In this document: positions 1 to 64,000 of the stretch, in pieces
Layout of the letters: every line of letters begins with the position of its first letter
Position numbering within the stretch: position 1 is the stretch's first letter
DNA from: Planctomycetia bacterium
GTDB lineage: Bacteria > Planctomycetota > Planctomycetia > Pirellulales > PNKZ01
DNA length: 64,000 bases
Assembly (NCBI GenBank): GCA_021413845.1
Contig: JAIOPP010000137.1
Location: 1-64,000 of the forward strand
Direction: 5' to 3'
Position numbers and translations under genes: made by a program
The notes under the pieces: model-generated
Databases searched by the model: none
Seen by the model: the letters and a program-made list of their open reading frames with translations, nothing else
What the model was told of the DNA's origin: nothing

Positions 1-321
1 TCTTCGGTCGTCGCGCGTGCGGACGAGACGCGCGATGAGGATTGCCGAAGATCGAAAACTTGCACGACGGCTCGCGCGAGGTTGCAACGTCGCGTGAGGC
101 GCTTCGCTTGCCTTGGGTGTCGTCCGGTGCGTCGTCGCCTGAGCCCTGTTCTTCTCACGAGCCCGCTCGGGGAAGCCGGTAGGGCGCAATGCTCTGCGCA
201 GAGAACGTTTGACAAGAAGCCCGACCGAACCCGGGCGACGACGCACGAACTTTTTTAAGTCGCTAGCGATCGCGATTGAGCCGTGCCGCGCGCGAAAATA
301 TCTAATCGAAGCGAGCGGCCC

Positions 322-494
322 AAGTAGCAGGCACGTTCCACGTGCCGTCCGCCACGGATGGCTTAGCGCTACGAACACGCCTGCTCCCCGGGATATGCAT
401 TCCGGGCTATTGAACGGAGGCGGATTGCGTCGCGAGCGTGGTTCGCGCTTGTGAGACCCTCGTGGCTACGGCACGTGGAACGTGCCTACTACTT
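322..494. repeat. MITE-like inverted-repeat element, copy 1
   Basis: A 27-base terminal inverted repeat (322-348 and 468-494, one mismatch) encloses about 120 bases. Each terminus contains the near-perfect palindrome GGCACGTTCCACGTGCC, so each end can fold by itself as well as pair with the other end. The interior has another hairpin around 388-407 (CCCGGGAT / ATTCCGGG). There is no coding capacity. A second copy lies at 25243-25411 with the same termini and a shared TGGTTCGCGCT interior patch. It could be a non-autonomous transposable element or a REP-like structural element; which one cannot be decided here. Confidence 0.8.
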
Positions 495-557
495 TAGCGT
501 CCGTAGACATCCCGGCTCCCCAGGAGCCGAACCTCTTGCTAGCTCCCCCAACTGAAC

Positions 558-584
558 ACCGACCACTGACCACCGGCCACTGCC
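558..584. repeat. Short ACCACTGACC-type intergenic repeat
   Basis: Degenerate direct repeats built on ACCGACCACTGACCACC. Related tracts lie at 13575-13606 and, in reverse orientation, at 27211-27250, always outside genes. This is a low-complexity family rather than a defined element. Confidence 0.5.
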
Positions 585-734
585 TCCTTCCCCCCCGTTT
601 CGGCCCTGTCTGCTCGCCTTGTTCGCTAGCTAAGTCTTTGCTAGACTGCCGGTTTGCTCCATGGCTAGGGATCGGGCTTCGTGCGAAGTTCGGGCCGTGA
701 GAGGGTGTCTGATAAATGGTTAGTTTTTTATTTC

Positions 735-2519
735 ATGGTTAATCGCAACCTAATTCGAGGTCTCGACCTCAACGAACAAGACTGGGAAAAAGAGCTCCAG
801 GAAGCGCTCGGCGAAGCCGATCCGACGACGTTTGAGCTGCAGGGCAGCGCCGAACTGGGGATGAATAAGATCGTTCAGGGGAAGATTCTCCGCGTCGAAG
901 GAGATTGGGTTCTCGTCGACGTCGGCTATAAGAGCGAAGGTTCGATCCAACTCAACGAGTGGAACGAAGACGAAGAACCACCCGTCGTCGGCCAAACCGT
1001 CACGGTGCTCATCGAGGAAGTCGATGACCAACAGCCGGGCATGGAAGATTCCGGCCTCATCCAGCTGAGCAAGCGCAAGGCTGAGAAGATCCAGGCGTGG
1101 ATCGACGTGATGAAGAAGGTCAAGGAAGGGGACGTCGTCACCGGCGTCGTCACGCGCAAGATCAAGGGTGGCCTCCTCGTCGACATTACGGGCGTCAACG
1201 TCTTCTTGCCGGCGAGCCAGGTCGACATCCGTCGTCCGGCCGACATCGGCGACTACATCGGCCGCACGATCCAGTGCACGGTGCTCAAGATCGACGAAGC
1301 CCGCCGCAATATCGTGGTCAGTCGCCGGGCGCTCATCGAGAGCGAACGCGAAGTCAAACAAAAGGCCTTGCTCACGGAGCTGCAAGTCGGCCAGTTGCGC
1401 AAGGGCGTCGTCAAGAACATCGCGGAGTTCGGCGCGTTCGTCGATCTCGGCGGCCTCGACGGCTTGCTGCACATCACGGACATGAGCTGGGGCCGGATCG
1501 GCCACCCGAGCGAGATGGTGCAAATCGATCAAGAGATCGAAGTCATGGTGCTGCACATCGACCTCGAGAAGAAGAAGATCGCGCTCGGCTTGAAGCAAAA
1601 GCAAGCCAGCCCATGGGAACATGTGGCCGACAAGTACCCTGTGAACAGCCGTCACAAGGGAGAAGTGGTCAACGTGATGAGCTACGGCGCGTTCGTGAAG
1701 CTCGAAGAAGGAATCGAAGGCCTGGTGCATATCAGCGAAATGTCGTGGACCAAGCGGATCAGCCATCCGAACGAGCTCGTTCACATCGGCGACGAAATCG
1801 AAGTCGTCGTCTTGGGCATCAACAAAGAGAAGCAAGAGATCTCGCTCGGCATGAAGCAAACCCAAGACAATCCTTGGGACAAAGTGGCCGATCGCTATCC
1901 GCCCGGCACGATGGTCACCGGCACGGTGCGCAACCTCACGAACTACGGGGCGTTCATCGAGATCGAAGAAGGGATCGACGGCCTGTTGCACGTCAGCGAT
2001 ATGTCGTGGACCCGCAAGATCAGCCACCCGAGCGAAATGGTCGAAAAGGGCCAGAAGCTCGAATGCCGCGTGATCTCGGTCGATCAGCAGCGCCGCCGCA
2101 TCGCGCTCGGGCTCAAGCAACTGCAAGACGATCCTTGGGCTAGCGACATTCCTTCGAAGTACCAGCCCGGCCAAGTCGTGAAGGGGAAGGTGACGAAACT
2201 CACCAACTTCGGCGTCTTCGTCGGTTTGGAAAACGGCCTCGAAGGCTTGCTGCACATTTCGGAACTCGCCGAGCATAAGGTCGAGAACCCGGAAGACGTC
2301 TGCAAGGTCGGCGACGAGATCGAAGTGAAGATCCTCCGGGTCGACACCGACGAACGGAAGATCGGACTTTCGCGCAAACGCGTCGATTGGGCCAACGAAG
2401 ATCTCACCGACGAAGCGACCGCCGCTGCCGCCAACGGCACCACGGCGACCGTCTCGAAGGCCGCCGAGCAGGCGGACCTCAAGGGTGGGGTCGGCGAGTC
2501 CGGACCGCTGTTCAAATAG
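735..2519 (+). CDS. rpsA: 30S ribosomal protein S1
   Basis: A 594-residue protein with six consecutive S1 RNA-binding (OB-fold) domains at roughly residues 35-105, 120-190, 205-275, 290-362, 377-450 and 462-535. Repeats 3-6 carry the typical core (for example GAFVDLGGLDGLLHITDMSW). S1 binds mRNA on the small ribosomal subunit and promotes initiation on weak leaders. The ATG at 735 was chosen over an upstream in-frame GTG/ATG because the protein then begins directly with conserved-looking sequence; the 54 bases before it look like leader. The ribosome binding site is weak, as is usual for rpsA. The last 35 residues are a low-complexity Ala/Thr tail. A strong terminator follows 80 bases downstream, so the gene is monocistronic. 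Confidence 0.96.
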   Translation: MVNRNLIRGLDLNEQDWEKELQEALGEADPTTFELQGSAELGMNKIVQGKILRVEGDWVLVDVGYKSEGSIQLNEWNEDEEPPVVGQTVTVLIEEVDDQQPGMEDSGLIQLSKRKAEKIQAWIDVMKKVKEGDVVTGVVTRKIKGGLLVDITGVNVFLPASQVDIRRPADIGDYIGRTIQCTVLKIDEARRNIVVSRRALIESEREVKQKALLTELQVGQLRKGVVKNIAEFGAFVDLGGLDGLLHITDMSWGRIGHPSEMVQIDQEIEVMVLHIDLEKKKIALGLKQKQASPWEHVADKYPVNSRHKGEVVNVMSYGAFVKLEEGIEGLVHISEMSWTKRISHPNELVHIGDEIEVVVLGINKEKQEISLGMKQTQDNPWDKVADRYPPGTMVTGTVRNLTNYGAFIEIEEGIDGLLHVSDMSWTRKISHPSEMVEKGQKLECRVISVDQQRRRIALGLKQLQDDPWASDIPSKYQPGQVVKGKVTKLTNFGVFVGLENGLEGLLHISELAEHKVENPEDVCKVGDEIEVKILRVDTDERKIGLSRKRVDWANEDLTDEATAAAANGTTATVSKAAEQADLKGGVGESGPLFK

Positions 2520-2602
2520 TCGCTGAGCGAGAAACGCTCGCCGCGGTCGTTGCCGCGCCGGCCGTTTTTCAGCGACAATCGTTAGTAACCGAACGATCGA
2601 TT

Positions 2603-2638
2603 CGACCCCGCCGGGCTTAGCTCGGCGGGGTCGTTCTA
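2603..2638 (+). terminator. Rho-independent terminator of rpsA
   Basis: An 11-bp GC-rich stem (CGACCCCGCCG at 2603-2613 paired with 2623-2633) with a 9-base loop, followed by a short T-rich stretch. It lies 83 bases after the rpsA stop. Confidence 0.8.
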
Positions 2639-2954
2639 TTTGCTACGACGCTTGTGCCGCGTGTGACTCTCCACATGCGCACGACGCTCGGCAACCCTAC
2701 GACACGCAACACGCACACAAAGCGCAGTCGAGGCACAATCGCCGGATTCGTTCGTCTTGATGCCGGCATGGAGAAAGTTGGGTTACATCGACGATAGCAT
2801 TCTCTGTTCAAGCAAAGACTATCGCTTCGGCGAACTATACCACTCCCTTCGCACACGCGGCGCACGCCCCGACAGCACCGTTTGGAAGTAGCGCTTGAGG
2901 CAGCAAGCGCATGTTTCCGGACGCGGCGGCGATGCTACGGACAAGGAACTTAAC
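2639..2954. other. Intergenic region before the sigma factor gene
   Basis: No gene was seen. The stretch should contain the sigma factor promoter, but no clear -35/-10 pair is visible. A weak GATAG/CTATC inverted pair occurs around 2793-2822. Confidence 0.4.
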
Positions 2955-3791
2955 GTGACGATGAAGAACCGCAAGCGCACCGGTACGGCCGTGCAATCTC
3001 CGCTGGAGACCTACCTCCGCGAGATCAACGAAACCTCGCTGCTCACGGCCGCCGACGAGCAACAACTCGCCCGCGCTATCGCCCAGGGTGATCTGGCCGC
3101 TCGCGACCGCATGGTCCGCGCCAACTTGCGCCTCGTCGTCAACATCGCTCGGGGCTACACAGGCAAAGGGCTCGCCCTGCCCGACCTGATCGAAGAAGGG
3201 AACCTCGGGCTGTTGCGCGCCGTCGAAGGGTTCGACCCGGACATGGGAACCCGCTTCAGCACCTATGCGAGCTATTGGATCAAGCAATCGATCAAGCGTT
3301 CGCTCATCAACTCGGCGAAGACGATCCGCATTCCGGCCTACATGGTCGAGCTGTTGAGCAAGTGGCGACGTGCGACCGTGCGGCTCACCGAAGAACTCGG
3401 CCGCGGCCCGACGCCCGAAGAAGTGGCCCGGGTGCTCGGCCTGCCGCGCAAGAAGCTGTCGATCATCAAGAAGGCGATCCACATCTACAATCAAACTCCG
3501 CAGACCGATCAAGCCGACAACGGCTGGTCGCTCGGCGAGATGGTGATGGACGAGCGGCAGAAGAGCCCCGAGCTCGAGATGACCGAGGGGGACGACATGA
3601 CGCACATCCTCCGCATGCTCGAAACGATGGAGCCGCGCGAATCGACGATCCTCCGGATGCGCTTCGGCCTCGACGACAACACGCCGCGCACGCTGAAGGA
3701 AATCGGCGAAATCCTCGGCCTGACGCGCGAACGGGTCCGCCAACTGGAAACGGAAGCGCTAGCGAAACTCGCGGCGGGCTTAGGCGGGTAA
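2955..3791 (+). CDS. Sigma-70 family RNA polymerase sigma factor, primary type
   Basis: About 278 residues with region 1.2 (SPLETYLREINE), region 2 (DLIEEGNLGLLRAVEGFDP then FSTYASYWIKQSIKRSL), region 3 and region 4 with the helix-turn-helix TLKEIGEILGLTRERVRQLE. It lacks region 1.1 and the non-conserved insert, so it is of the short RpoD/group 2 type common in planctomycetes. It directs RNA polymerase to -35/-10 promoters. Start choice: AAGGAA at 2943-2948 is 6 bases before a GTG at 2955 and 12 before an ATG at 2961; the GTG has better spacing, and the two products differ by only two residues. Whether this is the housekeeping factor or one of several paralogues cannot be told from this window. 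Confidence 0.93.
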   Translation: MTMKNRKRTGTAVQSPLETYLREINETSLLTAADEQQLARAIAQGDLAARDRMVRANLRLVVNIARGYTGKGLALPDLIEEGNLGLLRAVEGFDPDMGTRFSTYASYWIKQSIKRSLINSAKTIRIPAYMVELLSKWRRATVRLTEELGRGPTPEEVARVLGLPRKKLSIIKKAIHIYNQTPQTDQADNGWSLGEMVMDERQKSPELEMTEGDDMTHILRMLETMEPRESTILRMRFGLDDNTPRTLKEIGEILGLTRERVRQLETEALAKLAAGLGG

Positions 3792-3900
3792 ACGAGACCC
3801 GCGCGCCGGTTCGCACCTGCCCGAACACCGTTTTAGGGTGCCTCGTCGCGGCCTACGAAAATGGTTGTCGCGGCGAGGGCTGCGCGATATTCTCAAACGT

Positions 3901-4164
3901 ATGGCAAAGCAACTTTCCTCCAGCGCCGAGATCTTTATCGCGAACGTGGTCGCCGACGGCACCTACGCTTCGCGCGAGGCGGTGCTCGAAGCGGCGATTA
4001 ATGCTTTACGCGATCAAGCAACTGCGAATGCGCCGGCCCCGGCAAGCCGGCTCGACGACGTCGGGAACTACAGCACGATCGCTCTGACGCCGGAAGAGTG
4101 CGCTCGACTCCAAGGGCAGGTCTCTTCGAAAGCGGAAGCCGACGGCTTGAAGTTCGGCGGCTAG
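3901..4164 (+). CDS. ParD-like ribbon-helix-helix protein
   Basis: An 87-residue protein. Residues 5-38 (SSSAEIFIANVVADGTYASR, then EAVLEAAINALRDQ) resemble the ParD antitoxin/RHH pattern, in which a short strand is followed by two helices and a G-x-Y-x-S motif. The C-terminal half (LTPEECARLQGQ) would correspond to the toxin-binding tail. No ParE-like toxin gene is adjacent: sigma factor lies upstream and apt downstream. It could be a solitary transcriptional regulator or an orphan antitoxin. The ATG at 3901 was chosen over an upstream in-frame start because the family-like sequence begins there. The fold assignment is by pattern only. Confidence 0.6.
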   Translation: MAKQLSSSAEIFIANVVADGTYASREAVLEAAINALRDQATANAPAPASRLDDVGNYSTIALTPEECARLQGQVSSKAEADGLKFGG

Positions 4165-4305
4165 CTCGGCAGGTTTGCTACCGATCTCGGAACATCGCTC
4201 GTAGCATCGCGCGGATGGACTTATTCTCGCCGTAGAAAATCGTCCGCCGTTCGGCCACAATGGCGGCACTCGTTGAGTCCGTCCCGCCGAACTGCCGGTG
4301 CCCCG

Positions 4306-4833
4306 ATGACCGCCCCCCTCGATCTCGCCTCCTACGTGCGAGCCATTCCCGATTTTCCTAAAGCGGGAATTTTGTTTCGCGACATTACGCCGCTGCTGAG
4401 CCATGGCGCAGCGCTTCGTGAAACGATTCGCCGCCTCGCCGAACATTATCGCGGCCGAGGGATCGATGTCGTCGGAGCGGCCGAAGCCCGCGGGTTCATC
4501 TTCGCCGCGCCGTTGGCGATCGAACTCGGAGTCGGCTTCGTGCCGTTTCGCAAGCCGGGCAAATTGCCGTACGACAAGCATACGCATCGCTACGACCTCG
4601 AGTACGGCACCGACTCGCTCGAGGTGCATGTCGATGGTTTCTCACCGGGCCAGAACGTCCTCTTGATCGACGATCTCCTCGCCACCGGCGGCACGATGGC
4701 CGCTTGCTGCCGGCTCGTCGAGAGCTGCGACGCGAAAGTCGCCGGCTGCGCGTTCGTCATCGAGCTGAACGGCTTGAACGGCAGAAAGACGCTCGCCCCG
4801 CACGAGTCGTTCAGCTTATTGCAATACGACTAG
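4306..4833 (+). CDS. apt: Adenine phosphoribosyltransferase
   Basis: A 175-residue protein that salvages adenine with PRPP to give AMP in the cytosol. The N-terminus has the family signature IPDFPKAGILFRDITPLL (residues 14-31). The PRPP-binding motif VLLIDDLLATGGT is at residues 118-130. VPFRKPGKLPY (79-89) matches the flexible loop of APRT enzymes. The length is normal for the family. The start at ATG 4306 was preferred over a TTG 33 bases upstream because the family starts close to this point. It stands alone between an RHH-like gene and an oxidoreductase; the gap to the next gene is 89 bases. Confidence 0.95.
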   Translation: MTAPLDLASYVRAIPDFPKAGILFRDITPLLSHGAALRETIRRLAEHYRGRGIDVVGAAEARGFIFAAPLAIELGVGFVPFRKPGKLPYDKHTHRYDLEYGTDSLEVHVDGFSPGQNVLLIDDLLATGGTMAACCRLVESCDAKVAGCAFVIELNGLNGRKTLAPHESFSLLQYD

Positions 4834-4922
4834 CGGCGGCATCTCTTCCGGTGCCGCAAGCCTGCTCGCGGGCACGTTGGTCGAGCGCGACCAAGTCCCA
4901 TCTTTCACCCCTCGCATTCGCC

Positions 4923-6173
4923 ATGATACGAATCGGCATCGTCGGTTGCGGACGCATTCTCGCGGCACACTTGCGCGGCTATCGCTTGTTGCGCGAAGCC
5001 GGCATCGCCGACTTTCAAATCACGGCGCTCTGTTCGCGCAAGCTCGACGATGCGCAGATGTATGTCCGCCGCGGAGCAGGCCCCCGGCAGCGACCGGCCG
5101 TAAGCAATCTCGCCGGCGATCCGCTCGCGATCGGCGATGAGTTTCTTTCCGACTTTCAGCCCGAGGTCGAAGTCGCGACCTATACCGACTATCGCGACAT
5201 GATCGCGTCGGGCCGGATCGATGCGGTCAACGATTTCTCGACGCACGCGCTTCATCACCAGATCGCGGCAGTCGCCTTTGCGCACGGCAAACATTTGATG
5301 TCGCAAAAGCCGCTGGCGATTACGGTCGCCGCGGCGCGGCGCATGTGCGAAGAGGCGGAGCGGCGCGGATTGACGTTCGGCGTCTTCGAGAACTTTCGCT
5401 ACGCGCCGGCGACGCGGCACCTGCGCTGGGCGTTCGAGTCGGGCCTCGCCGGTAAGTTGCAAATGTTTCTGCTCGGGTACGCGGGCGTCTGGTGGGCGCC
5501 GGATTTAATCGTCGCCGATACTCCTTGGCGGCATTTGAAGTCGGAAGCCGGAGGAATCAGCCTCGATCTCGGCGTCCATTTCTTCGATCAGTTGCGCTAC
5601 GTGGCCGGCGAGATTAAGAGCGTCTCGGCTCGGACGTCGGTGCTCGAACCGTTGCGTTATACGCGCGATGCCGCGGGTCGCACGATCCGCGAACAAGCCT
5701 GCGACGCCGACGATACGTTCACGGCCCATTTGGAAACGGCCGGCGGAGCGCTCGGGAGTATGTTCGCCAGTTGGGCCGGCCACGGCGGGGCGACGCGCGT
5801 CGAACAGGGGGCCGTATACCAAGGCTCGCGCGGTAGAATCTCCGCCGGCGACTTCTCGGCCGACGGACAAGCGACCGTGAAGCTGGCCGAACTCTATCGA
5901 GCGTCGGCACCCGCCGCTCTGCAAGCATCGCACTTCCCGCTCGGCATCGACGACAGCTTCGCGCTGGCGCAACTCGATTGGCTACGGGCCGTCGGAGCGG
6001 GCCGGCAACCGGAGACCGACGGTCGGGAAGGGCTGCGAGACCTCGCCGCGGCCTTCGCCCTGCTGGAATCGGCCACGACCGGCACAGCGGTCTCGCCCGC
6101 GGATGTCGCCGAGGGGCGAATCCGGGAGTTCCAGCGACCTTTAGACGCACAATGGGGCCTACAATCGTATTAA
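4923..6173 (+). CDS. Gfo/Idh/MocA family oxidoreductase
   Basis: A 416-residue protein. It starts with the Rossmann motif MIRIGIVGCGRI (residues 1-12). A middle segment, NDFSTHALHHQIAAVAFAHG then KHLMSQKPLAITV, is the classic E/Q-K-P-L/I-A motif of the family. The C-terminal alpha/beta domain contains ISLDLGVHFFDQLRY, with the usual G-x-H-x-x-D catalytic pattern. These enzymes oxidise or reduce sugars and inositols with NAD(P). The substrate is not predictable. The start at ATG 4923 was chosen because the nucleotide-binding motif begins immediately. Planctomycetes carry many paralogues of this family. Confidence 0.9.
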   Translation: MIRIGIVGCGRILAAHLRGYRLLREAGIADFQITALCSRKLDDAQMYVRRGAGPRQRPAVSNLAGDPLAIGDEFLSDFQPEVEVATYTDYRDMIASGRIDAVNDFSTHALHHQIAAVAFAHGKHLMSQKPLAITVAAARRMCEEAERRGLTFGVFENFRYAPATRHLRWAFESGLAGKLQMFLLGYAGVWWAPDLIVADTPWRHLKSEAGGISLDLGVHFFDQLRYVAGEIKSVSARTSVLEPLRYTRDAAGRTIREQACDADDTFTAHLETAGGALGSMFASWAGHGGATRVEQGAVYQGSRGRISAGDFSADGQATVKLAELYRASAPAALQASHFPLGIDDSFALAQLDWLRAVGAGRQPETDGREGLRDLAAAFALLESATTGTAVSPADVAEGRIREFQRPLDAQWGLQSY

Positions 6174-6195
6174 CCGGCCGTTTTTAGCATTTTTC

Positions 6196-6225
6196 TTGAC
6201 GCTCTTGAGAGAGGCGACCTAGTAT
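6196..6225 (+). promoter_or_regulatory. Sigma-70 type promoter for the Gly/Tyr-rich secreted protein
   Basis: TTGACG (6196-6201), an 18-base spacer, and TAGTAT (6220-6225), about 55 bases before the ATG at 6280. The match to the consensus is good, but no start site data exist. Confidence 0.45.
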
Positions 6226-6279
6226 TGACAGGTCACCTAAATTGCGCAACACATCCAGTCGCATATCTTGAGATGAATC

Positions 6280-6882
6280 ATGAAACTTAAGGCCTCGGCT
6301 CTTCTTTTGGCAATTGCTTCGCTCTTTGCCCCTTCCGACCTGCGGGCGGACGACGGCATGCGGAACTTCGGAGCGACCACCGTTTCCGACATCGCGCCTG
6401 CCGGCTCGGTTTTGCCGACCACGGTCGTCGCGTTCGGCCATCGTCGCCGCAACTGCGGTTCCGGCGGCTGCGCAACCGGTTACGGAGTCGGCGGATATAG
6501 CGGCTATGGGCTCAACTCGAACCTGTACAACGCCTATAGCACCTACCAGCCTTCCATGGGCGGTTACACCTCTTACTATCCAGGCACGACCGGCGCGGCG
6601 CTCGGCCAATACGGTGCCGGCGTGAACTTCGGCAACGGCTACTACGGGGCGAGCGGTCCGGGCGTTGGACGCTACATTGAAACGCCGAATCCGTATGGCT
6701 ACTACAACAACGGCCAAATCTGGGGCTCTTCCGGCCCGACGTATTCGCGCCCGACTCCGGTTTGGGATTCCCCTTCCGGCGTCTATGGCTATCGATACAA
6801 CGGTTGGGGCAGCTACGGTTGGGGTGGCTGGGGCGGTACCGGCCCTGCCGGCTGGGGCTACCAAGGCGGCTTCTACTGGTAA
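6280..6882 (+). CDS. Secreted Gly/Tyr-rich protein of unknown function
   Basis: A 200-residue protein. Residues 1-24 form a signal peptide (MKLKASALLLAIASLFAPSD, with likely cleavage after LRA). Beyond residue 60 it is dominated by G, Y, N, S and W in short irregular repeats such as GGYSGYGL, NPYGYYNNG and GGWGGTGPAGWG, ending in GGFYW. This composition suggests an extracellular, low-complexity, possibly adhesive or matrix protein; the function is not known. It has its own promoter and a strong terminator, which fits a highly expressed single gene. It has only three Cys, two in an RRRNCGSGGCATG segment. Confidence 0.8.
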   Translation: MKLKASALLLAIASLFAPSDLRADDGMRNFGATTVSDIAPAGSVLPTTVVAFGHRRRNCGSGGCATGYGVGGYSGYGLNSNLYNAYSTYQPSMGGYTSYYPGTTGAALGQYGAGVNFGNGYYGASGPGVGRYIETPNPYGYYNNGQIWGSSGPTYSRPTPVWDSPSGVYGYRYNGWGSYGWGGWGGTGPAGWGYQGGFYW

Positions 6883-6915
6883 GCTCGCACGAGCGCCGCG
6901 AATTGAATTCCAAGC

Positions 6916-6951
6916 AGAAAGGGCCTCCTCAGCGAGGCCCTTTCTTTTTTT
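6916..6951 (+). terminator. Strong rho-independent terminator
   Basis: A 12-bp stem (6916-6927 with 6934-6945), a 6-base loop and a run of seven T ending at 6951, 33 bases after the stop of the Gly/Tyr-rich gene. Confidence 0.92.
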
Positions 6952-7055
6952 AGAGCTCGGCCGTGAAACTCGAACCGGTTGCCGATAACTCCTAAAGGCT
7001 CCGTACGACAACTTGCCGGAGCGGGCATCGGCGGCAGCAACGTATCGAGGAAGCA

Positions 7056-7424
7056 ATGGCTATGCGCTGGACATGGATCGTGATCGGGGCGATTTCGCTG
7101 TCGAGCTTCGTTGCCTCGCAAGCGGAAGCGAAGTACCCGGTTCTCTCGCTCTTCACCGGTCGGGCCGATGGCCCTTATCAACCTGCGCCGCGGAGATACA
7201 TCGTCGTCGATCCGGTGCCGGTCGAGCCTGCTCCTGCCGGACGACATCACGGACACGGCGGCGCGCCTGTCGCCGCGAACGATCCTCCGCTCTGGCGTCG
7301 GCAAGATGCCGTGACGCCGATCTATCCGTACGGCTGGTTCGGCGCACGCCACGCCAACGAGCGCCAGACGCGCGGCAGTTACTATGAAGACTACGAAGAC
7401 ACGGCGATCTTGCGCGGTCGCTAA
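7056..7424 (+). CDS. Small secreted protein of unknown function
   Basis: A 122-residue protein with an N-terminal signal peptide (MAMRWTWIVIGAISLSSFVA, with likely cleavage after QAEA). The mature part is rich in P, R, H and Y (for example PAPAGRHHGHGGAP). GAGGAA at 7046-7051 lies just upstream of the ATG. No known domain was recognised. The gene converges on bamA with only 5 bases between the two stop codons and no visible terminator, so the 3' ends of the two transcripts probably overlap. Confidence 0.72.
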   Translation: MAMRWTWIVIGAISLSSFVASQAEAKYPVLSLFTGRADGPYQPAPRRYIVVDPVPVEPAPAGRHHGHGGAPVAANDPPLWRRQDAVTPIYPYGWFGARHANERQTRGSYYEDYEDTAILRGR

Positions 7425-7429
7425 GCGCT

Positions 7430-10400
7430 TTAGCGACCGAGACCGACGTAGAACGCGAAGTTCTGGATGTTGTCGCCCGGTGCATGTGCAACCGGCACTG
7501 CGAAGTCGAGCGCGATCGGAGCCGGTCCCATCGCCGGTACGGTGATTCGCAAGCCGAAGCCCGGTGCGACGCGGAAGTTGCTCGAGTGCATCGCGATCTT
7601 TTCTTCTACGGTACCGAAATCGCAGAAGACGACGCCGCGCACCATATCGTCGGCCGTCATCGAGAACATGTACTCGACGGTATTCAGCCATTGAAACTGA
7701 CCGCCGATGTTGACGTTGTTGACCATCGGCCCGACGCCGCGGAAATTGAAGCCGCGCATCGAAGAGAAACCGCCCGCGAAGTAGCTTTCGTAAATCGGTG
7801 TCTGTGAACCGGTGAAGCCGAGCTGCGTGAGGAACGTAAGCACCTGTCGACCCGAACCGTCGGGCCGTTCGCCGAGCAGGAAGTGTTGACGAGCTTCGAT
7901 CGTGCCGCGCTGGAACGTATTGGTACCGAAGCCCAGATCGAGACCGAGCATCACGCGATGTCCTTGCGTAGCGATGAACGTGCTGTCGCGCGTATCGTGA
8001 GTGACGGCGAATTCACCGACGAACAAGTCGCTGGTGCCGAGCGACTGTTGCAATTTTTGCGGAGTCGGGAAGGTCGGGTTGCTGAGTTGAACTTGTTCCG
8101 CTCGCAGCGCGGAGCTGACCGAAAGATCGGGAATGAACGGAAACTGATAACCGAGTGCTACGCGACCGCCGAGTCGTTCTTCTTGCCAATCGCGATAGTA
8201 ACGCTGGAAGTAATAAGCACTCGTGCTCAAGCTGATCCGCGTGTCGAAAAGATAAGGCTGACGAAAGATCGCCGAATAGCGCGAGACTTGCGTACCGGGA
8301 ACCGCTTCGATGCGCACTTGCTGACCGGCACCGCGAAACGCACGGCCTTCGATCAAGTCGCGCCAGGAAGTCGGCAAGCGCGTGATGTCGGCGTTCTGTT
8401 CATCGAGCACGATCGAGCCGAGCAAACCGGCGTTGGAGTTCACGCCGACGCCGAGCATGAACCGACCGGTTTGCGCTTCTTCTACGGTCGGCGTGAGAAT
8501 CAAATCGCGCGTGAGCGGCTCGTTCACGAACGGCGCCGTCGGCGTTCCACCGAACAGGTCGTTGCCGCTGCCGTAGCCGTTTGCCGGTGGGATGCCCGGA
8601 ACGGCCGGCTGCACAGGCTGTTGCCCATAAGGAGCGACGCCGACTACCGGTTGCGGTTGCGGCTGATAAGCGCCCGGTTGTCCGGCATACGGCGTGGCTT
8701 GCGGATTCGGAGCAGCGGCCGGCGCGGTGTATTGCACCGGCACGACCGGATAACCGCCGCCGGTTTGCGGCGCGGCGGCGTAGTTCGAGTTCGAAGTCTG
8801 CGGATTCATCGCTCGTAGCGGAACCTGACCGTAAGCAGGCTGCTGCGATGGCGGATCTTGAATCGGACTCTGAGCCCGCACGACGATCGGTCCATCGTCG
8901 AACACTAGCGATCGGTCGAAGCCATCCGCCGCAGGAACCTGATTCGCGACGAAGCCGTTTGTCGGTTGATGTCCCATCACACTCGGCATCGAATCGTGAT
9001 GCGAAGCCGGAGCGACCGGCGGCAGATTGGGCATCGCCCTCGGTTCTTCCGCGACGGTTGCTTGCAGCGCAGCGGGATCTACTCCGAGAACATCGGCCGA
9101 GATCACCGTAGCGCTGCCGAACAAGTTCACGTCGTCCAACGTGAAGATCGGCGAAATGCTCGGCACTTGAAACGGATTTTCCAGGCGAGAAAGTTCTTCA
9201 CTCTCGAGCGGCGATGCTTCTTCGTCGTCCGCTGATTCCGTAGCGGATTCGCTCGGAAGCGGCCGTGGATCGACCGGCACGAACGGCAACGGCCCGCGTT
9301 GTAAGAACGGCTGCGCGCCGGGTGCGGCTTCGGCATCGAACGAGACCGTCAGCACCCGATCGCCGGAGCCATCGTGTTGCGGAGTCGAGTACACGAGCGG
9401 CGGCCGAGCATCGTCGGGGCTTTGTCCGCGCACCGTTCCTCCGCTACTGCCGCGGGCGAGAGTGCTGCTTTCATCCGGAGCTTGAAACGTAATCTTCGGC
9501 GACACGCCCGAGGCGGGATCGTTCTTGAACAGGCCCGACGCTTTCAGGCGGCGCTCGCTGTCGCGAATGCGGCGAATATCGACGATGTCGCCGGGATGCA
9601 AATCGATCCGGTTCAAGACCGTGTTGATTCGCGTATGCGGATCGTCTCCCTCGATGCGGACGTCGATGCGTCCGACCCGATAACGATCGCCCTCTTCGAT
9701 CTGATACACGAGATCGAGCTCGCCCGGTTGTTCCATGAAGCGCGGATCGGCCTGCACGTTGCAGAACACATAGCCGATGCCGCCGTAACGATCTTGGAGC
9801 GTCGAGATGTCGCGCGTCATCGAGGCTTGGTCGAAGAACTTGCCGCCCTTCAGCTTGAGCTCGGCTTCCAATTCGGGTGTTTGAAACTTGCGATTACCGA
9901 TCAGCGCGACGCTGCGAACCGTATAGCGCGGGCCTTCGTTGATGACGAATCGCAACGTCGCCCACTTGCCGTCTTCGCCGAATTCGATCTCGCGGCCGAT
10001 CTTGGCCGAGAAGAAGCCGAGCCCACGGTAGTAGGCGGTCAAGCGATCGACGTCTTCATCGATCTTCTTCGCGTCGACTTCTCCCTTGAAGAGATACAAG
10101 ATCGGCGGCTTGCTTTGAATTTGCGTCTTCAAGCGGCCGTCGTCGGCGATCGTATTGCCTTCGAACTCGATGTCGAAAACCTTTTGCTTCGGGCCTTCGT
10201 TGATGAGAAACACGGCGCCGCGATCGCCGGGCTTGTTTCCTTCGAGCGTCGTGATGCGAACTTTGGAGTAGCCCTTCGACTGATAGTATTCTTCCAGCTT
10301 GCGCCGCGCTTCATCGACGAGATACGGATCGATCGAGTCGCCGACTTTGATTCCGGTTTTTTTGTCCAACGTCGAGCGACGGATCGAAGCCCCGACGTAT

Positions 10401-10864
10401 TTCACATGCCGCAGCGTCGGGCGCTCGAGCACTTGAAACACGACGACGACCCCTTCCGGAACCCGTTGATAGGTCGGGCTCACGCTCACGAATTGTCGTG
10501 TTTTCGTCAAGCGCCGAACGTCTTCTTCGATCTGATCGGGATTAAACGGGCGACCGGCGCGCGTTTGAATATGCGGCGCAATCTTATGCAGCGGAATGCC
10601 GACGTTGCCGGTCACGCGCACATCGACCACGTTCTCGACCGCTTCCGGAGCAGGAGTCGGAATCACCTGCGAGGGAATGACCTCGGGCACCGCAGGCGCA
10701 GCGCCGGAAGAGCCGGGAAACACGGGGCCCGACGATGCCGAAGGAGGTGGCGCAGGAAACGCGGGCTGAGCGCGAACGGTGTCGCAACACCATCCGAAAC
10801 TCAACGCAATTCCGGCGATCCCCAAGCGCACGAGCACGGAGATGTAGGAGCGGACGTCGGCCAT
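7430..10864 (-). CDS. bamA: BamA / Omp85 outer-membrane assembly factor with long linker insert
   Basis: A 1144-residue protein. Signal peptide 1-32; Pro-rich segment to about 75; five POTRA domains at about 78-148, 149-226, 227-313, 314-394 and 395-462; then a 330-residue low-complexity linker (about 463-795, rich in P, Q, A, S and D/E); and a 16-strand-type barrel from about 796 to the end. The barrel carries the Omp85 hallmark SMRGFNFRGVGP. BamA folds and inserts beta-barrel proteins in the outer membrane. The start ATG at 10864 was chosen because it begins the signal peptide; the in-frame 82 codons upstream look non-coding. The linker between POTRA 5 and the barrel is far longer than in proteobacterial BamA. 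Other BAM lipoproteins are not adjacent. Confidence 0.93.
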   Translation of the reverse strand: MADVRSYISVLVRLGIAGIALSFGWCCDTVRAQPAFPAPPPSASSGPVFPGSSGAAPAVPEVIPSQVIPTPAPEAVENVVDVRVTGNVGIPLHKIAPHIQTRAGRPFNPDQIEEDVRRLTKTRQFVSVSPTYQRVPEGVVVVFQVLERPTLRHVKYVGASIRRSTLDKKTGIKVGDSIDPYLVDEARRKLEEYYQSKGYSKVRITTLEGNKPGDRGAVFLINEGPKQKVFDIEFEGNTIADDGRLKTQIQSKPPILYLFKGEVDAKKIDEDVDRLTAYYRGLGFFSAKIGREIEFGEDGKWATLRFVINEGPRYTVRSVALIGNRKFQTPELEAELKLKGGKFFDQASMTRDISTLQDRYGGIGYVFCNVQADPRFMEQPGELDLVYQIEEGDRYRVGRIDVRIEGDDPHTRINTVLNRIDLHPGDIVDIRRIRDSERRLKASGLFKNDPASGVSPKITFQAPDESSTLARGSSGGTVRGQSPDDARPPLVYSTPQHDGSGDRVLTVSFDAEAAPGAQPFLQRGPLPFVPVDPRPLPSESATESADDEEASPLESEELSRLENPFQVPSISPIFTLDDVNLFGSATVISADVLGVDPAALQATVAEEPRAMPNLPPVAPASHHDSMPSVMGHQPTNGFVANQVPAADGFDRSLVFDDGPIVVRAQSPIQDPPSQQPAYGQVPLRAMNPQTSNSNYAAAPQTGGGYPVVPVQYTAPAAAPNPQATPYAGQPGAYQPQPQPVVGVAPYGQQPVQPAVPGIPPANGYGSGNDLFGGTPTAPFVNEPLTRDLILTPTVEEAQTGRFMLGVGVNSNAGLLGSIVLDEQNADITRLPTSWRDLIEGRAFRGAGQQVRIEAVPGTQVSRYSAIFRQPYLFDTRISLSTSAYYFQRYYRDWQEERLGGRVALGYQFPFIPDLSVSSALRAEQVQLSNPTFPTPQKLQQSLGTSDLFVGEFAVTHDTRDSTFIATQGHRVMLGLDLGFGTNTFQRGTIEARQHFLLGERPDGSGRQVLTFLTQLGFTGSQTPIYESYFAGGFSSMRGFNFRGVGPMVNNVNIGGQFQWLNTVEYMFSMTADDMVRGVVFCDFGTVEEKIAMHSSNFRVAPGFGLRITVPAMGPAPIALDFAVPVAHAPGDNIQNFAFYVGLGR

Positions 10865-11221
10865 AAGGCTGATCCGTAAGCAGAGTAGAACGATCGTGAT
10901 GTGATGTGTCCGAACATTCGCGCGACAGGAATGGACGTCGCCGATCGTTCCGAGAAACGATCGTTTTCGTATGCCGCGCAATGATCGAACGAGAAAGGCC
11001 GGGTACAAATAGCGAAACACTTCGGCAGCGACAAGGCGACTTCCGCTCTTCGCGAGCGAATTGCCGTAGAGTTTCCCCCTCGCACGACAGGGAGCACCCG
11101 CGCGCGACATGCGCGACGGGCGAGATTCGCGAGGTTTTCTTACGATTCGGTAACTAGCATCGCTGCCGCATGCGCGCGAAAAAATTTGCGGCCGTGGTGT
11201 GCCCGTAGCGTTGCCGGCGAC
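10865..11221. other. Intergenic region upstream of bamA
   Basis: 357 bases without a gene between two minus-strand genes. It should carry the bamA promoter and the end of the APP1-like gene transcript. No clear hairpin terminator or consensus promoter was recognised. Confidence 0.4.
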
Positions 11222-12373
11222 TTACGGAGCGACCGACACTTGCAAGAGTTCTTCCGGAGTGCGAAAGAGCAGCAAACGCTCGGGGGCGACCTCGCGAAAG
11301 GCCGCCTGCAGGCGAACGTCGCCGAGCTTCGCATCGGTGATGTTGCGAATCGCGATCTTCGCTATCTGCTCGGGATGGCGCCGCGCGAGTTCGCCGTAGA
11401 CCTCGGGATCGCGTTCGCCGGAATCGCCGACGAGAATGAAACGTCGGTTAGGAAACGCGATCAGGATCGGCTCGATCGTCGACAGTTTGTATTCTTCCGG
11501 TGCGGCGAAGAATTGCATCGCCGAACGGTCTTGGAGGCGGAACTTCCGCAAGTGGAACGATCCTTCCGGAAACTTCTCCTGCTCGCGAAACAGGGCAAGA
11601 GGCTGATAAAGTTGCCACGGGCTGCCGGAAACATAGTGAAACACGGCGCCGCCTAGTTCCCAGCGGCGATAAACCTCGGCCATTCCTGCGACCGGGCGAA
11701 ACTCGCGCAAGAACGTATTACGCACCAGCTCGCGCTTCTCCAGCACGTTCGTAATCTTAATCGTGTCGTCGATGTCGGAGATGACGGACGTCCCTGTCTC
11801 GCCGATCAATTGCACCCGCCCGACAAACTTCCGCTTCAATGTGAAAACGGATTCCACACGATAGTCGAGCAGTTGGCGATCGGTAAACGTGCCGGCCGCG
11901 GCGTCGATCGTGAACGTCGACTCCGTATGGCCGTCGGCCGTCGAGGGGGCGAGAGTATACTTGGCGCCGTTCAGTTCGATCGTCGGTGTCTTGCCGCGCT
12001 CGTTGTCGGCCATAAACGGCTCGGCGCGCTCGATGAAAATGCGCGTCGACTTTTCCGCTTCGTCGAGTTCCAGCGCTTCGCTCAATAAGTCGAAGGCGAG
12101 CATGCGCGAAGGGCTCAAGCCTCGGCGCTCGAAGACCCAGCCGTGAATCGGCACCTCGACGCGCTTGGCATCGGCCGGCAGCGGCGCGAACGTCGGGAAG
12201 AAGACGATCGCTTCATCGCTCTTCAAGTCGGAAGCACGTACGTCGGACCCGACGCACGACGTAAGCAGAGCTAACGACAGGCAAGTCGCGAGCGCGAGCC
12301 TCGTTAGCGCGACGCTTCGTGCGGCGGCTCTTCTTCTTGTTCGAGCAGCTCTTGAGCCTTGCGCAGCATCCAT
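11222..12373 (-). CDS. APP1-like phosphatidate phosphatase domain lipoprotein
   Basis: A 383-residue protein. A basic N-terminus is followed by a hydrophobic stretch ending in the lipobox LTSC (Cys40), so it is probably lipid-anchored. Residues 195-375 match the APP1 (DUF2183) catalytic domain: the HAD-type motif DIDDT at 200-204, SGSPWQ at 249-254 and ILVGDSGERDPEVY near 317. Yeast App1 is a Mg-dependent phosphatidate phosphatase; the bacterial substrate is unknown. The only start that includes the signal sequence is the ATG at 12373, which makes the gene overlap the upstream small gene by 70 bases in another frame and implies translational coupling. Confidence 0.85.
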   Translation of the reverse strand: MDAAQGSRAARTRRRAAARSVALTRLALATCLSLALLTSCVGSDVRASDLKSDEAIVFFPTFAPLPADAKRVEVPIHGWVFERRGLSPSRMLAFDLLSEALELDEAEKSTRIFIERAEPFMADNERGKTPTIELNGAKYTLAPSTADGHTESTFTIDAAAGTFTDRQLLDYRVESVFTLKRKFVGRVQLIGETGTSVISDIDDTIKITNVLEKRELVRNTFLREFRPVAGMAEVYRRWELGGAVFHYVSGSPWQLYQPLALFREQEKFPEGSFHLRKFRLQDRSAMQFFAAPEEYKLSTIEPILIAFPNRRFILVGDSGERDPEVYGELARRHPEQIAKIAIRNITDAKLGDVRLQAAFREVAPERLLLFRTPEELLQVSVAP

Positions 12374-12528
12374 ACGGCGTCGTCCGATTCTAAGCTCGGG
12401 CTATAGGCGATGAAGCCGTCGTCCGGAGTGCTGCCTTTGTAGATCGTGCAGACATGGACGAACTTCACCGGTCGGCGGCCCAGTTCTTCGAGAATTTGCT
12501 CGGTCGTGGCTAATTCTAGTTCGATCAT
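12304..12528 (-). CDS. Conserved-looking small protein upstream of the APP1-like gene
   Basis: A 74-residue protein starting MIELELATTEQILEELGRRP. An AGGAA ribosome binding site lies 8 bases before the ATG at 12528. It is acidic and mostly helical, with the C-terminus DDAVWMLRKAQELLEQEEEP. The EQILEELGRRP pattern is reminiscent of small planctomycete proteins of unknown function. It overlaps the start of the APP1-like gene by 70 bases, so the two are likely coexpressed. The longer open frame upstream was not used because it has no ribosome binding site and looks non-coding. Confidence 0.65.
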   Translation of the reverse strand: MIELELATTEQILEELGRRPVKFVHVCTIYKGSTPDDGFIAYSPSLESDDAVWMLRKAQELLEQEEEPPHEASR

Positions 12529-12780
12529 CGAAAGATTCCTACGGGCCGTGAACGACGACTCCGGCACGCGCTCGTCGGGTCTCGACAGGCGAAGGCCGTT
12601 AAAGTGTACCACTAACCATAGTTCGTGAATCCGCGCAAGCCTTTCCGCGCGGTGGAAAAAGAATTGCCGGCGAGCAACTAGACGGCAACGCCGCGCGGCG
12701 CACGACAACCCGTAGCGATCGCGCACAAGATAACGATTGCGCGAGGCCGCCTCCGGCCCTCATGAGATCGCTTCCGGTTC

Positions 12781-13539
12781 TTAAACCGAGGGAGGCGTTT
12801 CTTCCGGCAGGTTGTGAAACATAAACTGCATCAGGTCTTTCGTGCCGATCATGCCGGTCGACGTGAAGAGTTCGCCGGCGGCGAAACCCGCGGCCTGCCC
12901 CTGCTGCATTGCGAACCCGCGCACGCGATCGAAGACGTGCGCCTTAGCCGGCGGAAACTGCGTCTCGTAGCACTTCACGCTCGCGAGCTTAATGTCGAGC
13001 GTGTCGGTAATGTCGACGACGACATGCCCGGCGCCGGGAGGCAAGCCGAGCGAGCCCCAATTCAACGTGTAGTACATCAACCGCGGAACCGTGTGGACGG
13101 GGATGCCGTCGAAGTGCTCGTCCCATTTCGTCAGCCGCGAATAGAACACGGCCGCTTCGGTAATGAGCATCGCCTGCCAATGATCGGGCGAGGCCATCGG
13201 AGTCTTCTCGCCGAACCCGATGACGAGGCTCGGACGATAGCGGCGAAATACTTTTGCCAGCGCCACGCGCGACTCGAACGTATCGAACAGCCGGCGGTTC
13301 GGCAAATCGAGATTCACGCGCACCTGCACGCCGAGCGTCTCGCCGGCCTTACGTGCTTCTTCCAGCCTTACGGCCGGGCCCGGCGACAGCGGAGTCGGCT
13401 CGCCATCGGTAAGGTCGACGATGCCGACCTGGTAGCCCTGCCGCACCAACTTTGCCAGCGTGCCGCCGCACGCAATCTCGACGTCGTCCGGATGCGCACC
13501 GACGGCAATCACATCGAGCTTCGGATATGCCTCGGCCAT
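12781..13539 (-). CDS. PIG-L family deacetylase, BshB1-like
   Basis: A 252-residue protein. The metal-binding motif AHPDD is at residues 15-19, and SPDHWQA near 123 supplies the further His ligand. The order and spacing match LmbE/PIG-L enzymes, particularly the bacillithiol biosynthesis deacetylase BshB1, which removes the acetyl group from GlcNAc-malate. No bshA or bshC gene lies nearby, so the precise substrate remains open. The next gene on the same strand (CbiE/CbiT) stops 68 bases upstream of this start, and that gap holds a short ACTGACC-type repeat. Confidence 0.88.
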   Translation of the reverse strand: MAEAYPKLDVIAVGAHPDDVEIACGGTLAKLVRQGYQVGIVDLTDGEPTPLSPGPAVRLEEARKAGETLGVQVRVNLDLPNRRLFDTFESRVALAKVFRRYRPSLVIGFGEKTPMASPDHWQAMLITEAAVFYSRLTKWDEHFDGIPVHTVPRLMYYTLNWGSLGLPPGAGHVVVDITDTLDIKLASVKCYETQFPPAKAHVFDRVRGFAMQQGQAAGFAAGELFTSTGMIGTKDLMQFMFHNLPEETPPSV

Positions 13540-13574
13540 CTCGACTCCGTTCGGGAAAACTCAAATCACAAACA

Positions 13575-13606
13575 ACTGCCCCTGACCTCCGACCCCTGAC
13601 CCCTTC
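13575..13606. repeat. Short CCTGACC-type intergenic repeat
   Basis: Degenerate tandem units (CCCTGACCTCCGACCCCTGA and on) fill part of the 68-base gap between two minus-strand genes. They are related to the tracts near 558 and 27211. Confidence 0.5.
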
Positions 13607-13607
13607 C

Positions 13608-14921
13608 TCACACCGGCTTCGTCGCCGATAGCAAAAAGGTCGGGTTCAAGGCATCGAAGCGGACTCGCTCCAGTTGATACGTTCCGCGCGCGATGTTGAG
13701 CATCGAGACGTTCACGTGCCCGACGCGCTTTTGCAGCGCCGCTTGGATGTCGGCGAGGTTCTCGATGCTGCCGGTGTTCGCTACGAGCCGGCCGCCGGGG
13801 CGCAAGCGATCAAGCGCGACGTCGATCAAGCGCACGATTTCACGCCCGAGGCCGCCGACGAAGATCGCATCGGGCTGCGGCAACGGTTCGAGAGCTTCGG
13901 GAGCTTGCCCCAGCACGGGCCGCAAGTTCTTCACGCCGAAGCGCTCGGCGTTGGCGAGCAGCAGCGCATGGTCTTCAGGATCCATTTCGATCGCGTAGGT
14001 TGTCCCTTCGACGGCGATCTGCGCGGCTTCGATCGCCACGCTGCCGCTCCCCGCGCCGATGTCCCACACGATGCTGCGCGGGCCGAGATCCATTTCCGCC
14101 AGCGCCAAGATGCGCACTTCCGACGGCGTCAGCAGCCCCTTCTTCGGCTTCGACTGTTGGAACATCTCGTCCGGGTTGCCGAACAATCGCCGACCGATCG
14201 CCTCGATCGGGCGGTCGGGCACGTTCGGCTTGCGCACCAGGATCATCACGTTGAGCGGGCCGAAGTCGTCGTCGGCGAGTTCTTTCAATTCGCCATGCGT
14301 CACGCGCTCGTCGGGCGAGCCGAGGTTCTCGCACACGTAAGCGGTAAAGTAGTCGATCCCACGGTTTACCAATTCTTGCGCCACGCGGGCCGGCGGCGTC
14401 GCTTCGCTGGTGAACAGCCCGACTTTTTCCGCCGAACGGATCCGTTCGATCGCGTGGTCGAGCGTGTGGTTGGCAAGGTTCGTGAGATATGCTTCGTCCC
14501 AGTTCTCTTTCACGCGGGCGAAGGCCAGCTGCATGCTGCTCACATGCGGCACCACGTCGAAGCGATCCTTGCCGAGCTTGTCGCAGAGAAATCGCGAGAT
14601 GCCGTAGAAGAGAGGATCGCCCGAGACCAACACCACAGCCGAGCCGCTTGCAAAGGTCGAGAGCCGCTTCACGATCGGGTCGAGATCGGCTCCGATGACG
14701 AGCCGCTCGGCCGCTCCGGCAGGGATGAGGTTCAGCGTATGATCGTTGCCGACCAGCAGCGCCGCTTTCGCAATCAACTGACGAGCGGCCGCCGTCACGC
14801 CGTCGAGGCCGTCGTCGCCGATGCCGATGATATGAATCCGTTCGTTCCGGGTCGGAGCGCCCTGTGTCACGTGTTCGATCCTAAGTTCTGAGAAGTGTGC
14901 GGCCACGATCACCTCGGGCAT
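13608..14921 (-). CDS. cobL: Fused precorrin-6Y methyltransferase/decarboxylase (CbiE-CbiT)
   Basis: A 437-residue two-domain enzyme of corrin ring synthesis that methylates C5 and C15 and decarboxylates the C12 side chain. The CbiE domain (about 28-235) starts with IHIIGIGDDGLDGVT and has VLVSGDPLFYGIS. The CbiT domain (about 250-437) begins TPSEVRILALAEMDLG and has the SAM site WDIGAGSGSVAIEAA. The ATG at 14921 is annotated; a GTG at 14870 with AGGAT upstream would give a shorter N-terminus and is equally plausible. No other cobalamin genes and no cobalamin riboswitch were seen nearby. Confidence 0.93.
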   Translation of the reverse strand: MPEVIVAAHFSELRIEHVTQGAPTRNERIHIIGIGDDGLDGVTAAARQLIAKAALLVGNDHTLNLIPAGAAERLVIGADLDPIVKRLSTFASGSAVVLVSGDPLFYGISRFLCDKLGKDRFDVVPHVSSMQLAFARVKENWDEAYLTNLANHTLDHAIERIRSAEKVGLFTSEATPPARVAQELVNRGIDYFTAYVCENLGSPDERVTHGELKELADDDFGPLNVMILVRKPNVPDRPIEAIGRRLFGNPDEMFQQSKPKKGLLTPSEVRILALAEMDLGPRSIVWDIGAGSGSVAIEAAQIAVEGTTYAIEMDPEDHALLLANAERFGVKNLRPVLGQAPEALEPLPQPDAIFVGGLGREIVRLIDVALDRLRPGGRLVANTGSIENLADIQAALQKRVGHVNVSMLNIARGTYQLERVRFDALNPTFLLSATKPV

Positions 14922-15119
14922 TGTTCTAGCGACGCCGAAAGGTGTCAAGGATCGCAATCGGATCTGCAGACGAGCTCCAGTCGCAAAGTCCTTCAACAGC
15001 CGCGGATGAATCTCCGCGGTTCAACGCAAAAGGATCAAAAACGGACTTCATTGAATCCCACTCCGCGGCGCGGTACAAACTCGGTTCGCCCTTTCGACTC
15101 TCCTGGTTGGCAATAATCC

Positions 15120-16115
15120 ATGGCATCCCCAGCTCCCCGTGTTCTCGTTACGCCGCCGACGCTCGATCGCAACGCCGGTCCCTATTTCGACGTCCTCACG
15201 GCCGCGGGCTGCAAGATCGTCTACCCGGCGCTCGATGCGAAACTGGACAACCCTGCGGTCTTGCTCGAGCATCTCGCAGGAATCGATGCCGTGCTGTGCA
15301 GCGTCGAACCGTATACCGCCGAGATTCTGCGCCGCAGCAAATTGCGCTGCGTAGCGCGCGTCGGCGTCGGCTACGACTCCGTCGACTTTCGGGCTGCGAG
15401 CGAGCTCGGCATTCCGGTCTGCATCACGCCCGGCACGAATGAACACTCCGTGGCCGAGCAAGCTTTCTCGCTCATCTTCAGCGTGTTTCGCGATGTCGCG
15501 GTGCGCGATGGCGAGATCCGGGCCGGCCTTTGGCGGCGCAACTCCGTGCGCCGGCTCGCCGGAAACACGCTCGGCCTCGTCGGCCTGGGGCGGATCGGCA
15601 AGGCGATGGTTCCTCGCGCGCGCGGGCTCGGGCTCGATGTCGTCGCGTTCGATCCTTATGCGGATAAAGCCTGGGCGGCTGCGAACGACGTTCGGCTCTG
15701 CTCGTTCGACGAATTGCTCGCGGCGTCGGATGTCGTCAGTCTGCACATGCCTTGCACGGCCGAGACGACGAACCTGATGAATCGGCAATCGCTCGCGAAG
15801 ATGAAACCGAATTCGGTCCTCATCAACACTTCGCGCGGCGGGCTCATCGATGAAGAAGCGCTGCTCGAATACCTTACCAACGGCCATCTCTTCGGCGCAG
15901 GACTCGACGTGCTCAAGATCGAGCCCCCGCGCAAAGACCATCCGTTCTTCGCATTGAAAAACATCACGCTCGCGCCCCACATGGGCGGCATCGACCAAAC
16001 CGCTCTCGACGCGATGGCGAAGCTCGCCGCCGAATGCATCGTCGGGCTGAGTCGCGGCCGCGCGCCCGAAGGCTGCGTGGTAAATAGCGAAATTCTCACC
16101 GGCTGGAAGTGGTAG
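15120..16115 (+). CDS. D-isomer 2-hydroxyacid dehydrogenase family protein
   Basis: A 331-residue NAD-dependent dehydrogenase related to phosphoglycerate dehydrogenase and CtBP-like proteins. The nucleotide-binding motif LGLVGLGRIGKA is at about 140-151. The catalytic Arg lies in NTSRGGLIDEEALLEYL, the Glu in LDVLKIEPP and the His in LAPHMGGID. A VGVGYDSVDF segment near 80 matches the substrate-domain hinge. The substrate is not predictable. It has no ACT domain, so it is unlikely to be a standard feedback-regulated SerA. It lies just before two cytochrome genes, but 61 bases separate them and no functional link is evident. Confidence 0.9.
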   Translation: MASPAPRVLVTPPTLDRNAGPYFDVLTAAGCKIVYPALDAKLDNPAVLLEHLAGIDAVLCSVEPYTAEILRRSKLRCVARVGVGYDSVDFRAASELGIPVCITPGTNEHSVAEQAFSLIFSVFRDVAVRDGEIRAGLWRRNSVRRLAGNTLGLVGLGRIGKAMVPRARGLGLDVVAFDPYADKAWAAANDVRLCSFDELLAASDVVSLHMPCTAETTNLMNRQSLAKMKPNSVLINTSRGGLIDEEALLEYLTNGHLFGAGLDVLKIEPPRKDHPFFALKNITLAPHMGGIDQTALDAMAKLAAECIVGLSRGRAPEGCVVNSEILTGWKW

Positions 16116-16176
16116 CCGCGGCGGGCGCGAGGGTAGAATGCGTTGCCGTTCTTCTCGCCGTCGCCCGGATGCTGCC

Positions 16177-17874
16177 ATGCTGCCACGTCTCCGCATCGCT
16201 ACGTTGTTGTCGCTCACGTTGCTCTCGGCGTTCGCGCGGCTCGCGCCGGCCGTCGATCTGGCGAAGCCGACGGCGAACGACACGCTCGCCTCGCAGCCCC
16301 TCTCGCCGGAAGAGGCGCTCAAGTCGATGGTCCTACGGCCCGGTTTGGAGATCGAGTTGGTCGCGGCCGAGCCGCTGGTCGTCGATCCGGTCGCCTTCGC
16401 TTGGGGAGCCGACGGGAAGCTGTGGGTCGTCGAGATGTGCGACTATCCGCGCGGCCTCGACGGCAAGGGTTCGCCCGGCGGTCGCGTTAAATTTCTCGAA
16501 GACGACGACGGCGACGGCCGCTACGACCGCGCCACGATCTTCCTCGACGGTCTCTCGTATCCCACAGCCCTTTTGCCGTGGCGCAAGGGGGTGCTCGTCT
16601 GTGCCGTGCCCGAGATATTTCTTGCTACCGATACCGATGGCGACGGCCGGGCCGATAAACGCGAGACGCTGTACACAGGCATCACGGTCGGCAATCCGCA
16701 GCACCTCGCCAACGGCCTACGGCTCGGGCTCGACGGCTGGGTCCACTGCGCCAACGGCGGCACGCATACCGCGATCGAAGCGCTGCGCACGAAGGAGAAG
16801 ATCGCGATCGGCGCGCGCGACTTCCGCATCCATCCCGACACCGGTGCGGTCGAACCGTTGGCCGGCCGGTCGCAATGCTTGCGCGAAATGGACGACTGGG
16901 GCAACTGGTTCGGCAGCTCCAACGCCAACCCGCTCTTCCACTTCGTGCTGGAAGAAAAGTATCTGCGCCGCAACCCGCATGCCAGCTATCCGGCCGTGCA
17001 GCGCGATGTTTCGGTTACGCCCGGCGCGAGCGAAGTTTTCCCGAGCAGCAAAACCGTGACTCGCTTCAACGAGTTGCACAGCGCGAACCGTATTACGTCG
17101 GCCTGCAGCGCGACCTTCTATCGCGACGAATTGCTCGGCCCGGAATTTCAAGGCAACTCGTTCGTCTGCGAACCGGTCCACAATCTGATTCACCGCGAGA
17201 TCGTGCAACCCAAGGGAGCGACGTTTACGAGCCGGCGGGCCGACGACGAACAGCGCAGCGAGTTCCTCTCCTCGACCGACAACTGGTTCCGCCCCTCGAT
17301 GGTTCGCACGGGGCCCGATGGCGCGCTGTGGGTCGCCGATATGTATCGTCTTGTGATCGAGCATCCGGAATGGATCTCGAAAGAATGGCAAGCCAAGCTC
17401 GACCTTCGCGCGGGAAGCGACAAGGGTCGGATCTATCGGATCTTCTCGAAAGGCTTGAAGCCCTGGCCGATCCCGAAGCTCGACACGCTCACGCCGGTAG
17501 AGCTCGTCGCTAAGCTCGAAAGCTCCAACGGCACGGTGCGCGACATGGCGCAACAACTGCTCGTCGAACGCTGCGGCAATCAGAAAGAACGGTCGTTCGA
17601 GACGGGCCGGGCCGTCGACTCGCTGATCAAGCTCGTGAACGAATCATCGCGCCCGACGGCGCGGCTACACGCGCTCGCCACGCTCGCGCTCTTAAACGAC
17701 GAGCTCGACACGATCGTGCTTCGCAAAGCGCTGGCCGACGAACATCCGGGCGTTCGCCGCTTGGCGATCAGCCTCGTCACGAACGAACAAGCATTGCTCG
17801 ACGACAAGCTTTTCGCCGCAACTACTCTGCACCGACGACACCACCGCGGCGGCCGCGAAGAGCTCGCTCCATAA
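16177..17874 (+). CDS. PVC-type cytochrome / membrane-bound dehydrogenase, N-terminal part (frameshifted gene)
   Basis: A 565-residue product with a signal peptide (MLPRLRIATLLSLTLLSAFA) followed by the six-bladed-propeller dehydrogenase domain typical of Planctomycetes (TIGR02604-like), e.g. EPLVVDPVAFAWGADGKLWV, DDDGDGRYDRATIF, LANGLRLGLDGWVHCANGG and MVRTGPDGALWVADMYR. HEAT-like repeats begin near residue 440. The frame ends abnormally: after LDDKLFAATTL it runs into Arg/His/Gly-rich sequence and a stop at 17872-17874. The next open frame, shifted by one base, continues the HEAT repeats and the heme domain. The pair is therefore read as one gene broken by an extra base near 17800-17870. 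An in-frame start at 16138 is possible. Confidence 0.85.
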   Translation: MLPRLRIATLLSLTLLSAFARLAPAVDLAKPTANDTLASQPLSPEEALKSMVLRPGLEIELVAAEPLVVDPVAFAWGADGKLWVVEMCDYPRGLDGKGSPGGRVKFLEDDDGDGRYDRATIFLDGLSYPTALLPWRKGVLVCAVPEIFLATDTDGDGRADKRETLYTGITVGNPQHLANGLRLGLDGWVHCANGGTHTAIEALRTKEKIAIGARDFRIHPDTGAVEPLAGRSQCLREMDDWGNWFGSSNANPLFHFVLEEKYLRRNPHASYPAVQRDVSVTPGASEVFPSSKTVTRFNELHSANRITSACSATFYRDELLGPEFQGNSFVCEPVHNLIHREIVQPKGATFTSRRADDEQRSEFLSSTDNWFRPSMVRTGPDGALWVADMYRLVIEHPEWISKEWQAKLDLRAGSDKGRIYRIFSKGLKPWPIPKLDTLTPVELVAKLESSNGTVRDMAQQLLVERCGNQKERSFETGRAVDSLIKLVNESSRPTARLHALATLALLNDELDTIVLRKALADEHPGVRRLAISLVTNEQALLDDKLFAATTLHRRHHRGGREELAP

Positions 17875-17875
17875 G

Positions 17876-19030
17876 TTGAATATCGCCGACGTTTGCAAGG
17901 CCCTTTCGACATTGGAAATTCCTAAGCCGGCGATTCCGATCGCGAATTGCATCGATGTTGCCGCGGCGTACGAAGACACCGTCGGCTTGCGGCGCCTCCT
18001 GACGCTCGCCGATCGGAGCCCGACGGGGGAACGCAGCGCAGCCGCGGTCGTGGTGCTCAAGGGCCTCTCGCGCCATCAACTTAACCTCGCGCGCCTGCAT
18101 CACTCTCTCAGCTTGCGCCGCACGGTCGACGACTTTCGCACCTTCATCGCTTCGGCACGCGCCTCGGTCGGCGACGAGAAAGCGAAACTCTCCGACCGTG
18201 CGACGGCGCTCGAACTCTTCGGCTACGACGCTCCTTATGCGCAAGAAGAATTCGCCTTGCTCGCCAAGTTGCTCTCGCCGAAAGTGCCCGACGAATTGCA
18301 AGCCGGTGCCGTCGCGGCTTGCGAGCGGTATTCCGATCGAGCTGCCGTCGAAATGCTGCTCGCCGCGTGGAACGGCTTTAGCCCGGCGCGCAGATCGCAA
18401 ACGCTCGACGTCTGTTTGTCGCGCGCTACTTGCGCCGAGTTGCTCGTGGCGGCGGTCGCCGCTAAGCGAATCTCACCGGCCGAGATCGGGGTCGCTCGAA
18501 CACAAGCGTTGTTGAACCACAAATCGGCGGAGCTGCGCCAGCAAGCGAAAGCGGCGCTGCAATCCGACTTCAATGCCGATCGCAAGCGGGTCGTCGATGG
18601 ATACCAAGCGGCATTGAGCCTCGTCGGCGATGCGGCGCGCGGTCGCGAGGTGTTCGTGAAATCGTGTGCGAACTGCCACAAGCTCGGCGATCTCGGCCAC
18701 GCGATCGGGCCCGACCTCATGGCGATCACCGACAACTCTCCGGCGACGATGCTCATTTCCTTGTTTGATCCGAATCGGGCCGTCGAGTCGAAGTACGTCG
18801 CCTACACGGCCGAGACCGATGCAGGCCTGACGTACACCGGCGTGCTCGCCGCCGAGACGTCGAACGAGATCACGCTCGCGCTCGCCGACGGCAAACGGCA
18901 GTCGCTCCTGCGCAACGGCTTGGAATCGTTCCGCAGTTCGGCGAAATCGTTTATGCCCGAAGGCTTGGAGAAAGATCTGCCGCCGCAAAAGGTGGCCGAT
19001 CTGTTGGCGTTTCTGTTGCAGCGCAAGTAG
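17876..19030 (+). CDS. PVC-type cytochrome, C-terminal HEAT and heme-binding part (frameshifted gene)
   Basis: The open frame is 384 codons and begins at a TTG that is unlikely to be a true start. Residues up to about 240 are alpha-helical HEAT-like repeats continuing those of the upstream frame. Residues about 255-384 form the planctomycete heme-binding domain (TIGR02603-like): GREVFVKSCANCHKLGD carries the CxxCH heme site, then IGPDLMAITDN, FDPNRAVESKYVAYTAET and QKVADLLAFLLQRK. In intact relatives this domain is the C-terminus of the propeller protein encoded just upstream. It has no signal peptide of its own, so if it is not fused it could not reach the periplasm where heme is attached. 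Confidence 0.85.
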   Translation: MNIADVCKALSTLEIPKPAIPIANCIDVAAAYEDTVGLRRLLTLADRSPTGERSAAAVVVLKGLSRHQLNLARLHHSLSLRRTVDDFRTFIASARASVGDEKAKLSDRATALELFGYDAPYAQEEFALLAKLLSPKVPDELQAGAVAACERYSDRAAVEMLLAAWNGFSPARRSQTLDVCLSRATCAELLVAAVAAKRISPAEIGVARTQALLNHKSAELRQQAKAALQSDFNADRKRVVDGYQAALSLVGDAARGREVFVKSCANCHKLGDLGHAIGPDLMAITDNSPATMLISLFDPNRAVESKYVAYTAETDAGLTYTGVLAAETSNEITLALADGKRQSLLRNGLESFRSSAKSFMPEGLEKDLPPQKVADLLAFLLQRK

Positions 19031-19051
19031 TCGAGGCGGATACCGCGGCCG

Positions 19052-22000
19052 ATGACACGCACGCTTCACACCGTCGGCCGATCTGCCCAGCGCCGATTTC
19101 CGTGGGCGTTGTTCATGCTGCTGAGCTTCGCTGCCGCGTCGTCGCCTTGCTTCGCGGCCGACGAGGAAGACGACGACGAGCCGAAGTACGCCGCCGGCCT
19201 GATCGCGGAATATCGGCAAACCGCTCGCACAGTGGAACGCTCGGCCCGGCGCGTCGATCTCGATCTGCAATTCGTCTGGGGCGAGGATCGGCCGGACGAA
19301 CGTCTTGCGCCGGGCGAGTTCGCCGCCACCTGGCAAGGCAAACTTTTCACGATGACGCCGGGCTCGTATCGCTTCCACGTATTTGTCGGCGGGGGCGAGC
19401 TCGAACTCAAGCTCGGCGGCAAGACGCTGCTTCATGCCTCGGCCGCGAAGCCGGCGTGGCACGTCAGCGAACCGATTACGCTCGGCTATGCCCACACGCC
19501 GTTGGAGATTTCGTTTCGTAAGACCGCCGGCAATGCGACGCTCAAGCTGCATTGGAGCGGCCCGCAATTCGCCGTCGAACCGGTCCCCGAGCGGCATCTG
19601 TTTCACGACCCGAAGCAAACGCCGGCAAGCGCGTTCGACGAAGGCCAGGCCTTGGTGCGCGTGCTGCGCTGCGCGAGCTGCCATAGGATCGCCGCCGGCC
19701 GCGTTCCGCTTCCCGCACCCGCACTCACGCATCTCTCCGGCAACATCGAGCCTGCTTGGCTTATCGCTCATCTCGCAGCCTCGGGGCGGACCGAAGCCGA
19801 GTCGGCATCGCTCGCGCGGCGCATGCCCTATTCGGGCCTCAGCGAAAGCGAAGCTCTTGCGATCGCGGCTTATCTTTTGAGCGGGTCCGAGAAGTCGCCG
19901 GAAGTGAACGTCGCGCAGCCGATCGAACGCAAGATCAAGCCCCCCATCACTACCGACCCACGACGACAAGACGAACCGAAGAAGAGCAAGCCGAAGCCGC
20001 GCACCGAGCCGACCGTTCGCGACGGCGAGTTGTTGGCCCGCAGCGTGGGCTGCTTAGCTTGTCACAAGATCGGCCCGGATACATCGGGGGCCGGTTCTCT
20101 CGGCACGTCCGGTCTCTTCTCGGGAGGGGATCTCACGACGATCGCGCGGAAGCGGCCCCCGGAGTTTTTCTTGCGCTGGCTTGCCGAGCCGGCGAAGATC
20201 AACGCCGACCATCGGATGCCGGTGTTCAAGCTTTCGGAATTGGAACGGGCCGATCTGGGGGCCTATTTGGCTACGCTTCGCGAACGCGCAAGCGACGTAC
20301 GGCCCGCAGCGATCGATGATTCACCGGTGGCGCAAGGGCGCGCGCTGGTCGCGGCGCAGCGGTGTGCTGCGTGCCATCGCTTGCCGAAAGACGCTGCGCG
20401 GCTTGTGCCGGATGCATTGCCTTTGCATAAGGCTTGGGAAAAGTCTTGTTTCGGCGAACCCGACGTCGCTCGGCATCGGCCCGGCTATCGACTCGACGAA
20501 CGTCGCCGAGCCGCGATCGTGGAATACCTCTCGACGTTCGTTCCGTCGGCAGATGAGAAGCCTGCGTACGACGGCCGGTTCGTGCTTGCCGAGCGCAATT
20601 GCACGGCGTGTCATGCTCGAGGGCTCGGCTTCGGCATCGCCGAGCAGGCGCCGAAGATCACGGCCGTCGATGCCGAGCTGTTGCCCGTGCAGGCCGCGTT
20701 GTTGCCGCCGTCGCTGAGCGGCGTCGGCGACAAGCTCACGGCCGAAGCGATGACGAGCGCGATCGAATTGAAACGCGACCCGCTCCGGCCGTGGCTCCGT
20801 GTGCGGATGCCGAAGTTTACGCTGACCGCCGAGGAGCGCGCGGCGCTCGCAGCGCATTTCGTCGACCATGATCGGATTCCCGAATTGCCCGCGCCGGCCG
20901 AGAGCACGATCGCAAATTTGGACGACTCACTCGCCGCACAGCGACTTGCCGCGCACCGGCTCGTCACCTCCGACGGCTTCGGCTGCACGAGTTGCCATAA
21001 GATCGGCAAGTCGGACCCGGTCGGCATCGTCAACATCGCGGCGCATGGGACCGACCTGACGCTGCTCGGTTCGCGATTGCGCAAGCCGTGGTTCGATCGT
21101 TGGGTGCGCAACCCGGCTCGGATTATTCCGCGGATGGAAATGCCGGCGATTCAACTTCCGGTGAAAGGGGTGTTGCACGACGACGTCGACGAGCAGCTGG
21201 CCGCCGTGTGGAACGTGCTCAACGAGCCGGGTTTCACGCCGCCGCTGCCGAATCCGGTGCGCATCGTCCGCTCGCGCAATGTGCCCGGCCTTAGAGAACC
21301 CGCCAACGTGTTGACCGACGTCTTCGTCGTCGACGGCACGACGTACGACAGCGCGATCGTCATCGGCCTGCCGAACCGGCACAACATTCTTTTCGATCTG
21401 GAGCACAACCGCCTCGCCGCCTGGTGGACCGGCGACACGGCGCTCGAACGAACCAAAGGAAAGAGTTGGTACTGGGAGCCGGGAGGGATGCCGGTGGTCG
21501 ACTTGCAGGGGACGCCGAAATACGACGAGCCCGACCTGCGTTTCACGATCGGTAAGCCGGCCGCCGCGGCCGCATCGAGCCAAAACAGTTGCGAGCTCGA
21601 TTCGATTACGCATACCGCCGGCGGCATCTCGTTCGACTATCGCTCTATGTCGGGCGATCGACAACAGGGAGCGCTGCGCGTGCGTCAAACGTTCGAGCCG
21701 CTGCCGAGCGATCCCAAGTCGGCGAAGACGAGTGGCTTTCGCCGCACGATCGAAATCGTCGGTTCGTCGGCCGTGAGCTCGCTGGCGGATCTTCCTCTGA
21801 TCCTTGAAGAAACTCAAAATCGGGTGGGCTCGCCGAGGATCGTCGATCGGACCCGCGCCGCCGGCTCGAAACGGAACGCGTATCTGACTTCGGTGGAAGC
21901 GCAGCGCGGCGAAGAAAAGATCGCCCGCATCGTCGTCGACTATCTCGTCGATCTCCCGCTCGACTCGTTTCCGAACGAAGTTCCGCCGGCGACGGCTCCG

Positions 22001-23458
22001 CCCGTCGTGAAGCTCGAAGTCGTGCCCGGCTATGAAGCGGTGCAGCTTCCGCTCACGGTCGCCGAGATGCCGACGGGGCTCGCGTGGAAGAAGGACGGCA
22101 CGCTGGTATTCACGTCGCTCAAAGGGCGCGTGGTCGAAGCGCGCGATACGAACGGCGACGGGCTCGAAGACACGCTCCGCCCCGTGAGCGATGATCTCGC
22201 CGCGCCGTATGGGATCGCCGTTGCCGAGCAAGACGGGAAGGAAGTGCTCGACGTCGTCAACAAGTTCGGCCTCGTTCGCTTGCACGACGACGACGACGAC
22301 GGCGACGGCTATCGCGAGCGGATCGAAGTCGTCGCCTCCGGTTGGGGGCATACCGACGACTACCATGACTGGGCCGTCGGGCTGCCGAAGATTCCCGGCG
22401 GCGGGTACTACGTGGCGCTGCCGTGCCAACAAGACGAGCGCGATCCGAAGAAAGCGGCGCTCCGCGGGCAAGGGCTCCGGCTACTACCGCGCACGCCGAC
22501 GAAGGATGATCCGCGGCGCTTTAAGATCGAGCCGTTTTGCGGGGGCCTGCGCTTTCCGATGGGCTTGGCCGTTAACCGCGCGGGGGACCTCTTCGCCAGC
22601 GACAACCAAGGAAACTACAACCCGTTCAACGAGATCAACCACCTGACGCCCGGCGCTCGCTATGGATTCATCAACAAGCTGGAATCGCAGCCGGGCTTCG
22701 CGCCGCCGGTGGAGACGCCGGCCGTCGAGTTGCCGCATCCGTGGACCCGCAGCGTGAACGGCATTTGCTTTCTCGACACGCCGCCGGCGGTGCGCGAGAA
22801 GCTCCGTCGCGAAGGTCGCGCTGAAAACTTGTTCGGCGAGTTCGAGGGGCACTTGATCGGCTGCGAATACAACTACCGCGCGCTCTATCGGATGGCGCTG
22901 GAAAAGATCGACGGCACGTATCAAGGAGCCGCGTTTCCGTTCAGTGCCTCTCCCCAAGAGACCGGGCCGAAGGAAAAACAGCCGACGTTCGAGGGTCCGA
23001 CGGTTTGCGAAGTCGCGCCGAGCGGCGACCTCTACGTCGGCAACTTGCAGGACAGCGGTTGGGGAGGCGGGCGGAACACCGGTTCGATCGTGCGCCTGCG
23101 GCCCCATGGCAAGCTGCCGGCCGGGCTGGCCTCGATCTCGGCCCAGGCCGACGGCTTCACGCTACGCTTCACGCAGCCGGTCGAGCGAGCGGCGGCGAGC
23201 GAGGCGTCGGCGTATACCGTGGAATCGTTTCGCAGGATTTCGACCCCGCAATACGGCGGAAACGACGTCGAGCGGGAAGCGGTGCGCGTGAAATCGGCGA
23301 TCACCTCGGACGACGGTCGCCAAGTTCGCCTCACGCTTGATAAGATGAAGCAGGGCTTCGTATACGAATTCCACCTGCGAAGCCTCGCGCCGGCCGGCGA
23401 ACCGTTCTTTCCGGCGGAAGCGTTTTACACGCTCAAGCGGATTCCGCGCGGCCCTTAA
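19052..23458 (+). CDS. Large secreted multiheme cytochrome with PA14-like and propeller domains
   Basis: A 1468-residue protein. Signal peptide to about residue 36, an acidic DEEDDDE stretch, then a PA14-like beta domain (about 45-180, GSYRFHVFVGGGELELKLGG). Five CxxCH heme-c motifs follow: CASCH 207, CLACH 334, CAACH 438, CTACH 517 and CTSCH 645. The second half has a region around 720-990 (PFAM-type DUF6797-like pattern, uncertain) and a sorbosone/glucose-dehydrogenase-like propeller (about 1000-1370, MPTGLAWKKDGTLVFTSLKG, FPMGLAVNRAGDLFASDNQG). It presumably oxidises a carbohydrate-type substrate in the periplasm and passes electrons along its hemes. It lies 21 bases after the frameshifted cytochrome gene, so they probably form an operon. 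Confidence 0.88.
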   Translation: MTRTLHTVGRSAQRRFPWALFMLLSFAAASSPCFAADEEDDDEPKYAAGLIAEYRQTARTVERSARRVDLDLQFVWGEDRPDERLAPGEFAATWQGKLFTMTPGSYRFHVFVGGGELELKLGGKTLLHASAAKPAWHVSEPITLGYAHTPLEISFRKTAGNATLKLHWSGPQFAVEPVPERHLFHDPKQTPASAFDEGQALVRVLRCASCHRIAAGRVPLPAPALTHLSGNIEPAWLIAHLAASGRTEAESASLARRMPYSGLSESEALAIAAYLLSGSEKSPEVNVAQPIERKIKPPITTDPRRQDEPKKSKPKPRTEPTVRDGELLARSVGCLACHKIGPDTSGAGSLGTSGLFSGGDLTTIARKRPPEFFLRWLAEPAKINADHRMPVFKLSELERADLGAYLATLRERASDVRPAAIDDSPVAQGRALVAAQRCAACHRLPKDAARLVPDALPLHKAWEKSCFGEPDVARHRPGYRLDERRRAAIVEYLSTFVPSADEKPAYDGRFVLAERNCTACHARGLGFGIAEQAPKITAVDAELLPVQAALLPPSLSGVGDKLTAEAMTSAIELKRDPLRPWLRVRMPKFTLTAEERAALAAHFVDHDRIPELPAPAESTIANLDDSLAAQRLAAHRLVTSDGFGCTSCHKIGKSDPVGIVNIAAHGTDLTLLGSRLRKPWFDRWVRNPARIIPRMEMPAIQLPVKGVLHDDVDEQLAAVWNVLNEPGFTPPLPNPVRIVRSRNVPGLREPANVLTDVFVVDGTTYDSAIVIGLPNRHNILFDLEHNRLAAWWTGDTALERTKGKSWYWEPGGMPVVDLQGTPKYDEPDLRFTIGKPAAAAASSQNSCELDSITHTAGGISFDYRSMSGDRQQGALRVRQTFEPLPSDPKSAKTSGFRRTIEIVGSSAVSSLADLPLILEETQNRVGSPRIVDRTRAAGSKRNAYLTSVEAQRGEEKIARIVVDYLVDLPLDSFPNEVPPATAPPVVKLEVVPGYEAVQLPLTVAEMPTGLAWKKDGTLVFTSLKGRVVEARDTNGDGLEDTLRPVSDDLAAPYGIAVAEQDGKEVLDVVNKFGLVRLHDDDDDGDGYRERIEVVASGWGHTDDYHDWAVGLPKIPGGGYYVALPCQQDERDPKKAALRGQGLRLLPRTPTKDDPRRFKIEPFCGGLRFPMGLAVNRAGDLFASDNQGNYNPFNEINHLTPGARYGFINKLESQPGFAPPVETPAVELPHPWTRSVNGICFLDTPPAVREKLRREGRAENLFGEFEGHLIGCEYNYRALYRMALEKIDGTYQGAAFPFSASPQETGPKEKQPTFEGPTVCEVAPSGDLYVGNLQDSGWGGGRNTGSIVRLRPHGKLPAGLASISAQADGFTLRFTQPVERAAASEASAYTVESFRRISTPQYGGNDVEREAVRVKSAITSDDGRQVRLTLDKMKQGFVYEFHLRSLAPAGEPFFPAEAFYTLKRIPRGP

Positions 23459-23534
23459 GCACAGCACCATCATCGATCGCAGCACCCTACGCGCGCCGCC
23501 TCATTAGCAGGCGGCCCGAGAATGGTTTCGAGTT

Positions 23535-25247
23535 ATGCCCGAGCAAAGTCAGTTTCTCTTCATCACCTGCCAAGTCGGCGCCGAGCCGGCGCTGAAGCGC
23601 GAGTTGGCGAAGTATCGCCCGTCGTTTCGTTTCGCTTATTCGCGACCCGGCTTCCTGACGTTCAAGCTTCCGGAAAAGCATGGCTTGAAAGACGATTTCG
23701 ATCTGAAGGCGATCTTCGCGCGGGCCTACGGTTTCTCGCTCGGCAAGGTCGCGGTGCCGGAGTCGTTCGTCTGCACGGCGTCGCTCGCACCGACGCTCGT
23801 CGCGCCGGCCGAAGAAGTGTGGAAGCTCGCCGCCGGGCGCGAGTTCGAAGCGTTGCACGTGTGGCCGCGCGATCGCTTCGCGCCGGGCCAGCACGATTTC
23901 GAAGTCGCGCAGACGGCCGAGTCGTATGCCGCCGACCTAGCGATTCGCGCCGCCGCGCCCGAGCAGTTCGCCGCGTTGAAGACCAAGCAGCCGACGCAAA
24001 AGGGAGATCGGGTTCTCGATGTCGTCCTAGTCGACGCGAACCTGTGGTGGGTCGGGTTTCATCGAGCCGACGGCTTGCCGACGCGCCGGCCCGGCGGCAT
24101 CTTCGAAGAGATCGGGCTGCCCGACGACGCCGTCTCGCGGGCCTACTTGAAGCTCGAAGAAGGGCTGGCTTGGAGCGGTTTGCCCGTCGAGCCGGACGAC
24201 CATGCGGCCGAGATCGGCTGCGCGCCGGGCGGAGCTTGCCAAGCGCTCTTGAATCGGGGGCTGTTGGTCACCGGGATCGATCCGGCCGAGATGGACGCTT
24301 ACGTCGCCGGGCATCCGAACTTTCGCCATTTGCGGATGCGCGGCAGCGATGTGAAGCGCCGCGAGTTCTCCGGCGTGAAGTGGTTGATGACGGACATGAA
24401 CGTCGCGCCGAACTACACGCTCGACACGGTCGAAGCGATCGTGACGCATCCCGACGTCCACATCGAAGGGATGCTGCTGACGCTCAAGCTGCTCGACTGG
24501 GAACAAGCCGACGACGCGGCGGAATACGTGTCGCGCGTACAGAGTTGGGGGTTCGGCAAGGTTCACTGTCGGCAGTTGCAACACAACCGTCGCGAGTTTT
24601 GCCTCGCCGCCGAACGAAAAGGGGCGCCCGCTCCGCTTGAGAAACTCGAAGAGCGAGCCACGCGCAAGCTCGCGAAGATTGCGAAGAGCGTCGTGGGGGC
24701 CGGGAGCGGCGATGTGGTTGTCGCGAAGGTTGCCGCGAAACCGCAAGCGGAGGGGCGGCCCGAGGGGGCGCCGCGGAAGTCGAACCAAGAACATAAACGA
24801 ACTAAGAAGGAACGAACTCACTTGGAACCCATTACCGGCGAACAAGACGAACTGACGCAAGAACAACTCGACTGGAACAATCGCGATCAAGGTGAATCGA
24901 AGCCTGCCGCGCGGCCGTCGAAGTCGAAGGAGATTTTCGCCGCGAAGAAGAAAATGCCGGTGCCGGTCCCTAAGTCGACACGAACGCTTGCGCATCCGAC
25001 GCCGGGCTCGAACGCTTCAAGGTCCTTTTCCTCAAGGCCCTCTCCGTCGACGTCATCTTCGGCAGCGAAGACGAGCCCTGCTCCGGCAACCGCGACACCG
25101 CCGGCAGCCGCTCCGCCGCAATACAAGCTCGGCCTGAAGCGCAAGGAAGAGCTCAATGCGAAAGAGCCGCCGAAGCCGATCGCGAAGCTCGGAGCGCAAG
25201 GGGTGAAGCGCCGGCCGAAGCCGATTCAGAAGAAGAAGCGCGGCTAA
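23535..25247 (+). CDS. RlmM-like rRNA 2'-O-methyltransferase with long basic tail
   Basis: A 570-residue protein. Residues 1-190 resemble the THUMP-bearing N-terminus of RlmM. Residues 195-360 are an FtsJ-type SAM methyltransferase: the SAM motif EIGCAPGG at 226-233 and the catalytic K-D-K-E tetrad at K206 (SRAYLKLEE), D287 (LMTDMNV), K318 (LTLKLLD) and E354 (RREFCLA). In E. coli RlmM methylates C2498 of 23S rRNA. From about 361 to the end there is a 210-residue Lys/Pro/Ser/Ala-rich disordered tail ending in PKPIQKKKRG, absent from E. coli RlmM. The stop codon TAA falls within the first bases of the downstream inverted-repeat element. Confidence 0.85.
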   Translation: MPEQSQFLFITCQVGAEPALKRELAKYRPSFRFAYSRPGFLTFKLPEKHGLKDDFDLKAIFARAYGFSLGKVAVPESFVCTASLAPTLVAPAEEVWKLAAGREFEALHVWPRDRFAPGQHDFEVAQTAESYAADLAIRAAAPEQFAALKTKQPTQKGDRVLDVVLVDANLWWVGFHRADGLPTRRPGGIFEEIGLPDDAVSRAYLKLEEGLAWSGLPVEPDDHAAEIGCAPGGACQALLNRGLLVTGIDPAEMDAYVAGHPNFRHLRMRGSDVKRREFSGVKWLMTDMNVAPNYTLDTVEAIVTHPDVHIEGMLLTLKLLDWEQADDAAEYVSRVQSWGFGKVHCRQLQHNRREFCLAAERKGAPAPLEKLEERATRKLAKIAKSVVGAGSGDVVVAKVAAKPQAEGRPEGAPRKSNQEHKRTKKERTHLEPITGEQDELTQEQLDWNNRDQGESKPAARPSKSKEIFAAKKKMPVPVPKSTRTLAHPTPGSNASRSFSSRPSPSTSSSAAKTSPAPATATPPAAAPPQYKLGLKRKEELNAKEPPKPIAKLGAQGVKRRPKPIQKKKRG

Positions 25248-25411
25248 AGTAGCAGGCACGTTCCACGTGCCGTAGCCACCTGCCACATCGAAGCGCGCTG
25301 CGACATTGGTTCGCGCTCCGCTTGTTACTTATTAAGAGTGCGGCTCGATCCGGCTTGGCGATACTAAATCGTTCGTGGTTACGGCACGTGGAACGTGCCT
25401 ACTACTTTAGC
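25243..25411. repeat. MITE-like inverted-repeat element, copy 2
   Basis: A 169-base element with termini of about 37 bases, 25243-25279 and 25375-25411 (two mismatches). Each terminus contains the GGCACGTTCCACGTGCC palindrome seen in copy 1 at 322-494. It fills the gap between two convergent genes. Its left end supplies the TAA stop of the methyltransferase gene (gcTAAagt), and its right end stops 12 bases before the birA stop. There is no coding capacity. It may act as a bidirectional terminator through its hairpins; that is inference. Confidence 0.82.
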
Positions 25412-25422
25412 GGACGACGATT

Positions 25423-26193
25423 TTAGCGGACTACGATGCCGGAGTAGATCGTGCGTCGGCCGGTGGGTGTTTCGAGCACCAGAGCGCCGTCGGGAGCGAT
25501 GCCCGTGCAGAGGCCGGTCACCCGCTCGTCGCCGATGGTGAGGGTCAGCGACGAACCACGTTGCGTGCAGAGTTCGTCGGCGAGGGTCGCTAAGTCTTCG
25601 CGCTGCCGGCCGAGATCGGCGAAGGCCGTGCCGAGTGCCTCGAGCAATTCCGACAAGAGATCGGTTCGATCGAGCGGTGCGCCGACTTCGTCCGCGAGCG
25701 AAGCGACGATCGCCGCGACTTCGGGCGGAGCGGCGGCGACGGAGTTGTTCACGTTCAAGCCGATGCCGACGATCTGGCGCCCGTCGCCGAGCGCTTCGAC
25801 GAGAATGCCCGCGAGCTTGCGCGGGCCGAGATAAACGTCGTTCGGCCAATGGATACCGACGGCGGGACTCGGCAGATGCCGCGTCACGACTTCTACGAGC
25901 GCCGTCGCCGCGGCCAGCGGCACCATGCTCGCATAGCGCTGCGCGATGCCGAACCGCGCCGGATCGATGAGCAAGCTCCACGCCAGGCTCCCCGCGCCGG
26001 TCCACCAACGGTTGCTGCCGCGCCCGCGGCCGGCCGTTTGCTCTTCGGCGATCGCGAGCAAGCCGACGTCTTTATGAAGGTCCCCGGCACGACGACGCGC
26101 GACGTCGTTCGTCGAGTCGACGGTGCGCGCGTAGTCGACTTCGGCGATGAACGTCGGCAACCGCAAGCGAGATGGATCGAGATCGAAAGACAT
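25423..26193 (-). CDS. birA: Biotin--[acetyl-CoA carboxylase] ligase
   Basis: A 256-residue group I biotin protein ligase without an N-terminal DNA-binding domain. TVDSTNDVARR (about 24-34) and the biotinyl-AMP loop GRGRGSNRWWTGAG (about 57-70) are clear. WPNDVYLGPRKLAGIL contains the conserved Lys, and a C-terminal SH3-like subdomain ends the protein. It attaches biotin to carboxylase carrier proteins and cannot act as the biotin repressor because it lacks the HTH. It is the last gene of a minus-strand run with ftr 37 bases upstream. Confidence 0.94.
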   Translation of the reverse strand: MSFDLDPSRLRLPTFIAEVDYARTVDSTNDVARRRAGDLHKDVGLLAIAEEQTAGRGRGSNRWWTGAGSLAWSLLIDPARFGIAQRYASMVPLAAATALVEVVTRHLPSPAVGIHWPNDVYLGPRKLAGILVEALGDGRQIVGIGLNVNNSVAAAPPEVAAIVASLADEVGAPLDRTDLLSELLEALGTAFADLGRQREDLATLADELCTQRGSSLTLTIGDERVTGLCTGIAPDGALVLETPTGRRTIYSGIVVR

Positions 26194-26230
26194 GCGCAGG
26201 GCAGCGACCGGGGACTAAGCCGCAGCGGCA

Positions 26231-27190
26231 CTAAGCAGGGACCGGCTGCTTCTCGGGATGCAGATAGATGAAGCTCTTGCCGAGCCGGCCGCCGTAGTTG
26301 CCGGCCGATATTTTTACGAGGCCCGGCACATCGAGCGCGGCCTCGACGGCTGCGTGGGTCGCAGCGCAAATCGTCGGTAGGTCGCGACCGTTGAGGATGA
26401 TCTCCATGACCGAAGCCACGCCCGGCGGCAGCTTCGACTTCTCGCCGAGCTTCTCGCGCAAGGTCGGGCAGAATTCCGCGTAGGTACTGGCGATCGTAAA
26501 CTTATAGCTGCTGCCGGCCTTCGAGCCGCTTCCGGCGACACCGCCGGGGAAGGGTTGGATAATGCCCGGCGTCCGCGCCGCCGCATCGCGCCCGCGGCAA
26601 GCCGCTTCGAGCGCTGCGTCGACGGAGCTGCCGAGGAACCAGAGGTTGCCTCCCATCAAGCCGTCGCGATAGCCGAAGCGACGGTCGAGCGCAAACTCGC
26701 CGCCGAGAATCGGCACGACCCATACCGGCCGGCCGTGGCGCACGTCGCGAAACTGATGGTGGTCGCCGAAGTAAGCGATCTTGCGACCGAGCTTGAAATA
26801 CTCCGTCGACTCCGGCGCGGTCTCCACCAAATTGAAGCAGGCCGTCGTCGGGCACGTAAGCACGTTCTGGCTCAGCCGCACCAACAGCGAACGCTCCAAG
26901 CGCGCAGCGCGGTCTTTATGAAACCGCGGCACATGGAACTGCACGATCGCGCCGGGCCGGCCGTCGGGAGTGTTAAACGATTCATCGCCGCCGGGCCCGA
27001 CGTAGCGATCCAAGCCCGCCTCGCAATCGCAGAGGATCGTGCTCGAGGCGTTCCCCGTCGCCGCTTGCACGGCATGGTCGAGCCACGTCCGATCGCGGGC
27101 CGTGATCAACACCTCGGCGTAGATGCTGCGGAACGCCTCGGCGTAGGTGTCGTCGACGAGGGATGCGAAGCGAGCAGGATCGACCGGCAT
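26231..27190 (-). CDS. ftr: Formylmethanofuran--tetrahydromethanopterin N-formyltransferase
   Basis: A 319-residue protein that moves the formyl group between formylmethanofuran (or its bacterial analogue) and tetrahydromethanopterin, a step of archaeal-type C1 metabolism also used by methylotrophs and planctomycetes. Family blocks: ILCDCEAGLDR (52-62), GGNLWFLG (180-187), PGIIQPFPGGVAGSGSKAGS (208-227) and a C-terminal KISAGNYGGRLGKSF. The start ATG at 27190 was chosen because upstream in-frame sequence consists of low-complexity repeat. It sits in an operon with 5-formyl-THF cyclo-ligase (94 bases upstream) and birA (37 bases downstream). The partner fhc and mch genes are not in the window. 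Confidence 0.95.
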   Translation of the reverse strand: MPVDPARFASLVDDTYAEAFRSIYAEVLITARDRTWLDHAVQAATGNASSTILCDCEAGLDRYVGPGGDESFNTPDGRPGAIVQFHVPRFHKDRAARLERSLLVRLSQNVLTCPTTACFNLVETAPESTEYFKLGRKIAYFGDHHQFRDVRHGRPVWVVPILGGEFALDRRFGYRDGLMGGNLWFLGSSVDAALEAACRGRDAAARTPGIIQPFPGGVAGSGSKAGSSYKFTIASTYAEFCPTLREKLGEKSKLPPGVASVMEIILNGRDLPTICAATHAAVEAALDVPGLVKISAGNYGGRLGKSFIYLHPEKQPVPA

Positions 27191-27210
27191 GGGAGAAGGG
27201 GCCAGAGAAA

Positions 27211-27250
27211 GTGGTCGGTGGTCAGTGGTCGGTGGTCGGTGGTCGGTGGA
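27211..27250. repeat. GGTCGGTGGTCAGTGG tandem repeat
   Basis: Four to five tandem GGTCGGT/GGTCAGT units in the 94-base gap between the cyclo-ligase and ftr genes, just upstream of the ftr start. They are the reverse complement of the tract near 558-584. In the transcript this would be a G/U-rich leader segment that could influence ftr translation. Confidence 0.65.
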
Positions 27251-27284
27251 GTCGACCATCCGCCAACGCTTCGATGCCGGACGC

Positions 27285-27944
27285 TTACCCGTTGCGGGTC
27301 GGCATTTGGCGGTTGTAGATCGTCGCTTCCGTGATGATCTTGTCCATATAGATGTCGTGCGCGGCGGTCGGGATCTCGGGGAACATCTGGCACTCGAACG
27401 CCAGCGCGACGAGCGGGCAGTCCATGCGCGAGTGTTCGAGCAGCTTGTCGTAGTAGCCGAAGCCGTGACCGGTGCGAGCGCCGCGGGCGTCGAACGCCAC
27501 GCCCGGCACCATGATCAGGTCGAGCTCTTCAGGGCGAATCTTCTTCGCCGGCAGATCGCGGAGGTCGGCCCGAGGCTCGAGAATCTTATACATGCCGATC
27601 GCCAACTCGTTCATATCTTCCAAGAGGAAGAGGTCGAGCATGCCGTCTTCGCGGCACCACGGCACGACGATCCGCTTGCCGTGCGTCAGGGCCGTGGCGA
27701 GGTAGTGCCGCGTGCGGACTTCGCTGCGCACATCGACGTAGTACATCACGGTCTTCGCGGCTGCATACTCGGGCAAAGCGACGAACTTCTCGCAGATTCC
27801 GCGGCTCAACTCGTCCTTGTTTTCCAGCGCACCCCGGGCCGCATGGGCCTGTTCGCGAATCACCTTCTTGCGGGCGTGCATCTCGTCGGCCGAGGCCTGA
27901 GCGGAAGGGTTGCTGGTGTTTGAGGCGAGTTGATCGGTCGTCAT
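27285..27944 (-). CDS. 5-formyltetrahydrofolate cyclo-ligase
   Basis: A 219-residue protein. The family signature PGVAFDARGARTGHGFGYYD (about 147-166) is clear, and the N-terminus has K/R-rich ATP-binding residues (HARKKVIREQAHAAR). The enzyme converts 5-formyl-THF to methenyl-THF with ATP. GGAGA just before the ATG at 27944 supports this start. It is the first gene of a minus-strand operon with ftr and birA, placing folate-linked and methanopterin-linked C1 enzymes side by side. The N-terminal 22 residues are a Ser/Ala/Asn-rich extension. Confidence 0.93.
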   Translation of the reverse strand: MTTDQLASNTSNPSAQASADEMHARKKVIREQAHAARGALENKDELSRGICEKFVALPEYAAAKTVMYYVDVRSEVRTRHYLATALTHGKRIVVPWCREDGMLDLFLLEDMNELAIGMYKILEPRADLRDLPAKKIRPEELDLIMVPGVAFDARGARTGHGFGYYDKLLEHSRMDCPLVALAFECQMFPEIPTAAHDIYMDKIITEATIYNRQMPTRNG

Positions 27945-28131
27945 CCTTGCTCTCCGGTTCGGGTTGCGTTCCGTAATGGCCGGCGGAGCGAATCGAGTTG
28001 CCGGCACGCGAGTGCTATCGTAGCGAAAACGGCACGCTTGGCAATCTCTAGAGCTCGTTGTCGGTGCTGAAGCACTCTCGGCCAGCCGGCCATTTTGCGG
28101 CTCGCGCGCGTCGGCAGATCGTCGTTCGATC

Positions 28132-28160
28132 TTGACCGAAAAACTTCGCCCCACTAATTA
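28132..28160 (+). promoter_or_regulatory. Sigma-70 type promoter for the outer-membrane protein gene
   Basis: TTGACC (28132-28137), a 17-base spacer and TAATTA (28155-28160), about 68 bases before the ATG at 28228. Good spacing and base composition make it a likely promoter. Confidence 0.55.
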
Positions 28161-28227
28161 AGTTGCCCCAATCCTCATTTATTACCGCAAATTCAGTTGC
28201 TCGCGGTCTCTCAACCCCTTGTTCGCC

Positions 28228-29418
28228 ATGCCACGGCTCGTGAAAAACTCGACGCCTCGCATTGCCCCTGCGGCGACTCGTTGCCGGTGGCCGTGGTTGT
28301 TCGTCGTTGCCTTGTCGCTGTTGCCCTCAATCGCCTGGGCACAGCGCGTGCAATTTCCCTCGACCACACCGGCGAGTCCGTTCAGCAGCGCCGCTCCGCA
28401 AAGCTCGTTCACGCCCGCCACTCCCACGCCGACCTACTCGGCTCCATCGGTAACGAACCCTTACTCGGCTCCGCTCCCCGGCACACAGGCTCCCTCGCTG
28501 ACACCGGCGTGGGATCCTTACGCGATGCCCGGCTCGGCGGCCACGCCTCCTCCGGCGCTGCAACCCTACGGTTACCAACCGGCGAACCCGCAACTGGGAT
28601 ATCCGTTTCAAGATTGGTCGGCCCCTTCGACGAAGCTTGTGCAAAACTTGGGGATGCGCTACACCTGGATCAATCGCGGCGGCAACGGCACGGATAATTT
28701 CGGGATCGAAGATCTCGACTTTTGGGCTTCGTTGGCGTTCCCGTTTTTCCACAACGTGAACATCGCGCCGATCTTGTTCACGCCCGGCTTCAACTTTCAT
28801 TTCCTTCAAGGCCCGAGCTCTACGCCGGCGCGCGATCTGCCGGGCACCACGTACGATGCGTTCGGTCAGTTGAGTTGGAAGCCGCAGTTCAACGAACGGT
28901 TCGGGGCCGATCTCGCGCTGAGCGTCGGCGTCTACTCCGACTTCTCGTACACCGACCACACGAGCATCCGGATCCTCGGCCGAGGTGTCGGCACTTGGCA
29001 GTTCAACCCGCAATGGCAAGGGGTGTTGGGAGTCGTCTATCTCGATCGGTTGGATATCAAAATCTTGCCTGCGGCCGGATTTATTTGGAAGCCGCACGAC
29101 GACGCGAAGTTCGAGCTGCTCTTTCCGCAGCCGAAGCTCTCGCAACGCATTACGAACTACGGCACCTACGAATTGTGGGGCTACCTCGGCGGCGAATACG
29201 GCGGCGGTCAGTGGTCGATCACGCATGCCAACGGCTCGCACGACGTCGTCAACTACAACGACTTCCGCGTCTATCTCGGGATCGAAGCGATCGGCCCGCG
29301 GTTGCGCGGCCACGCGGAAATCGGCTATGTCTTCCATCGCGAAATCCTCTATCTCAACAGTCCTCCTAAACTCGACTTGAGCGACAGCATCATGCTGCGC
29401 GCCGGCGTCAGTTACTAA
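28228..29418 (+). CDS. Secreted outer-membrane beta-barrel-like protein, paralogue 1
   Basis: A 396-residue protein. Signal peptide with cleavage after SIAWA (residues 1-38), a Pro/Ser/Thr-rich linker to about 130, then a beta-rich domain with alternating aromatic residues ending in an aromatic residue (AGVSY), as in outer-membrane barrels. Blocks such as RGVGTWQFNPQWQGVLGVVY and YLGGEYGGGQWSI recur in the next gene. It resembles the DUF6268 type of planctomycete barrel proteins, though this is from memory and unverified. The ATG at 28228 is preferred to a TTG 9 bases earlier. A good promoter precedes it. Confidence 0.8.
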   Translation: MPRLVKNSTPRIAPAATRCRWPWLFVVALSLLPSIAWAQRVQFPSTTPASPFSSAAPQSSFTPATPTPTYSAPSVTNPYSAPLPGTQAPSLTPAWDPYAMPGSAATPPPALQPYGYQPANPQLGYPFQDWSAPSTKLVQNLGMRYTWINRGGNGTDNFGIEDLDFWASLAFPFFHNVNIAPILFTPGFNFHFLQGPSSTPARDLPGTTYDAFGQLSWKPQFNERFGADLALSVGVYSDFSYTDHTSIRILGRGVGTWQFNPQWQGVLGVVYLDRLDIKILPAAGFIWKPHDDAKFELLFPQPKLSQRITNYGTYELWGYLGGEYGGGQWSITHANGSHDVVNYNDFRVYLGIEAIGPRLRGHAEIGYVFHREILYLNSPPKLDLSDSIMLRAGVSY

Positions 29419-29435
29419 TTCGGAAGACTCAACCG

Positions 29436-30689
29436 GTGGACTGTCGCACAGCTATCCTTGCAGATGCGACATTCGCGAACGGCAGCCGCGCGGGCAAAGC
29501 CGTGCGATGCGTCGGTCTAAGAATTTGCGTCGCGATCATGCTTGCGCTCGCCATGAGTGCCGCAGCGAACGGGCAATTGTCCGGCCCGCCGATGCAGTTG
29601 CCGACGCATTCGGCGTTTCGCGAAGACGCCAAGCCGGGGGTCGCGCGGCTCTATGATCTTCCCTCGGTGCAAGGCGAAACCACAACGACTCCGAAGCCGC
29701 TCCCGCGTGCGCCGGTGATCGCCTCGCCGGCGACTCCCCGACTGTTCGCTCCGACGTTCAACGTGGCCTTAGCGCCACCTTCGGTCGACCAGCGCGACTA
29801 TGTGCCGAATCCTCCTTACGCCACCTCGCCCCTCACATCGCCGGAGATTCCGCTGATGGCGCCGGTGGAGACGCCGCTGTTCAGTTGGCGACCGTCGCAC
29901 ATCCCCGAGGGGGCGAAGACGGGCATCTTTCAACAAAGCCTGTTTCGCACAACCTATCTGCCGCGCATCGGTGCCGACGGCTTCGGCATGACGAGCCTCA
30001 CGAAGCAATTCACGTTCGCCCTGCCGCCGTTTATTTCCGGTTCGCCGATCTTGGTCTCGCCGAGTTACACGACGCACTTCCTCGACGGGCCGGCGCCGAT
30101 CGACGTGCCGCCGCATCTGATCGACGGCGAAATCGAATTCCGCTACATGAAGCAAGCGACCCCCAGGCTCGGCATCGATATTTCGGTAGCGCCGAGCTAC
30201 TACGGCGACGGTCATAACAAAACGAGCGACGCTTGGCGTGTGACGGGCCGAGCACTCGGCGCTTGGAGTTGGAACGAACGCTGGCAGATCGTCTTCGGCG
30301 GCGTTTATACCGGGCGCAGCGACTTCCCGGCGGTTCCGGTGGCCGGAGCCATCTGGAAACCTGCGAGCGACATCCGCATCGAAGCGATCTTTCCTCGGCC
30401 GCGCGCGTATTTCCGGCCGTTCGTGAACGGTACGATCGAGCATTGGGTTTACCTCGGCGGAGAGTATGGCGGCAACACTTGGGCCATCGAGCAACCGGGC
30501 GGCATCTCCGATAAGATGACGTATGCCGACCTCCGGCTCTTGGTCGGCTGGGAACGACGAGCTCCCCGCGGCTTCAGCGGACGCTTCGAAGCCGGTTGGG
30601 TGTTCGACCGTTCGATCGAGTTCAACAGCGGCAGCCCGGGCCTCGATCCTTCGGACACGTTGATGGTCCGCGGCGAAATGAGCTTCTAG
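29436..30689 (+). CDS. Secreted outer-membrane beta-barrel-like protein, paralogue 2
   Basis: A 417-residue product from a GTG at 29436; a second GTG at 29502 would place a signal peptide (VRCVGLRICVAIMLALAMSA) at the very N-terminus and may be the true start. The C-terminal half matches the upstream gene block by block: WNERWQIVFGGVYTGR, YLGGEYGGNTWAIEQ, DLRLLVGWE, GRFEAGWVFDRSIEF and DPSDTLMVRGEMSF, again ending in an aromatic residue. The pair looks like an old tandem duplication, with 17 bases between the genes. The function is unknown; cell-surface location is inferred. Confidence 0.78.
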   Translation: MDCRTAILADATFANGSRAGKAVRCVGLRICVAIMLALAMSAAANGQLSGPPMQLPTHSAFREDAKPGVARLYDLPSVQGETTTTPKPLPRAPVIASPATPRLFAPTFNVALAPPSVDQRDYVPNPPYATSPLTSPEIPLMAPVETPLFSWRPSHIPEGAKTGIFQQSLFRTTYLPRIGADGFGMTSLTKQFTFALPPFISGSPILVSPSYTTHFLDGPAPIDVPPHLIDGEIEFRYMKQATPRLGIDISVAPSYYGDGHNKTSDAWRVTGRALGAWSWNERWQIVFGGVYTGRSDFPAVPVAGAIWKPASDIRIEAIFPRPRAYFRPFVNGTIEHWVYLGGEYGGNTWAIEQPGGISDKMTYADLRLLVGWERRAPRGFSGRFEAGWVFDRSIEFNSGSPGLDPSDTLMVRGEMSF

Positions 30690-30711
30690 GGTCTCTCATT
30701 CCACGGTCGCT

Positions 30712-31611
30712 ATGCTTTCCATCCGCATCCTGACGCCGGCCGACATCCCGCTCGGCATGCGTTTGAAAGAACTCGCCGGCTGGAACCAGACGGAAGCCGA
30801 TTGGCGCCGGCATCTCGCGCTGGAGTCGGCCGGCTGCTTCGTCGGCTGCTGGAACGGCACGCCGGCCGCAACCTTGGCGACGACGGTCTTCGGCGGGGAC
30901 GCAGTCGCCGGCAGTAGCGCCTGGATCGCGATGGTCCTGACCGATCCCGACTTTCGCCGGCGCGGCATTGCCAACGCCTTGCTCGAACACGCGATCGAAA
31001 CCTTGGAGCGACGCGGCGCGACGTCGATCTGGCTCGATGCCACGGAGATGGGCCAGCCCGTCTATGAGAAACTCGGCTTCCGGACGCAGTTCCAGCTCAC
31101 GCGCCGGCGCGGGATCGCACAAGCGATCGAATCCGCCGGCGACGGAGTCGCCCTCCGACCGATGACCGCCGAGGAACTCGCCGGGGGCGAAGTCGCCGAT
31201 CTCGATCGGGCTGCGACCGGTGCCGATCGTCTATCGTTGCTGGCCTCGCTCCGCGACGGGCTGCCCGAAGCAGCCGTGACGGCGATGAGCGACCCGCGCG
31301 AAGTTACGGCCGTGCTCGGCTTCGGGCTCGCGCGCTCGGGGAGCCGAGCGACTCAGGTCGGCCCCGTGATCGCGCGCACCGAGGCGGTCGGACGCGCGCT
31401 GCTGGCATTCGCCGTTCGGCAGTTCGCCGGCCGTGAGATCTTGATCGATGTGCCCGATCGGAACGAGGCAGCCAACCGCTTCCTCCAGCAGGCCGGAGTG
31501 GTGCCGGAGCGTGCTTTTTATCGAATGGTACGAAAATCTCCGAAATGTGAAGTTGCATACGAGTACAGGGAGTCGGAGGTCTGGGCGAGCGCAGGGCCGG
31601 AGTATGGGTAA
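30712..31611 (+). CDS. GNAT family N-acetyltransferase
   Basis: A 299-residue protein. The N-terminal GNAT domain (about 1-135) has the acetyl-CoA motif WIAMVLTDPDFRRRGIANAL with R-R-R-G-I-A, followed by VYEKLGFRTQF. Residues 140-299 form a second, weaker GNAT-like domain (as in two-domain GNATs), with RALLAFAVRQFAG and a VPDRNEAANRFLQQAG segment. The acceptor substrate is unknown. It starts 22 bases after the barrel gene, so it may be cotranscribed with the barrel pair without an obvious functional link. Confidence 0.86.
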   Translation: MLSIRILTPADIPLGMRLKELAGWNQTEADWRRHLALESAGCFVGCWNGTPAATLATTVFGGDAVAGSSAWIAMVLTDPDFRRRGIANALLEHAIETLERRGATSIWLDATEMGQPVYEKLGFRTQFQLTRRRGIAQAIESAGDGVALRPMTAEELAGGEVADLDRAATGADRLSLLASLRDGLPEAAVTAMSDPREVTAVLGFGLARSGSRATQVGPVIARTEAVGRALLAFAVRQFAGREILIDVPDRNEAANRFLQQAGVVPERAFYRMVRKSPKCEVAYEYRESEVWASAGPEYG

Positions 31612-31693
31612 ACTGCGTCACTGTCTGCGTCGGGTTGTGTCGGCCAGCGTACGACCCTAACGATTACAAATATCTAGGTAAACTGCGTGGAGT

Positions 31694-31721
31694 TTGACAC
31701 CGCCTCATCGAACGCTAAAAG
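31694..31721 (+). promoter_or_regulatory. Possible promoter of the Tat-type micro-peptide gene
   Basis: TTGACA (31694-31699), a 16-base spacer and TAAAAG (31716-31721), about 67 bases before the ATG at 31788. The -35 is perfect and the -10 is poor. Confidence 0.4.
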
Positions 31722-31787
31722 TAAGCCAACCCAGATGCCGCTCGTTTCCGTTTCGCGGCATCGATTTGTGCTTAAAGGAGTTGGAAT

Positions 31788-31931
31788 ATGGATCGTAATC
31801 GTCGTTCGTTCTTGCGTCGTGCTTTGCTGGCCGTTGCCGCTGTTGCCGCGGTCGGTGCCGTGACGACGCAAGCCAAGGTTGCCGAAGCTCGCTGCCGTCG
31901 CCGCCGTTGCAAGTCGGGCGGCTGCTGCTAA
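31788..31931 (+). CDS. 47-residue Tat-signal, Cys/Arg-rich peptide
   Basis: A very small gene of unknown function. AAAGGAG (31774-31780) lies 7 bases before the ATG, a near-ideal ribosome binding site. The product begins MDRNRRSFLRRALLAVAAVA, which matches the twin-arginine export motif (R-R-x-F-L-R/K) and is followed by a hydrophobic stretch and a VAEA cleavage-like site. The mature tail is only about 13 residues, RCRRRRCKSGGCC, with four Cys and five Arg. A perfect terminator follows. It has its own promoter-like sequence, so it appears to be an independent unit. Possible roles include a metal-binding, redox or antimicrobial peptide; none is supported beyond composition. Confidence 0.75.
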   Translation: MDRNRRSFLRRALLAVAAVAAVGAVTTQAKVAEARCRRRRCKSGGCC

Positions 31932-31962
31932 TTGCGAAGTAGACGCAATTCGAAGATATCGG

Positions 31963-31996
31963 AAGCCGCTCGTCTCCCGCGACGAGCGGCTTTTTC
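31963..31996 (+). terminator. Rho-independent terminator of the micro-peptide gene
   Basis: A 12-bp stem (31963-31974 with 31981-31992), a 6-base loop and a TTTTT run. Just before it a 7-bp inverted repeat (AATTGCG / CGCAATT, 31930-31950) overlaps the stop codon. Confidence 0.92.
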
Positions 31997-32119
31997 ATGC
32001 GCCGCGCCAACGCGAATGCCCCGTCGCCGGCGTAGTTGCTATCGCTCGTCTCAGGCCCGGCAACTAAACTTCAACGACAGCAGACCGGTTTCGTCACTAC
32101 TTCGCCGCGGCTCGTGCTC

Positions 32120-33109
32120 ATGTTTAGATTGCCTCGTTTCGGCTGGTATCCCTTCGTCGCCGTCGTGGTTTGCGCGGCGGGTGCGGCGGGGATCGCCCTC
32201 ATCGACGGCCGCTCGTCGATCGCTCCGGCCGATTCGGCTGCCGCTGCGCCTCTCAAATACGAGGCCATCCCGTTCGACGGTGCCGCGGCCTTCAAGCACC
32301 TCGAAGAACTCTGCGCCTTGGGCCCTCGCCCGAGCGGTTCGAAGGCGATGACCGCGCAGCAAGAGTTGATCGTCAAGCATTTCACCGCTTTGGGTGCCGA
32401 CGTCCGACGACAGACGTTTCAAGTCCGGCATCCGGTCGACGGCACGCCGGTCGAGATGTCGAACTTGATCATCGCCTGGAATCCCACGGCGAAAGAACGC
32501 TATCTCGTCTGCACGCATTACGATACCCGACCGTTTCCCGATCAAGACCGCGTGAACCCGCGCGGCACGTTCGTCGGCGCAAACGACGGCGGCAGCAGTT
32601 CCGCGCTCCTCATGGAGCTCGGGCGACACATGCAAGGGTTGCGAGGCAAGAACGGCGTCGACTTCATTTACTTCGACGGCGAAGAACTCGTGTTCAGCGA
32701 GACCGATCGCTACTTCCTCGGCTCCGAACATTTCGCGGCGAACTACCGCGCCGAACCGCCGGGCTATCGCTATCGCCAAGGGCTCTTGCTCGACATGGTC
32801 GGCGACGCGAACCTCGCGATCCGGCAAGAGCAGAACAGCGTCAAGCTCGCGCGCTACGTCGTCGGCGACGTCTGGGGCGCAGCGTCGCGTCTCGGAGTTC
32901 GCGAGTTCGAGCAGCGCGCCGGCCCGACCGTTCGCGACGATCATCTGCCGCTGAACGAGATCGCGCGTATTCCCACGGCCGACGTCATCGACTTCGACTA
33001 TCCCTACTGGCATACAGAAGCCGATACGCCCGACAAATGCTCCGCCGCCAGCTTGGAGAAGGTCGGGCGAGTCGTTTACGAATGGTTGCGCGCCAACGTG
33101 AATCGCTAG
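32120..33109 (+). CDS. M28 family peptidase / glutaminyl cyclase-like, membrane-anchored
   Basis: A 329-residue protein with an N-terminal transmembrane or signal segment (residues 10-28). Zinc-site residues of the M28 fold are visible: THYDTRP (132-138), GANDGGS (153-159), the FDGEE pair (185-189), LLDMVGD near 225 and YWHTEAD near 300. The pattern G-A-N-D-G-G-S with a D-M-V-G-D motif is closer to glutaminyl-peptide cyclotransferases than to aminopeptidases, so the reaction could be N-terminal pyroglutamate formation or peptide hydrolysis outside the cytoplasm. ATG 32120 was chosen because the membrane segment begins there. Confidence 0.85.
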   Translation: MFRLPRFGWYPFVAVVVCAAGAAGIALIDGRSSIAPADSAAAAPLKYEAIPFDGAAAFKHLEELCALGPRPSGSKAMTAQQELIVKHFTALGADVRRQTFQVRHPVDGTPVEMSNLIIAWNPTAKERYLVCTHYDTRPFPDQDRVNPRGTFVGANDGGSSSALLMELGRHMQGLRGKNGVDFIYFDGEELVFSETDRYFLGSEHFAANYRAEPPGYRYRQGLLLDMVGDANLAIRQEQNSVKLARYVVGDVWGAASRLGVREFEQRAGPTVRDDHLPLNEIARIPTADVIDFDYPYWHTEADTPDKCSAASLEKVGRVVYEWLRANVNR

Positions 33110-33215
33110 CGCGAGCCGGCCGTAGCAAGCGCGTGCCTTCTCGGCCGCCCGAGCCTATAATGCGGCTCCGCCGTCGCTTGTTTCTCGGCGGTGATCACAT
33201 CGCGAGATCTTCGTC

Positions 33216-33611
33216 GTGCCGTCCGTCGTGTTTTACTTGGGCGTGGCTTTGGTGCTCGTCGGCATCGGGCTCGTGTTCTTCGAGCGCCGAGGGCTCGCCG
33301 ATCCGGCGGCAGGCCCGTTCGCGCGGCAGCGCTCGGTGCGGCGCTTGCGGATCGGTTTTCAGATTCTCTTTCTCGGCGCCGCGGTCGTGGCGGGAGAAGC
33401 GATCGATCCGCGCAGCCACCCGCTGGCGTACATCAGCGATTGGATCGGAGCGGCCTTGATCGCGTTGGCTCTGTTACGGTCGGCCACGCTCGACTACATC
33501 GCCTCGCGACGGCATTGGAGCGCAGAATTGCGGCGCAGTGCGACCGAAATGGAAAAAGCTCGCGCCGAACTCCGGCAACATCTCGGGCCCGACGCGGAAG
33601 CGGTCGATTGA
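33216..33611 (+). CDS. Small membrane protein of unknown function
   Basis: A 131-residue protein from a GTG at 33216. Three hydrophobic helices are visible: about 5-22 (FYLGVALVLVGIGLVFF), 48-65 and 78-95. A basic, helical C-terminus of about 30 residues (SATEMEKARAELRQHLG) probably faces the cytoplasm. No domain was recognised. The next membrane-protein gene starts about 110 bases later on the same strand. Confidence 0.6.
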   Translation: MPSVVFYLGVALVLVGIGLVFFERRGLADPAAGPFARQRSVRRLRIGFQILFLGAAVVAGEAIDPRSHPLAYISDWIGAALIALALLRSATLDYIASRRHWSAELRRSATEMEKARAELRQHLGPDAEAVD

Positions 33612-33722
33612 CCCGCCCGGTTGCGGCAGCGTAGACTGGCTGGCATCACGATTCCCCGGCGATTCGCACCGTTCGCCACGGCCGAGGGGAGCCCGCGCCG
33701 CGATCCTTGCGATGCTTTGCTT

Positions 33723-34376
33723 ATGATGGACTATTTTCGACTCTGCGTGGCGCTCGCGCCCCTTTCGATCTACATGATCGGCTTGGCGGTGCTCAACTTT
33801 CGTCGCCGACCGGTGGTGGTCGCCGGCTCGCGCGACATGGCGTTTCTCGGACTCGGCACGATCGGCTTGCTGCTCGTCGGCCCGATCGAGTTGCTGTTGC
33901 CTTCGCTGCCGGACCATGTGACCGGCTATGTGTGGATGCTGCTGCTGGTGTTGTACTGTTTGTTTCTTACGCTCGGCGTGTTGCTCAGCAAGCCGCGCCT
34001 CGTGGTCTACAACGTTACGCTCGACCAGCTGCGGCCGGCGCTCGCCGATGCCGTGAACGATCTCGATGCCGATGTCCGTTGGGCCGGCGGCAGCGTGGCT
34101 CTGCCGAAGCTGCACGTCGAGTTCTATTTCGACGATCATCCATCGGTGCGCAACGTGTCGCTCGTCGCCACGGCGACGCCGCAAAGTTACGCCGGCTGGC
34201 GCGTGCTCGAACGGGCCTTGAAAGAGCAACTGCGGAGTTCCGTCGAGACGACCCCCAACGCTTGGGGACTCGGCGTGCTGATCGCCGCGCTCGGCATTCT
34301 CTGCCGCATCGGTTGGATCGCCTGCATGCATCCGCAAGAGATTGCGCAAGGCTTCACCGACATGATGCGGTTCTGA
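33723..34376 (+). CDS. Multi-pass membrane protein of unknown function
   Basis: About 217 residues starting MMDYFRLCVALAPLSIYMIG. Three N-terminal transmembrane helices are followed by a soluble domain (about 95-180, NVTLDQLRPALADAVNDLD and on, with HVEFYFDDHP) and a final hydrophobic helix (about 187-208). No family was recognised. The open frame extends 34 codons upstream but lacks membrane character there. It converges on the ASCH gene with a 21-base gap. Confidence 0.65.
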   Translation: MMDYFRLCVALAPLSIYMIGLAVLNFRRRPVVVAGSRDMAFLGLGTIGLLLVGPIELLLPSLPDHVTGYVWMLLLVLYCLFLTLGVLLSKPRLVVYNVTLDQLRPALADAVNDLDADVRWAGGSVALPKLHVEFYFDDHPSVRNVSLVATATPQSYAGWRVLERALKEQLRSSVETTPNAWGLGVLIAALGILCRIGWIACMHPQEIAQGFTDMMRF

Positions 34377-34397
34377 AGAAGGCTCGCCCGACAGCGA

Positions 34398-34799
34398 TTA
34401 CTCTTCCGCTTGCTCGGTGCGTCTTGCCTCTGTAGGCGATTTCTTTTTCGAGCGCGGCCTCTTCGGCGGTCGGGCCGCGAGCTCGATGGCCGTTTCTTCG
34501 GCGCTGAGCAAGTGGAAGCGAAGTCGAAACGCGCGATAACCTTGATCGAGTCGCTCCGCATACAGCGTGCGGATCTCGGTCAGCAACGCCTCGGCCGAGA
34601 GGAAGCCGTCGAGCCGGGCGTCTTCCTCCGTCAGCTCTTCCAAGCAGACCGGATCGATCTGCGTGATCCGGATATAGCCGATGCCGGGGATATAGCTGCG
34701 CTGGCCGGCGCGGAAGCGGCAAAACTTCCAGAGCCGGACGGTTTGCGTTTTGCTTCCGTCGCGAATCGAATCGAGAAACTTTTTCTTGAAGAGCAGCAT
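34398..34799 (-). CDS. ASCH domain protein
   Basis: A 133-residue protein. The N-terminal 85 residues (KKFLDSIRDGSKTQTVRLWK, then YIRITQIDPVCLEELTEEDA) fit the ASCH fold, a PUA-like beta-barrel that binds RNA or modified nucleotides; the R-x-G-x-K-T-x-T-x-R element is typical of the family. The C-terminus is a basic low-complexity tail (PPKRPRSKKKSP). Its target is unknown. It lies 116 bases downstream of the giant FHA gene on the same strand. Confidence 0.75.
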   Translation of the reverse strand: MLLFKKKFLDSIRDGSKTQTVRLWKFCRFRAGQRSYIPGIGYIRITQIDPVCLEELTEEDARLDGFLSAEALLTEIRTLYAERLDQGYRAFRLRFHLLSAEETAIELAARPPKRPRSKKKSPTEARRTEQAEE

Positions 34800-34915
34800 A
34801 GGCCCGCCAGCGTAGGAGCGCCGGAAGGTCGGGTCAAGAAAATCGAGAACGCGCGACTTCCCTCGTGCCGCAACCTCGCTTGCGGTTTCGCGGAAGTCAC
34901 GCCATCGACGCGGCT

Positions 34916-37900
34916 TTAGTTCATCCCGAGATCGCGAAGGAAGTCGTCGAGTTCGGCGTCGTTCTTCTGTGAAGCCGGAGCCGCTGCCGGTTGGGGCACC
35001 GGCTTCGTGCCGTTTTTCGCAGGCTCCGCTTTCTTCGGCTCAGCCATCTCCGCGACCGGCTCCGCTGCTTCGAGCCCGAACACGCCGAGATCGATCGCGT
35101 CGTTCTTCGGCGCGGAGGCAAGATCGAGGAAACCAAGATCGATTTCCGCGGAAGGCACATGTGCGACTTCCGCCGACGGGTCGATCGAGGCGGCCGGCGA
35201 TTCCTCGACCGGCGTCGTCTCCGCGACGTCGTCGGAGAGGGAGAGGAAACTCAGATCCATCTCGGCCTCGTCTTTGGCATCGTCCTTCACGTCGCTCGGC
35301 GCAGCGTTTTCTACCGAAGCGCCGGCGTCCGTCGGCCAAGGGGCGGTTTCCGCCTTCGCCGTTTCGGTCTCGGCGAACATCGCGTCGAGATCGAACTCGG
35401 GCTCGCGCGTCGCTCGCGATGGGTCGTCGAGCCCGGCGAGGAACGACTCGGCCTCTTCGACCACACTCGGCGAACCGAGATAGGCGACGGTCCGATCGGT
35501 CTCGCCGTCGTTGCGGCCGGTGTCGTTCTTCTTGGCGGCTAATTCGGGATTGGCATTCGCATCGAGCGGTTCGTCGGCTGTCTCGTCGACGAAAGAAAAT
35601 GCCTCGACTTCGCCGGAAGCCACGGCCTCGGCCGGCGGCGTACTTTCGGCTTTCGGGATGCCCCACGGATCGGCATCGCCGGCAGGTTCGTCGAAAGCAA
35701 ACACCGAGGTCGCAGCGTCCGCTTCCGAGGTCGGCGCAGCGCCCCATTGCAGAGTTTCATTCGACGACGCATCGTTCGATTGCGCATCGTTCTCCGGCGA
35801 GCTTGTCTGCGGCTCTTCGTCGACGGGAGGAGTCGCCGTCGTGTCGGTCGCGGCGGCGATGCTCGGGGCCGACTTCGGACGAGGCTCGAACGAGCGGCCG
35901 GCCGGCGTTTCCGGCTCCATCGCGACGACGTCGAAGCGCGGCGGCCGAACGCTGACACGGGTCAACGAGCGCAACGAAGAACTCAGCCGCAGATCGACAT
36001 CGACCGAGCGCTGCCGATTCGAGACCGGCGGCGCTGCGGGCACGGACGGGGCTGCAGGAGCAAGCGCCTCCGCAGCAGGAGCCGCCTCGTCGATTGGTTC
36101 GAGGCCCATCAGCTCAAAAGGGGGCGCGTCGCCGGCCGGTGAATCTTGAGCCGCTGAATCCGAAATCGCCGAGTCTGCGGCGACGGATACTTCGGCATCG
36201 GCTTCGAGCACTGCCGGTTCCCATGCTTCAGGCGAGGACGACAGCGGCACTTCCTGCGACCACGGGTCGCTTGGAGCGGACGCAGCTTCGGCTGCCAGCG
36301 ACTCGCTCGCGGCCGGCGATTCCGAGTCGGCAGCCGGTTCCGGCGCTGCTTCGGAATCCCAAGCGGAGAAGAGATCCTCGTCTTTCGCTGCCGCTACTTC
36401 TTCCTTCGCCTCTGGGGCGGCTTCGCCTACTGCGGTCTCGGCCGGTAGGGCATCGGCTGCGACAGGGTCGAGCGACGCCATCCAATCGTGCGGATCCGGC
36501 GCTGCCGTCGGCTCAGCCGCCGCACTCGACTCGGAAGTCGATTCGGCGAGCGTGAAGTCATCGAAGAGGCCGGGCGATTCGCTCTCCGTTGCGGGAGCGG
36601 GGGGCGAGGCCTCAGCGTCTACTTTTTTTTCAACCGCGGGCGCGAAGTCGTCCAGAAAAAACGGTGCTTCCGCTGCCGGGCTTTCGACGATGGGGCTTTC
36701 AACGGCCGGGCCTTCTACTGCCGGGTTCTCGGCAACCGGTGCTTCGGCACTCCATTCGTCGAAGTTCCATTCCTCATCGGTCGGTTTCTCTTCGGCCGAC
36801 TTCGCCTCAGTCGATTCCGTAGCCGCCGGCTCCGCGACAACCGGCTCGCTCACGACCAGTTCTTCTACGGCAGCTGTTTCTGCAACAGCATCTGCGGGCT
36901 TCGGCTCCTCGGCGCTCGGCTCTTCCGTAAAGAAGTCGCCGGCGAAGAGATCGAATTCGTCGCTCGCAGCCGACTCGACAGGAGCATCGGCGGGGGCCGC
37001 TTCGCTAACTGCCGCTTCACCGGCAGCGGCTTGGTCCCAACTATTTTCCGGAGGCGTGGCTTCGCTCGGCTTCTCGGCCCCCCAGGCCACGGTCTGGTCA
37101 GGAGTTTCTAAAGCCGGAGCTGCGGCCGGCGAAACGTCGTCGAGCGGGATCGGCGCGTCGAGCGATTTCCAGCCGGACGTGACCACCGAAGCGGCCTGGT
37201 CGTCGAAGATCGGTCCGATCGCAGCGCCGCCGGTTTTTGGGCCCGTCACGTCGAACATCGGTAGCGGGCTATCGTCGAGCGGGATCGGGTCGAACGATTG
37301 CTTCGGCGGCGCGACGGGAAGTTTATTCACGACCGGCGCATCGGCAGCAGTCGCCGACTTCTTCGCAGGCTTGCTCGGCTTCGCTTTCGGTTTTGCGGAG
37401 CCGGAGAAGAGCATTTTGATTTTGTCGAAGACCGAGACTTTCGCGACCGCGGGCTTCGAGGCCTTCGCCGGCGTCGTCTTGCTCGGCGCCACCAGGGGCG
37501 CTGCCGGAGAGACGAACTGCTCGGTGACGTCTAACTCAGCGGCATCTAGCTCCGGGGCGTCTTGCTTGGCCGAGATGGGGCCGACGGCGAAGTTCGTCGG
37601 CGGTGCGAGATCGAAGCTCGGCGCTGCGGCACTCGGAGCAGCCGCAGAGAAATCGGCGAACATGTCGGCTGCGGCTTCCGGCTCGTTCGCTTTCGGTTCG
37701 TCGGAAGTCGCCGCCGGCGAGGCCTCGCCCGAGAGGAAATCGAAATCATCGGCCGGCGCCGAAGTCGACTTCATCGGTTCCAACGCCACCGGTTCCGTGG
37801 CCAGAGGGGCGAAGCTCGGCGGCGCGATCGCGGGTGCCTGCTTGGCAACTTCCGGCAGAGCGGGCTTGAGGATCGAGGGGATGTTCGCCGCCGTCTTGCC

Positions 37901-40039
37901 CGAGTCGAGATCGAGGCCGGTGAAGGCGACCGTTTCGTCCGAGGTCTTCGGCTTCGGCTTCTTCTTCACATCGAAGTTCGAGAAGTCGAACGTCGGCTCT
38001 TGCTTCGCTTCGATCGGCTCGATGGCCGGCGGAGGGGCCGATGGAACCTCGTCGAGATCTAAGGAAATCTCCTCGAGTTCTTCTTCCTTGAGTTCTTCGA
38101 CGGGAGATTCGGCCGCCGAATCGTCTAACGAATCGAAATCGAAAGTCGGTTCGTGCTCCGCAGCGACGGCATCGGCGAGCGACATCGACTCCGAAGCGGC
38201 ATCGAAGACCGGCACTTCGGCCGGAGGCGCGTCGAACGTGAACGACTCGGCTCGTTCGGCCGGCGCGACAGCCGCGGCATCGGCCGCTGCGTGGAAGGGG
38301 GGCTCGTCGATAGCCGGCTCTTCCATGACGATGTCATCGGCTTCTTCGACCTCAGCAGCCGAGGCCATCTCCGGCATCGGGGGCAATTCGGAAACTGTCG
38401 GCGGAGCGACCGGCTCGGTGAACGGAAACTCGTCGACGTCGGCCGGCGACGGCGCGGCGGCTGCCGGTTGCTGCGGCGTTTCTTTCGCGAGCGTTTCTTC
38501 GACGAGAACATCGTCGAGCGCGATCTCTTCCGGCGACGGTGTTTCGTCCCAGACGAGCTCTTCTTCGCGCGCTTCGAAAGGGGCCGGCTCTTCGGCCGAT
38601 TCTTCGATCGATGAAGCTGCCGCGGAAGGCGTTTCCGGGAAGTCGTCGAAAAGTTTTTGTTCGTCTGGTGCCGGTTGCTCGTCTGTCGCTACGAGGTTTT
38701 CGACTTCTTGCTGATCAGCTGCTTCGGCAGCAGGAGCCATTTCGGTCGGCGCTTCGGCGACGTCGTCCAAGAACGCGTCGAGGTCGAGATCGTCGTCGAG
38801 CGAAGCAGCGCTTTCCATCGCAGGCGCGGGAGCTTCGATCGGCTCTGGTTGAACCGATTCAGGCTGAACCGGTTCCGACTTAGCCTCGAGTTCGGCGCTC
38901 TTCGATTCGATCTCTTCCGGCGCCACTTTCGCTTTCGCCGAGCCGGTGAAATCGAACTGCGAGGCGAGATCGTCGAAGCCGACTTCCGCCTTGGCGGGAC
39001 CGGCCAACGGTTCGGCAGCGGCGGGGCCGGCGGAAAGGAAATCGAAATCGAGACCGCCGCTCTTCTTCGGTTTTTCGGCAGGCGGCTGCTTTTCGACCGG
39101 CTGCTTCGCAACCGGTGCCGGAGGTTCGATCTTCGGAGCCGGCGGTTCGATCTTAGCGGCCGGTGCTTTGGTAGCCGGTGCGCTCGCTTCCGGTTTCGAC
39201 TTCCCCTTTTCTACGGACTTCTCAACTTTTTTTTCAACTACCTCGGGCTTAATCTCCTCGAAAAACGACTCGTCGAGCTCGACGTCTTCGGCTTTGAAAT
39301 CAACCGTCTTCTCGGACGTGGCACTGAAGTCGGTCGTCAGTTGATCGCCGCTCTTGGCCTTCGGTTCGTCGAAGCCGAGTTCGCTGAAGTCGATCTCGCC
39401 GGCGTCTCGTTCGCTCGGGGCAGATTTCTTTGCATCTGGAACTTCGTCGAGCAAGAAGTCGAGATCCATTTCGTCGGTCTCGCCGCCGCTCGGTGCTTTC
39501 GGCTTGTCGGCCTGCTTCGGCGCAAGCGGAGCCTTGGCGATCGGCTTCTTCGCGGCGTCGGGCAACTTCGCTTCGATGGTTTGTTCGGCCGATGAGCCGG
39601 CGGCCTTCTGTTTCGGTTCCGGCGCTTCGCCGGCCGGGGCGTCGTCGAGGATGAAGTCGATATCGAGTTCGCCTCGATCGATCGCTTGCGTTTCGGCCAG
39701 GCCCGACTCCTCAGGCTTCGGTTCTTTGCGCTTCTTGCCTGTGCCCGGCAAGTCGTATTCGGCGCGGAACGTGAGTGGGCCGATCGCCAGAATCTGGCCG
39801 GGACGAACGACGGTCGCTTTCTCGATCTTATCGCCGTCGACGAACGTACCGTTCGAAGAGCCGTTGTCGAGCACGACGAGATGGCCCTTCACTTCCGAGA
39901 GCTTGCAATGTTCGCGACTGACCGTCGGGTGCGAGATGATGAGATCGGCCTTATGACCTCGGCCGATCGTCATGGGAAGTCGGAGTTTGACTTCGCCCAT
40001 GTTCGCTTTGCCACCGATGACGACCAGCTTTGCATCCAT
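34916..40039 (-). CDS. Giant FHA-domain protein with acidic low-complexity repeats
   Basis: A 1707-residue protein. Residues 1-95 form a complete FHA phosphothreonine-binding domain: TIGRGHKADL, SREHC (41-45) and NGSSNGTFVDGDK (59-71). The remaining 1600 residues are Glu/Ala/Pro/Asp/Ser-rich and presumably disordered. They are punctuated by a recurring acidic-hydrophobic micro-motif such as LDIDFILDD (125), MDLDFLLDEV (191), LDFDFLSAG (330), DLDLDAFLDDV, FDFDSLDD, MDLSFLSLSDDV, EIDLGFLDLAS and the final ELDDFLRDLGMN. The micro-motifs look like short linear docking elements separated by spacers. A short basic patch KKPKPKT occurs mid-protein. The function is unknown; a cytoplasmic scaffold for Ser/Thr-kinase signalling is a reasonable guess. 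Confidence 0.9.
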   Translation of the reverse strand: MDAKLVVIGGKANMGEVKLRLPMTIGRGHKADLIISHPTVSREHCKLSEVKGHLVVLDNGSSNGTFVDGDKIEKATVVRPGQILAIGPLTFRAEYDLPGTGKKRKEPKPEESGLAETQAIDRGELDIDFILDDAPAGEAPEPKQKAAGSSAEQTIEAKLPDAAKKPIAKAPLAPKQADKPKAPSGGETDEMDLDFLLDEVPDAKKSAPSERDAGEIDFSELGFDEPKAKSGDQLTTDFSATSEKTVDFKAEDVELDESFFEEIKPEVVEKKVEKSVEKGKSKPEASAPATKAPAAKIEPPAPKIEPPAPVAKQPVEKQPPAEKPKKSGGLDFDFLSAGPAAAEPLAGPAKAEVGFDDLASQFDFTGSAKAKVAPEEIESKSAELEAKSEPVQPESVQPEPIEAPAPAMESAASLDDDLDLDAFLDDVAEAPTEMAPAAEAADQQEVENLVATDEQPAPDEQKLFDDFPETPSAAASSIEESAEEPAPFEAREEELVWDETPSPEEIALDDVLVEETLAKETPQQPAAAAPSPADVDEFPFTEPVAPPTVSELPPMPEMASAAEVEEADDIVMEEPAIDEPPFHAAADAAAVAPAERAESFTFDAPPAEVPVFDAASESMSLADAVAAEHEPTFDFDSLDDSAAESPVEELKEEELEEISLDLDEVPSAPPPAIEPIEAKQEPTFDFSNFDVKKKPKPKTSDETVAFTGLDLDSGKTAANIPSILKPALPEVAKQAPAIAPPSFAPLATEPVALEPMKSTSAPADDFDFLSGEASPAATSDEPKANEPEAAADMFADFSAAAPSAAAPSFDLAPPTNFAVGPISAKQDAPELDAAELDVTEQFVSPAAPLVAPSKTTPAKASKPAVAKVSVFDKIKMLFSGSAKPKAKPSKPAKKSATAADAPVVNKLPVAPPKQSFDPIPLDDSPLPMFDVTGPKTGGAAIGPIFDDQAASVVTSGWKSLDAPIPLDDVSPAAAPALETPDQTVAWGAEKPSEATPPENSWDQAAAGEAAVSEAAPADAPVESAASDEFDLFAGDFFTEEPSAEEPKPADAVAETAAVEELVVSEPVVAEPAATESTEAKSAEEKPTDEEWNFDEWSAEAPVAENPAVEGPAVESPIVESPAAEAPFFLDDFAPAVEKKVDAEASPPAPATESESPGLFDDFTLAESTSESSAAAEPTAAPDPHDWMASLDPVAADALPAETAVGEAAPEAKEEVAAAKDEDLFSAWDSEAAPEPAADSESPAASESLAAEAASAPSDPWSQEVPLSSSPEAWEPAVLEADAEVSVAADSAISDSAAQDSPAGDAPPFELMGLEPIDEAAPAAEALAPAAPSVPAAPPVSNRQRSVDVDLRLSSSLRSLTRVSVRPPRFDVVAMEPETPAGRSFEPRPKSAPSIAAATDTTATPPVDEEPQTSSPENDAQSNDASSNETLQWGAAPTSEADAATSVFAFDEPAGDADPWGIPKAESTPPAEAVASGEVEAFSFVDETADEPLDANANPELAAKKNDTGRNDGETDRTVAYLGSPSVVEEAESFLAGLDDPSRATREPEFDLDAMFAETETAKAETAPWPTDAGASVENAAPSDVKDDAKDEAEMDLSFLSLSDDVAETTPVEESPAASIDPSAEVAHVPSAEIDLGFLDLASAPKNDAIDLGVFGLEAAEPVAEMAEPKKAEPAKNGTKPVPQPAAAPASQKNDAELDDFLRDLGMN

Positions 40040-40354
40040 CTGCTTAACTCCCCGACTTATTTCGAAGTCGGTATCCGACGAGGCGTGGTGGGTGAACCGC
40101 GAGTCTCTGCGTGAAAATTACGAGCCCGACCGCGCGGCAAGCCCCGCTCGGCCGACCGGAATGCCGGCTGGTCGACTACGAGGGCTCATCGGTGGTGCGT
40201 AAAGATCCCGCAGATGTGCGACTCGGTAACTACGGCAGCTTAGGTCGAGAACGAAACCGCACATCTACTCCGCAAACCTTAACTATAACCAGCAATCGGC
40301 TCGTCGCAACTTTTCAGCGGGAAAGACGTTAAGACCCTACAACCCGGCCACCCC
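40040..40354. other. Intergenic region between the FHA gene and tRNA-Gly
   Basis: The divergent intergenic stretch continues to 40482. It should hold the FHA gene promoter (minus strand), which is not obvious, and carries the tRNA promoter at 40355-40382. No gene is visible. Confidence 0.4.
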
Positions 40355-40382
40355 TTGCAACCGCGGGGACCGCATCTATAAT
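40355..40382 (+). promoter_or_regulatory. Promoter of tRNA-Gly
   Basis: TTGCAA (40355-40360), a 16-base spacer and a perfect TATAAT (40377-40382), about 100 bases upstream of the mature tRNA. A precursor with a long 5' leader would need RNase P processing. Confidence 0.55.
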
Positions 40383-40482
40383 CTGTCTCTCGCTGAACAC
40401 CGCCGCCGGCAAGTAGTTGGAAAATTTCGCGGAATTTTCCGCTAGTCCGACGTAGGTTTTCGACGAAAAGGGTTGTCTGTAT

Positions 40483-40555
40483 GCGGGTGTAGCTCAGTTG
40501 GTAGAGCACCACGTTGCCAACGTGGTTGTCGTCGGTTCGAATCCGATCACCCGCT
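40483..40555 (+). tRNA. tRNA-Gly (anticodon GCC)
   Basis: A 73-base cloverleaf. The acceptor stem GCGGGTG pairs with CACCCGC (40548-40554), with T as the discriminator. The D-arm contains GCTCAGTTGGTAGAGC. The anticodon stem CCACG/CGTGG encloses the loop TTGCCAA with anticodon GCC. The T-arm has GTTCGAATC. The CCA end is not encoded. Confidence 0.97.
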
Positions 40556-41114
40556 CTGAATCTGCTTGGGTCGGCTGGAAAGTCGTGGTTTTGCCTCGTT
40601 TGAGGCGGGATTCTTCTCCCATGCTCCGCTGCTGAGCGGACATCGACGCACCGCTCTTCTCTGCGGTTAGCGGCTCAATCGCACCGAGCTTTCGGCCTCG
40701 GTTGCCGAAGCTCCGAAATTGCGGCTTCCGTCGATCGGCTCGCTGAGCCCGCGGTTTTCTCGGTCCGGTTTTGTCGTTGTGCCGGCTGATCACCTCATCG
40801 CACTCCTGCGGATTTTTCGCAGTTTTAATGCCGGTCGTCATCGTCGTAGCGGATCTACCGTGGCGACCGTTCGCCTCACGTCCGTTTCGGGCTCTCGATT
40901 TTTCCCTGAACCGCCGGTGCGTGCCTTGCCGTAGTAACCCCGTTCGGATTCAATCTGAGTCGTCGAGAGTCGTTTCGGGCAGCGTGCCTCATTTCTCCGC
41001 CGCTCCGAGCAATATCGACCCTACACAATGCGGCTTTGATTCCGTACAACATTACTTACATCCGCCTGTCATATTTTTCGAACAGTATTTCTTGAACTGC
41101 GAACACGAGTCACC
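40556..41114. other. Intergenic region between tRNA-Gly and tig
   Basis: 559 bases without a convincing gene. No integrase fragment or tRNA 3' duplication that would mark an integrated element was seen. The tig promoter is expected in the last 150 bases (AT-richer around 41040-41090), without a clear consensus. Confidence 0.4.
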
Positions 41115-42632
41115 ATGTCGAATCAGGACGAAACCGCCGTCGCCGAAGAAGGGGCCGAAACCACGCCGAAGAAGCTCGATCTTCAAGTCAATATTGCGAA
41201 GAAGAGTTCTTGCGAGCGCCACATCACGGTCGTCATCGATCGGCCGGACATCGAGCGCTATTTCGACAACGCGCTGAAAGACTTGATGCCGAAGGCCGCC
41301 GTGCCGGGCTTCCGCCAAGGCCGCGCCCCGCGCAAACTCGTCGAAACCCGCTTCCGCAAAGACGTGACCGATCAGGTGAAGGGCTCGTTGTTGATGGATA
41401 GCCTGTCGCAGGTTTCCACCGACAACGACCTCTCGCCGATCAGCGAGCCGTCGTTCGATCCGCTCGCCGTGACGCTCCCCGAAGAAGGGGCCATGACGTT
41501 CGAGTTCGATATCGAAGTCCGTCCGGAATTCGATATGCCGAATTGGAAGGGCCTCAAGATCGAGCGCCCGACGCGCGAATTCACCGACGCCGACGTCGAC
41601 GTGCAGCTTAAGACGCTGCTGGCCTCGCAAGGGACGCTCGTTCCGCACGACGGCACCGCCGACGCCGGCGACTTCGTCAACCTGAGAATCACGGCGAAGA
41701 ACGGCGACGAAGTCGTCAGCGAGACGACCCACGACGGCGTCTGCATTCGCAAATCGATCTCGTTCCACGATGCCAAGCTCGACGGCTTCGATAAGCTGCT
41801 CGTCGGCACGAAGGCCGGCGATAAGAAGACCGCCGAAGTCGAGATCAGCGAGAACGCCGCCAACGAAACGCTCCGCGGCAAGAAGCTGAACGTCGAACTC
41901 GAAGTGCTCGAAGTGAAGAAGGTCGAGTTGCCGGCCATGACGCCGGAATTCCTGCAAACCCTCGGCGATTTCGAGAGCGAAGACGATCTCCGCTCGACGG
42001 TTCGCAAAAGCCTCGAGCGTCGGCTGCAATACCACCAACAACAACAGGCCCGTAAGCAGATTCTGTCGTCGCTCACCGTCGCGGCCGATTGGGACTTGCC
42101 GCCGGACTTGCTCAAGCGTCAGTCGGGCCGGGAGTTCGAACGAAGCGTGATGGAGCTGCGTCGCAGCGGTTTCGGCGAGCCGGAAATTCGCGCTCACGCC
42201 AACGAGTTGCTGCGGAACAGCCGCGAGCAAACGGCCAAGTCGCTCAAGGAGCATTTCGTGCTCGAGCGGATCGCCGAAGAAGAAAAGATCGACGTCTCGT
42301 CGTCGGACTACGATGACGAAATCGGGCTGATCGCCGAACAAAGCGGCGAGAGCAATCGGCGCGTGCGGGCCCAGATGGAAAAGCGGGGCTTGATGGACAC
42401 GTTGCACAACCAAATCATCGAACGGAAGACGATCGACGTGATCTTGGCGAACGCGAAGTTCGACGAAACCAAGTACGCTTTGGAAGTGCCGACGACCGAA
42501 GCGATCGATACGTCGCTCGCCGGCGGTGAGAAGGCTTCCGACATTCCCGAAGCCGCCACGTCGGGCGATTCGCCTTACAACAAGGGCGAACACAAGCACT
42601 CGGGCGATAAGCACACGGAACCGACGACTTAG
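41115..42632 (+). CDS. tig: Trigger factor
   Basis: A 505-residue ribosome-associated chaperone and peptidyl-prolyl isomerase. The N-terminal domain carries the ribosome-docking motif GFRQGRAPRKL (65-75), equivalent to GFRxGK. A degenerate FKBP-like domain follows (about 165-265, GDFVNLRITAKNGDEVV). The C-terminal helical arms extend to about 460, and the last 40 residues are low-complexity with His. The gene stands directly before two clpP genes, the common bacterial order. A strong stem-loop lies between tig and the first clpP, so downstream genes may be partly uncoupled. Confidence 0.95.
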   Translation: MSNQDETAVAEEGAETTPKKLDLQVNIAKKSSCERHITVVIDRPDIERYFDNALKDLMPKAAVPGFRQGRAPRKLVETRFRKDVTDQVKGSLLMDSLSQVSTDNDLSPISEPSFDPLAVTLPEEGAMTFEFDIEVRPEFDMPNWKGLKIERPTREFTDADVDVQLKTLLASQGTLVPHDGTADAGDFVNLRITAKNGDEVVSETTHDGVCIRKSISFHDAKLDGFDKLLVGTKAGDKKTAEVEISENAANETLRGKKLNVELEVLEVKKVELPAMTPEFLQTLGDFESEDDLRSTVRKSLERRLQYHQQQQARKQILSSLTVAADWDLPPDLLKRQSGREFERSVMELRRSGFGEPEIRAHANELLRNSREQTAKSLKEHFVLERIAEEEKIDVSSSDYDDEIGLIAEQSGESNRRVRAQMEKRGLMDTLHNQIIERKTIDVILANAKFDETKYALEVPTTEAIDTSLAGGEKASDIPEAATSGDSPYNKGEHKHSGDKHTEPTT

Positions 42633-42652
42633 TAATAAATAACGAATTCGTC

Positions 42653-42701
42653 TTCGCCGCTTCGTCGAACTGTTGTAGAAAACAGCCGACGAAGCGGCGA
42701 A
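42653..42701 (+). terminator. Large hairpin between tig and clpP
   Basis: A 15-bp perfect stem (42653-42667 with 42687-42701), extended inside by CTGTT/AACAG (42670-42674 with 42681-42685). It lacks a proper T-run (ACGTTTATTA follows), so it may be an attenuator, an RNA processing or stability element, or an imperfect terminator. Confidence 0.7.
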
Positions 42702-42851
42702 ACGTTTATTACGAGTAGGCCCCCCTTGCCCGACGCCGTACGATACCTGCGGGCTTGGTGATTTCTCGGACGGTTGGATTTCAAGTTCGGTTTTTTGCTT
42801 CTGTAGATTTTCAGCTTCGGTTTTGGCGAGACGACGGAAAAAGGACTTCTC

Positions 42852-43481
42852 ATGCGTAACGGCTTTGCCTCATCCCCGGTCGACCCTCAGGCCAACGGCG
42901 GCTATCAGCGTCAGCGCCAACTCACGTTGGGCGATTTGTTGCTCGAAAATCGGATCATCTTCCTGCAAGGAGAGATCTACGACGGCAACGCCAACGAGAT
43001 CGTGATGAAGCTGTTGTATTTGCAGAGCGAAAATCGCCGCAAAGACATTCACTTCTACATCAACTCGCCCGGCGGCAGCGTGACGGCCACGATGGCGATG
43101 TACGACACGATGCAGATCCTCACCTGTCCCGTCGCGACGTATTGCGTGGGCCTCGCCGCCTCGGGGGGCGCGGTCATTCTCGCCGGCGGTGCCAAGGGGA
43201 AGCGATTCGCCTTGCCGCACTCGAAGGTGATGATCCATCAACCTGCCGGACAAGTCGGTGGGCAAGTCACCGATATCGAAATCCAGGCCAACGAAATCAT
43301 GAAGACGCGCGAAGAACTCAACAAAGTTCTCGCGTTCCACACGGGCCAGCCGGTCGAACGGATCGCCAAAGACGTCGATCGCGATTATTACCTCACGGCC
43401 CAAGAGTCGAAAGATTACGGTCTCGTGGATGAAGTGTTGCTGAAGCCGCCGGTCGACCCGGACGCGGACGACAAGGACTAA
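42852..43481 (+). CDS. clpP: ATP-dependent Clp protease proteolytic subunit, paralogue 1
   Basis: A 209-residue serine peptidase of the Clp machine. The triad is present with correct spacing: S104 (in GLAASGGAV), H129 (MIHQP) and D178 (DVDRDYY). The residue after the catalytic Ser is Gly rather than the usual Met of ASMGA, and the next gene has the canonical form. The 24-residue N-terminal part is longer than usual. AAGGA precedes the ATG at 42852. It is the first of two tandem clpP genes, suggesting a mixed ClpP1-ClpP2 tetradecamer as in other bacteria with paired genes. Confidence 0.95.
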
Positions 43482-43560
43482 CCCTCCTAAAGAATCGTAG
43501 CCGCTAGTTACTGCTCATGAAAACACCGAGTCTGCCGAAAGCTCTAGGAGTACCCGACCG

Positions 43561-44178
43561 ATGCCTCTGATTCCGTACGTCATCGAGAAGAGCGGCCGCG
43601 AAGAGCGGGCGATGGACATCTACAGCCGGCTGCTGAAAGACCGCATCGTCTTCCTCGGCACGCAGGTCAACGATGAAGTCGCCAATGCGATCGTCGCGCA
43701 ATTGCTGTTCTTGCAATCGGACGACCCGAAAGCCGACATCCATCTCTACATCAACTCGCCGGGGGGCAGCGTCACCGCCGGCCTCGCGATCTACGACACG
43801 ATGCAATTCGTCACCTGCGACGTGGCGACCTACTGCATCGGCCAGTGTGCATCGATGGGGGCCGTATTGCTCACCGCCGGCGCCGCCGGCAAGCGCCATG
43901 CGTTGCCCAACTCGCGGATCATGATCCACCAGCCGCTTGCCGGCATGGAAGGGACCGCCGAAGAGATCCTGATCCACGTCAAGGAATTCCGGAAGATCAA
44001 GCAGAAGCTCAACACGATCTTGCTCCGGCACACCGGCCATCCGTTGGAGAAGATCCAAGCGGATACCGAGCGCGACAACTTCATGTCGGCCGAAGAGGCC
44101 CGCGATTACAACTTGGTCGATAAGGTGATCGATCGCATGGACCGCCCGGTGACGACTCCGCAGACCGCGCCTACTTAA
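43561..44178 (+). CDS. clpP: ATP-dependent Clp protease proteolytic subunit, paralogue 2
   Basis: A 205-residue ClpP with a fully canonical active site: S98 ([11 protein letters not shown]), H123 (MIHQP) and D172 ([12 protein letters not shown]). The N-terminal [20 protein letters not shown] is typical of the main bacterial ClpP and of its axial loops. AGGAG lies 10 bases before the ATG. It sits 79 bases after the first clpP gene on the same strand and is probably cotranscribed with it. ClpX is not in the window. Confidence 0.97.
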
Positions 44179-44231
44179 TCTTGCCGAGGGTTTCGCCGGC
44201 CGGCCCGGCCGTGATCTTTCGCCGCTTCCAT

Positions 44232-44270
44232 AACGCTCGACGAGGTTGCCCCTGCGGCCCGTCGAGCGTT
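44232..44270 (+). terminator. Likely terminator of the clpP operon
   Basis: An 11-bp perfect stem AACGCTCGACG (44232-44242) with 44260-44270 and a 17-base loop, 53 bases after the second clpP gene. There is no strong T-run, so it may be rho-assisted or an RNA stability element. Confidence 0.5.
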
Positions 44271-44413
44271 GTCGTTGCTAGCAAACGAATCACAGGCCTT
44301 GCGGCTTTCCCACCGTCGGCATTGACGCGGCGGCGTAAAATCGCGACTATTCGCCCCTCTCCGCGACGGATTCGCGGTGCCGAAGCTTCGCACGCATACA
44401 TCGACGGGCCGAA

Positions 44414-45745
44414 ATGGATTTCCGGCGTCAGGCGCTCCTCATCATCGTCGCGCTCACAAGCGTTCTCGGTTGTCGCCACAATCAGGCGGCGAACCGTGAG
44501 CTGCTGGAGCGCGAACTGCGCCTGCAAGAAGATCGTATCTATCAACTCGAAGGCGCGCTCGAAGACGCGCAGCGCGAGTTGTGTCGCTCGCGCGGCATCG
44601 ACCCCGACACGCTTCCTCCGGGCGGCAAGCCCACGCTCGGTGGCTTATTCGGCAGCGGCGGCTCTTCAGGCTCGACGTTCGCCCCTCCGCTCAACGGCCC
44701 TTCTACGGTCCAGCCCGGTTCCTCTTCCGGCACCGGCTCGACTGCGGCTCCGTCCGTGCTCTTGCCGCCGACCGGCGACACGGCCCCTCCGGCAGTTCAA
44801 CTTCCGTCGACCGGCGCCGGCCCTGCGCCGCCGTTCCGCGGCGCTCCGATCATCTCGCCTCCCGACCCGACGAAGCCCGAAGGAATTCCGACTCCTGGCG
44901 CGACCCCCGGTGCGGCACCTCCGTTCAAGCCGGGCGGTGCGCAACACGGCGGCACGCACGACGGCGCACTTGCGCGCCGCGAACCGGTGATGAAGGAAAT
45001 GTCGTCGCCGAAGTTCGTCTCGCCCGGCGCTCTCGGCAATAGCGCGATCGCCGGCGACGAACAAGGTGACCTGCTTCCCACGCCGCTCCCTGCGGACCTC
45101 AGCGTGAAAACGATTTCTCTGAATCGGCGAACCGGCGGCTGGAATTCCGACGGCAAGCCCGGCGACGACGGCATTCTCGTCGTCATCGAGCCGCGCAACG
45201 CGCGGGGCGAAGTCGTGCCGACGCCGGGGAGCGTCTCGCTCGTCGTCATCGATCCGGCTGCGGAAGGAGACGCCGGCCGCTTCGCACGTTGGGACTTCAC
45301 CGCGAGCGATGCCGGAGCGCTGGTTCGCCCGCTCGCCACCGGCGGCAGCGGCGGCTTGCACTTCGAACTACCATGGCCCGAGACTCCGCCGGCTCACGCG
45401 AGGCTCAAGCTTTTCATTCGCTTCCATACCGACGACGGCCGACGCCTCCAGGCCGAGAAGGATCTCGTCGTCGACCTCGGCACGGGAAGTTCCGCGGCTT
45501 GGAAGAACCCGCTCGCGCCGCCATTGCAAACGGCGACCCGCGCGAACGCTGCTCCGCCGACGATCGCCGGCGGCAGCACGAACAAAGAGGCCGGCGCCGT
45601 GCAACCGGCAACGCTCCACTGGGGCGCACCGAAGCCGGCGATCAACGCGCCACGCGCCGAAGTGCTGATCCCGACGACGGACGCTCCGCTGCGACCGGTG
45701 CCGGACCCCAGCTTCGGCCCGATGCTCGTCGCTCCGGGTAACTAA
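44414..45745 (+). CDS. Lipoprotein with coiled-coil start and Pro-rich linker
   Basis: A 443-residue protein. The lipobox VLGC places Cys20 at the mature N-terminus. Residues 25-60 form a coiled coil (NRELLERELRLQEDRIYQLE). A Gly/Pro/Ser-rich linker extends to about 205. Residues 215-360 form a beta-rich domain (TISLNRRTGGWNSDGKPGDD, then GILVVIEPRNARGE), possibly Ig-like. The C-terminus is again Pro/Ala-rich. No family name is certain. It is transcribed alone and converges on gap, with a shared bidirectional terminator. Confidence 0.75.
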   Translation: MDFRRQALLIIVALTSVLGCRHNQAANRELLERELRLQEDRIYQLEGALEDAQRELCRSRGIDPDTLPPGGKPTLGGLFGSGGSSGSTFAPPLNGPSTVQPGSSSGTGSTAAPSVLLPPTGDTAPPAVQLPSTGAGPAPPFRGAPIISPPDPTKPEGIPTPGATPGAAPPFKPGGAQHGGTHDGALARREPVMKEMSSPKFVSPGALGNSAIAGDEQGDLLPTPLPADLSVKTISLNRRTGGWNSDGKPGDDGILVVIEPRNARGEVVPTPGSVSLVVIDPAAEGDAGRFARWDFTASDAGALVRPLATGGSGGLHFELPWPETPPAHARLKLFIRFHTDDGRRLQAEKDLVVDLGTGSSAAWKNPLAPPLQTATRANAAPPTIAGGSTNKEAGAVQPATLHWGAPKPAINAPRAEVLIPTTDAPLRPVPDPSFGPMLVAPGN

Positions 45746-45762
45746 ACGCTACGCAAACAAAA

Positions 45763-45796
45763 AAACGGGGCCCGCCGATCATGGCGAGCCCCGTTT
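45763..45796. terminator. Bidirectional terminator between the lipoprotein gene and gap
   Basis: A 9-bp stem AAACGGGGC (45763-45771) with 45788-45796, plus an inner CGCC/GGCG. An A-run on the left gives U-tract termination for the minus-strand gap gene, while TTTCGTTTTG follows on the right for the plus strand. Confidence 0.85.
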
Positions 45797-45823
45797 CGTT
45801 TTGTCATCTCATGCGATCGAGCG

Positions 45824-46882
<1,059 letters not shown>

Positions 46883-47109
46883 TTAACGAAGTGAAACCAA
46901 GGCAAGTCTCGCGACGATCGCATTCGTGCGATGCCGCGAGCTAGAAACGTTCGACGTGCATCGGCACGTCGCGGCTCCGTTCAGGAGTTCAGCGTCTAGG
47001 AAGCCCGGAAGTTGGAAGTCTGGAACCAGCGATCTGATGGGCGCTTGCGAAGCACGGGATTATACTGACGGCCTGACGCCTCTTCAACCCGCCGGACGAC
47101 CCCCAAGCC

Positions 47110-47952
47110 GTGGCCGAGCGCACCGTCGCCGATCGCAACGCCGCAGACGCCGCTGAGACCGACGATTCCTCGGCGCCCCCTCCGTCGTGGCGTCTCCCGG
47201 TCGGCATTTCGCGCGGAGTTTGGGAATATGCGCACCGTCCGCAAGTTGCGGGCAACTACGACGAAGAATTCGCCGAAAATACGCTATTCGATTTCGATGA
47301 GAGCGTGTTGCTGCGGCATTTCACGAAGCCCGGCACGTTCGTCGATCTCGGCTGCGGCACCGGTCGCGCGTTGCTGCCGTTTGCGCGGCGTGGGTTTCAG
47401 GCGGTCGGTGTGGATCTCTCGCCGCGATTCCTTCGGCTGGTCGCCGAGAAGGCGACGCGCGAGAGTTTATCGATCGAATTGGTCGTCGCCAATCTCATCG
47501 AACTCGGTTGCCTCGCCGATGCCTCGGTCGATTATGCGGCGTGCCTCTTCAGCACGCTCGGCATGATCCGCGGCCGCGCATCGCGAGCGCAGGCGCTCGC
47601 GCATGTTTATCGCAGTTTGAAACCGGGCGGAATTTTTATCGTCCACGTTCACAATCGATGGCATAATTTGCGCGAGTCGCAAGGACGCCGCTGGTTGCTC
47701 AAGAACCTCACCTGGGAACGCTGGCGCGGCACGAACGAACCGGGCGATAAGTATTTTCCTTATCGCGGCATTCGCGAAATGTTTCTCCATCTCTTCACCA
47801 AGCCGGAGTTCGAGCGCGACCTGCGCGAGCCGGGCTTCGAGATCGTCGAACTGATTCCGCTCGACACGGCCAAGCGCCATGCCCTGCCGCACCCTTGGCT
47901 GTTCGGCAGGCTCCGGGCCAACGGCTGGATCGCGGTTTGCCGGAAGCCATGA
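47110..47952 (+). CDS. Class I SAM-dependent methyltransferase
   Basis: A 280-residue protein from a GTG at 47110. SAM motif I VDLGCGTGRALLPFARRGF (about 78-96) and the acidic end of strand 2 (AVGVDLSPRFL) are clear. The residues ACLFSTLGMIRGRASRAQAL resemble motif post-I/III of small-molecule methyltransferases. The first 35 residues are low-complexity. The substrate is unknown. The downstream gene on the same strand begins 111 bases later. Confidence 0.85.
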   Translation: MAERTVADRNAADAAETDDSSAPPPSWRLPVGISRGVWEYAHRPQVAGNYDEEFAENTLFDFDESVLLRHFTKPGTFVDLGCGTGRALLPFARRGFQAVGVDLSPRFLRLVAEKATRESLSIELVVANLIELGCLADASVDYAACLFSTLGMIRGRASRAQALAHVYRSLKPGGIFIVHVHNRWHNLRESQGRRWLLKNLTWERWRGTNEPGDKYFPYRGIREMFLHLFTKPEFERDLREPGFEIVELIPLDTAKRHALPHPWLFGRLRANGWIAVCRKP

Positions 47953-48063
47953 CCCGCGCAGAAAACGACGACCTGAAGGCACATCGTTTGCATCGACCAT
48001 CCCACGCTTCTCTTCCATCGACCAGATCAAGCAACTTGAGCTCGAGATAAAGGAACCTCCACC

Positions 48064-48978
48064 ATGTCGTCTCCCTTCGGAAACACCGATCCCACGCGTC
48101 GTCGCTCCCCGTTCGGGCTCCGCTTCGTGCCGATTCTGATGGGCCTGGCGATGATCGGCATCATGGCGATCAGCAATTGCCAAGAAGGGCCGTTCGGGAG
48201 GAATCAGGTCGTGGCGTTGAATCCGGAACAAGAGAAGGCCCTCGGGCTGCAAGCCTTTCAAGAAGTGCTGGCCCAAGAGAAGCGGCTCACGCGCGGCCCG
48301 CTCGTCGATGCCATTCGCACGATCGCCGTGAACTTGCAGCATGCCGCCGAAGACGGTGGATTCCTCAGCAGCGCGCAATTGAAACAGCAGCCGATGGAGT
48401 GGCGCGTCGAAGTCGTCGAGAGCGACCAGCAGAACGCCTTCTGCTTGCCCGGCGGAAAGATCGTCGTGTATACGGGCATCTTGCCGATCGCCGAGACCGA
48501 CGCCGGACTCGCGACCGTGCTCGGGCACGAAATCTCGCACGCGCTCGCGCATCACGGAGCCGAGCGGATGGCGCAGCAGCAGATGGTGCAAATCGGCTTG
48601 ATGAGCGCCGGCGGCGCGGCGGCCGATATGTCGCCCGAAGATCGCATGCGGATCATGCAGGCGCTCAACGCCGGCGCGAAGTTCGGCATCTTGCGCTATA
48701 GTCGCAAACATGAATCGGAAGCCGATCACCTCGGCTTGCTGCTCATGGCGACGGCCGGCTACGACCCGCGCGAAAGCATGAAATTCTGGGAGCGTATGAA
48801 GCACGTCGGCGGCGGCTCTCCGCCGGAGTTTCTTTCGACGCACCCGAGCCATGAGACGCGCATCTCCGATCTTAACGGTTGGATGCCAGTCGCGATTCAG
48901 CTGTACGACAAGTCTCCGCACAAGCAGCCGACCAAGGCGCTGCCGAAGGCCGATTTCTCCGGTGCGATGGTGCCGTGA
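48064..48978 (+). CDS. M48 family metallopeptidase
   Basis: A 304-residue zinc peptidase. The N-terminal hydrophobic segment (about 20-38) anchors or exports it. HEISH (155-159) is the zinc motif, and the third ligand Glu is in SRKHESEADHLG (about 217-228). The domain organisation is closer to BepA/LoiP-type periplasmic quality-control peptidases than to HtpX, because there is only one N-terminal hydrophobic segment. A terminator follows. It probably degrades or assists misfolded envelope proteins; this is inference from the family. Confidence 0.9.
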   Translation: MSSPFGNTDPTRRRSPFGLRFVPILMGLAMIGIMAISNCQEGPFGRNQVVALNPEQEKALGLQAFQEVLAQEKRLTRGPLVDAIRTIAVNLQHAAEDGGFLSSAQLKQQPMEWRVEVVESDQQNAFCLPGGKIVVYTGILPIAETDAGLATVLGHEISHALAHHGAERMAQQQMVQIGLMSAGGAAADMSPEDRMRIMQALNAGAKFGILRYSRKHESEADHLGLLLMATAGYDPRESMKFWERMKHVGGGSPPEFLSTHPSHETRISDLNGWMPVAIQLYDKSPHKQPTKALPKADFSGAMVP

Positions 48979-49009
48979 TCGGCTCTTAAGCAAATCCGTT
49001 CGCGCATAA

Positions 49010-49048
49010 AAAAAGCACAGGCCAGCGCTCGGCTGGCCTGTGCTTTTT
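49010..49048. terminator. Bidirectional rho-independent terminator
   Basis: A 17-bp perfect stem (49010-49026 with 49032-49048) around a 5-base loop, with A-run and T-run at the two ends. It serves the M48 gene on the plus strand and the next gene on the minus strand. Confidence 0.95.
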
Positions 49049-49073
49049 GGAATGGCTTTCGCGGGAGCGCGGG

Positions 49074-49727
49074 TTACTTCGTGCGCCCCTTCTTCTTCTT
49101 CGAGATCGGCATGACCGCTTTAATTTCGATCCGCTCGCCGTAGACCGGCGTCACGGTTCCTTGCACCGGGAAGCTCTGACCGTCGCCCGAGACCGCATCG
49201 CCGACGCTCGCCAAGCCCCAATCGGAGATCGTCACGGGAATCGAGACCGCGGCACTGACCTTAAACGTCATCGGCTTCGGCCCTGCCATGACGGTGAGCA
49301 CGCCGTCCTTGTACGTCTTCACCGAACCGCGAACGAAATAATCGCCGGCAGCCCCCGGCTTCGCATCAGGCCCGGCTGTCGAAAAAACTCCCGGTGCGTT
49401 GATTTCCGATTGCTGGACGATCTGCAGTTTGTCGATTTCCTTGGTCGGCATGCCCTTGTCGTCCAATACGGTATCGAGTTGCACGAACATCTTCGGTGCG
49501 AGAAACTCGGGAGCCGCGCTCCCCAGCACGGAGACCTTCGATTTCTGATCGAACATCAAGCCGTACGACTTGCCGTCGTTGCCGTTGACCATCAGGCCTT
49601 GCGAGGTCACTTGTGCGACCTTGCCGTCGACCTTCATGATCGTCCCCTGAGGAGCCTGGGCCAGCGACGATTGCGAGACCGACAGCAAAAGTCCGAGCGC
49701 GACGACACCGACGACACGGCAAAGCAT
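49074..49727 (-). CDS. Secreted protein of unknown function
   Basis: A 217-residue protein with a signal peptide (MLCRVVGVVALGLLLSVSQS, with cleavage near SLAQA). The mature part is beta-rich with repeated small motifs (GTIMKVDGKVAQVTSQGLMV, DGVLTVMAGPKPMTFKVSAA), as in proteins of OB or Ig-like fold, and ends in a basic tail KKKKGRTK. GGAGA precedes the ATG at 49727; the in-frame upstream sequence looks non-coding. No family was recognised. Confidence 0.7.
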   Translation of the reverse strand: MLCRVVGVVALGLLLSVSQSSLAQAPQGTIMKVDGKVAQVTSQGLMVNGNDGKSYGLMFDQKSKVSVLGSAAPEFLAPKMFVQLDTVLDDKGMPTKEIDKLQIVQQSEINAPGVFSTAGPDAKPGAAGDYFVRGSVKTYKDGVLTVMAGPKPMTFKVSAAVSIPVTISDWGLASVGDAVSGDGQSFPVQGTVTPVYGERIEIKAVMPISKKKKGRTK

Positions 49728-50024
49728 GGGGCGTTTCTCCAAAGCAATGAATCGAATGAAGGGACGGATGGGGTTGCTTCGTATCGCGGCGTGCCGAAAC
49801 CGGCGCTGCCGATCCGGGCGATGGATCGCGGCGCAGACACGCAAAGACGAAGCGGGCGTCGGCTTTCAACATAGCGTAGCCGCCGACTTATCGCCACTAT
49901 TTTCATCGCTGGCCGCCCCCTCGGCGGTTGCCCGCCGGCCTGCCGAGGCCCACAATAACGGCACTAGCGCAACTGCCCGAATAAACCGCCGCCCGACGTT
50001 GATTCCGCAATTAGGCTCTTTCCC

Positions 50025-50828
50025 ATGACCGCTGCCGCCGAACCCCGTTTGACCGTCCCTAAATTTATCGCAATGAAAGGGTCGGGACGTAAAATCTCGA
50101 TGCTCACCGCCTACGACTACCCCATGGCGCGGCTCCTCGACGAGTCGGGCATCGACGCCATTCTCGTCGGCGACAGCATGTCGATGGTCGTCCAAGGGCA
50201 CGACACGACCCTGCCGGTGACGCTCGACGAAATCATCTATCACGCCGAAATGGTCGGCCGCGCCGTCCGACGGGCCCTGGTTATCGTCGATATGCCGTTT
50301 CCGACCAACCACCTGGGCCGCTACAAAGCGGTGGAGAACGCCGGTCGGATCCTCAAGGAAACCCGTTGCCAAGCCGTCAAGCTCGAGGGGGGGGCCGACC
50401 AAGCCGAGATCATCGCCGGACTCACCTCGGCCGGCATTCCGGTCGTCGCCCACTGCGGGCTTCGTCCGCAGAACGTCCATCTGCTCGGGGGTTATAAAGT
50501 GCAGCGCGATCGCGAACGCTTGCTGCGCGAAGCGGCCGAGGCCGAGCAGGCCGGCGCGTTCTGCGTCCTCCTCGAATGCATTCCGGCCGATCTCGCCGCC
50601 GAGATCACGAAGAGCCTCCGTGTGCCTACGATCGGCATCGGAGCCGGCGGCGACTGCGACGGCCAAGTCCTCGTCACGCCCGACATGCTCGGCCTCACCT
50701 CCGGGTACACGCCGAAGTTCGTCAAGCAATACGCCGACCTCCGCGCGCAGATTCAAACCGCGGTGACGGCGTATCGCGACGAAGTCGGCGACGGCCGATT
50801 CCCAACGCCCGACCAGCAGTATCGCTAA
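50025..50828 (+). CDS. panB: 3-methyl-2-oxobutanoate hydroxymethyltransferase
   Basis: A 267-residue TIM-barrel enzyme that transfers the hydroxymethyl group from methylene-THF to alpha-ketoisovalerate, the first committed step of pantothenate synthesis. Signatures: [20 protein letters not shown] (25-44), [32 protein letters not shown] and a C-terminal [20 protein letters not shown]. The length is normal. The next gene starts 51 bases downstream on the same strand, so cotranscription is possible. Confidence 0.96.
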
Positions 50829-50878
50829 CGCACGCCCCGTCTCCTTCGCAACATTTACTCTCAGCACGGAACTTGAAC

Positions 50879-52966
<2,088 letters not shown>

Positions 52967-52988
52967 CGGCACGCCGCAGATTCAACGA

Positions 52989-53492
52989 CTATGCCGACAG
53001 CCGATCCGGTATGCGTCGGCGTAAGCTGAGCATCATCTCGATCTCGCCGAGCGGCATCCCGAGCCGGTCGGCGATTGTCGTCGGGCCGTTTCCGGCGTTC
53101 GCCATCGCAAACACCGCGGCATAGCGAGCCGTTTCATCGACGGTTTCCCCCGGGACCATGCGCGGGGCACCTTGCAACCTGCGTGTCTCCATCGCTTCCA
53201 GCCGGGCAATTCGCTCATCGGCCGCCGACAGCAACTGCTGCAGCATCGCGATCTTATTGTCGAGCCGAGCTTGCACGTCGCGCGTGAAGTCGTGGATCTC
53301 GGTTTGCCAACGGAGCGTCTCCGGCGGCGCGTAAGCATCGCGGACGCGGCTTCCTTCGCCGACGGGCTGCGCCTCGCGTAGCTGCTGCTTGCGCCGCGCA
53401 ATGTGCAACCGCACCAGCAGCGTCGTCGTCACGGCGCCGACCAACAATAGTTTCAGAAACGAACTCGGGTCGAATTCCATCGCGAATAACAT
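52989..53492 (-). CDS. Membrane-anchored coiled-coil protein with HTH-like C-terminus
   Basis: A 167-residue protein. One transmembrane helix near residue 12-28 (FLKLLLVGAVTTTLLVRL), a basic stretch, a coiled coil about 75-105 (DNKIAMLQQLLSAADERIAR) and a C-terminal helix-turn-helix-like segment (TTIADRLGMPLGEIEMMLSL). The arrangement resembles DUF6115/DUF2802 proteins of Firmicutes and proteobacteria, though that is from memory. Start ATG 53492; the upstream frame is Arg-rich and probably non-coding. It converges on the DUF255 gene with a 22-base gap. Confidence 0.7.
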   Translation of the reverse strand: MLFAMEFDPSSFLKLLLVGAVTTTLLVRLHIARRKQQLREAQPVGEGSRVRDAYAPPETLRWQTEIHDFTRDVQARLDNKIAMLQQLLSAADERIARLEAMETRRLQGAPRMVPGETVDETARYAAVFAMANAGNGPTTIADRLGMPLGEIEMMLSLRRRIPDRLSA

Positions 53493-53547
53493 CCTTGTTC
53501 GCTCTCGTAAGATCGCAGGCCGTCCGTTGGCCTGCGAGTGGTTTCTG

Positions 53548-54777
53548 CTAACTCGTCGAAGGCCCGTTCGCCGCCGGTGGCGCCGCGGGAACTGCCGCAG
53601 GCGGAGCTTGCTTCGCGGCATCGAACGCGCGCTGGGCCGTTTCGAATACCTCGCGCAGCGCCACTCCGTGGGCCTCGGCGATCTTCCGGCAGGCCTCGAA
53701 CTCAGGCGAGAAATTAGGCTCTTGGCCCGCGATCCAGCCGAGCTTCCCTTCCACCGCGCCCCACGGCGTTTCGACGCTATGCGGCTTCCGCTCCAGCTTG
53801 TGTCTGCTCGCCGGCCAACGCCGCACGCCGAGCGTGCCGGTCTCTTTGAAGATCGTCTTTTCGATCTTCTCTAAGTCGGCCGCGTGGCAGAGCACGGTCA
53901 ACGTCGTGCCGGGCCGGTTCTTCTTCATCTGGATCGCGGTCGTATAGACGTCGAGCGCTCCCTTTTCCCAGAGCTTCGTCGTGCAGTAGCCGATCACTTC
54001 GCCGCTGATATCGTCGAGGTTCGTTTCGACGACCCACACCTGATCGCTCGCGGCGACTTCAACGCTCTCTCCCACGAACAGCCGCAAGATGTTCGGATGC
54101 GAGGCGAAGTCTTTGTCGCCCGATCCGTAACCGATCCGCGCAATTTTCATTCCCGGCAACGGCCCGAACGCGTCGACCAAGGTTGCCAAGATCGCGGCCC
54201 CGGTCGGGGTCGTGAGCTCGCCGTCGACGTTCGACTCGGCGATCGGAATTCCTTGCAGCAGCTCGGCCGTGGCAGGTGCCGGAATGCTGCAACGACCGTG
54301 CTCGATATTGATGAAGCCGCGTCCGGTCGGCACGGGGGAACAATAGATACGATCGACGCCGAGCAAATCCCACCCGACGGCCGCGCCGCAAATATCGGCG
54401 ATCGAGTCGACCGCGCCGACTTCGTGGAAATGCACTTTGCGGATCGTCGTGCCGTGGACCTTCGCTTCCGACTCACCGAGCTTCGTGAAGATCCGTTTCG
54501 CCAGATCTTTCTGCCGCGGCGAAAGCTGTGAGGCGTCGATCATGTCGGTGATGTGATGCAGATGCCGATGCGCATGTTCCGGCTCATGCTCGACGTTGAT
54601 CTTCGTCGCTCGAAACCCTTTGCGCTTGACCTCCGTGGCGACGAGCTTGCACGTCGGCAGCTTCAGCGAATCGATCGCCGCTTGGATCGCGCCGAGTTCC
54701 ACTCCGGCATCGACGAGCGCCCCGAGAGTCATGTCGCCGCTGATTCCGCTCAAGCAATCTAAGTACGCAATCTTCAC
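53548..54777 (-). CDS. larC: Nickel pincer cofactor biosynthesis protein LarC
   Basis: About 409 residues starting at a GTG (54777) with VKIAYLDCLSGISGDMTLGA. LarC inserts nickel into the pyridinium dithiocarboxylate cofactor of lactate racemase and related enzymes, using CTP. Family blocks: HFHEVGAVDSIADICGAAVG, CSPVPTGRGFINIEHGRCSI and VVETNLDDISGEVIG. Both halves lie in one frame, unlike lactobacilli, where a programmed frameshift makes LarC from two frames. The C-terminal 25 residues are an Ala/Pro tail. No larA, larB or larE lies in the window. Confidence 0.93.
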   Translation of the reverse strand: MKIAYLDCLSGISGDMTLGALVDAGVELGAIQAAIDSLKLPTCKLVATEVKRKGFRATKINVEHEPEHAHRHLHHITDMIDASQLSPRQKDLAKRIFTKLGESEAKVHGTTIRKVHFHEVGAVDSIADICGAAVGWDLLGVDRIYCSPVPTGRGFINIEHGRCSIPAPATAELLQGIPIAESNVDGELTTPTGAAILATLVDAFGPLPGMKIARIGYGSGDKDFASHPNILRLFVGESVEVAASDQVWVVETNLDDISGEVIGYCTTKLWEKGALDVYTTAIQMKKNRPGTTLTVLCHAADLEKIEKTIFKETGTLGVRRWPASRHKLERKPHSVETPWGAVEGKLGWIAGQEPNFSPEFEACRKIAEAHGVALREVFETAQRAFDAAKQAPPAAVPAAPPAANGPSTS

Positions 54778-55041
54778 GTTTCGAGAATCCTCGCGCGGTC
54801 GGGGGCGATGCGGCACCGGTTCCAGTGCGCGCCGAAAACGGCTGTATGAAAGTGCTGTATTCTAGATGCCGGCGAGCGCGTCACAAGAGCAACGTCGCAA
54901 CAGCTAGCACGACTGGAGCGCCTCGCGCTGCCGCGGGGCTCGACGTTGACCCCTCTCCCCCGGCTCGCTACAGTACCGCCCCGAGCCGGATATCGAATCG
55001 CTGCCGCCCCGTTTCGCCCGCTTGTCACGCACTCGCCCGTC

Positions 55042-56037
55042 ATGCCCCTGACCCTGAAAACGCCGCGACCGAACATCTCCGCCGTGCCGCTCGGCACGCT
55101 GCCGTCGCACTTGCGGCTCCTATTCATCACCGGCACGCACCGGACCGGCGCTTGGCTCACCGAGGCGTTCGCCCACGATAGTGCCGTGCATACGTCGATC
55201 GAAGAAGCGCTCGGCATGGCAAACGGCCTCGCGCGCCTCCGCGATGAAGCGTTCGATGCCGTCCTCGCTACGCACGAGCCGGGCCAGCTCGACGGCCTCG
55301 ACCTCGCCGAAGCCCTACGCGGCGGAGGTTCCGAAGAGCCGCTGATCTTGCTCGGTGCGCAAAGCGAGCAAGAGGTTCTTCCGCTCGCCTTCGAAGCCGG
55401 GGCCGATGCTTACGTCTGCGTCAACACGACCACCACGCGCTCGCTGATCTGGATCGTCGCACGAGCGATCGAGCGGCATCGCTTGATCCGCGAAAATCGC
55501 CGCCTGGCGCAAACCGAACAACATCGCCTACAGCAAGAACATCACGAAACGCAGCGCATGCTCGACGAACAGCGCTCGCTGATTCGCGACCTCGAAGCGG
55601 TCGTCGAAGCGACGAACGTCCCGGAAAAATCGACGTCGAACACCGAAGAAACCGATATCGACGACGTCGCGCATGCACCGAAGCTGCTCGACCTTCCCGA
55701 GCCGCTCGTGCGCCATTACCACGAGCTGATGCGGGCCTACGTCATCATGGGCTCAGGCAACTTGGGAGACGACATGAGCCGCATGGCCGAGCTCATGGCC
55801 GACGCGGAAATCTCGGCTCCCGAGACGATGCAGCTGCATGTCAACGTGCTCGAAGAGATGGTCAAAGGGCTCGGCACGCGCAGCGCGCGGCATGTAATGA
55901 CCCGCGCCGATTTGTTGGTGCTCGAAGTCATGGTGCATTTGTCCGAAGTGTATCGCAAGCGCTACTTCCGACGTCGCGATCCACCGGTGCAACTCACGCT
56001 GCCGGGCTTCGACGACGTCGCCCCGCGCGCCGCCTAG
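55042..56037 (+). CDS. Pseudo-receiver / KaiA-like two-domain protein
   Basis: A 331-residue protein. Residues 24-145 have a receiver fold (RLLFITGTHRTGAW, FDAVLATHEPGQLDGLDLAE, LILLGAQSEQEVLPLAFEAG). The phosphorylation residues are lost: acidic pair replaced by T30-G31, phospho-Asp by T77, switch Thr by G105 and Lys by V127. Residues 146-195 form a Gln/Arg-rich coiled coil. Residues 218-310 resemble the KaiA C-terminal four-helix domain, with MQLHVNVLEEMVKGL and LEVMVHLSEVYRKRY aligning with IHMELMDEFAKKL and IDVIAHLCEMYRRS of Synechococcus KaiA (recalled, not searched). A more general RsbU/KaiA-type fold is the alternative. The start at 55042 is uncertain; an ATG at 54946 is in frame. Confidence 0.72.
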   Translation: MPLTLKTPRPNISAVPLGTLPSHLRLLFITGTHRTGAWLTEAFAHDSAVHTSIEEALGMANGLARLRDEAFDAVLATHEPGQLDGLDLAEALRGGGSEEPLILLGAQSEQEVLPLAFEAGADAYVCVNTTTTRSLIWIVARAIERHRLIRENRRLAQTEQHRLQQEHHETQRMLDEQRSLIRDLEAVVEATNVPEKSTSNTEETDIDDVAHAPKLLDLPEPLVRHYHELMRAYVIMGSGNLGDDMSRMAELMADAEISAPETMQLHVNVLEEMVKGLGTRSARHVMTRADLLVLEVMVHLSEVYRKRYFRRRDPPVQLTLPGFDDVAPRAA

Positions 56038-56069
56038 CGGCAGGCACATCGGAGCAGGATCGATCTTAT

Positions 56070-56459
56070 ATGGACGACGCATCGACCACGGTTGCCGAGC
56101 TGCGAGCCCTCGTTCGCCGCTTCGTCGACGAGCGCCAATGGAGCCAGTTTCATACTCCGAAGAACTTGGCGATGTCCGTGGCGATCGAAGCCGCCGAGTT
56201 GATGGAGCATTTTCAATGGCTCACGGCCGAGCAATCGGCGGCCGTTGCCGTGGATGCCGGCAAGCGGCAGGCCGTCGGGGAAGAACTGGCCGACGTCGTC
56301 TGTTATGCGCTCGCCTTGGCGAACGCTCTCGATCTCGACTTGGCAGACTCCGTCGCGCGGAAGATGCTTCGCAACGCCGAGAAGTATCCGACCGGCGAGT
56401 TTCAAGGTCGCTACGGCCACGACGATCCCGGCCCGCAAGCCACGGGCGGCGGCAACTGA
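56070..56459 (+). CDS. MazG-like nucleotide pyrophosphohydrolase
   Basis: A 129-residue all-alpha NTP pyrophosphohydrolase of the iMazG/RS21-C6 type. EAAELMEHFQW (about 36-46) and EELADVVCYAL (about 71-81) provide the E-x-x-E and E-x-x-D metal ligands. It would hydrolyse non-canonical or excess (d)NTPs to monophosphates. ATG 56070 lies 32 bases after the KaiA-like gene on the same strand, so the two may be cotranscribed. Confidence 0.9.
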   Translation: MDDASTTVAELRALVRRFVDERQWSQFHTPKNLAMSVAIEAAELMEHFQWLTAEQSAAVAVDAGKRQAVGEELADVVCYALALANALDLDLADSVARKMLRNAEKYPTGEFQGRYGHDDPGPQATGGGN

Positions 56460-56547
56460 TCTTTGCCCACGAGCGGGGTTTTGGTACTTAAGCCCCCCTT
56501 ATTACTTGCGCGCAGAATCTGCGCACATAATTTCCGGAGCTTAAGTC

Positions 56548-58794
56548 ATGCGGAATCGCCGCGTCTACCGTGCGTTGGCCGTTACGACGGTCGCCGTCAT
56601 CGCCGCCGCCACCCTGGCGGCCGTCATGCGTAAGTCGGAAGCCGACACGCCTAAGCCATTCGTCGCCGCACCCGCGCAAGATCGCGCCGCGGAAGCCACG
56701 GCCACGACCGATCCGAACACGAAGACCGGCAACCGCATTCGCTTCGGCACGACCGCATCGTCGGACACGACGGCCGGCGGCACCCCTTCGAGCAGTTCTG
56801 CCGTGAGCGGCCCGATCCGCGTCGGCAACCGCTACGAAGGTTACGCTGTTCGCCAAGCCGCGGCGGAAGAACCGATTGCCGAATCGCGCAACGAGCCGGC
56901 CGAGCCGTTCGCCAACAATGTTCCACCGGTGGGCGCTATGCCGACCCCGGCGCCGCCGTTGCCGCCGCGCGCTGCGATGCCCCCTAGCACTCCGATGCCG
57001 ACGGTCGCGAAACCGCAAACGTCCGCCGCGGCCCCGGCGAGCGATTCCCGTTACGGTACGACGACGAGTTCGCCCGCCGCCGCTTCACCGTACGCCCCCA
57101 CGGTTCCTACTTATACGACTCCTCCGGCGAACGCGCTGCCCCGCGCACCGATCGCCGCCGCGTCGACTTCTACTGTGCCGACTTCTACTGCGTCGACTAC
57201 CGCCGCTTCGGCTCCGACTTCGGTTACTGCTGCCGCTCCGGCACCATTCAGCCCCGCCGGCTCGGCCTCGACGATTCCGGATCGCGCGCCACTGCCGGTT
57301 GCGGCAAGTTCATCGACGATGGCCGCAGCGACACCGCCGGTCAACCCTGCATCATCGGTCGGCTCTTCAACAACGACATCCAGCGGCGTCGGCGGCACCG
57401 GTCGGCCTGGCGAGAAAGCTCTCGAAGGAACGCAGAGCCCGACGCTCACGATCGAAAAAATCGCTCCGCAAGAGATCCAAGTCGGGAAGCCGGCCCTGTT
57501 CGAGATCGTCGTCCGCAACGTCGGCGGCGCGACGGCCGGCGACGTCGAGATTCGTGATCTCGTGCCGCAAGGAACTCAGTTGAAGTCGTCGAACCCGACC
57601 GCAGCGCGCGGGCCGGCGGGCGAGCTCATTTGGTTGCTCGGCGCGATGAAGCCGGGGGACGAAGCGAAAGTACAAATGGAATTGCTCCCGACGACCGAGG
57701 GAGAGATCGGCAGCGTGGCGACCGTCCGCTTTGCGGCGGCGGCGAGCGTGCGCACGTTATGCACGAAGCCGGAACTGGTCGTCGAAGTGCAGATGCCCCG
57801 CACCGTGTTAGCCGGCGACGACGTACCCGTCCGCATTCGGGTCTCGAACCCCGGCACCGGCATCGCCACCGGAATCTTTCTCACCGAAGTCGTACCGGCA
57901 GGGATGGAGCATACGGCCGGCGGCGAGCTCGAATACGAAGTCGGCAATCTGCAACCGAACGAATCGCGCGAGCTGGAGCTGACGCTTCGCGCCGTGAAAC
58001 AAGGCTCCGTCGTCAACATCATCCAAGGCGAAGGAGACGGCACGCTCCGTAGCGAAACGAAGACGCCGATCGAGATCGTCGCACCGGCTTTGACGTTGTC
58101 GATCGAAGGGCCGAAGCGCCGCTACTTGGATCGCCAGGCGACGTACACCGTTTCGCTCGCCAATCCCGGCACCGCCGCGGCGAAGGAAGTCGAACTGGCG
58201 ACCTTCTTGCCGAAGGGCATGCAATTCGTCGATGCCGACAACCACGGCGAATACGACGCCGCGACGCATAGCGTGCGCTGGCTGCTCGAAGAACTTCCGG
58301 CGAAGGAGAAGGGAAGCGTTTCGGTCACCGCGCTCCCTATCGAGCCGGGCCAGCAATTGCTCCGGGCCGAAACGACGGCGGCGCGCGGCGTCTCGGCGAA
58401 GCAAGAAGAAGCGATCATGATCGAGGGAGCGGCGTCGATCAATTTCCAAGTCGTCGACACGGCCGACCCGATCGAAGTCGGCGGCGACACGACGTATGAA
58501 ATCGTCGTTGCCAACCAGGGCTCGAAGGAAGCGACGAACGTGCAGCTCACGATCGCGCTGCCCGAAGGGATGAAGGCGCTCGACGCCGACGGCCCGGCCC
58601 GTTTTAACATCGCGGCTCGGCAAGTGACGTTTCAGCCTCTCGCGAAACTGGCCCCGAAACAAGAGACGACGTTCCGTGTTCGCGTGCAATGCGTGGCGGC
58701 CGGCGATCACCGTTGCCATGTGCAATTGACGTCGGACGATATGAAGACCCCCGTGACGAAAGAAGAAGGAACCCGGGTCTACGCCGACGAATAA
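56548..58794 (+). CDS. Surface protein with DUF11 repeats
   Basis: A 748-residue protein. An N-terminal hydrophobic anchor or signal (about 8-27, ALAVTTVAVIAAATLAAVM) is followed by a Pro/Ser/Thr/Ala-rich linker to about 290. Four DUF11/CARDB-like beta-sandwich repeats follow at about 296-400, 410-515, 515-625 and 631-748. Each contains N-x-G-x-x-x-A-x-x-V (for example VRNVGGATAGDVEIRDLVPQ and VANQGSKEATNVQLTIALPE). These repeats are known from OmcB-like cell-envelope proteins; here they probably give an extended cell-surface rod. The function is unknown. Confidence 0.88.
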   Translation: MRNRRVYRALAVTTVAVIAAATLAAVMRKSEADTPKPFVAAPAQDRAAEATATTDPNTKTGNRIRFGTTASSDTTAGGTPSSSSAVSGPIRVGNRYEGYAVRQAAAEEPIAESRNEPAEPFANNVPPVGAMPTPAPPLPPRAAMPPSTPMPTVAKPQTSAAAPASDSRYGTTTSSPAAASPYAPTVPTYTTPPANALPRAPIAAASTSTVPTSTASTTAASAPTSVTAAAPAPFSPAGSASTIPDRAPLPVAASSSTMAAATPPVNPASSVGSSTTTSSGVGGTGRPGEKALEGTQSPTLTIEKIAPQEIQVGKPALFEIVVRNVGGATAGDVEIRDLVPQGTQLKSSNPTAARGPAGELIWLLGAMKPGDEAKVQMELLPTTEGEIGSVATVRFAAAASVRTLCTKPELVVEVQMPRTVLAGDDVPVRIRVSNPGTGIATGIFLTEVVPAGMEHTAGGELEYEVGNLQPNESRELELTLRAVKQGSVVNIIQGEGDGTLRSETKTPIEIVAPALTLSIEGPKRRYLDRQATYTVSLANPGTAAAKEVELATFLPKGMQFVDADNHGEYDAATHSVRWLLEELPAKEKGSVSVTALPIEPGQQLLRAETTAARGVSAKQEEAIMIEGAASINFQVVDTADPIEVGGDTTYEIVVANQGSKEATNVQLTIALPEGMKALDADGPARFNIAARQVTFQPLAKLAPKQETTFRVRVQCVAAGDHRCHVQLTSDDMKTPVTKEEGTRVYADE

Positions 58795-58935
58795 TCGTCG
58801 CCGAACGGGTCTAGGCGACCGCATCTTGACGGAGCTGCGCCGGTTACGGAAACTGGTAGAAGACGTTCGCGCCGTGCGGCAGCTTGCGTCTCCGTTTGCA
58901 TATAGCAACACCGTTGGTTTGCGGAAGCAGCGACT

Positions 58936-59175
58936 ATGACCATTCACTTTTACTGCCCGCTAGGACATCGACTGGCCGTGCCCGACGATCGCGCGGGGAA
59001 GAAGGGGCGTTGCCCGATGTGCCATCAGTTGGTCATCACACCGGTGGCGAACCCGATGCCGAGCGGTCGCGATAAGAACCCGAGCCCGCTCTTGAATGAG
59101 AAGTCGAACATCGATCCCGAGGATGCGTTCCTCGAAGAGATGGGGCTCACGCCCGACGATCCGTTCAAGCTCTAA
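58936..59175 (+). CDS. Small zinc-ribbon-like protein
   Basis: A 79-residue protein starting MTIHFYCPLGHRLAVPDDRA. CPLGH (7-11) and CPMCH (26-30) give three Cys and two His in zinc-ribbon spacing. The C-terminal half is acidic and ends FLEEMGLTPDDPFKL, a helix that could be a docking peptide. No named family is certain. It converges on the Wza-like gene with a 21-base gap and follows the DUF11 gene. Confidence 0.7.
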   Translation: MTIHFYCPLGHRLAVPDDRAGKKGRCPMCHQLVITPVANPMPSGRDKNPSPLLNEKSNIDPEDAFLEEMGLTPDDPFKL

Positions 59176-59196
59176 GTCCGCGTGTGCTCGCGGTCG

Positions 59197-60594
59197 CTAG
59201 TTGCTCGGCAACTGGTTGAAGAACGAGAACGTCGTGCCGACGTTATACGGCGCGACGCCGTACAGTCCGCGCGTGAAGACGAGGTTGATGAAGTCGTCGG
59301 CGACGAGAATCGGCGACTTCGGGACCACGATCACGTCGGAATCGTTGACCCAGAGCTCGTCGCTCGGAGCGGGAGTCTTGCCATAGAGTGCGCCGCGTAG
59401 ATCGAGCATCGTCGCCAACAGGCGCCAGTCGTCGCCGCGTCGAAACACGACGACCTGCCGCGTATTCGCTCCCACGTTCCAGCCGCCGGCCAACGCCAAC
59501 GACTGCATCACGGTCGTAGGACCATCGAGGAGATAGCGGCCGGGCGTCTTCACTTCGCCGAGCACATAGACATGCCGCGGCGCGCGCGTGAGCAGCACCG
59601 GCGTGACTTCGATTCCTTCGACTTGCGCGGCATAGCGCTCATCGAGCTCGCGCTTCAACTCCGTGAGCGACAGGCCTTGTACCGGCACGTTGCCGATCGC
59701 CGGCAGCGCGATGGTTCCTTCGGGCGTCACCCGTGCTTGGCGAGTTTGCCCGCCGACGCCGGCCCGCGCGTCGACCGTCGCTCGTAAGTCTTCGAGCTTC
59801 GTGTTCACGCGGAGCGGCGTGACCGTGACGGCCGGAATCTTGTAATACTTCGTATAGAGTTGCTCGATCCGATCGCGCAGCTGCGTCACCGTCTGACGCG
59901 TGGCCTTGACTTGTCCGACCAGGCGCAGCGTGATCGTGCCGTCGGGCTGAATCAGCAAATCGCGATTCAACGACGCGTCGGTAAACGATTCGACGCGAAT
60001 CTCATCGCCGACGTTCAACTGATACGGTCGTGAAGTTTCTTCGCGCGTCAAACGAAAGACGAACTCGAGCACGTCGTCGACGCGCAAGCGATACTCCGGA
60101 ACATGCGCCGTGCGGGCATGTCCCACGTACTCACCTGGGCCGTAGGGTTGCCAATCGAGCGGCCGTGCGGCACCCCAGCCGGGCTCGCCGCCAGCCGAAT
60201 TGCAAGGAACGCCATCGGCGCTATCGACGCCCCGAATCGGATGCGGCGACATCGCCGGAGCACCATAGACGGGCCCGCCGACGGGAGCTTGAAATACGGG
60301 ATCGGCAACGACGGGAGCCTGTTCGACGACAGGAGCCGGCACATTCGGGTCAAAGTTCGGAACCGCTTCGTACTGCGGACCCGCGGCGACATGCGCGGTA
60401 CGCATGATGAGATCGCCATGATAGTGCGGCTGCCCGGCGACGGCGCGCGCAGGGTTGTTTTGCGACCCGCGATTCGATAACCAGTCGGCGAAGGCGGGCA
60501 CGGCGAGCGTAAGCAGAACCAGCGGCAGCGCGATGCGCAGGGCGCGTGTCGGCAGGCGGGGCGTGGTTCGTCGATCGGAGTCGGTGCGTTGCAT
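59197..60594 (-). CDS. Wza-like polysaccharide export protein with SLBB domain
   Basis: A 465-residue protein. Signal peptide (MQRTDSDRRTTPRLPTRALR then hydrophobic, cleavage near AFA). A Poly_export domain (PES) is at about 185-280, with YQLNVGDEIRVESFTDASLN and IQPDGTITLRLVGQVKATRQ. SLBB domains follow (RHVYVLGEVKTPGRYLLDGP, TTVMQSLALAGG). It would form the outer-membrane exit pore for capsule or exopolysaccharide. The ATG at 60594 was chosen because the longer upstream frame is not signal-like. It is 8 bases downstream of the TPR lipoprotein gene, clearly in an operon. Confidence 0.9.
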   Translation of the reverse strand: MQRTDSDRRTTPRLPTRALRIALPLVLLTLAVPAFADWLSNRGSQNNPARAVAGQPHYHGDLIMRTAHVAAGPQYEAVPNFDPNVPAPVVEQAPVVADPVFQAPVGGPVYGAPAMSPHPIRGVDSADGVPCNSAGGEPGWGAARPLDWQPYGPGEYVGHARTAHVPEYRLRVDDVLEFVFRLTREETSRPYQLNVGDEIRVESFTDASLNRDLLIQPDGTITLRLVGQVKATRQTVTQLRDRIEQLYTKYYKIPAVTVTPLRVNTKLEDLRATVDARAGVGGQTRQARVTPEGTIALPAIGNVPVQGLSLTELKRELDERYAAQVEGIEVTPVLLTRAPRHVYVLGEVKTPGRYLLDGPTTVMQSLALAGGWNVGANTRQVVVFRRGDDWRLLATMLDLRGALYGKTPAPSDELWVNDSDVIVVPKSPILVADDFINLVFTRGLYGVAPYNVGTTFSFFNQLPSN

Positions 60595-60602
60595 GTTGTG
60601 AA

Positions 60603-62099
60603 TCACTGAACCATCGCGTTGCGACGCGGCGTGAGAGCGGTGGAGATCGGCGCGCGACGCACCGGCTGGGCTGCGACCGGCGCGGGCGAGCGAGCCACGG
60701 CCGGTGCCGGAGTGGGTGCGGGAGCGGCAGCGGCTTGCATTTCCATATTCGGACGCGAGGCGGCGGCGAACGCACCGGCGTCGACCCAAGCAACGTTGTG
60801 CGTCGGCAAGATGCCGCTCGTCGGCGACGACGCGCGGCTCGCCAAGTTCCGCGCTTCGAGTCGAGCGGCTTGAGCCAACTGCGGCTCGCGGCGCCGATCG
60901 TGAATCGCAGCGAGATTGTTCCACATCGCCGGCTGCGGCGACCGGCTGAGCCCGTTGCGAAGCACTGCGACGGCCCGATCGTAGTAGCCTTCCTCGGCAA
61001 GTTGTACGGCAAGATCATTCGCGGCAGGAAAGTTGTCGCCGTCGACCGCCAAGGCTGCTTCGAGAAACACACGGGCCTTGCCGCGGGCATCTTTCGTCGC
61101 CGCTTGCGACGATGCGACTAGCGCGACCTTACCCAGCCGGTGCAGGGCGGCACTTCCGGTGCGAGAGCCGGCGACCGACGACGCAAGCTGCCGGCGAGCA
61201 AAATCGGCGTAAGCTTCCCAAGCCGCGGCCGGCGACATGCTCGGCGCGGTCGCTTCGGCGATGATTTGCGTGGTGTGGCTGCGCAAGGCAAGCGAGACGT
61301 CGAAGTCGGCTTCGAGACGATCCCGTTGCGGCGCGAAGTCTTCAGCTTCGGTGAGCGCCGTGAGCCCGGCACCTAAAGCCGAGGTGTGATCTTGCGTGTG
61401 CTGTTGCGCATCGAGCGCACCGGCGACCAATCGCAACGCGGCGAGGAACTCCGTGCGGGCCGAAAAGACGGCCCCTTTCGTCGCGGCCGTCAGGCCGGTG
61501 CGGTTGTGTTCTTCCGCCTGGCGCAAGAGCGCTTCGACGTCGACCGGCGCAGAAGAAACACGCACCGAAGCCACGGCCCGCGGCTCGGGCACCGCTGCGG
61601 TTGTTCCCAGTTCGGCCAGCGTGACGACATGGCGCTGCGGCGACGATGCCGGAGTCGGTGTCGTTTTCGGTGTCGTTTTCGGTGCCGTGGGCACGTTGAG
61701 ATGCGGCCCGCTCTGCGACACGATCGGCGCGACTCGAGGCGCGGGCTTCGACGCTGTCGACGTTGATGATTGCGGCCACGACACCGAACTCGAAGGAGCG
61801 ACGGCTGCACTGCCGGACACTAACACGGCGTCCGGCGCACAAGCATTCGGCATGGCCGAGGGTTCTGTTTCATAGCGTGCGTGTTCGACTTGCGATTCGG
61901 CGGTGGAATCAGCAACGGATTCAAGCGGCTTCGTCGGCGTTACTGCGGCCTCGGCCTTCGCTTCCGCTTCTCGCTCCCACGGCATGCGGCGAACTTCGGC
62001 CTGCTTCTCTTCCACGCAGCCGGCGAATGCGGCCACGAGCAAGCCGCCGCCGGCGAAGCGATGCAGCAGCGAACGGAAGTCGGAAAGCCGGAAGGTCAT
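60603..62099 (-). CDS. TPR-type lipoprotein upstream of the Wza-like gene
   Basis: A 498-residue protein. The lipobox FAGC at Cys28 marks a lipoprotein. A disordered Ala/Pro/Ser/Thr-rich region runs to about 190; residues about 195-435 are helical and TPR-like (GKARVFLEAALAVDGDNFPA, NDLAVQLAEEGYYDRAVAVL, WNNLAAIHDRRREPQLAQAA). The C-terminus is Ala/Pro-rich. It probably assists assembly or export at the envelope together with the Wza-like product, with which it is coexpressed (8-base gap). It has not been recognised as a named family. Confidence 0.82.
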   Translation of the reverse strand: MTFRLSDFRSLLHRFAGGGLLVAAFAGCVEEKQAEVRRMPWEREAEAKAEAAVTPTKPLESVADSTAESQVEHARYETEPSAMPNACAPDAVLVSGSAAVAPSSSVSWPQSSTSTASKPAPRVAPIVSQSGPHLNVPTAPKTTPKTTPTPASSPQRHVVTLAELGTTAAVPEPRAVASVRVSSAPVDVEALLRQAEEHNRTGLTAATKGAVFSARTEFLAALRLVAGALDAQQHTQDHTSALGAGLTALTEAEDFAPQRDRLEADFDVSLALRSHTTQIIAEATAPSMSPAAAWEAYADFARRQLASSVAGSRTGSAALHRLGKVALVASSQAATKDARGKARVFLEAALAVDGDNFPAANDLAVQLAEEGYYDRAVAVLRNGLSRSPQPAMWNNLAAIHDRRREPQLAQAARLEARNLASRASSPTSGILPTHNVAWVDAGAFAAASRPNMEMQAAAAPAPTPAPAVARSPAPVAAQPVRRAPISTALTPRRNAMVQ

Positions 62100-62300
62100 A
62101 GCCGTGACGTTGCCATGCGATGAATGAACGACGGCCCGCGGCGCGCGGTACTCCGTCCCCGTCGTAGGATCGTCCGGTCGACTATGACGAATAAAACAAT
62201 TGTGCCGAAGGTAGCGATTTTTCCTCGCCTAAACATCGCCGAACGATGGCGCTGCCGGCAAAGAGCGCGGCCGTGGCGAAGCCGAAGGCGCAGGCTCTGC

Positions 62301-63266
62301 TTAAAACAGCAGCTTCGTCGTCGCCGGCACTTTGCCGAGACGAAACGCATTGAAGCCCCGCTCGCGCAGCCGATCGACGAAGCTCTCAGGGCCATGCGTG
62401 CAATAAACTTCGCGGGCATCGACGAGGCGCACCGCTTCGACGAGCTCGTCGAAATCGGCATGATCCGAAAGTGGGATCGCGTGATGGAAACCGTAGCGCC
62501 GCTGCGAAGCGAGATCGAGCGACCAGCCGGTGACCGTGATGCGGCACGGCCGACGAACCCCTTGCAGGCCGGAACCGCGATGCGCGCCCGGCGGCACGAC
62601 CAAGGCATGCCCTTCGAGCGGCAAGTTTTGAAACAACGAGAAATTCCCCAGCGGCATGCCGCACGCTTCGTACACCTGGCTGATCTCGTAGACTTGCTTC
62701 GGCTGGAGCACGCCGATGCCCGCGTCGGTGAGCAAGCGCGTCACTTCTTGAGCCTTGCCGAGCGCATAGGCTTCGACGATCGGCGTCTCGCCTCGGTTGC
62801 ATGCCTCGCGCACCGCGTCGACCAAACGCGCGACGGAATCGGCGCGCGGCTCAAAGCGATATTGCGGTTCGCCGTAGGTGCTCTCCAACACCAAAATGTC
62901 GGCGTGCGGCAACTCGGCCTTCTCGCTCGTCGCCGATTCGCGGAGCTTGAAATCGCCGGTGTATAGGAGCGACTGCTCGCCGTCTTCGGCCAAGAGCATC
63001 GCCGAGCCCAGGCAATGGCCGGCGGGAAATGTCGTGAGTTTCAGGCCGCCCCATTCGACCGGCGTGCGAAACGGCAACTCCAACACCTCGCGCGGGCCGA
63101 GCCGATGCTGATAGAGCTTCGATGTGGTCGGCGTGCAGAGCGCGTATTGATGCCGCGCCATGTGGTCGTTGTGGGCGTGCGAAACGAAGGCCCGCGGCAT
63201 GCGGCGTTTGAAATCGATCGCGAGATCGGCCTTCGTCAGCTTGAGCCCGCGATCGAAATGAAACAT
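62301..63266 (-). CDS. Metallo-beta-lactamase/beta-CASP-like hydrolase
   Basis: A 321-residue protein. The zinc motif HAHNDH (30-35), AGHCLGS (83-89), YTGDFKL and SDHADFDELV match the MBL fold with Cft2/ysh1-like (mRNA 3'-processing exonuclease-like) character. The RNA-processing or DNA-repair nuclease role in bacteria is not fixed; such proteins are often annotated as exonuclease of the beta-lactamase fold. The start ATG at 63266 was used. It lies upstream of nothing obviously linked; the next gene on the strand ends 75 bases away. Confidence 0.86.
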   Translation of the reverse strand: MFHFDRGLKLTKADLAIDFKRRMPRAFVSHAHNDHMARHQYALCTPTTSKLYQHRLGPREVLELPFRTPVEWGGLKLTTFPAGHCLGSAMLLAEDGEQSLLYTGDFKLRESATSEKAELPHADILVLESTYGEPQYRFEPRADSVARLVDAVREACNRGETPIVEAYALGKAQEVTRLLTDAGIGVLQPKQVYEISQVYEACGMPLGNFSLFQNLPLEGHALVVPPGAHRGSGLQGVRRPCRITVTGWSLDLASQRRYGFHHAIPLSDHADFDELVEAVRLVDAREVYCTHGPESFVDRLRERGFNAFRLGKVPATTKLLF

Positions 63267-63341
63267 CGTCGACTCCGCTCCATCGGCAACGCGGGGAACC
63301 GTGGGGCTAACGCCCAACGGCTGACGAGTGCTCGACGATTC

Positions 63342-64000
63342 TTATTTCTTCAACGCGACCGTACGGCGCACCGGCGTCAACCCGGCCGACTTCCAAACTT
63401 CTTCGAGCTTCTCACCGGTAAGCTTACACGCCGCCGCGCGCGATACGCCCTTGAAGCGATCGGCATGCGGCAACGCCACGACCGGGCCATCGTAGCGCAA
63501 CTCGGCAAGTGCGGTCAATGGTGCGACGGAGTCGATCGTGCTGGTTTCGGCGGGGAGAAGCCGTCCGTTCTGCCGAGCTTCTTCCGGCGAGGCTTCGGCG
63601 GCGACGTCGGCCAAGAAGACCGCCGTGACCTTCGCGCGGCTCGCGGCGACGTCGTCCCACGAGGAGCCGCAGGCCCAAAGCTCGAACAGGTCGACGACGA
63701 CGCCGACGTTCTTCGCCCCCACCATGCCGAGCAACAATTGCAACGAATTGAAGTTGCGAATGAACTCGAACTGGTGCTCGCCGCGCGGCTCGGGCGTGGC
63801 GCAGAAGCCGACGCCGAGCTCAATGCCGTGCGCTGAGAGAATCTCGGCCGTCGCTTTTAAACGCTCTTGGTGGAAGACAAAGTTCTGGTGCAGCGGCCGT
63901 TCGTCGTTCGCGGGGGCCAGCGTCGTGAGGCAGCGTTTGCAGCCGAGTTCGGCGGCGAGTGCGGCTTGCTCTTTGAGCGTGTTGAGGCCCGGCCGATAGA
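63342..64000 (-). CDS. Sugar phosphate isomerase/epimerase-like TIM barrel, truncated at the window edge
   Basis: At least 219 codons, open to the window end, so the N-terminus is missing. The visible part (RPGLNTLKEQAALAAELGCK, GVGFCATPEPRGEHQFEFIR, VGVVVDLFELWACGSSWDDV, VTAVFLADV) shows the alternating strand-helix pattern and metal-site residues of AP-endonuclease-family-2 TIM barrels, which are abundant in planctomycetes. A short internal TTG at 63743 is not the start. The substrate is unknown. Confidence 0.78.
   Translation of the reverse strand, partial: YRPGLNTLKEQAALAAELGCKRCLTTLAPANDERPLHQNFVFHQERLKATAEILSAHGIELGVGFCATPEPRGEHQFEFIRNFNSLQLLLGMVGAKNVGVVVDLFELWACGSSWDDVAASRAKVTAVFLADVAAEASPEEARQNGRLLPAETSTIDSVAPLTALAELRYDGPVVALPHADRFKGVSRAAACKLTGEKLEEVWKSAGLTPVRRTVALKK

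Follow-up and report, generated by a model that had tools for sequence, protein, structure and literature searches.

The window, i.e. the whole stretch of 64,000 nucleotides analysed here, contains on its minus strand an open reading frame that starts at position 40039, ends with a stop codon at 34916-34918 and encodes a protein of 1,707 aa. The extent of this gene (34916..40039) is given by the open frame, by an orthologous neighbourhood divergent from tig and by a C-terminus that is kept in relatives; a plus-strand reading of the same interval was rejected because of its many stops. The protein is composed of one FHA domain followed by about 1,600 residues that are predicted to be disordered, the linker containing 19% Ala, 12.5% Pro, 12.4% Glu, and 9% Asp.

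FHA domain and genomic neighbourhood

The FHA domain comprises residues 1-97 (39749..40039, minus strand), as supported by Pfam, alignments, and a β fold predicted by AlphaFold with a pLDDT of 86-92 in the best blocks. PF00498 matches residues 24-87 (6.9e-15), and on the whole protein Pfam gives no match besides FHA except the overlapping FHA-like PF16697, in agreement with the single FHA domain that an earlier, sequence-only reading of this DNA had proposed. When two sets of orthologues are aligned G26 R27, S41 R42, H44, and N63 G64 are invariant, and structurally the domain resembles phosphopeptide-binding FHA domains, the top matches being the FHA structures of OdhI, GarA, DgcB, and CT664. 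The domain combines the FHA fold with the Arg, Ser, and Asn-Gly of the phosphothreonine pocket, as is characteristic of the FHA superfamily, and as these pocket residues are intact it is likely to read phosphothreonine. FHA matches were obtained in 57/57 genomes of the first search for relatives, and the genome from which the window comes has 11 of them. Relatives include Pirellula sp. and other Planctomycetota assemblies, which would place the host in the order Pirellulales.

Right behind the FHA domain lies a candidate phosphothreonine site of the T-Q-x-Φ type, LAETQAID (T117; 39674..39703, minus strand), which is found in most members of the genus. In residues 98-170 of the homologues T[QE]x[ILVMF] occurs 19 times vs 6.6 expected, and farther along their linkers, past residue 170, no enrichment was found.

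The divergent neighbour is the trigger factor gene tig (41115..42632, plus strand), identified by Pfam and by synteny across order and class. Roughly half of the examined loci have tig divergently upstream, among them loci of the genus, of several families within the order and of other families within the class, and in the window as well as in many relatives tig is followed by two clpP genes. The orthologues that adjoin tig are 150 to 1,707 residues long, their linkers ranging from about 40 to 1,600 residues. Downstream of the FHA gene the neighbours vary by group and include an ASCH protein, a thioredoxin-fold protein that by eye resembles DUF255/YyaL, and a regulator-like protein. Since the downstream gene differs between groups it was rejected as a partner, leaving only tig as a constant neighbour. 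In several families (L045, L052, L055, L057, L065, and others) the DUF255/YyaL-like gene, again named by eye, overlaps the FHA gene or follows it within about 100 bases, and a homologue is encoded elsewhere in the window (50576-52966). The window also contains a large open reading frame (56548-58794, plus strand) with a Ser/Thr/Pro-rich N-terminal half and repeated segments that look DUF11/CARDB-like by eye.

Motif array and conserved islands of the linker

In two segments folded with AlphaFold most of the linker has a pLDDT of less than 50, and for the last 378 residues no folded domain is predicted, the only structured elements being the tail helix, two helices of low confidence, and two short strands. 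The disordered chain proposed from the letters of the sequence is thus supported by prediction. Within this chain an alignment of the genus reveals islands in a fixed order: the FHA domain, the ETQAID-like site followed by ELDLDFLLDD, DFDFLSDL repeats, an amphipathic stretch (VFDKIKMLFSGS-like) leading into Lys/Pro-rich sequence, APIPLDD, the arginine-rich VDVDLRxxSSLR...MEPExPAGRSF, EIDLGFLDLE, and finally the tail DAELDDFLRDLGMN.

Short acidic-hydrophobic motifs recur along the linker, all encoded on the minus strand. DIDFI (residues 126-130; 39650..39664), DLDFLL (192-197; 39449..39466), two copies of DFDFL (331-335, 39035..39049 and 765-769, 37733..37747), and DLGFL (1634-1638; 35126..35140) are found by both the genus alignment and a motif scan, and the scan also gives EFDLF (1028-1032; 36944..36958) and DLSFL (1595-1599; 35243..35257). 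That such motifs are commoner than composition would predict, as the original reading required, is confirmed by shuffling: the linker contains 30 loose acidic-hydrophobic clusters vs 13.4 expected (maximum of 400 local shuffles, 21), and the tight core [DE][FLIM][DNS]FL occurs four times vs 0.03 expected. Six other proteins of the same family carry 23-31 clusters each vs 10-12 expected, i.e. by cluster count the array exceeds chance in 7/7 proteins of the family. The tight DFDFL form is present in the window protein and its four closest relatives, the latter having 3-8 copies of the tight core vs 0.01-0.02 expected. A variant pattern, [DE].?[FLIMW][DNSGA][FWL][LFIM], matches nine times vs 0.48 expected, and the strict form D[LIF]DF[LI][LS][DS] just twice (0.00 expected); thus, the initial count of at least a dozen motifs is true only of variants. 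If no motif is preset, the unbiased profile around every linker Phe of five relatives reads D-F-D-F-L: position -1 is enriched in D (113 vs 30) and position -2 in F (57 vs 16), followed on the other side by L at +1, F at +2, and L at +3. Large hydrophobic residues are commoner than expected at spacings of 2, 3, and 5 and rarer at 8-9.

The clusters do alternate with spacers, as had been supposed. Identity in the genus alignment is 61% for motif residues and 12% for the spacers, i.e. the remaining linker, a contrast to be taken as a somewhat inflated upper estimate because aligners of disordered regions favour matching aromatics. In the window gene only five tandem repeats can be detected at the DNA level, all short and of low score, and recent tandem duplication as the source of its array was rejected on this basis. 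In two relatives of the same family, L043 and L044, near-identical repeats have different cores (DPWSFLEQNPI and DDAFNFL), which suggests that the array grew repeatedly and independently. TV[AD][FWY] was considered as a second conserved array and dropped, as it occurs five times vs 0.2 expected in the window protein but once vs 0.2 in L039 (p 0.17).

Outside the family the DFDFL array is missing from nearly all long homologues; consequently, any role of the array must be lineage-specific. Homologues of the same family keep the motifs, whereas orthologues outside it retain the FHA domain and the tail without the DFDFL array, an outcome that had been named in advance as refuting and that does refute part of the original idea. 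Likewise, the supposed abundance in planctomycetes applies to the combination of FHA domain and tail and not to the array, which is confined to one family.

Two further islands stand out. The basic amphipathic island (residues 857-896; 37352..37471, minus strand) consists of VFDKIKMLFSGS followed by the Lys/Pro-rich KPKAKPSKPAKKS. In a scan of homologues 14/17 long ones have such an island, most often exactly one (shuffle mean about 0), which in most of them is aromatic or amphipathic; in other families it takes the form RRGWWPFGRK amid Lys/Pro-rich sequence. The arginine-rich island (residues 1341-1397; 35849..36019, minus strand), VDVDLRLSSSLRSLTRVSVRPPR...MEPETPAGRSF, was recognized in the genus alignment, where it is 32% identical across four members vs 12% for the spacers, and AlphaFold predicts two short strands in it (block pLDDT 59-75). 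Its VDVDLRLSSSLRSLTRVSVRPPRFDVVAMEPETPAGRSF stretch is kept in the genus and in one related genus and has no known match. Aromatic-basic peptides of the WWPF[GKR] type were also seen in FHA proteins of other families, at the C-terminus in L106, L109, L122, and L031 (e.g. SRTGWWPFRR) and internally in L045, L047, and L119. They resemble membrane-active peptides such as tritrpticin, and such a peptide may possibly serve as membrane anchor in place of the FLxxL tail. L049, an FHA protein of 1,074 residues, ends with tandem SPRKK repeats that follow EEEVA repeats, giving it a histone-tail-like composition.

The conserved C-terminal tail

The putative docking tail DAELDDFLRDLGMN forms residues 1694-1707 (34919..34960, minus strand). 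It appears as a confidently predicted helix (pLDDT 80-88) within a chain of low confidence. Its motif, [DE]-x-Φ-x-x-F-L-x-x-Φ, lies at or near the C-terminus: among the 32 tig-syntenic orthologues of the order the full Φ-x-x-F-L-x-x-Φ falls within the last 14 residues in 25 (0.1-0.3 expected, with 0.13 for this full form), and in five the core motif is missing from them. In a class-level sample of further families, a set that includes one protein again from the host's own order, the tail (DDAVADFLLGLKIDDDD-like) is found in the last 20 residues of 14/14 tig-syntenic FHA proteins vs 0.08 expected. When 39 tails are aligned on the Phe, it is present in 38 and preceded by an acidic residue at -6 in 34, with L/V/I/F/M at -3, L or F at +1, and L/I/V/F/M at +4. 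Even orthologues of only 150 aa have the tail, and a search of the genome with the tail profile returned the FHA protein as the sole credible match; one further match (E = 3) was judged spurious, as it is antisense to a gene, which by eye we take to be of the altronate dehydratase type.

The closing ELDDFLRDLG had been counted as one more copy of the array, a view that we abandon. Its hydrophobic residues follow Φ-x-x-F-L vs Φ-x-F-L in the array, and the looser tail-spaced pattern [LIMFVW]..F[LFIM] shows no enrichment within the linker (1 vs 1.38 expected), so that the terminal motif has to be counted separately. A single strict internal copy, LDAFLDDV (residues 420-427; 38759..38782, minus strand), was detected vs 0.005 expected; it has counterparts at a similar position in three other members of the genus, and each of four close relatives has one or two strict copies. 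The tail is much older than the internal DFDFL-type array and is a different element, and the terminal helix is the best candidate for a site at which a class-conserved partner may dock.

As the tail is class-wide and, outside the host family, nearly all long homologues have no DFDFL array, the ancestral protein would most simply have been composed of FHA domain, linker, and docking tail, and the host family would have multiplied motifs within the linker. Judged by this distribution, it is the FHA domain together with the tail that defines the protein, the array being a local elaboration.

Proposed function and relation to known systems

We hold it to be somewhat more probable than its opposite that the protein is a class-wide phosphothreonine adaptor with a C-terminal docking helix, which in the host family has been lengthened into a multivalent scaffold. 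Anatomy, conservation, and non-randomness are taken from the sequence, disorder and the tail helix from prediction; from these we infer phosphothreonine binding, docking, membrane contact, and clustering. The protein would be a cytoplasmic adaptor whose FHA domain would recognize phosphothreonine in a client protein or in the T-Q-x-Φ site that closely follows the domain, and whose flexible acidic chain would join this domain to the C-terminal amphipathic helix (D/E-x-Φ-x-x-F-L-x-x-Φ), which may dock on a class-conserved partner. In the host family the chain would have grown tenfold and gained D-F-D-F-L-type motifs, one or more internal tail copies, and the basic amphipathic island, which probably contacts the membrane or pairs with the acidic motifs. 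The array and this island together would increase valency and may bring the chain to the membrane, resulting in a multivalent scaffold that could cluster its partners in a phosphorylation-dependent manner.

Alternatively, the tail and the internal motifs may bind the protein's own FHA domain or basic island, yielding a homopolymer or condensate that is switched by phosphorylation, or else a monomer that inhibits itself as GarA and OdhI do, with no separate conserved partner for the motifs. Such self-association via the T-Q-x-Φ site, which we rank as the main rival by analogy with GarA, OdhI, and Rv1747, is in our estimate unlikely. The site lies directly behind the FHA domain, acidic motifs and the basic aromatic island share one chain, the best matches include the solved FHA structures of GarA and OdhI, and the FHA-linker region of Rv1747 forms phosphorylation-dependent droplets (PMC9312465). 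However, in the AlphaFold model of residues 1-300, a weak test given the shallow alignment, the linker is of low confidence and without regular structure, with no sign of the first motifs folding onto the FHA domain, and short orthologues have the tail without a long array or basic island.

The breadth of linker length, about 40 to 1,600 residues among orthologues, could also reflect mostly neutral growth, in which the linker of a short FHA-tail protein was lengthened by slippage and duplication, the array being a by-product and only FHA domain and tail being at work. The near-identical repeats in L043 and L044 and the confinement of the array to one family fit such growth, but DNA-level tandem repeats are few in the window gene while motif residues are conserved and spacers diverge, and relatives carry distinct but similar motifs (DFDFL, DPWSFL, DAFNFL) in a constant order of islands; we regard it as quite unlikely. 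Still less probable is an SspB-like adaptor in which proteins with phosphothreonine are bound by the FHA domain and handed by the C-terminal peptide to a Clp unfoldase or trigger factor. Of all neighbours only the divergent tig is retained throughout order and class, clpP-clpP follows it in the window and many relatives, and the succession of folded domain, linker, and terminal peptide matches the SspB layout. Nevertheless, a shared neighbourhood by itself is weak evidence, divergent genes need have no more in common than a promoter region, no clpX was seen adjoining the FHA gene, and the tail is unlike the ClpX-binding peptide of SspB. Delivery to Clp or trigger factor is suggested only by the retained neighbour tig, and its boldest form, in which the tail helix would hand over phosphothreonine-marked proteins and the host family would have built a membrane-touching, multivalent hub that has about 1,700 residues and forms condensates when phosphorylated, is in our view very improbable.

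Returning to the class-wide adaptor, the protein looks like a signalling hub of a new kind and, as the sequence-only reading suggested, may act in Ser/Thr kinase signalling and form condensates. Ser/Thr kinases are numerous in planctomycetes, and their phosphothreonine readers are little studied; here, a simple conserved reader is at hand that combines a single FHA domain with a single C-terminal peptide and has one stable neighbour in the genome. The 14-residue tail peptide can be used directly as bait for the partner, and the natural series of proteins, whose lengths run from 150 to 1,707 residues and whose motifs number one or many, constitutes an evolutionary experiment leading from a single docking peptide to a multivalent scaffold.

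No family that matches the whole arrangement was found in Pfam or NCBIfam, as the sequence-only reading had anticipated, and a literature search, for which subscription papers were mostly out of reach, found no paper describing such an FHA protein. The NCBIfam matches all start within the FHA region, with scores well short of the cut-offs. The best, FhaB/FipA (Rv0019c), covers the FHA domain only, and with 48.3 bits vs a cut-off of 125 the window protein is not a member; FhaB/FipA is not known to have an array or FLxxL tail. The gliding motility protein GltG likewise has an N-terminal FHA domain followed by compositionally biased sequence, and its weak match extends to residue 261 (28.8 bits, cut-off 650). 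GarA and OdhI, actinobacterial regulators whose phosphosite is N-terminal in an ETTS motif, are small soluble FHA proteins with a kinase-target threonine near the FHA domain and belong to the closest solved structures by sequence and fold, but they are not known to have the long disordered chain or the C-terminal FLxxL tail, and the OdhI model scores 26.3 bits vs a cut-off of 200. SspB uses a flexible linker and a C-terminal peptide to deliver substrates to ClpX; the likeness is one of layout, i.e. folded recognition domain, flexible linker, and conserved C-terminal docking peptide, whereas the chemistry of domain and peptide differs. Rv1747 from Mycobacterium tuberculosis has two FHA domains fused to an ABC transporter, and the passage on its FHA-linker mentions no acidic-hydrophobic array or terminal helix (PMC9312465). 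This FHA-linker undergoes phosphorylation-dependent phase separation in vitro, an FHA domain with a disordered linker giving multivalency (PMC9312465), and the window protein shares with it a long, predicted disordered linker with repeated clusters above chance that may act as interaction sites.
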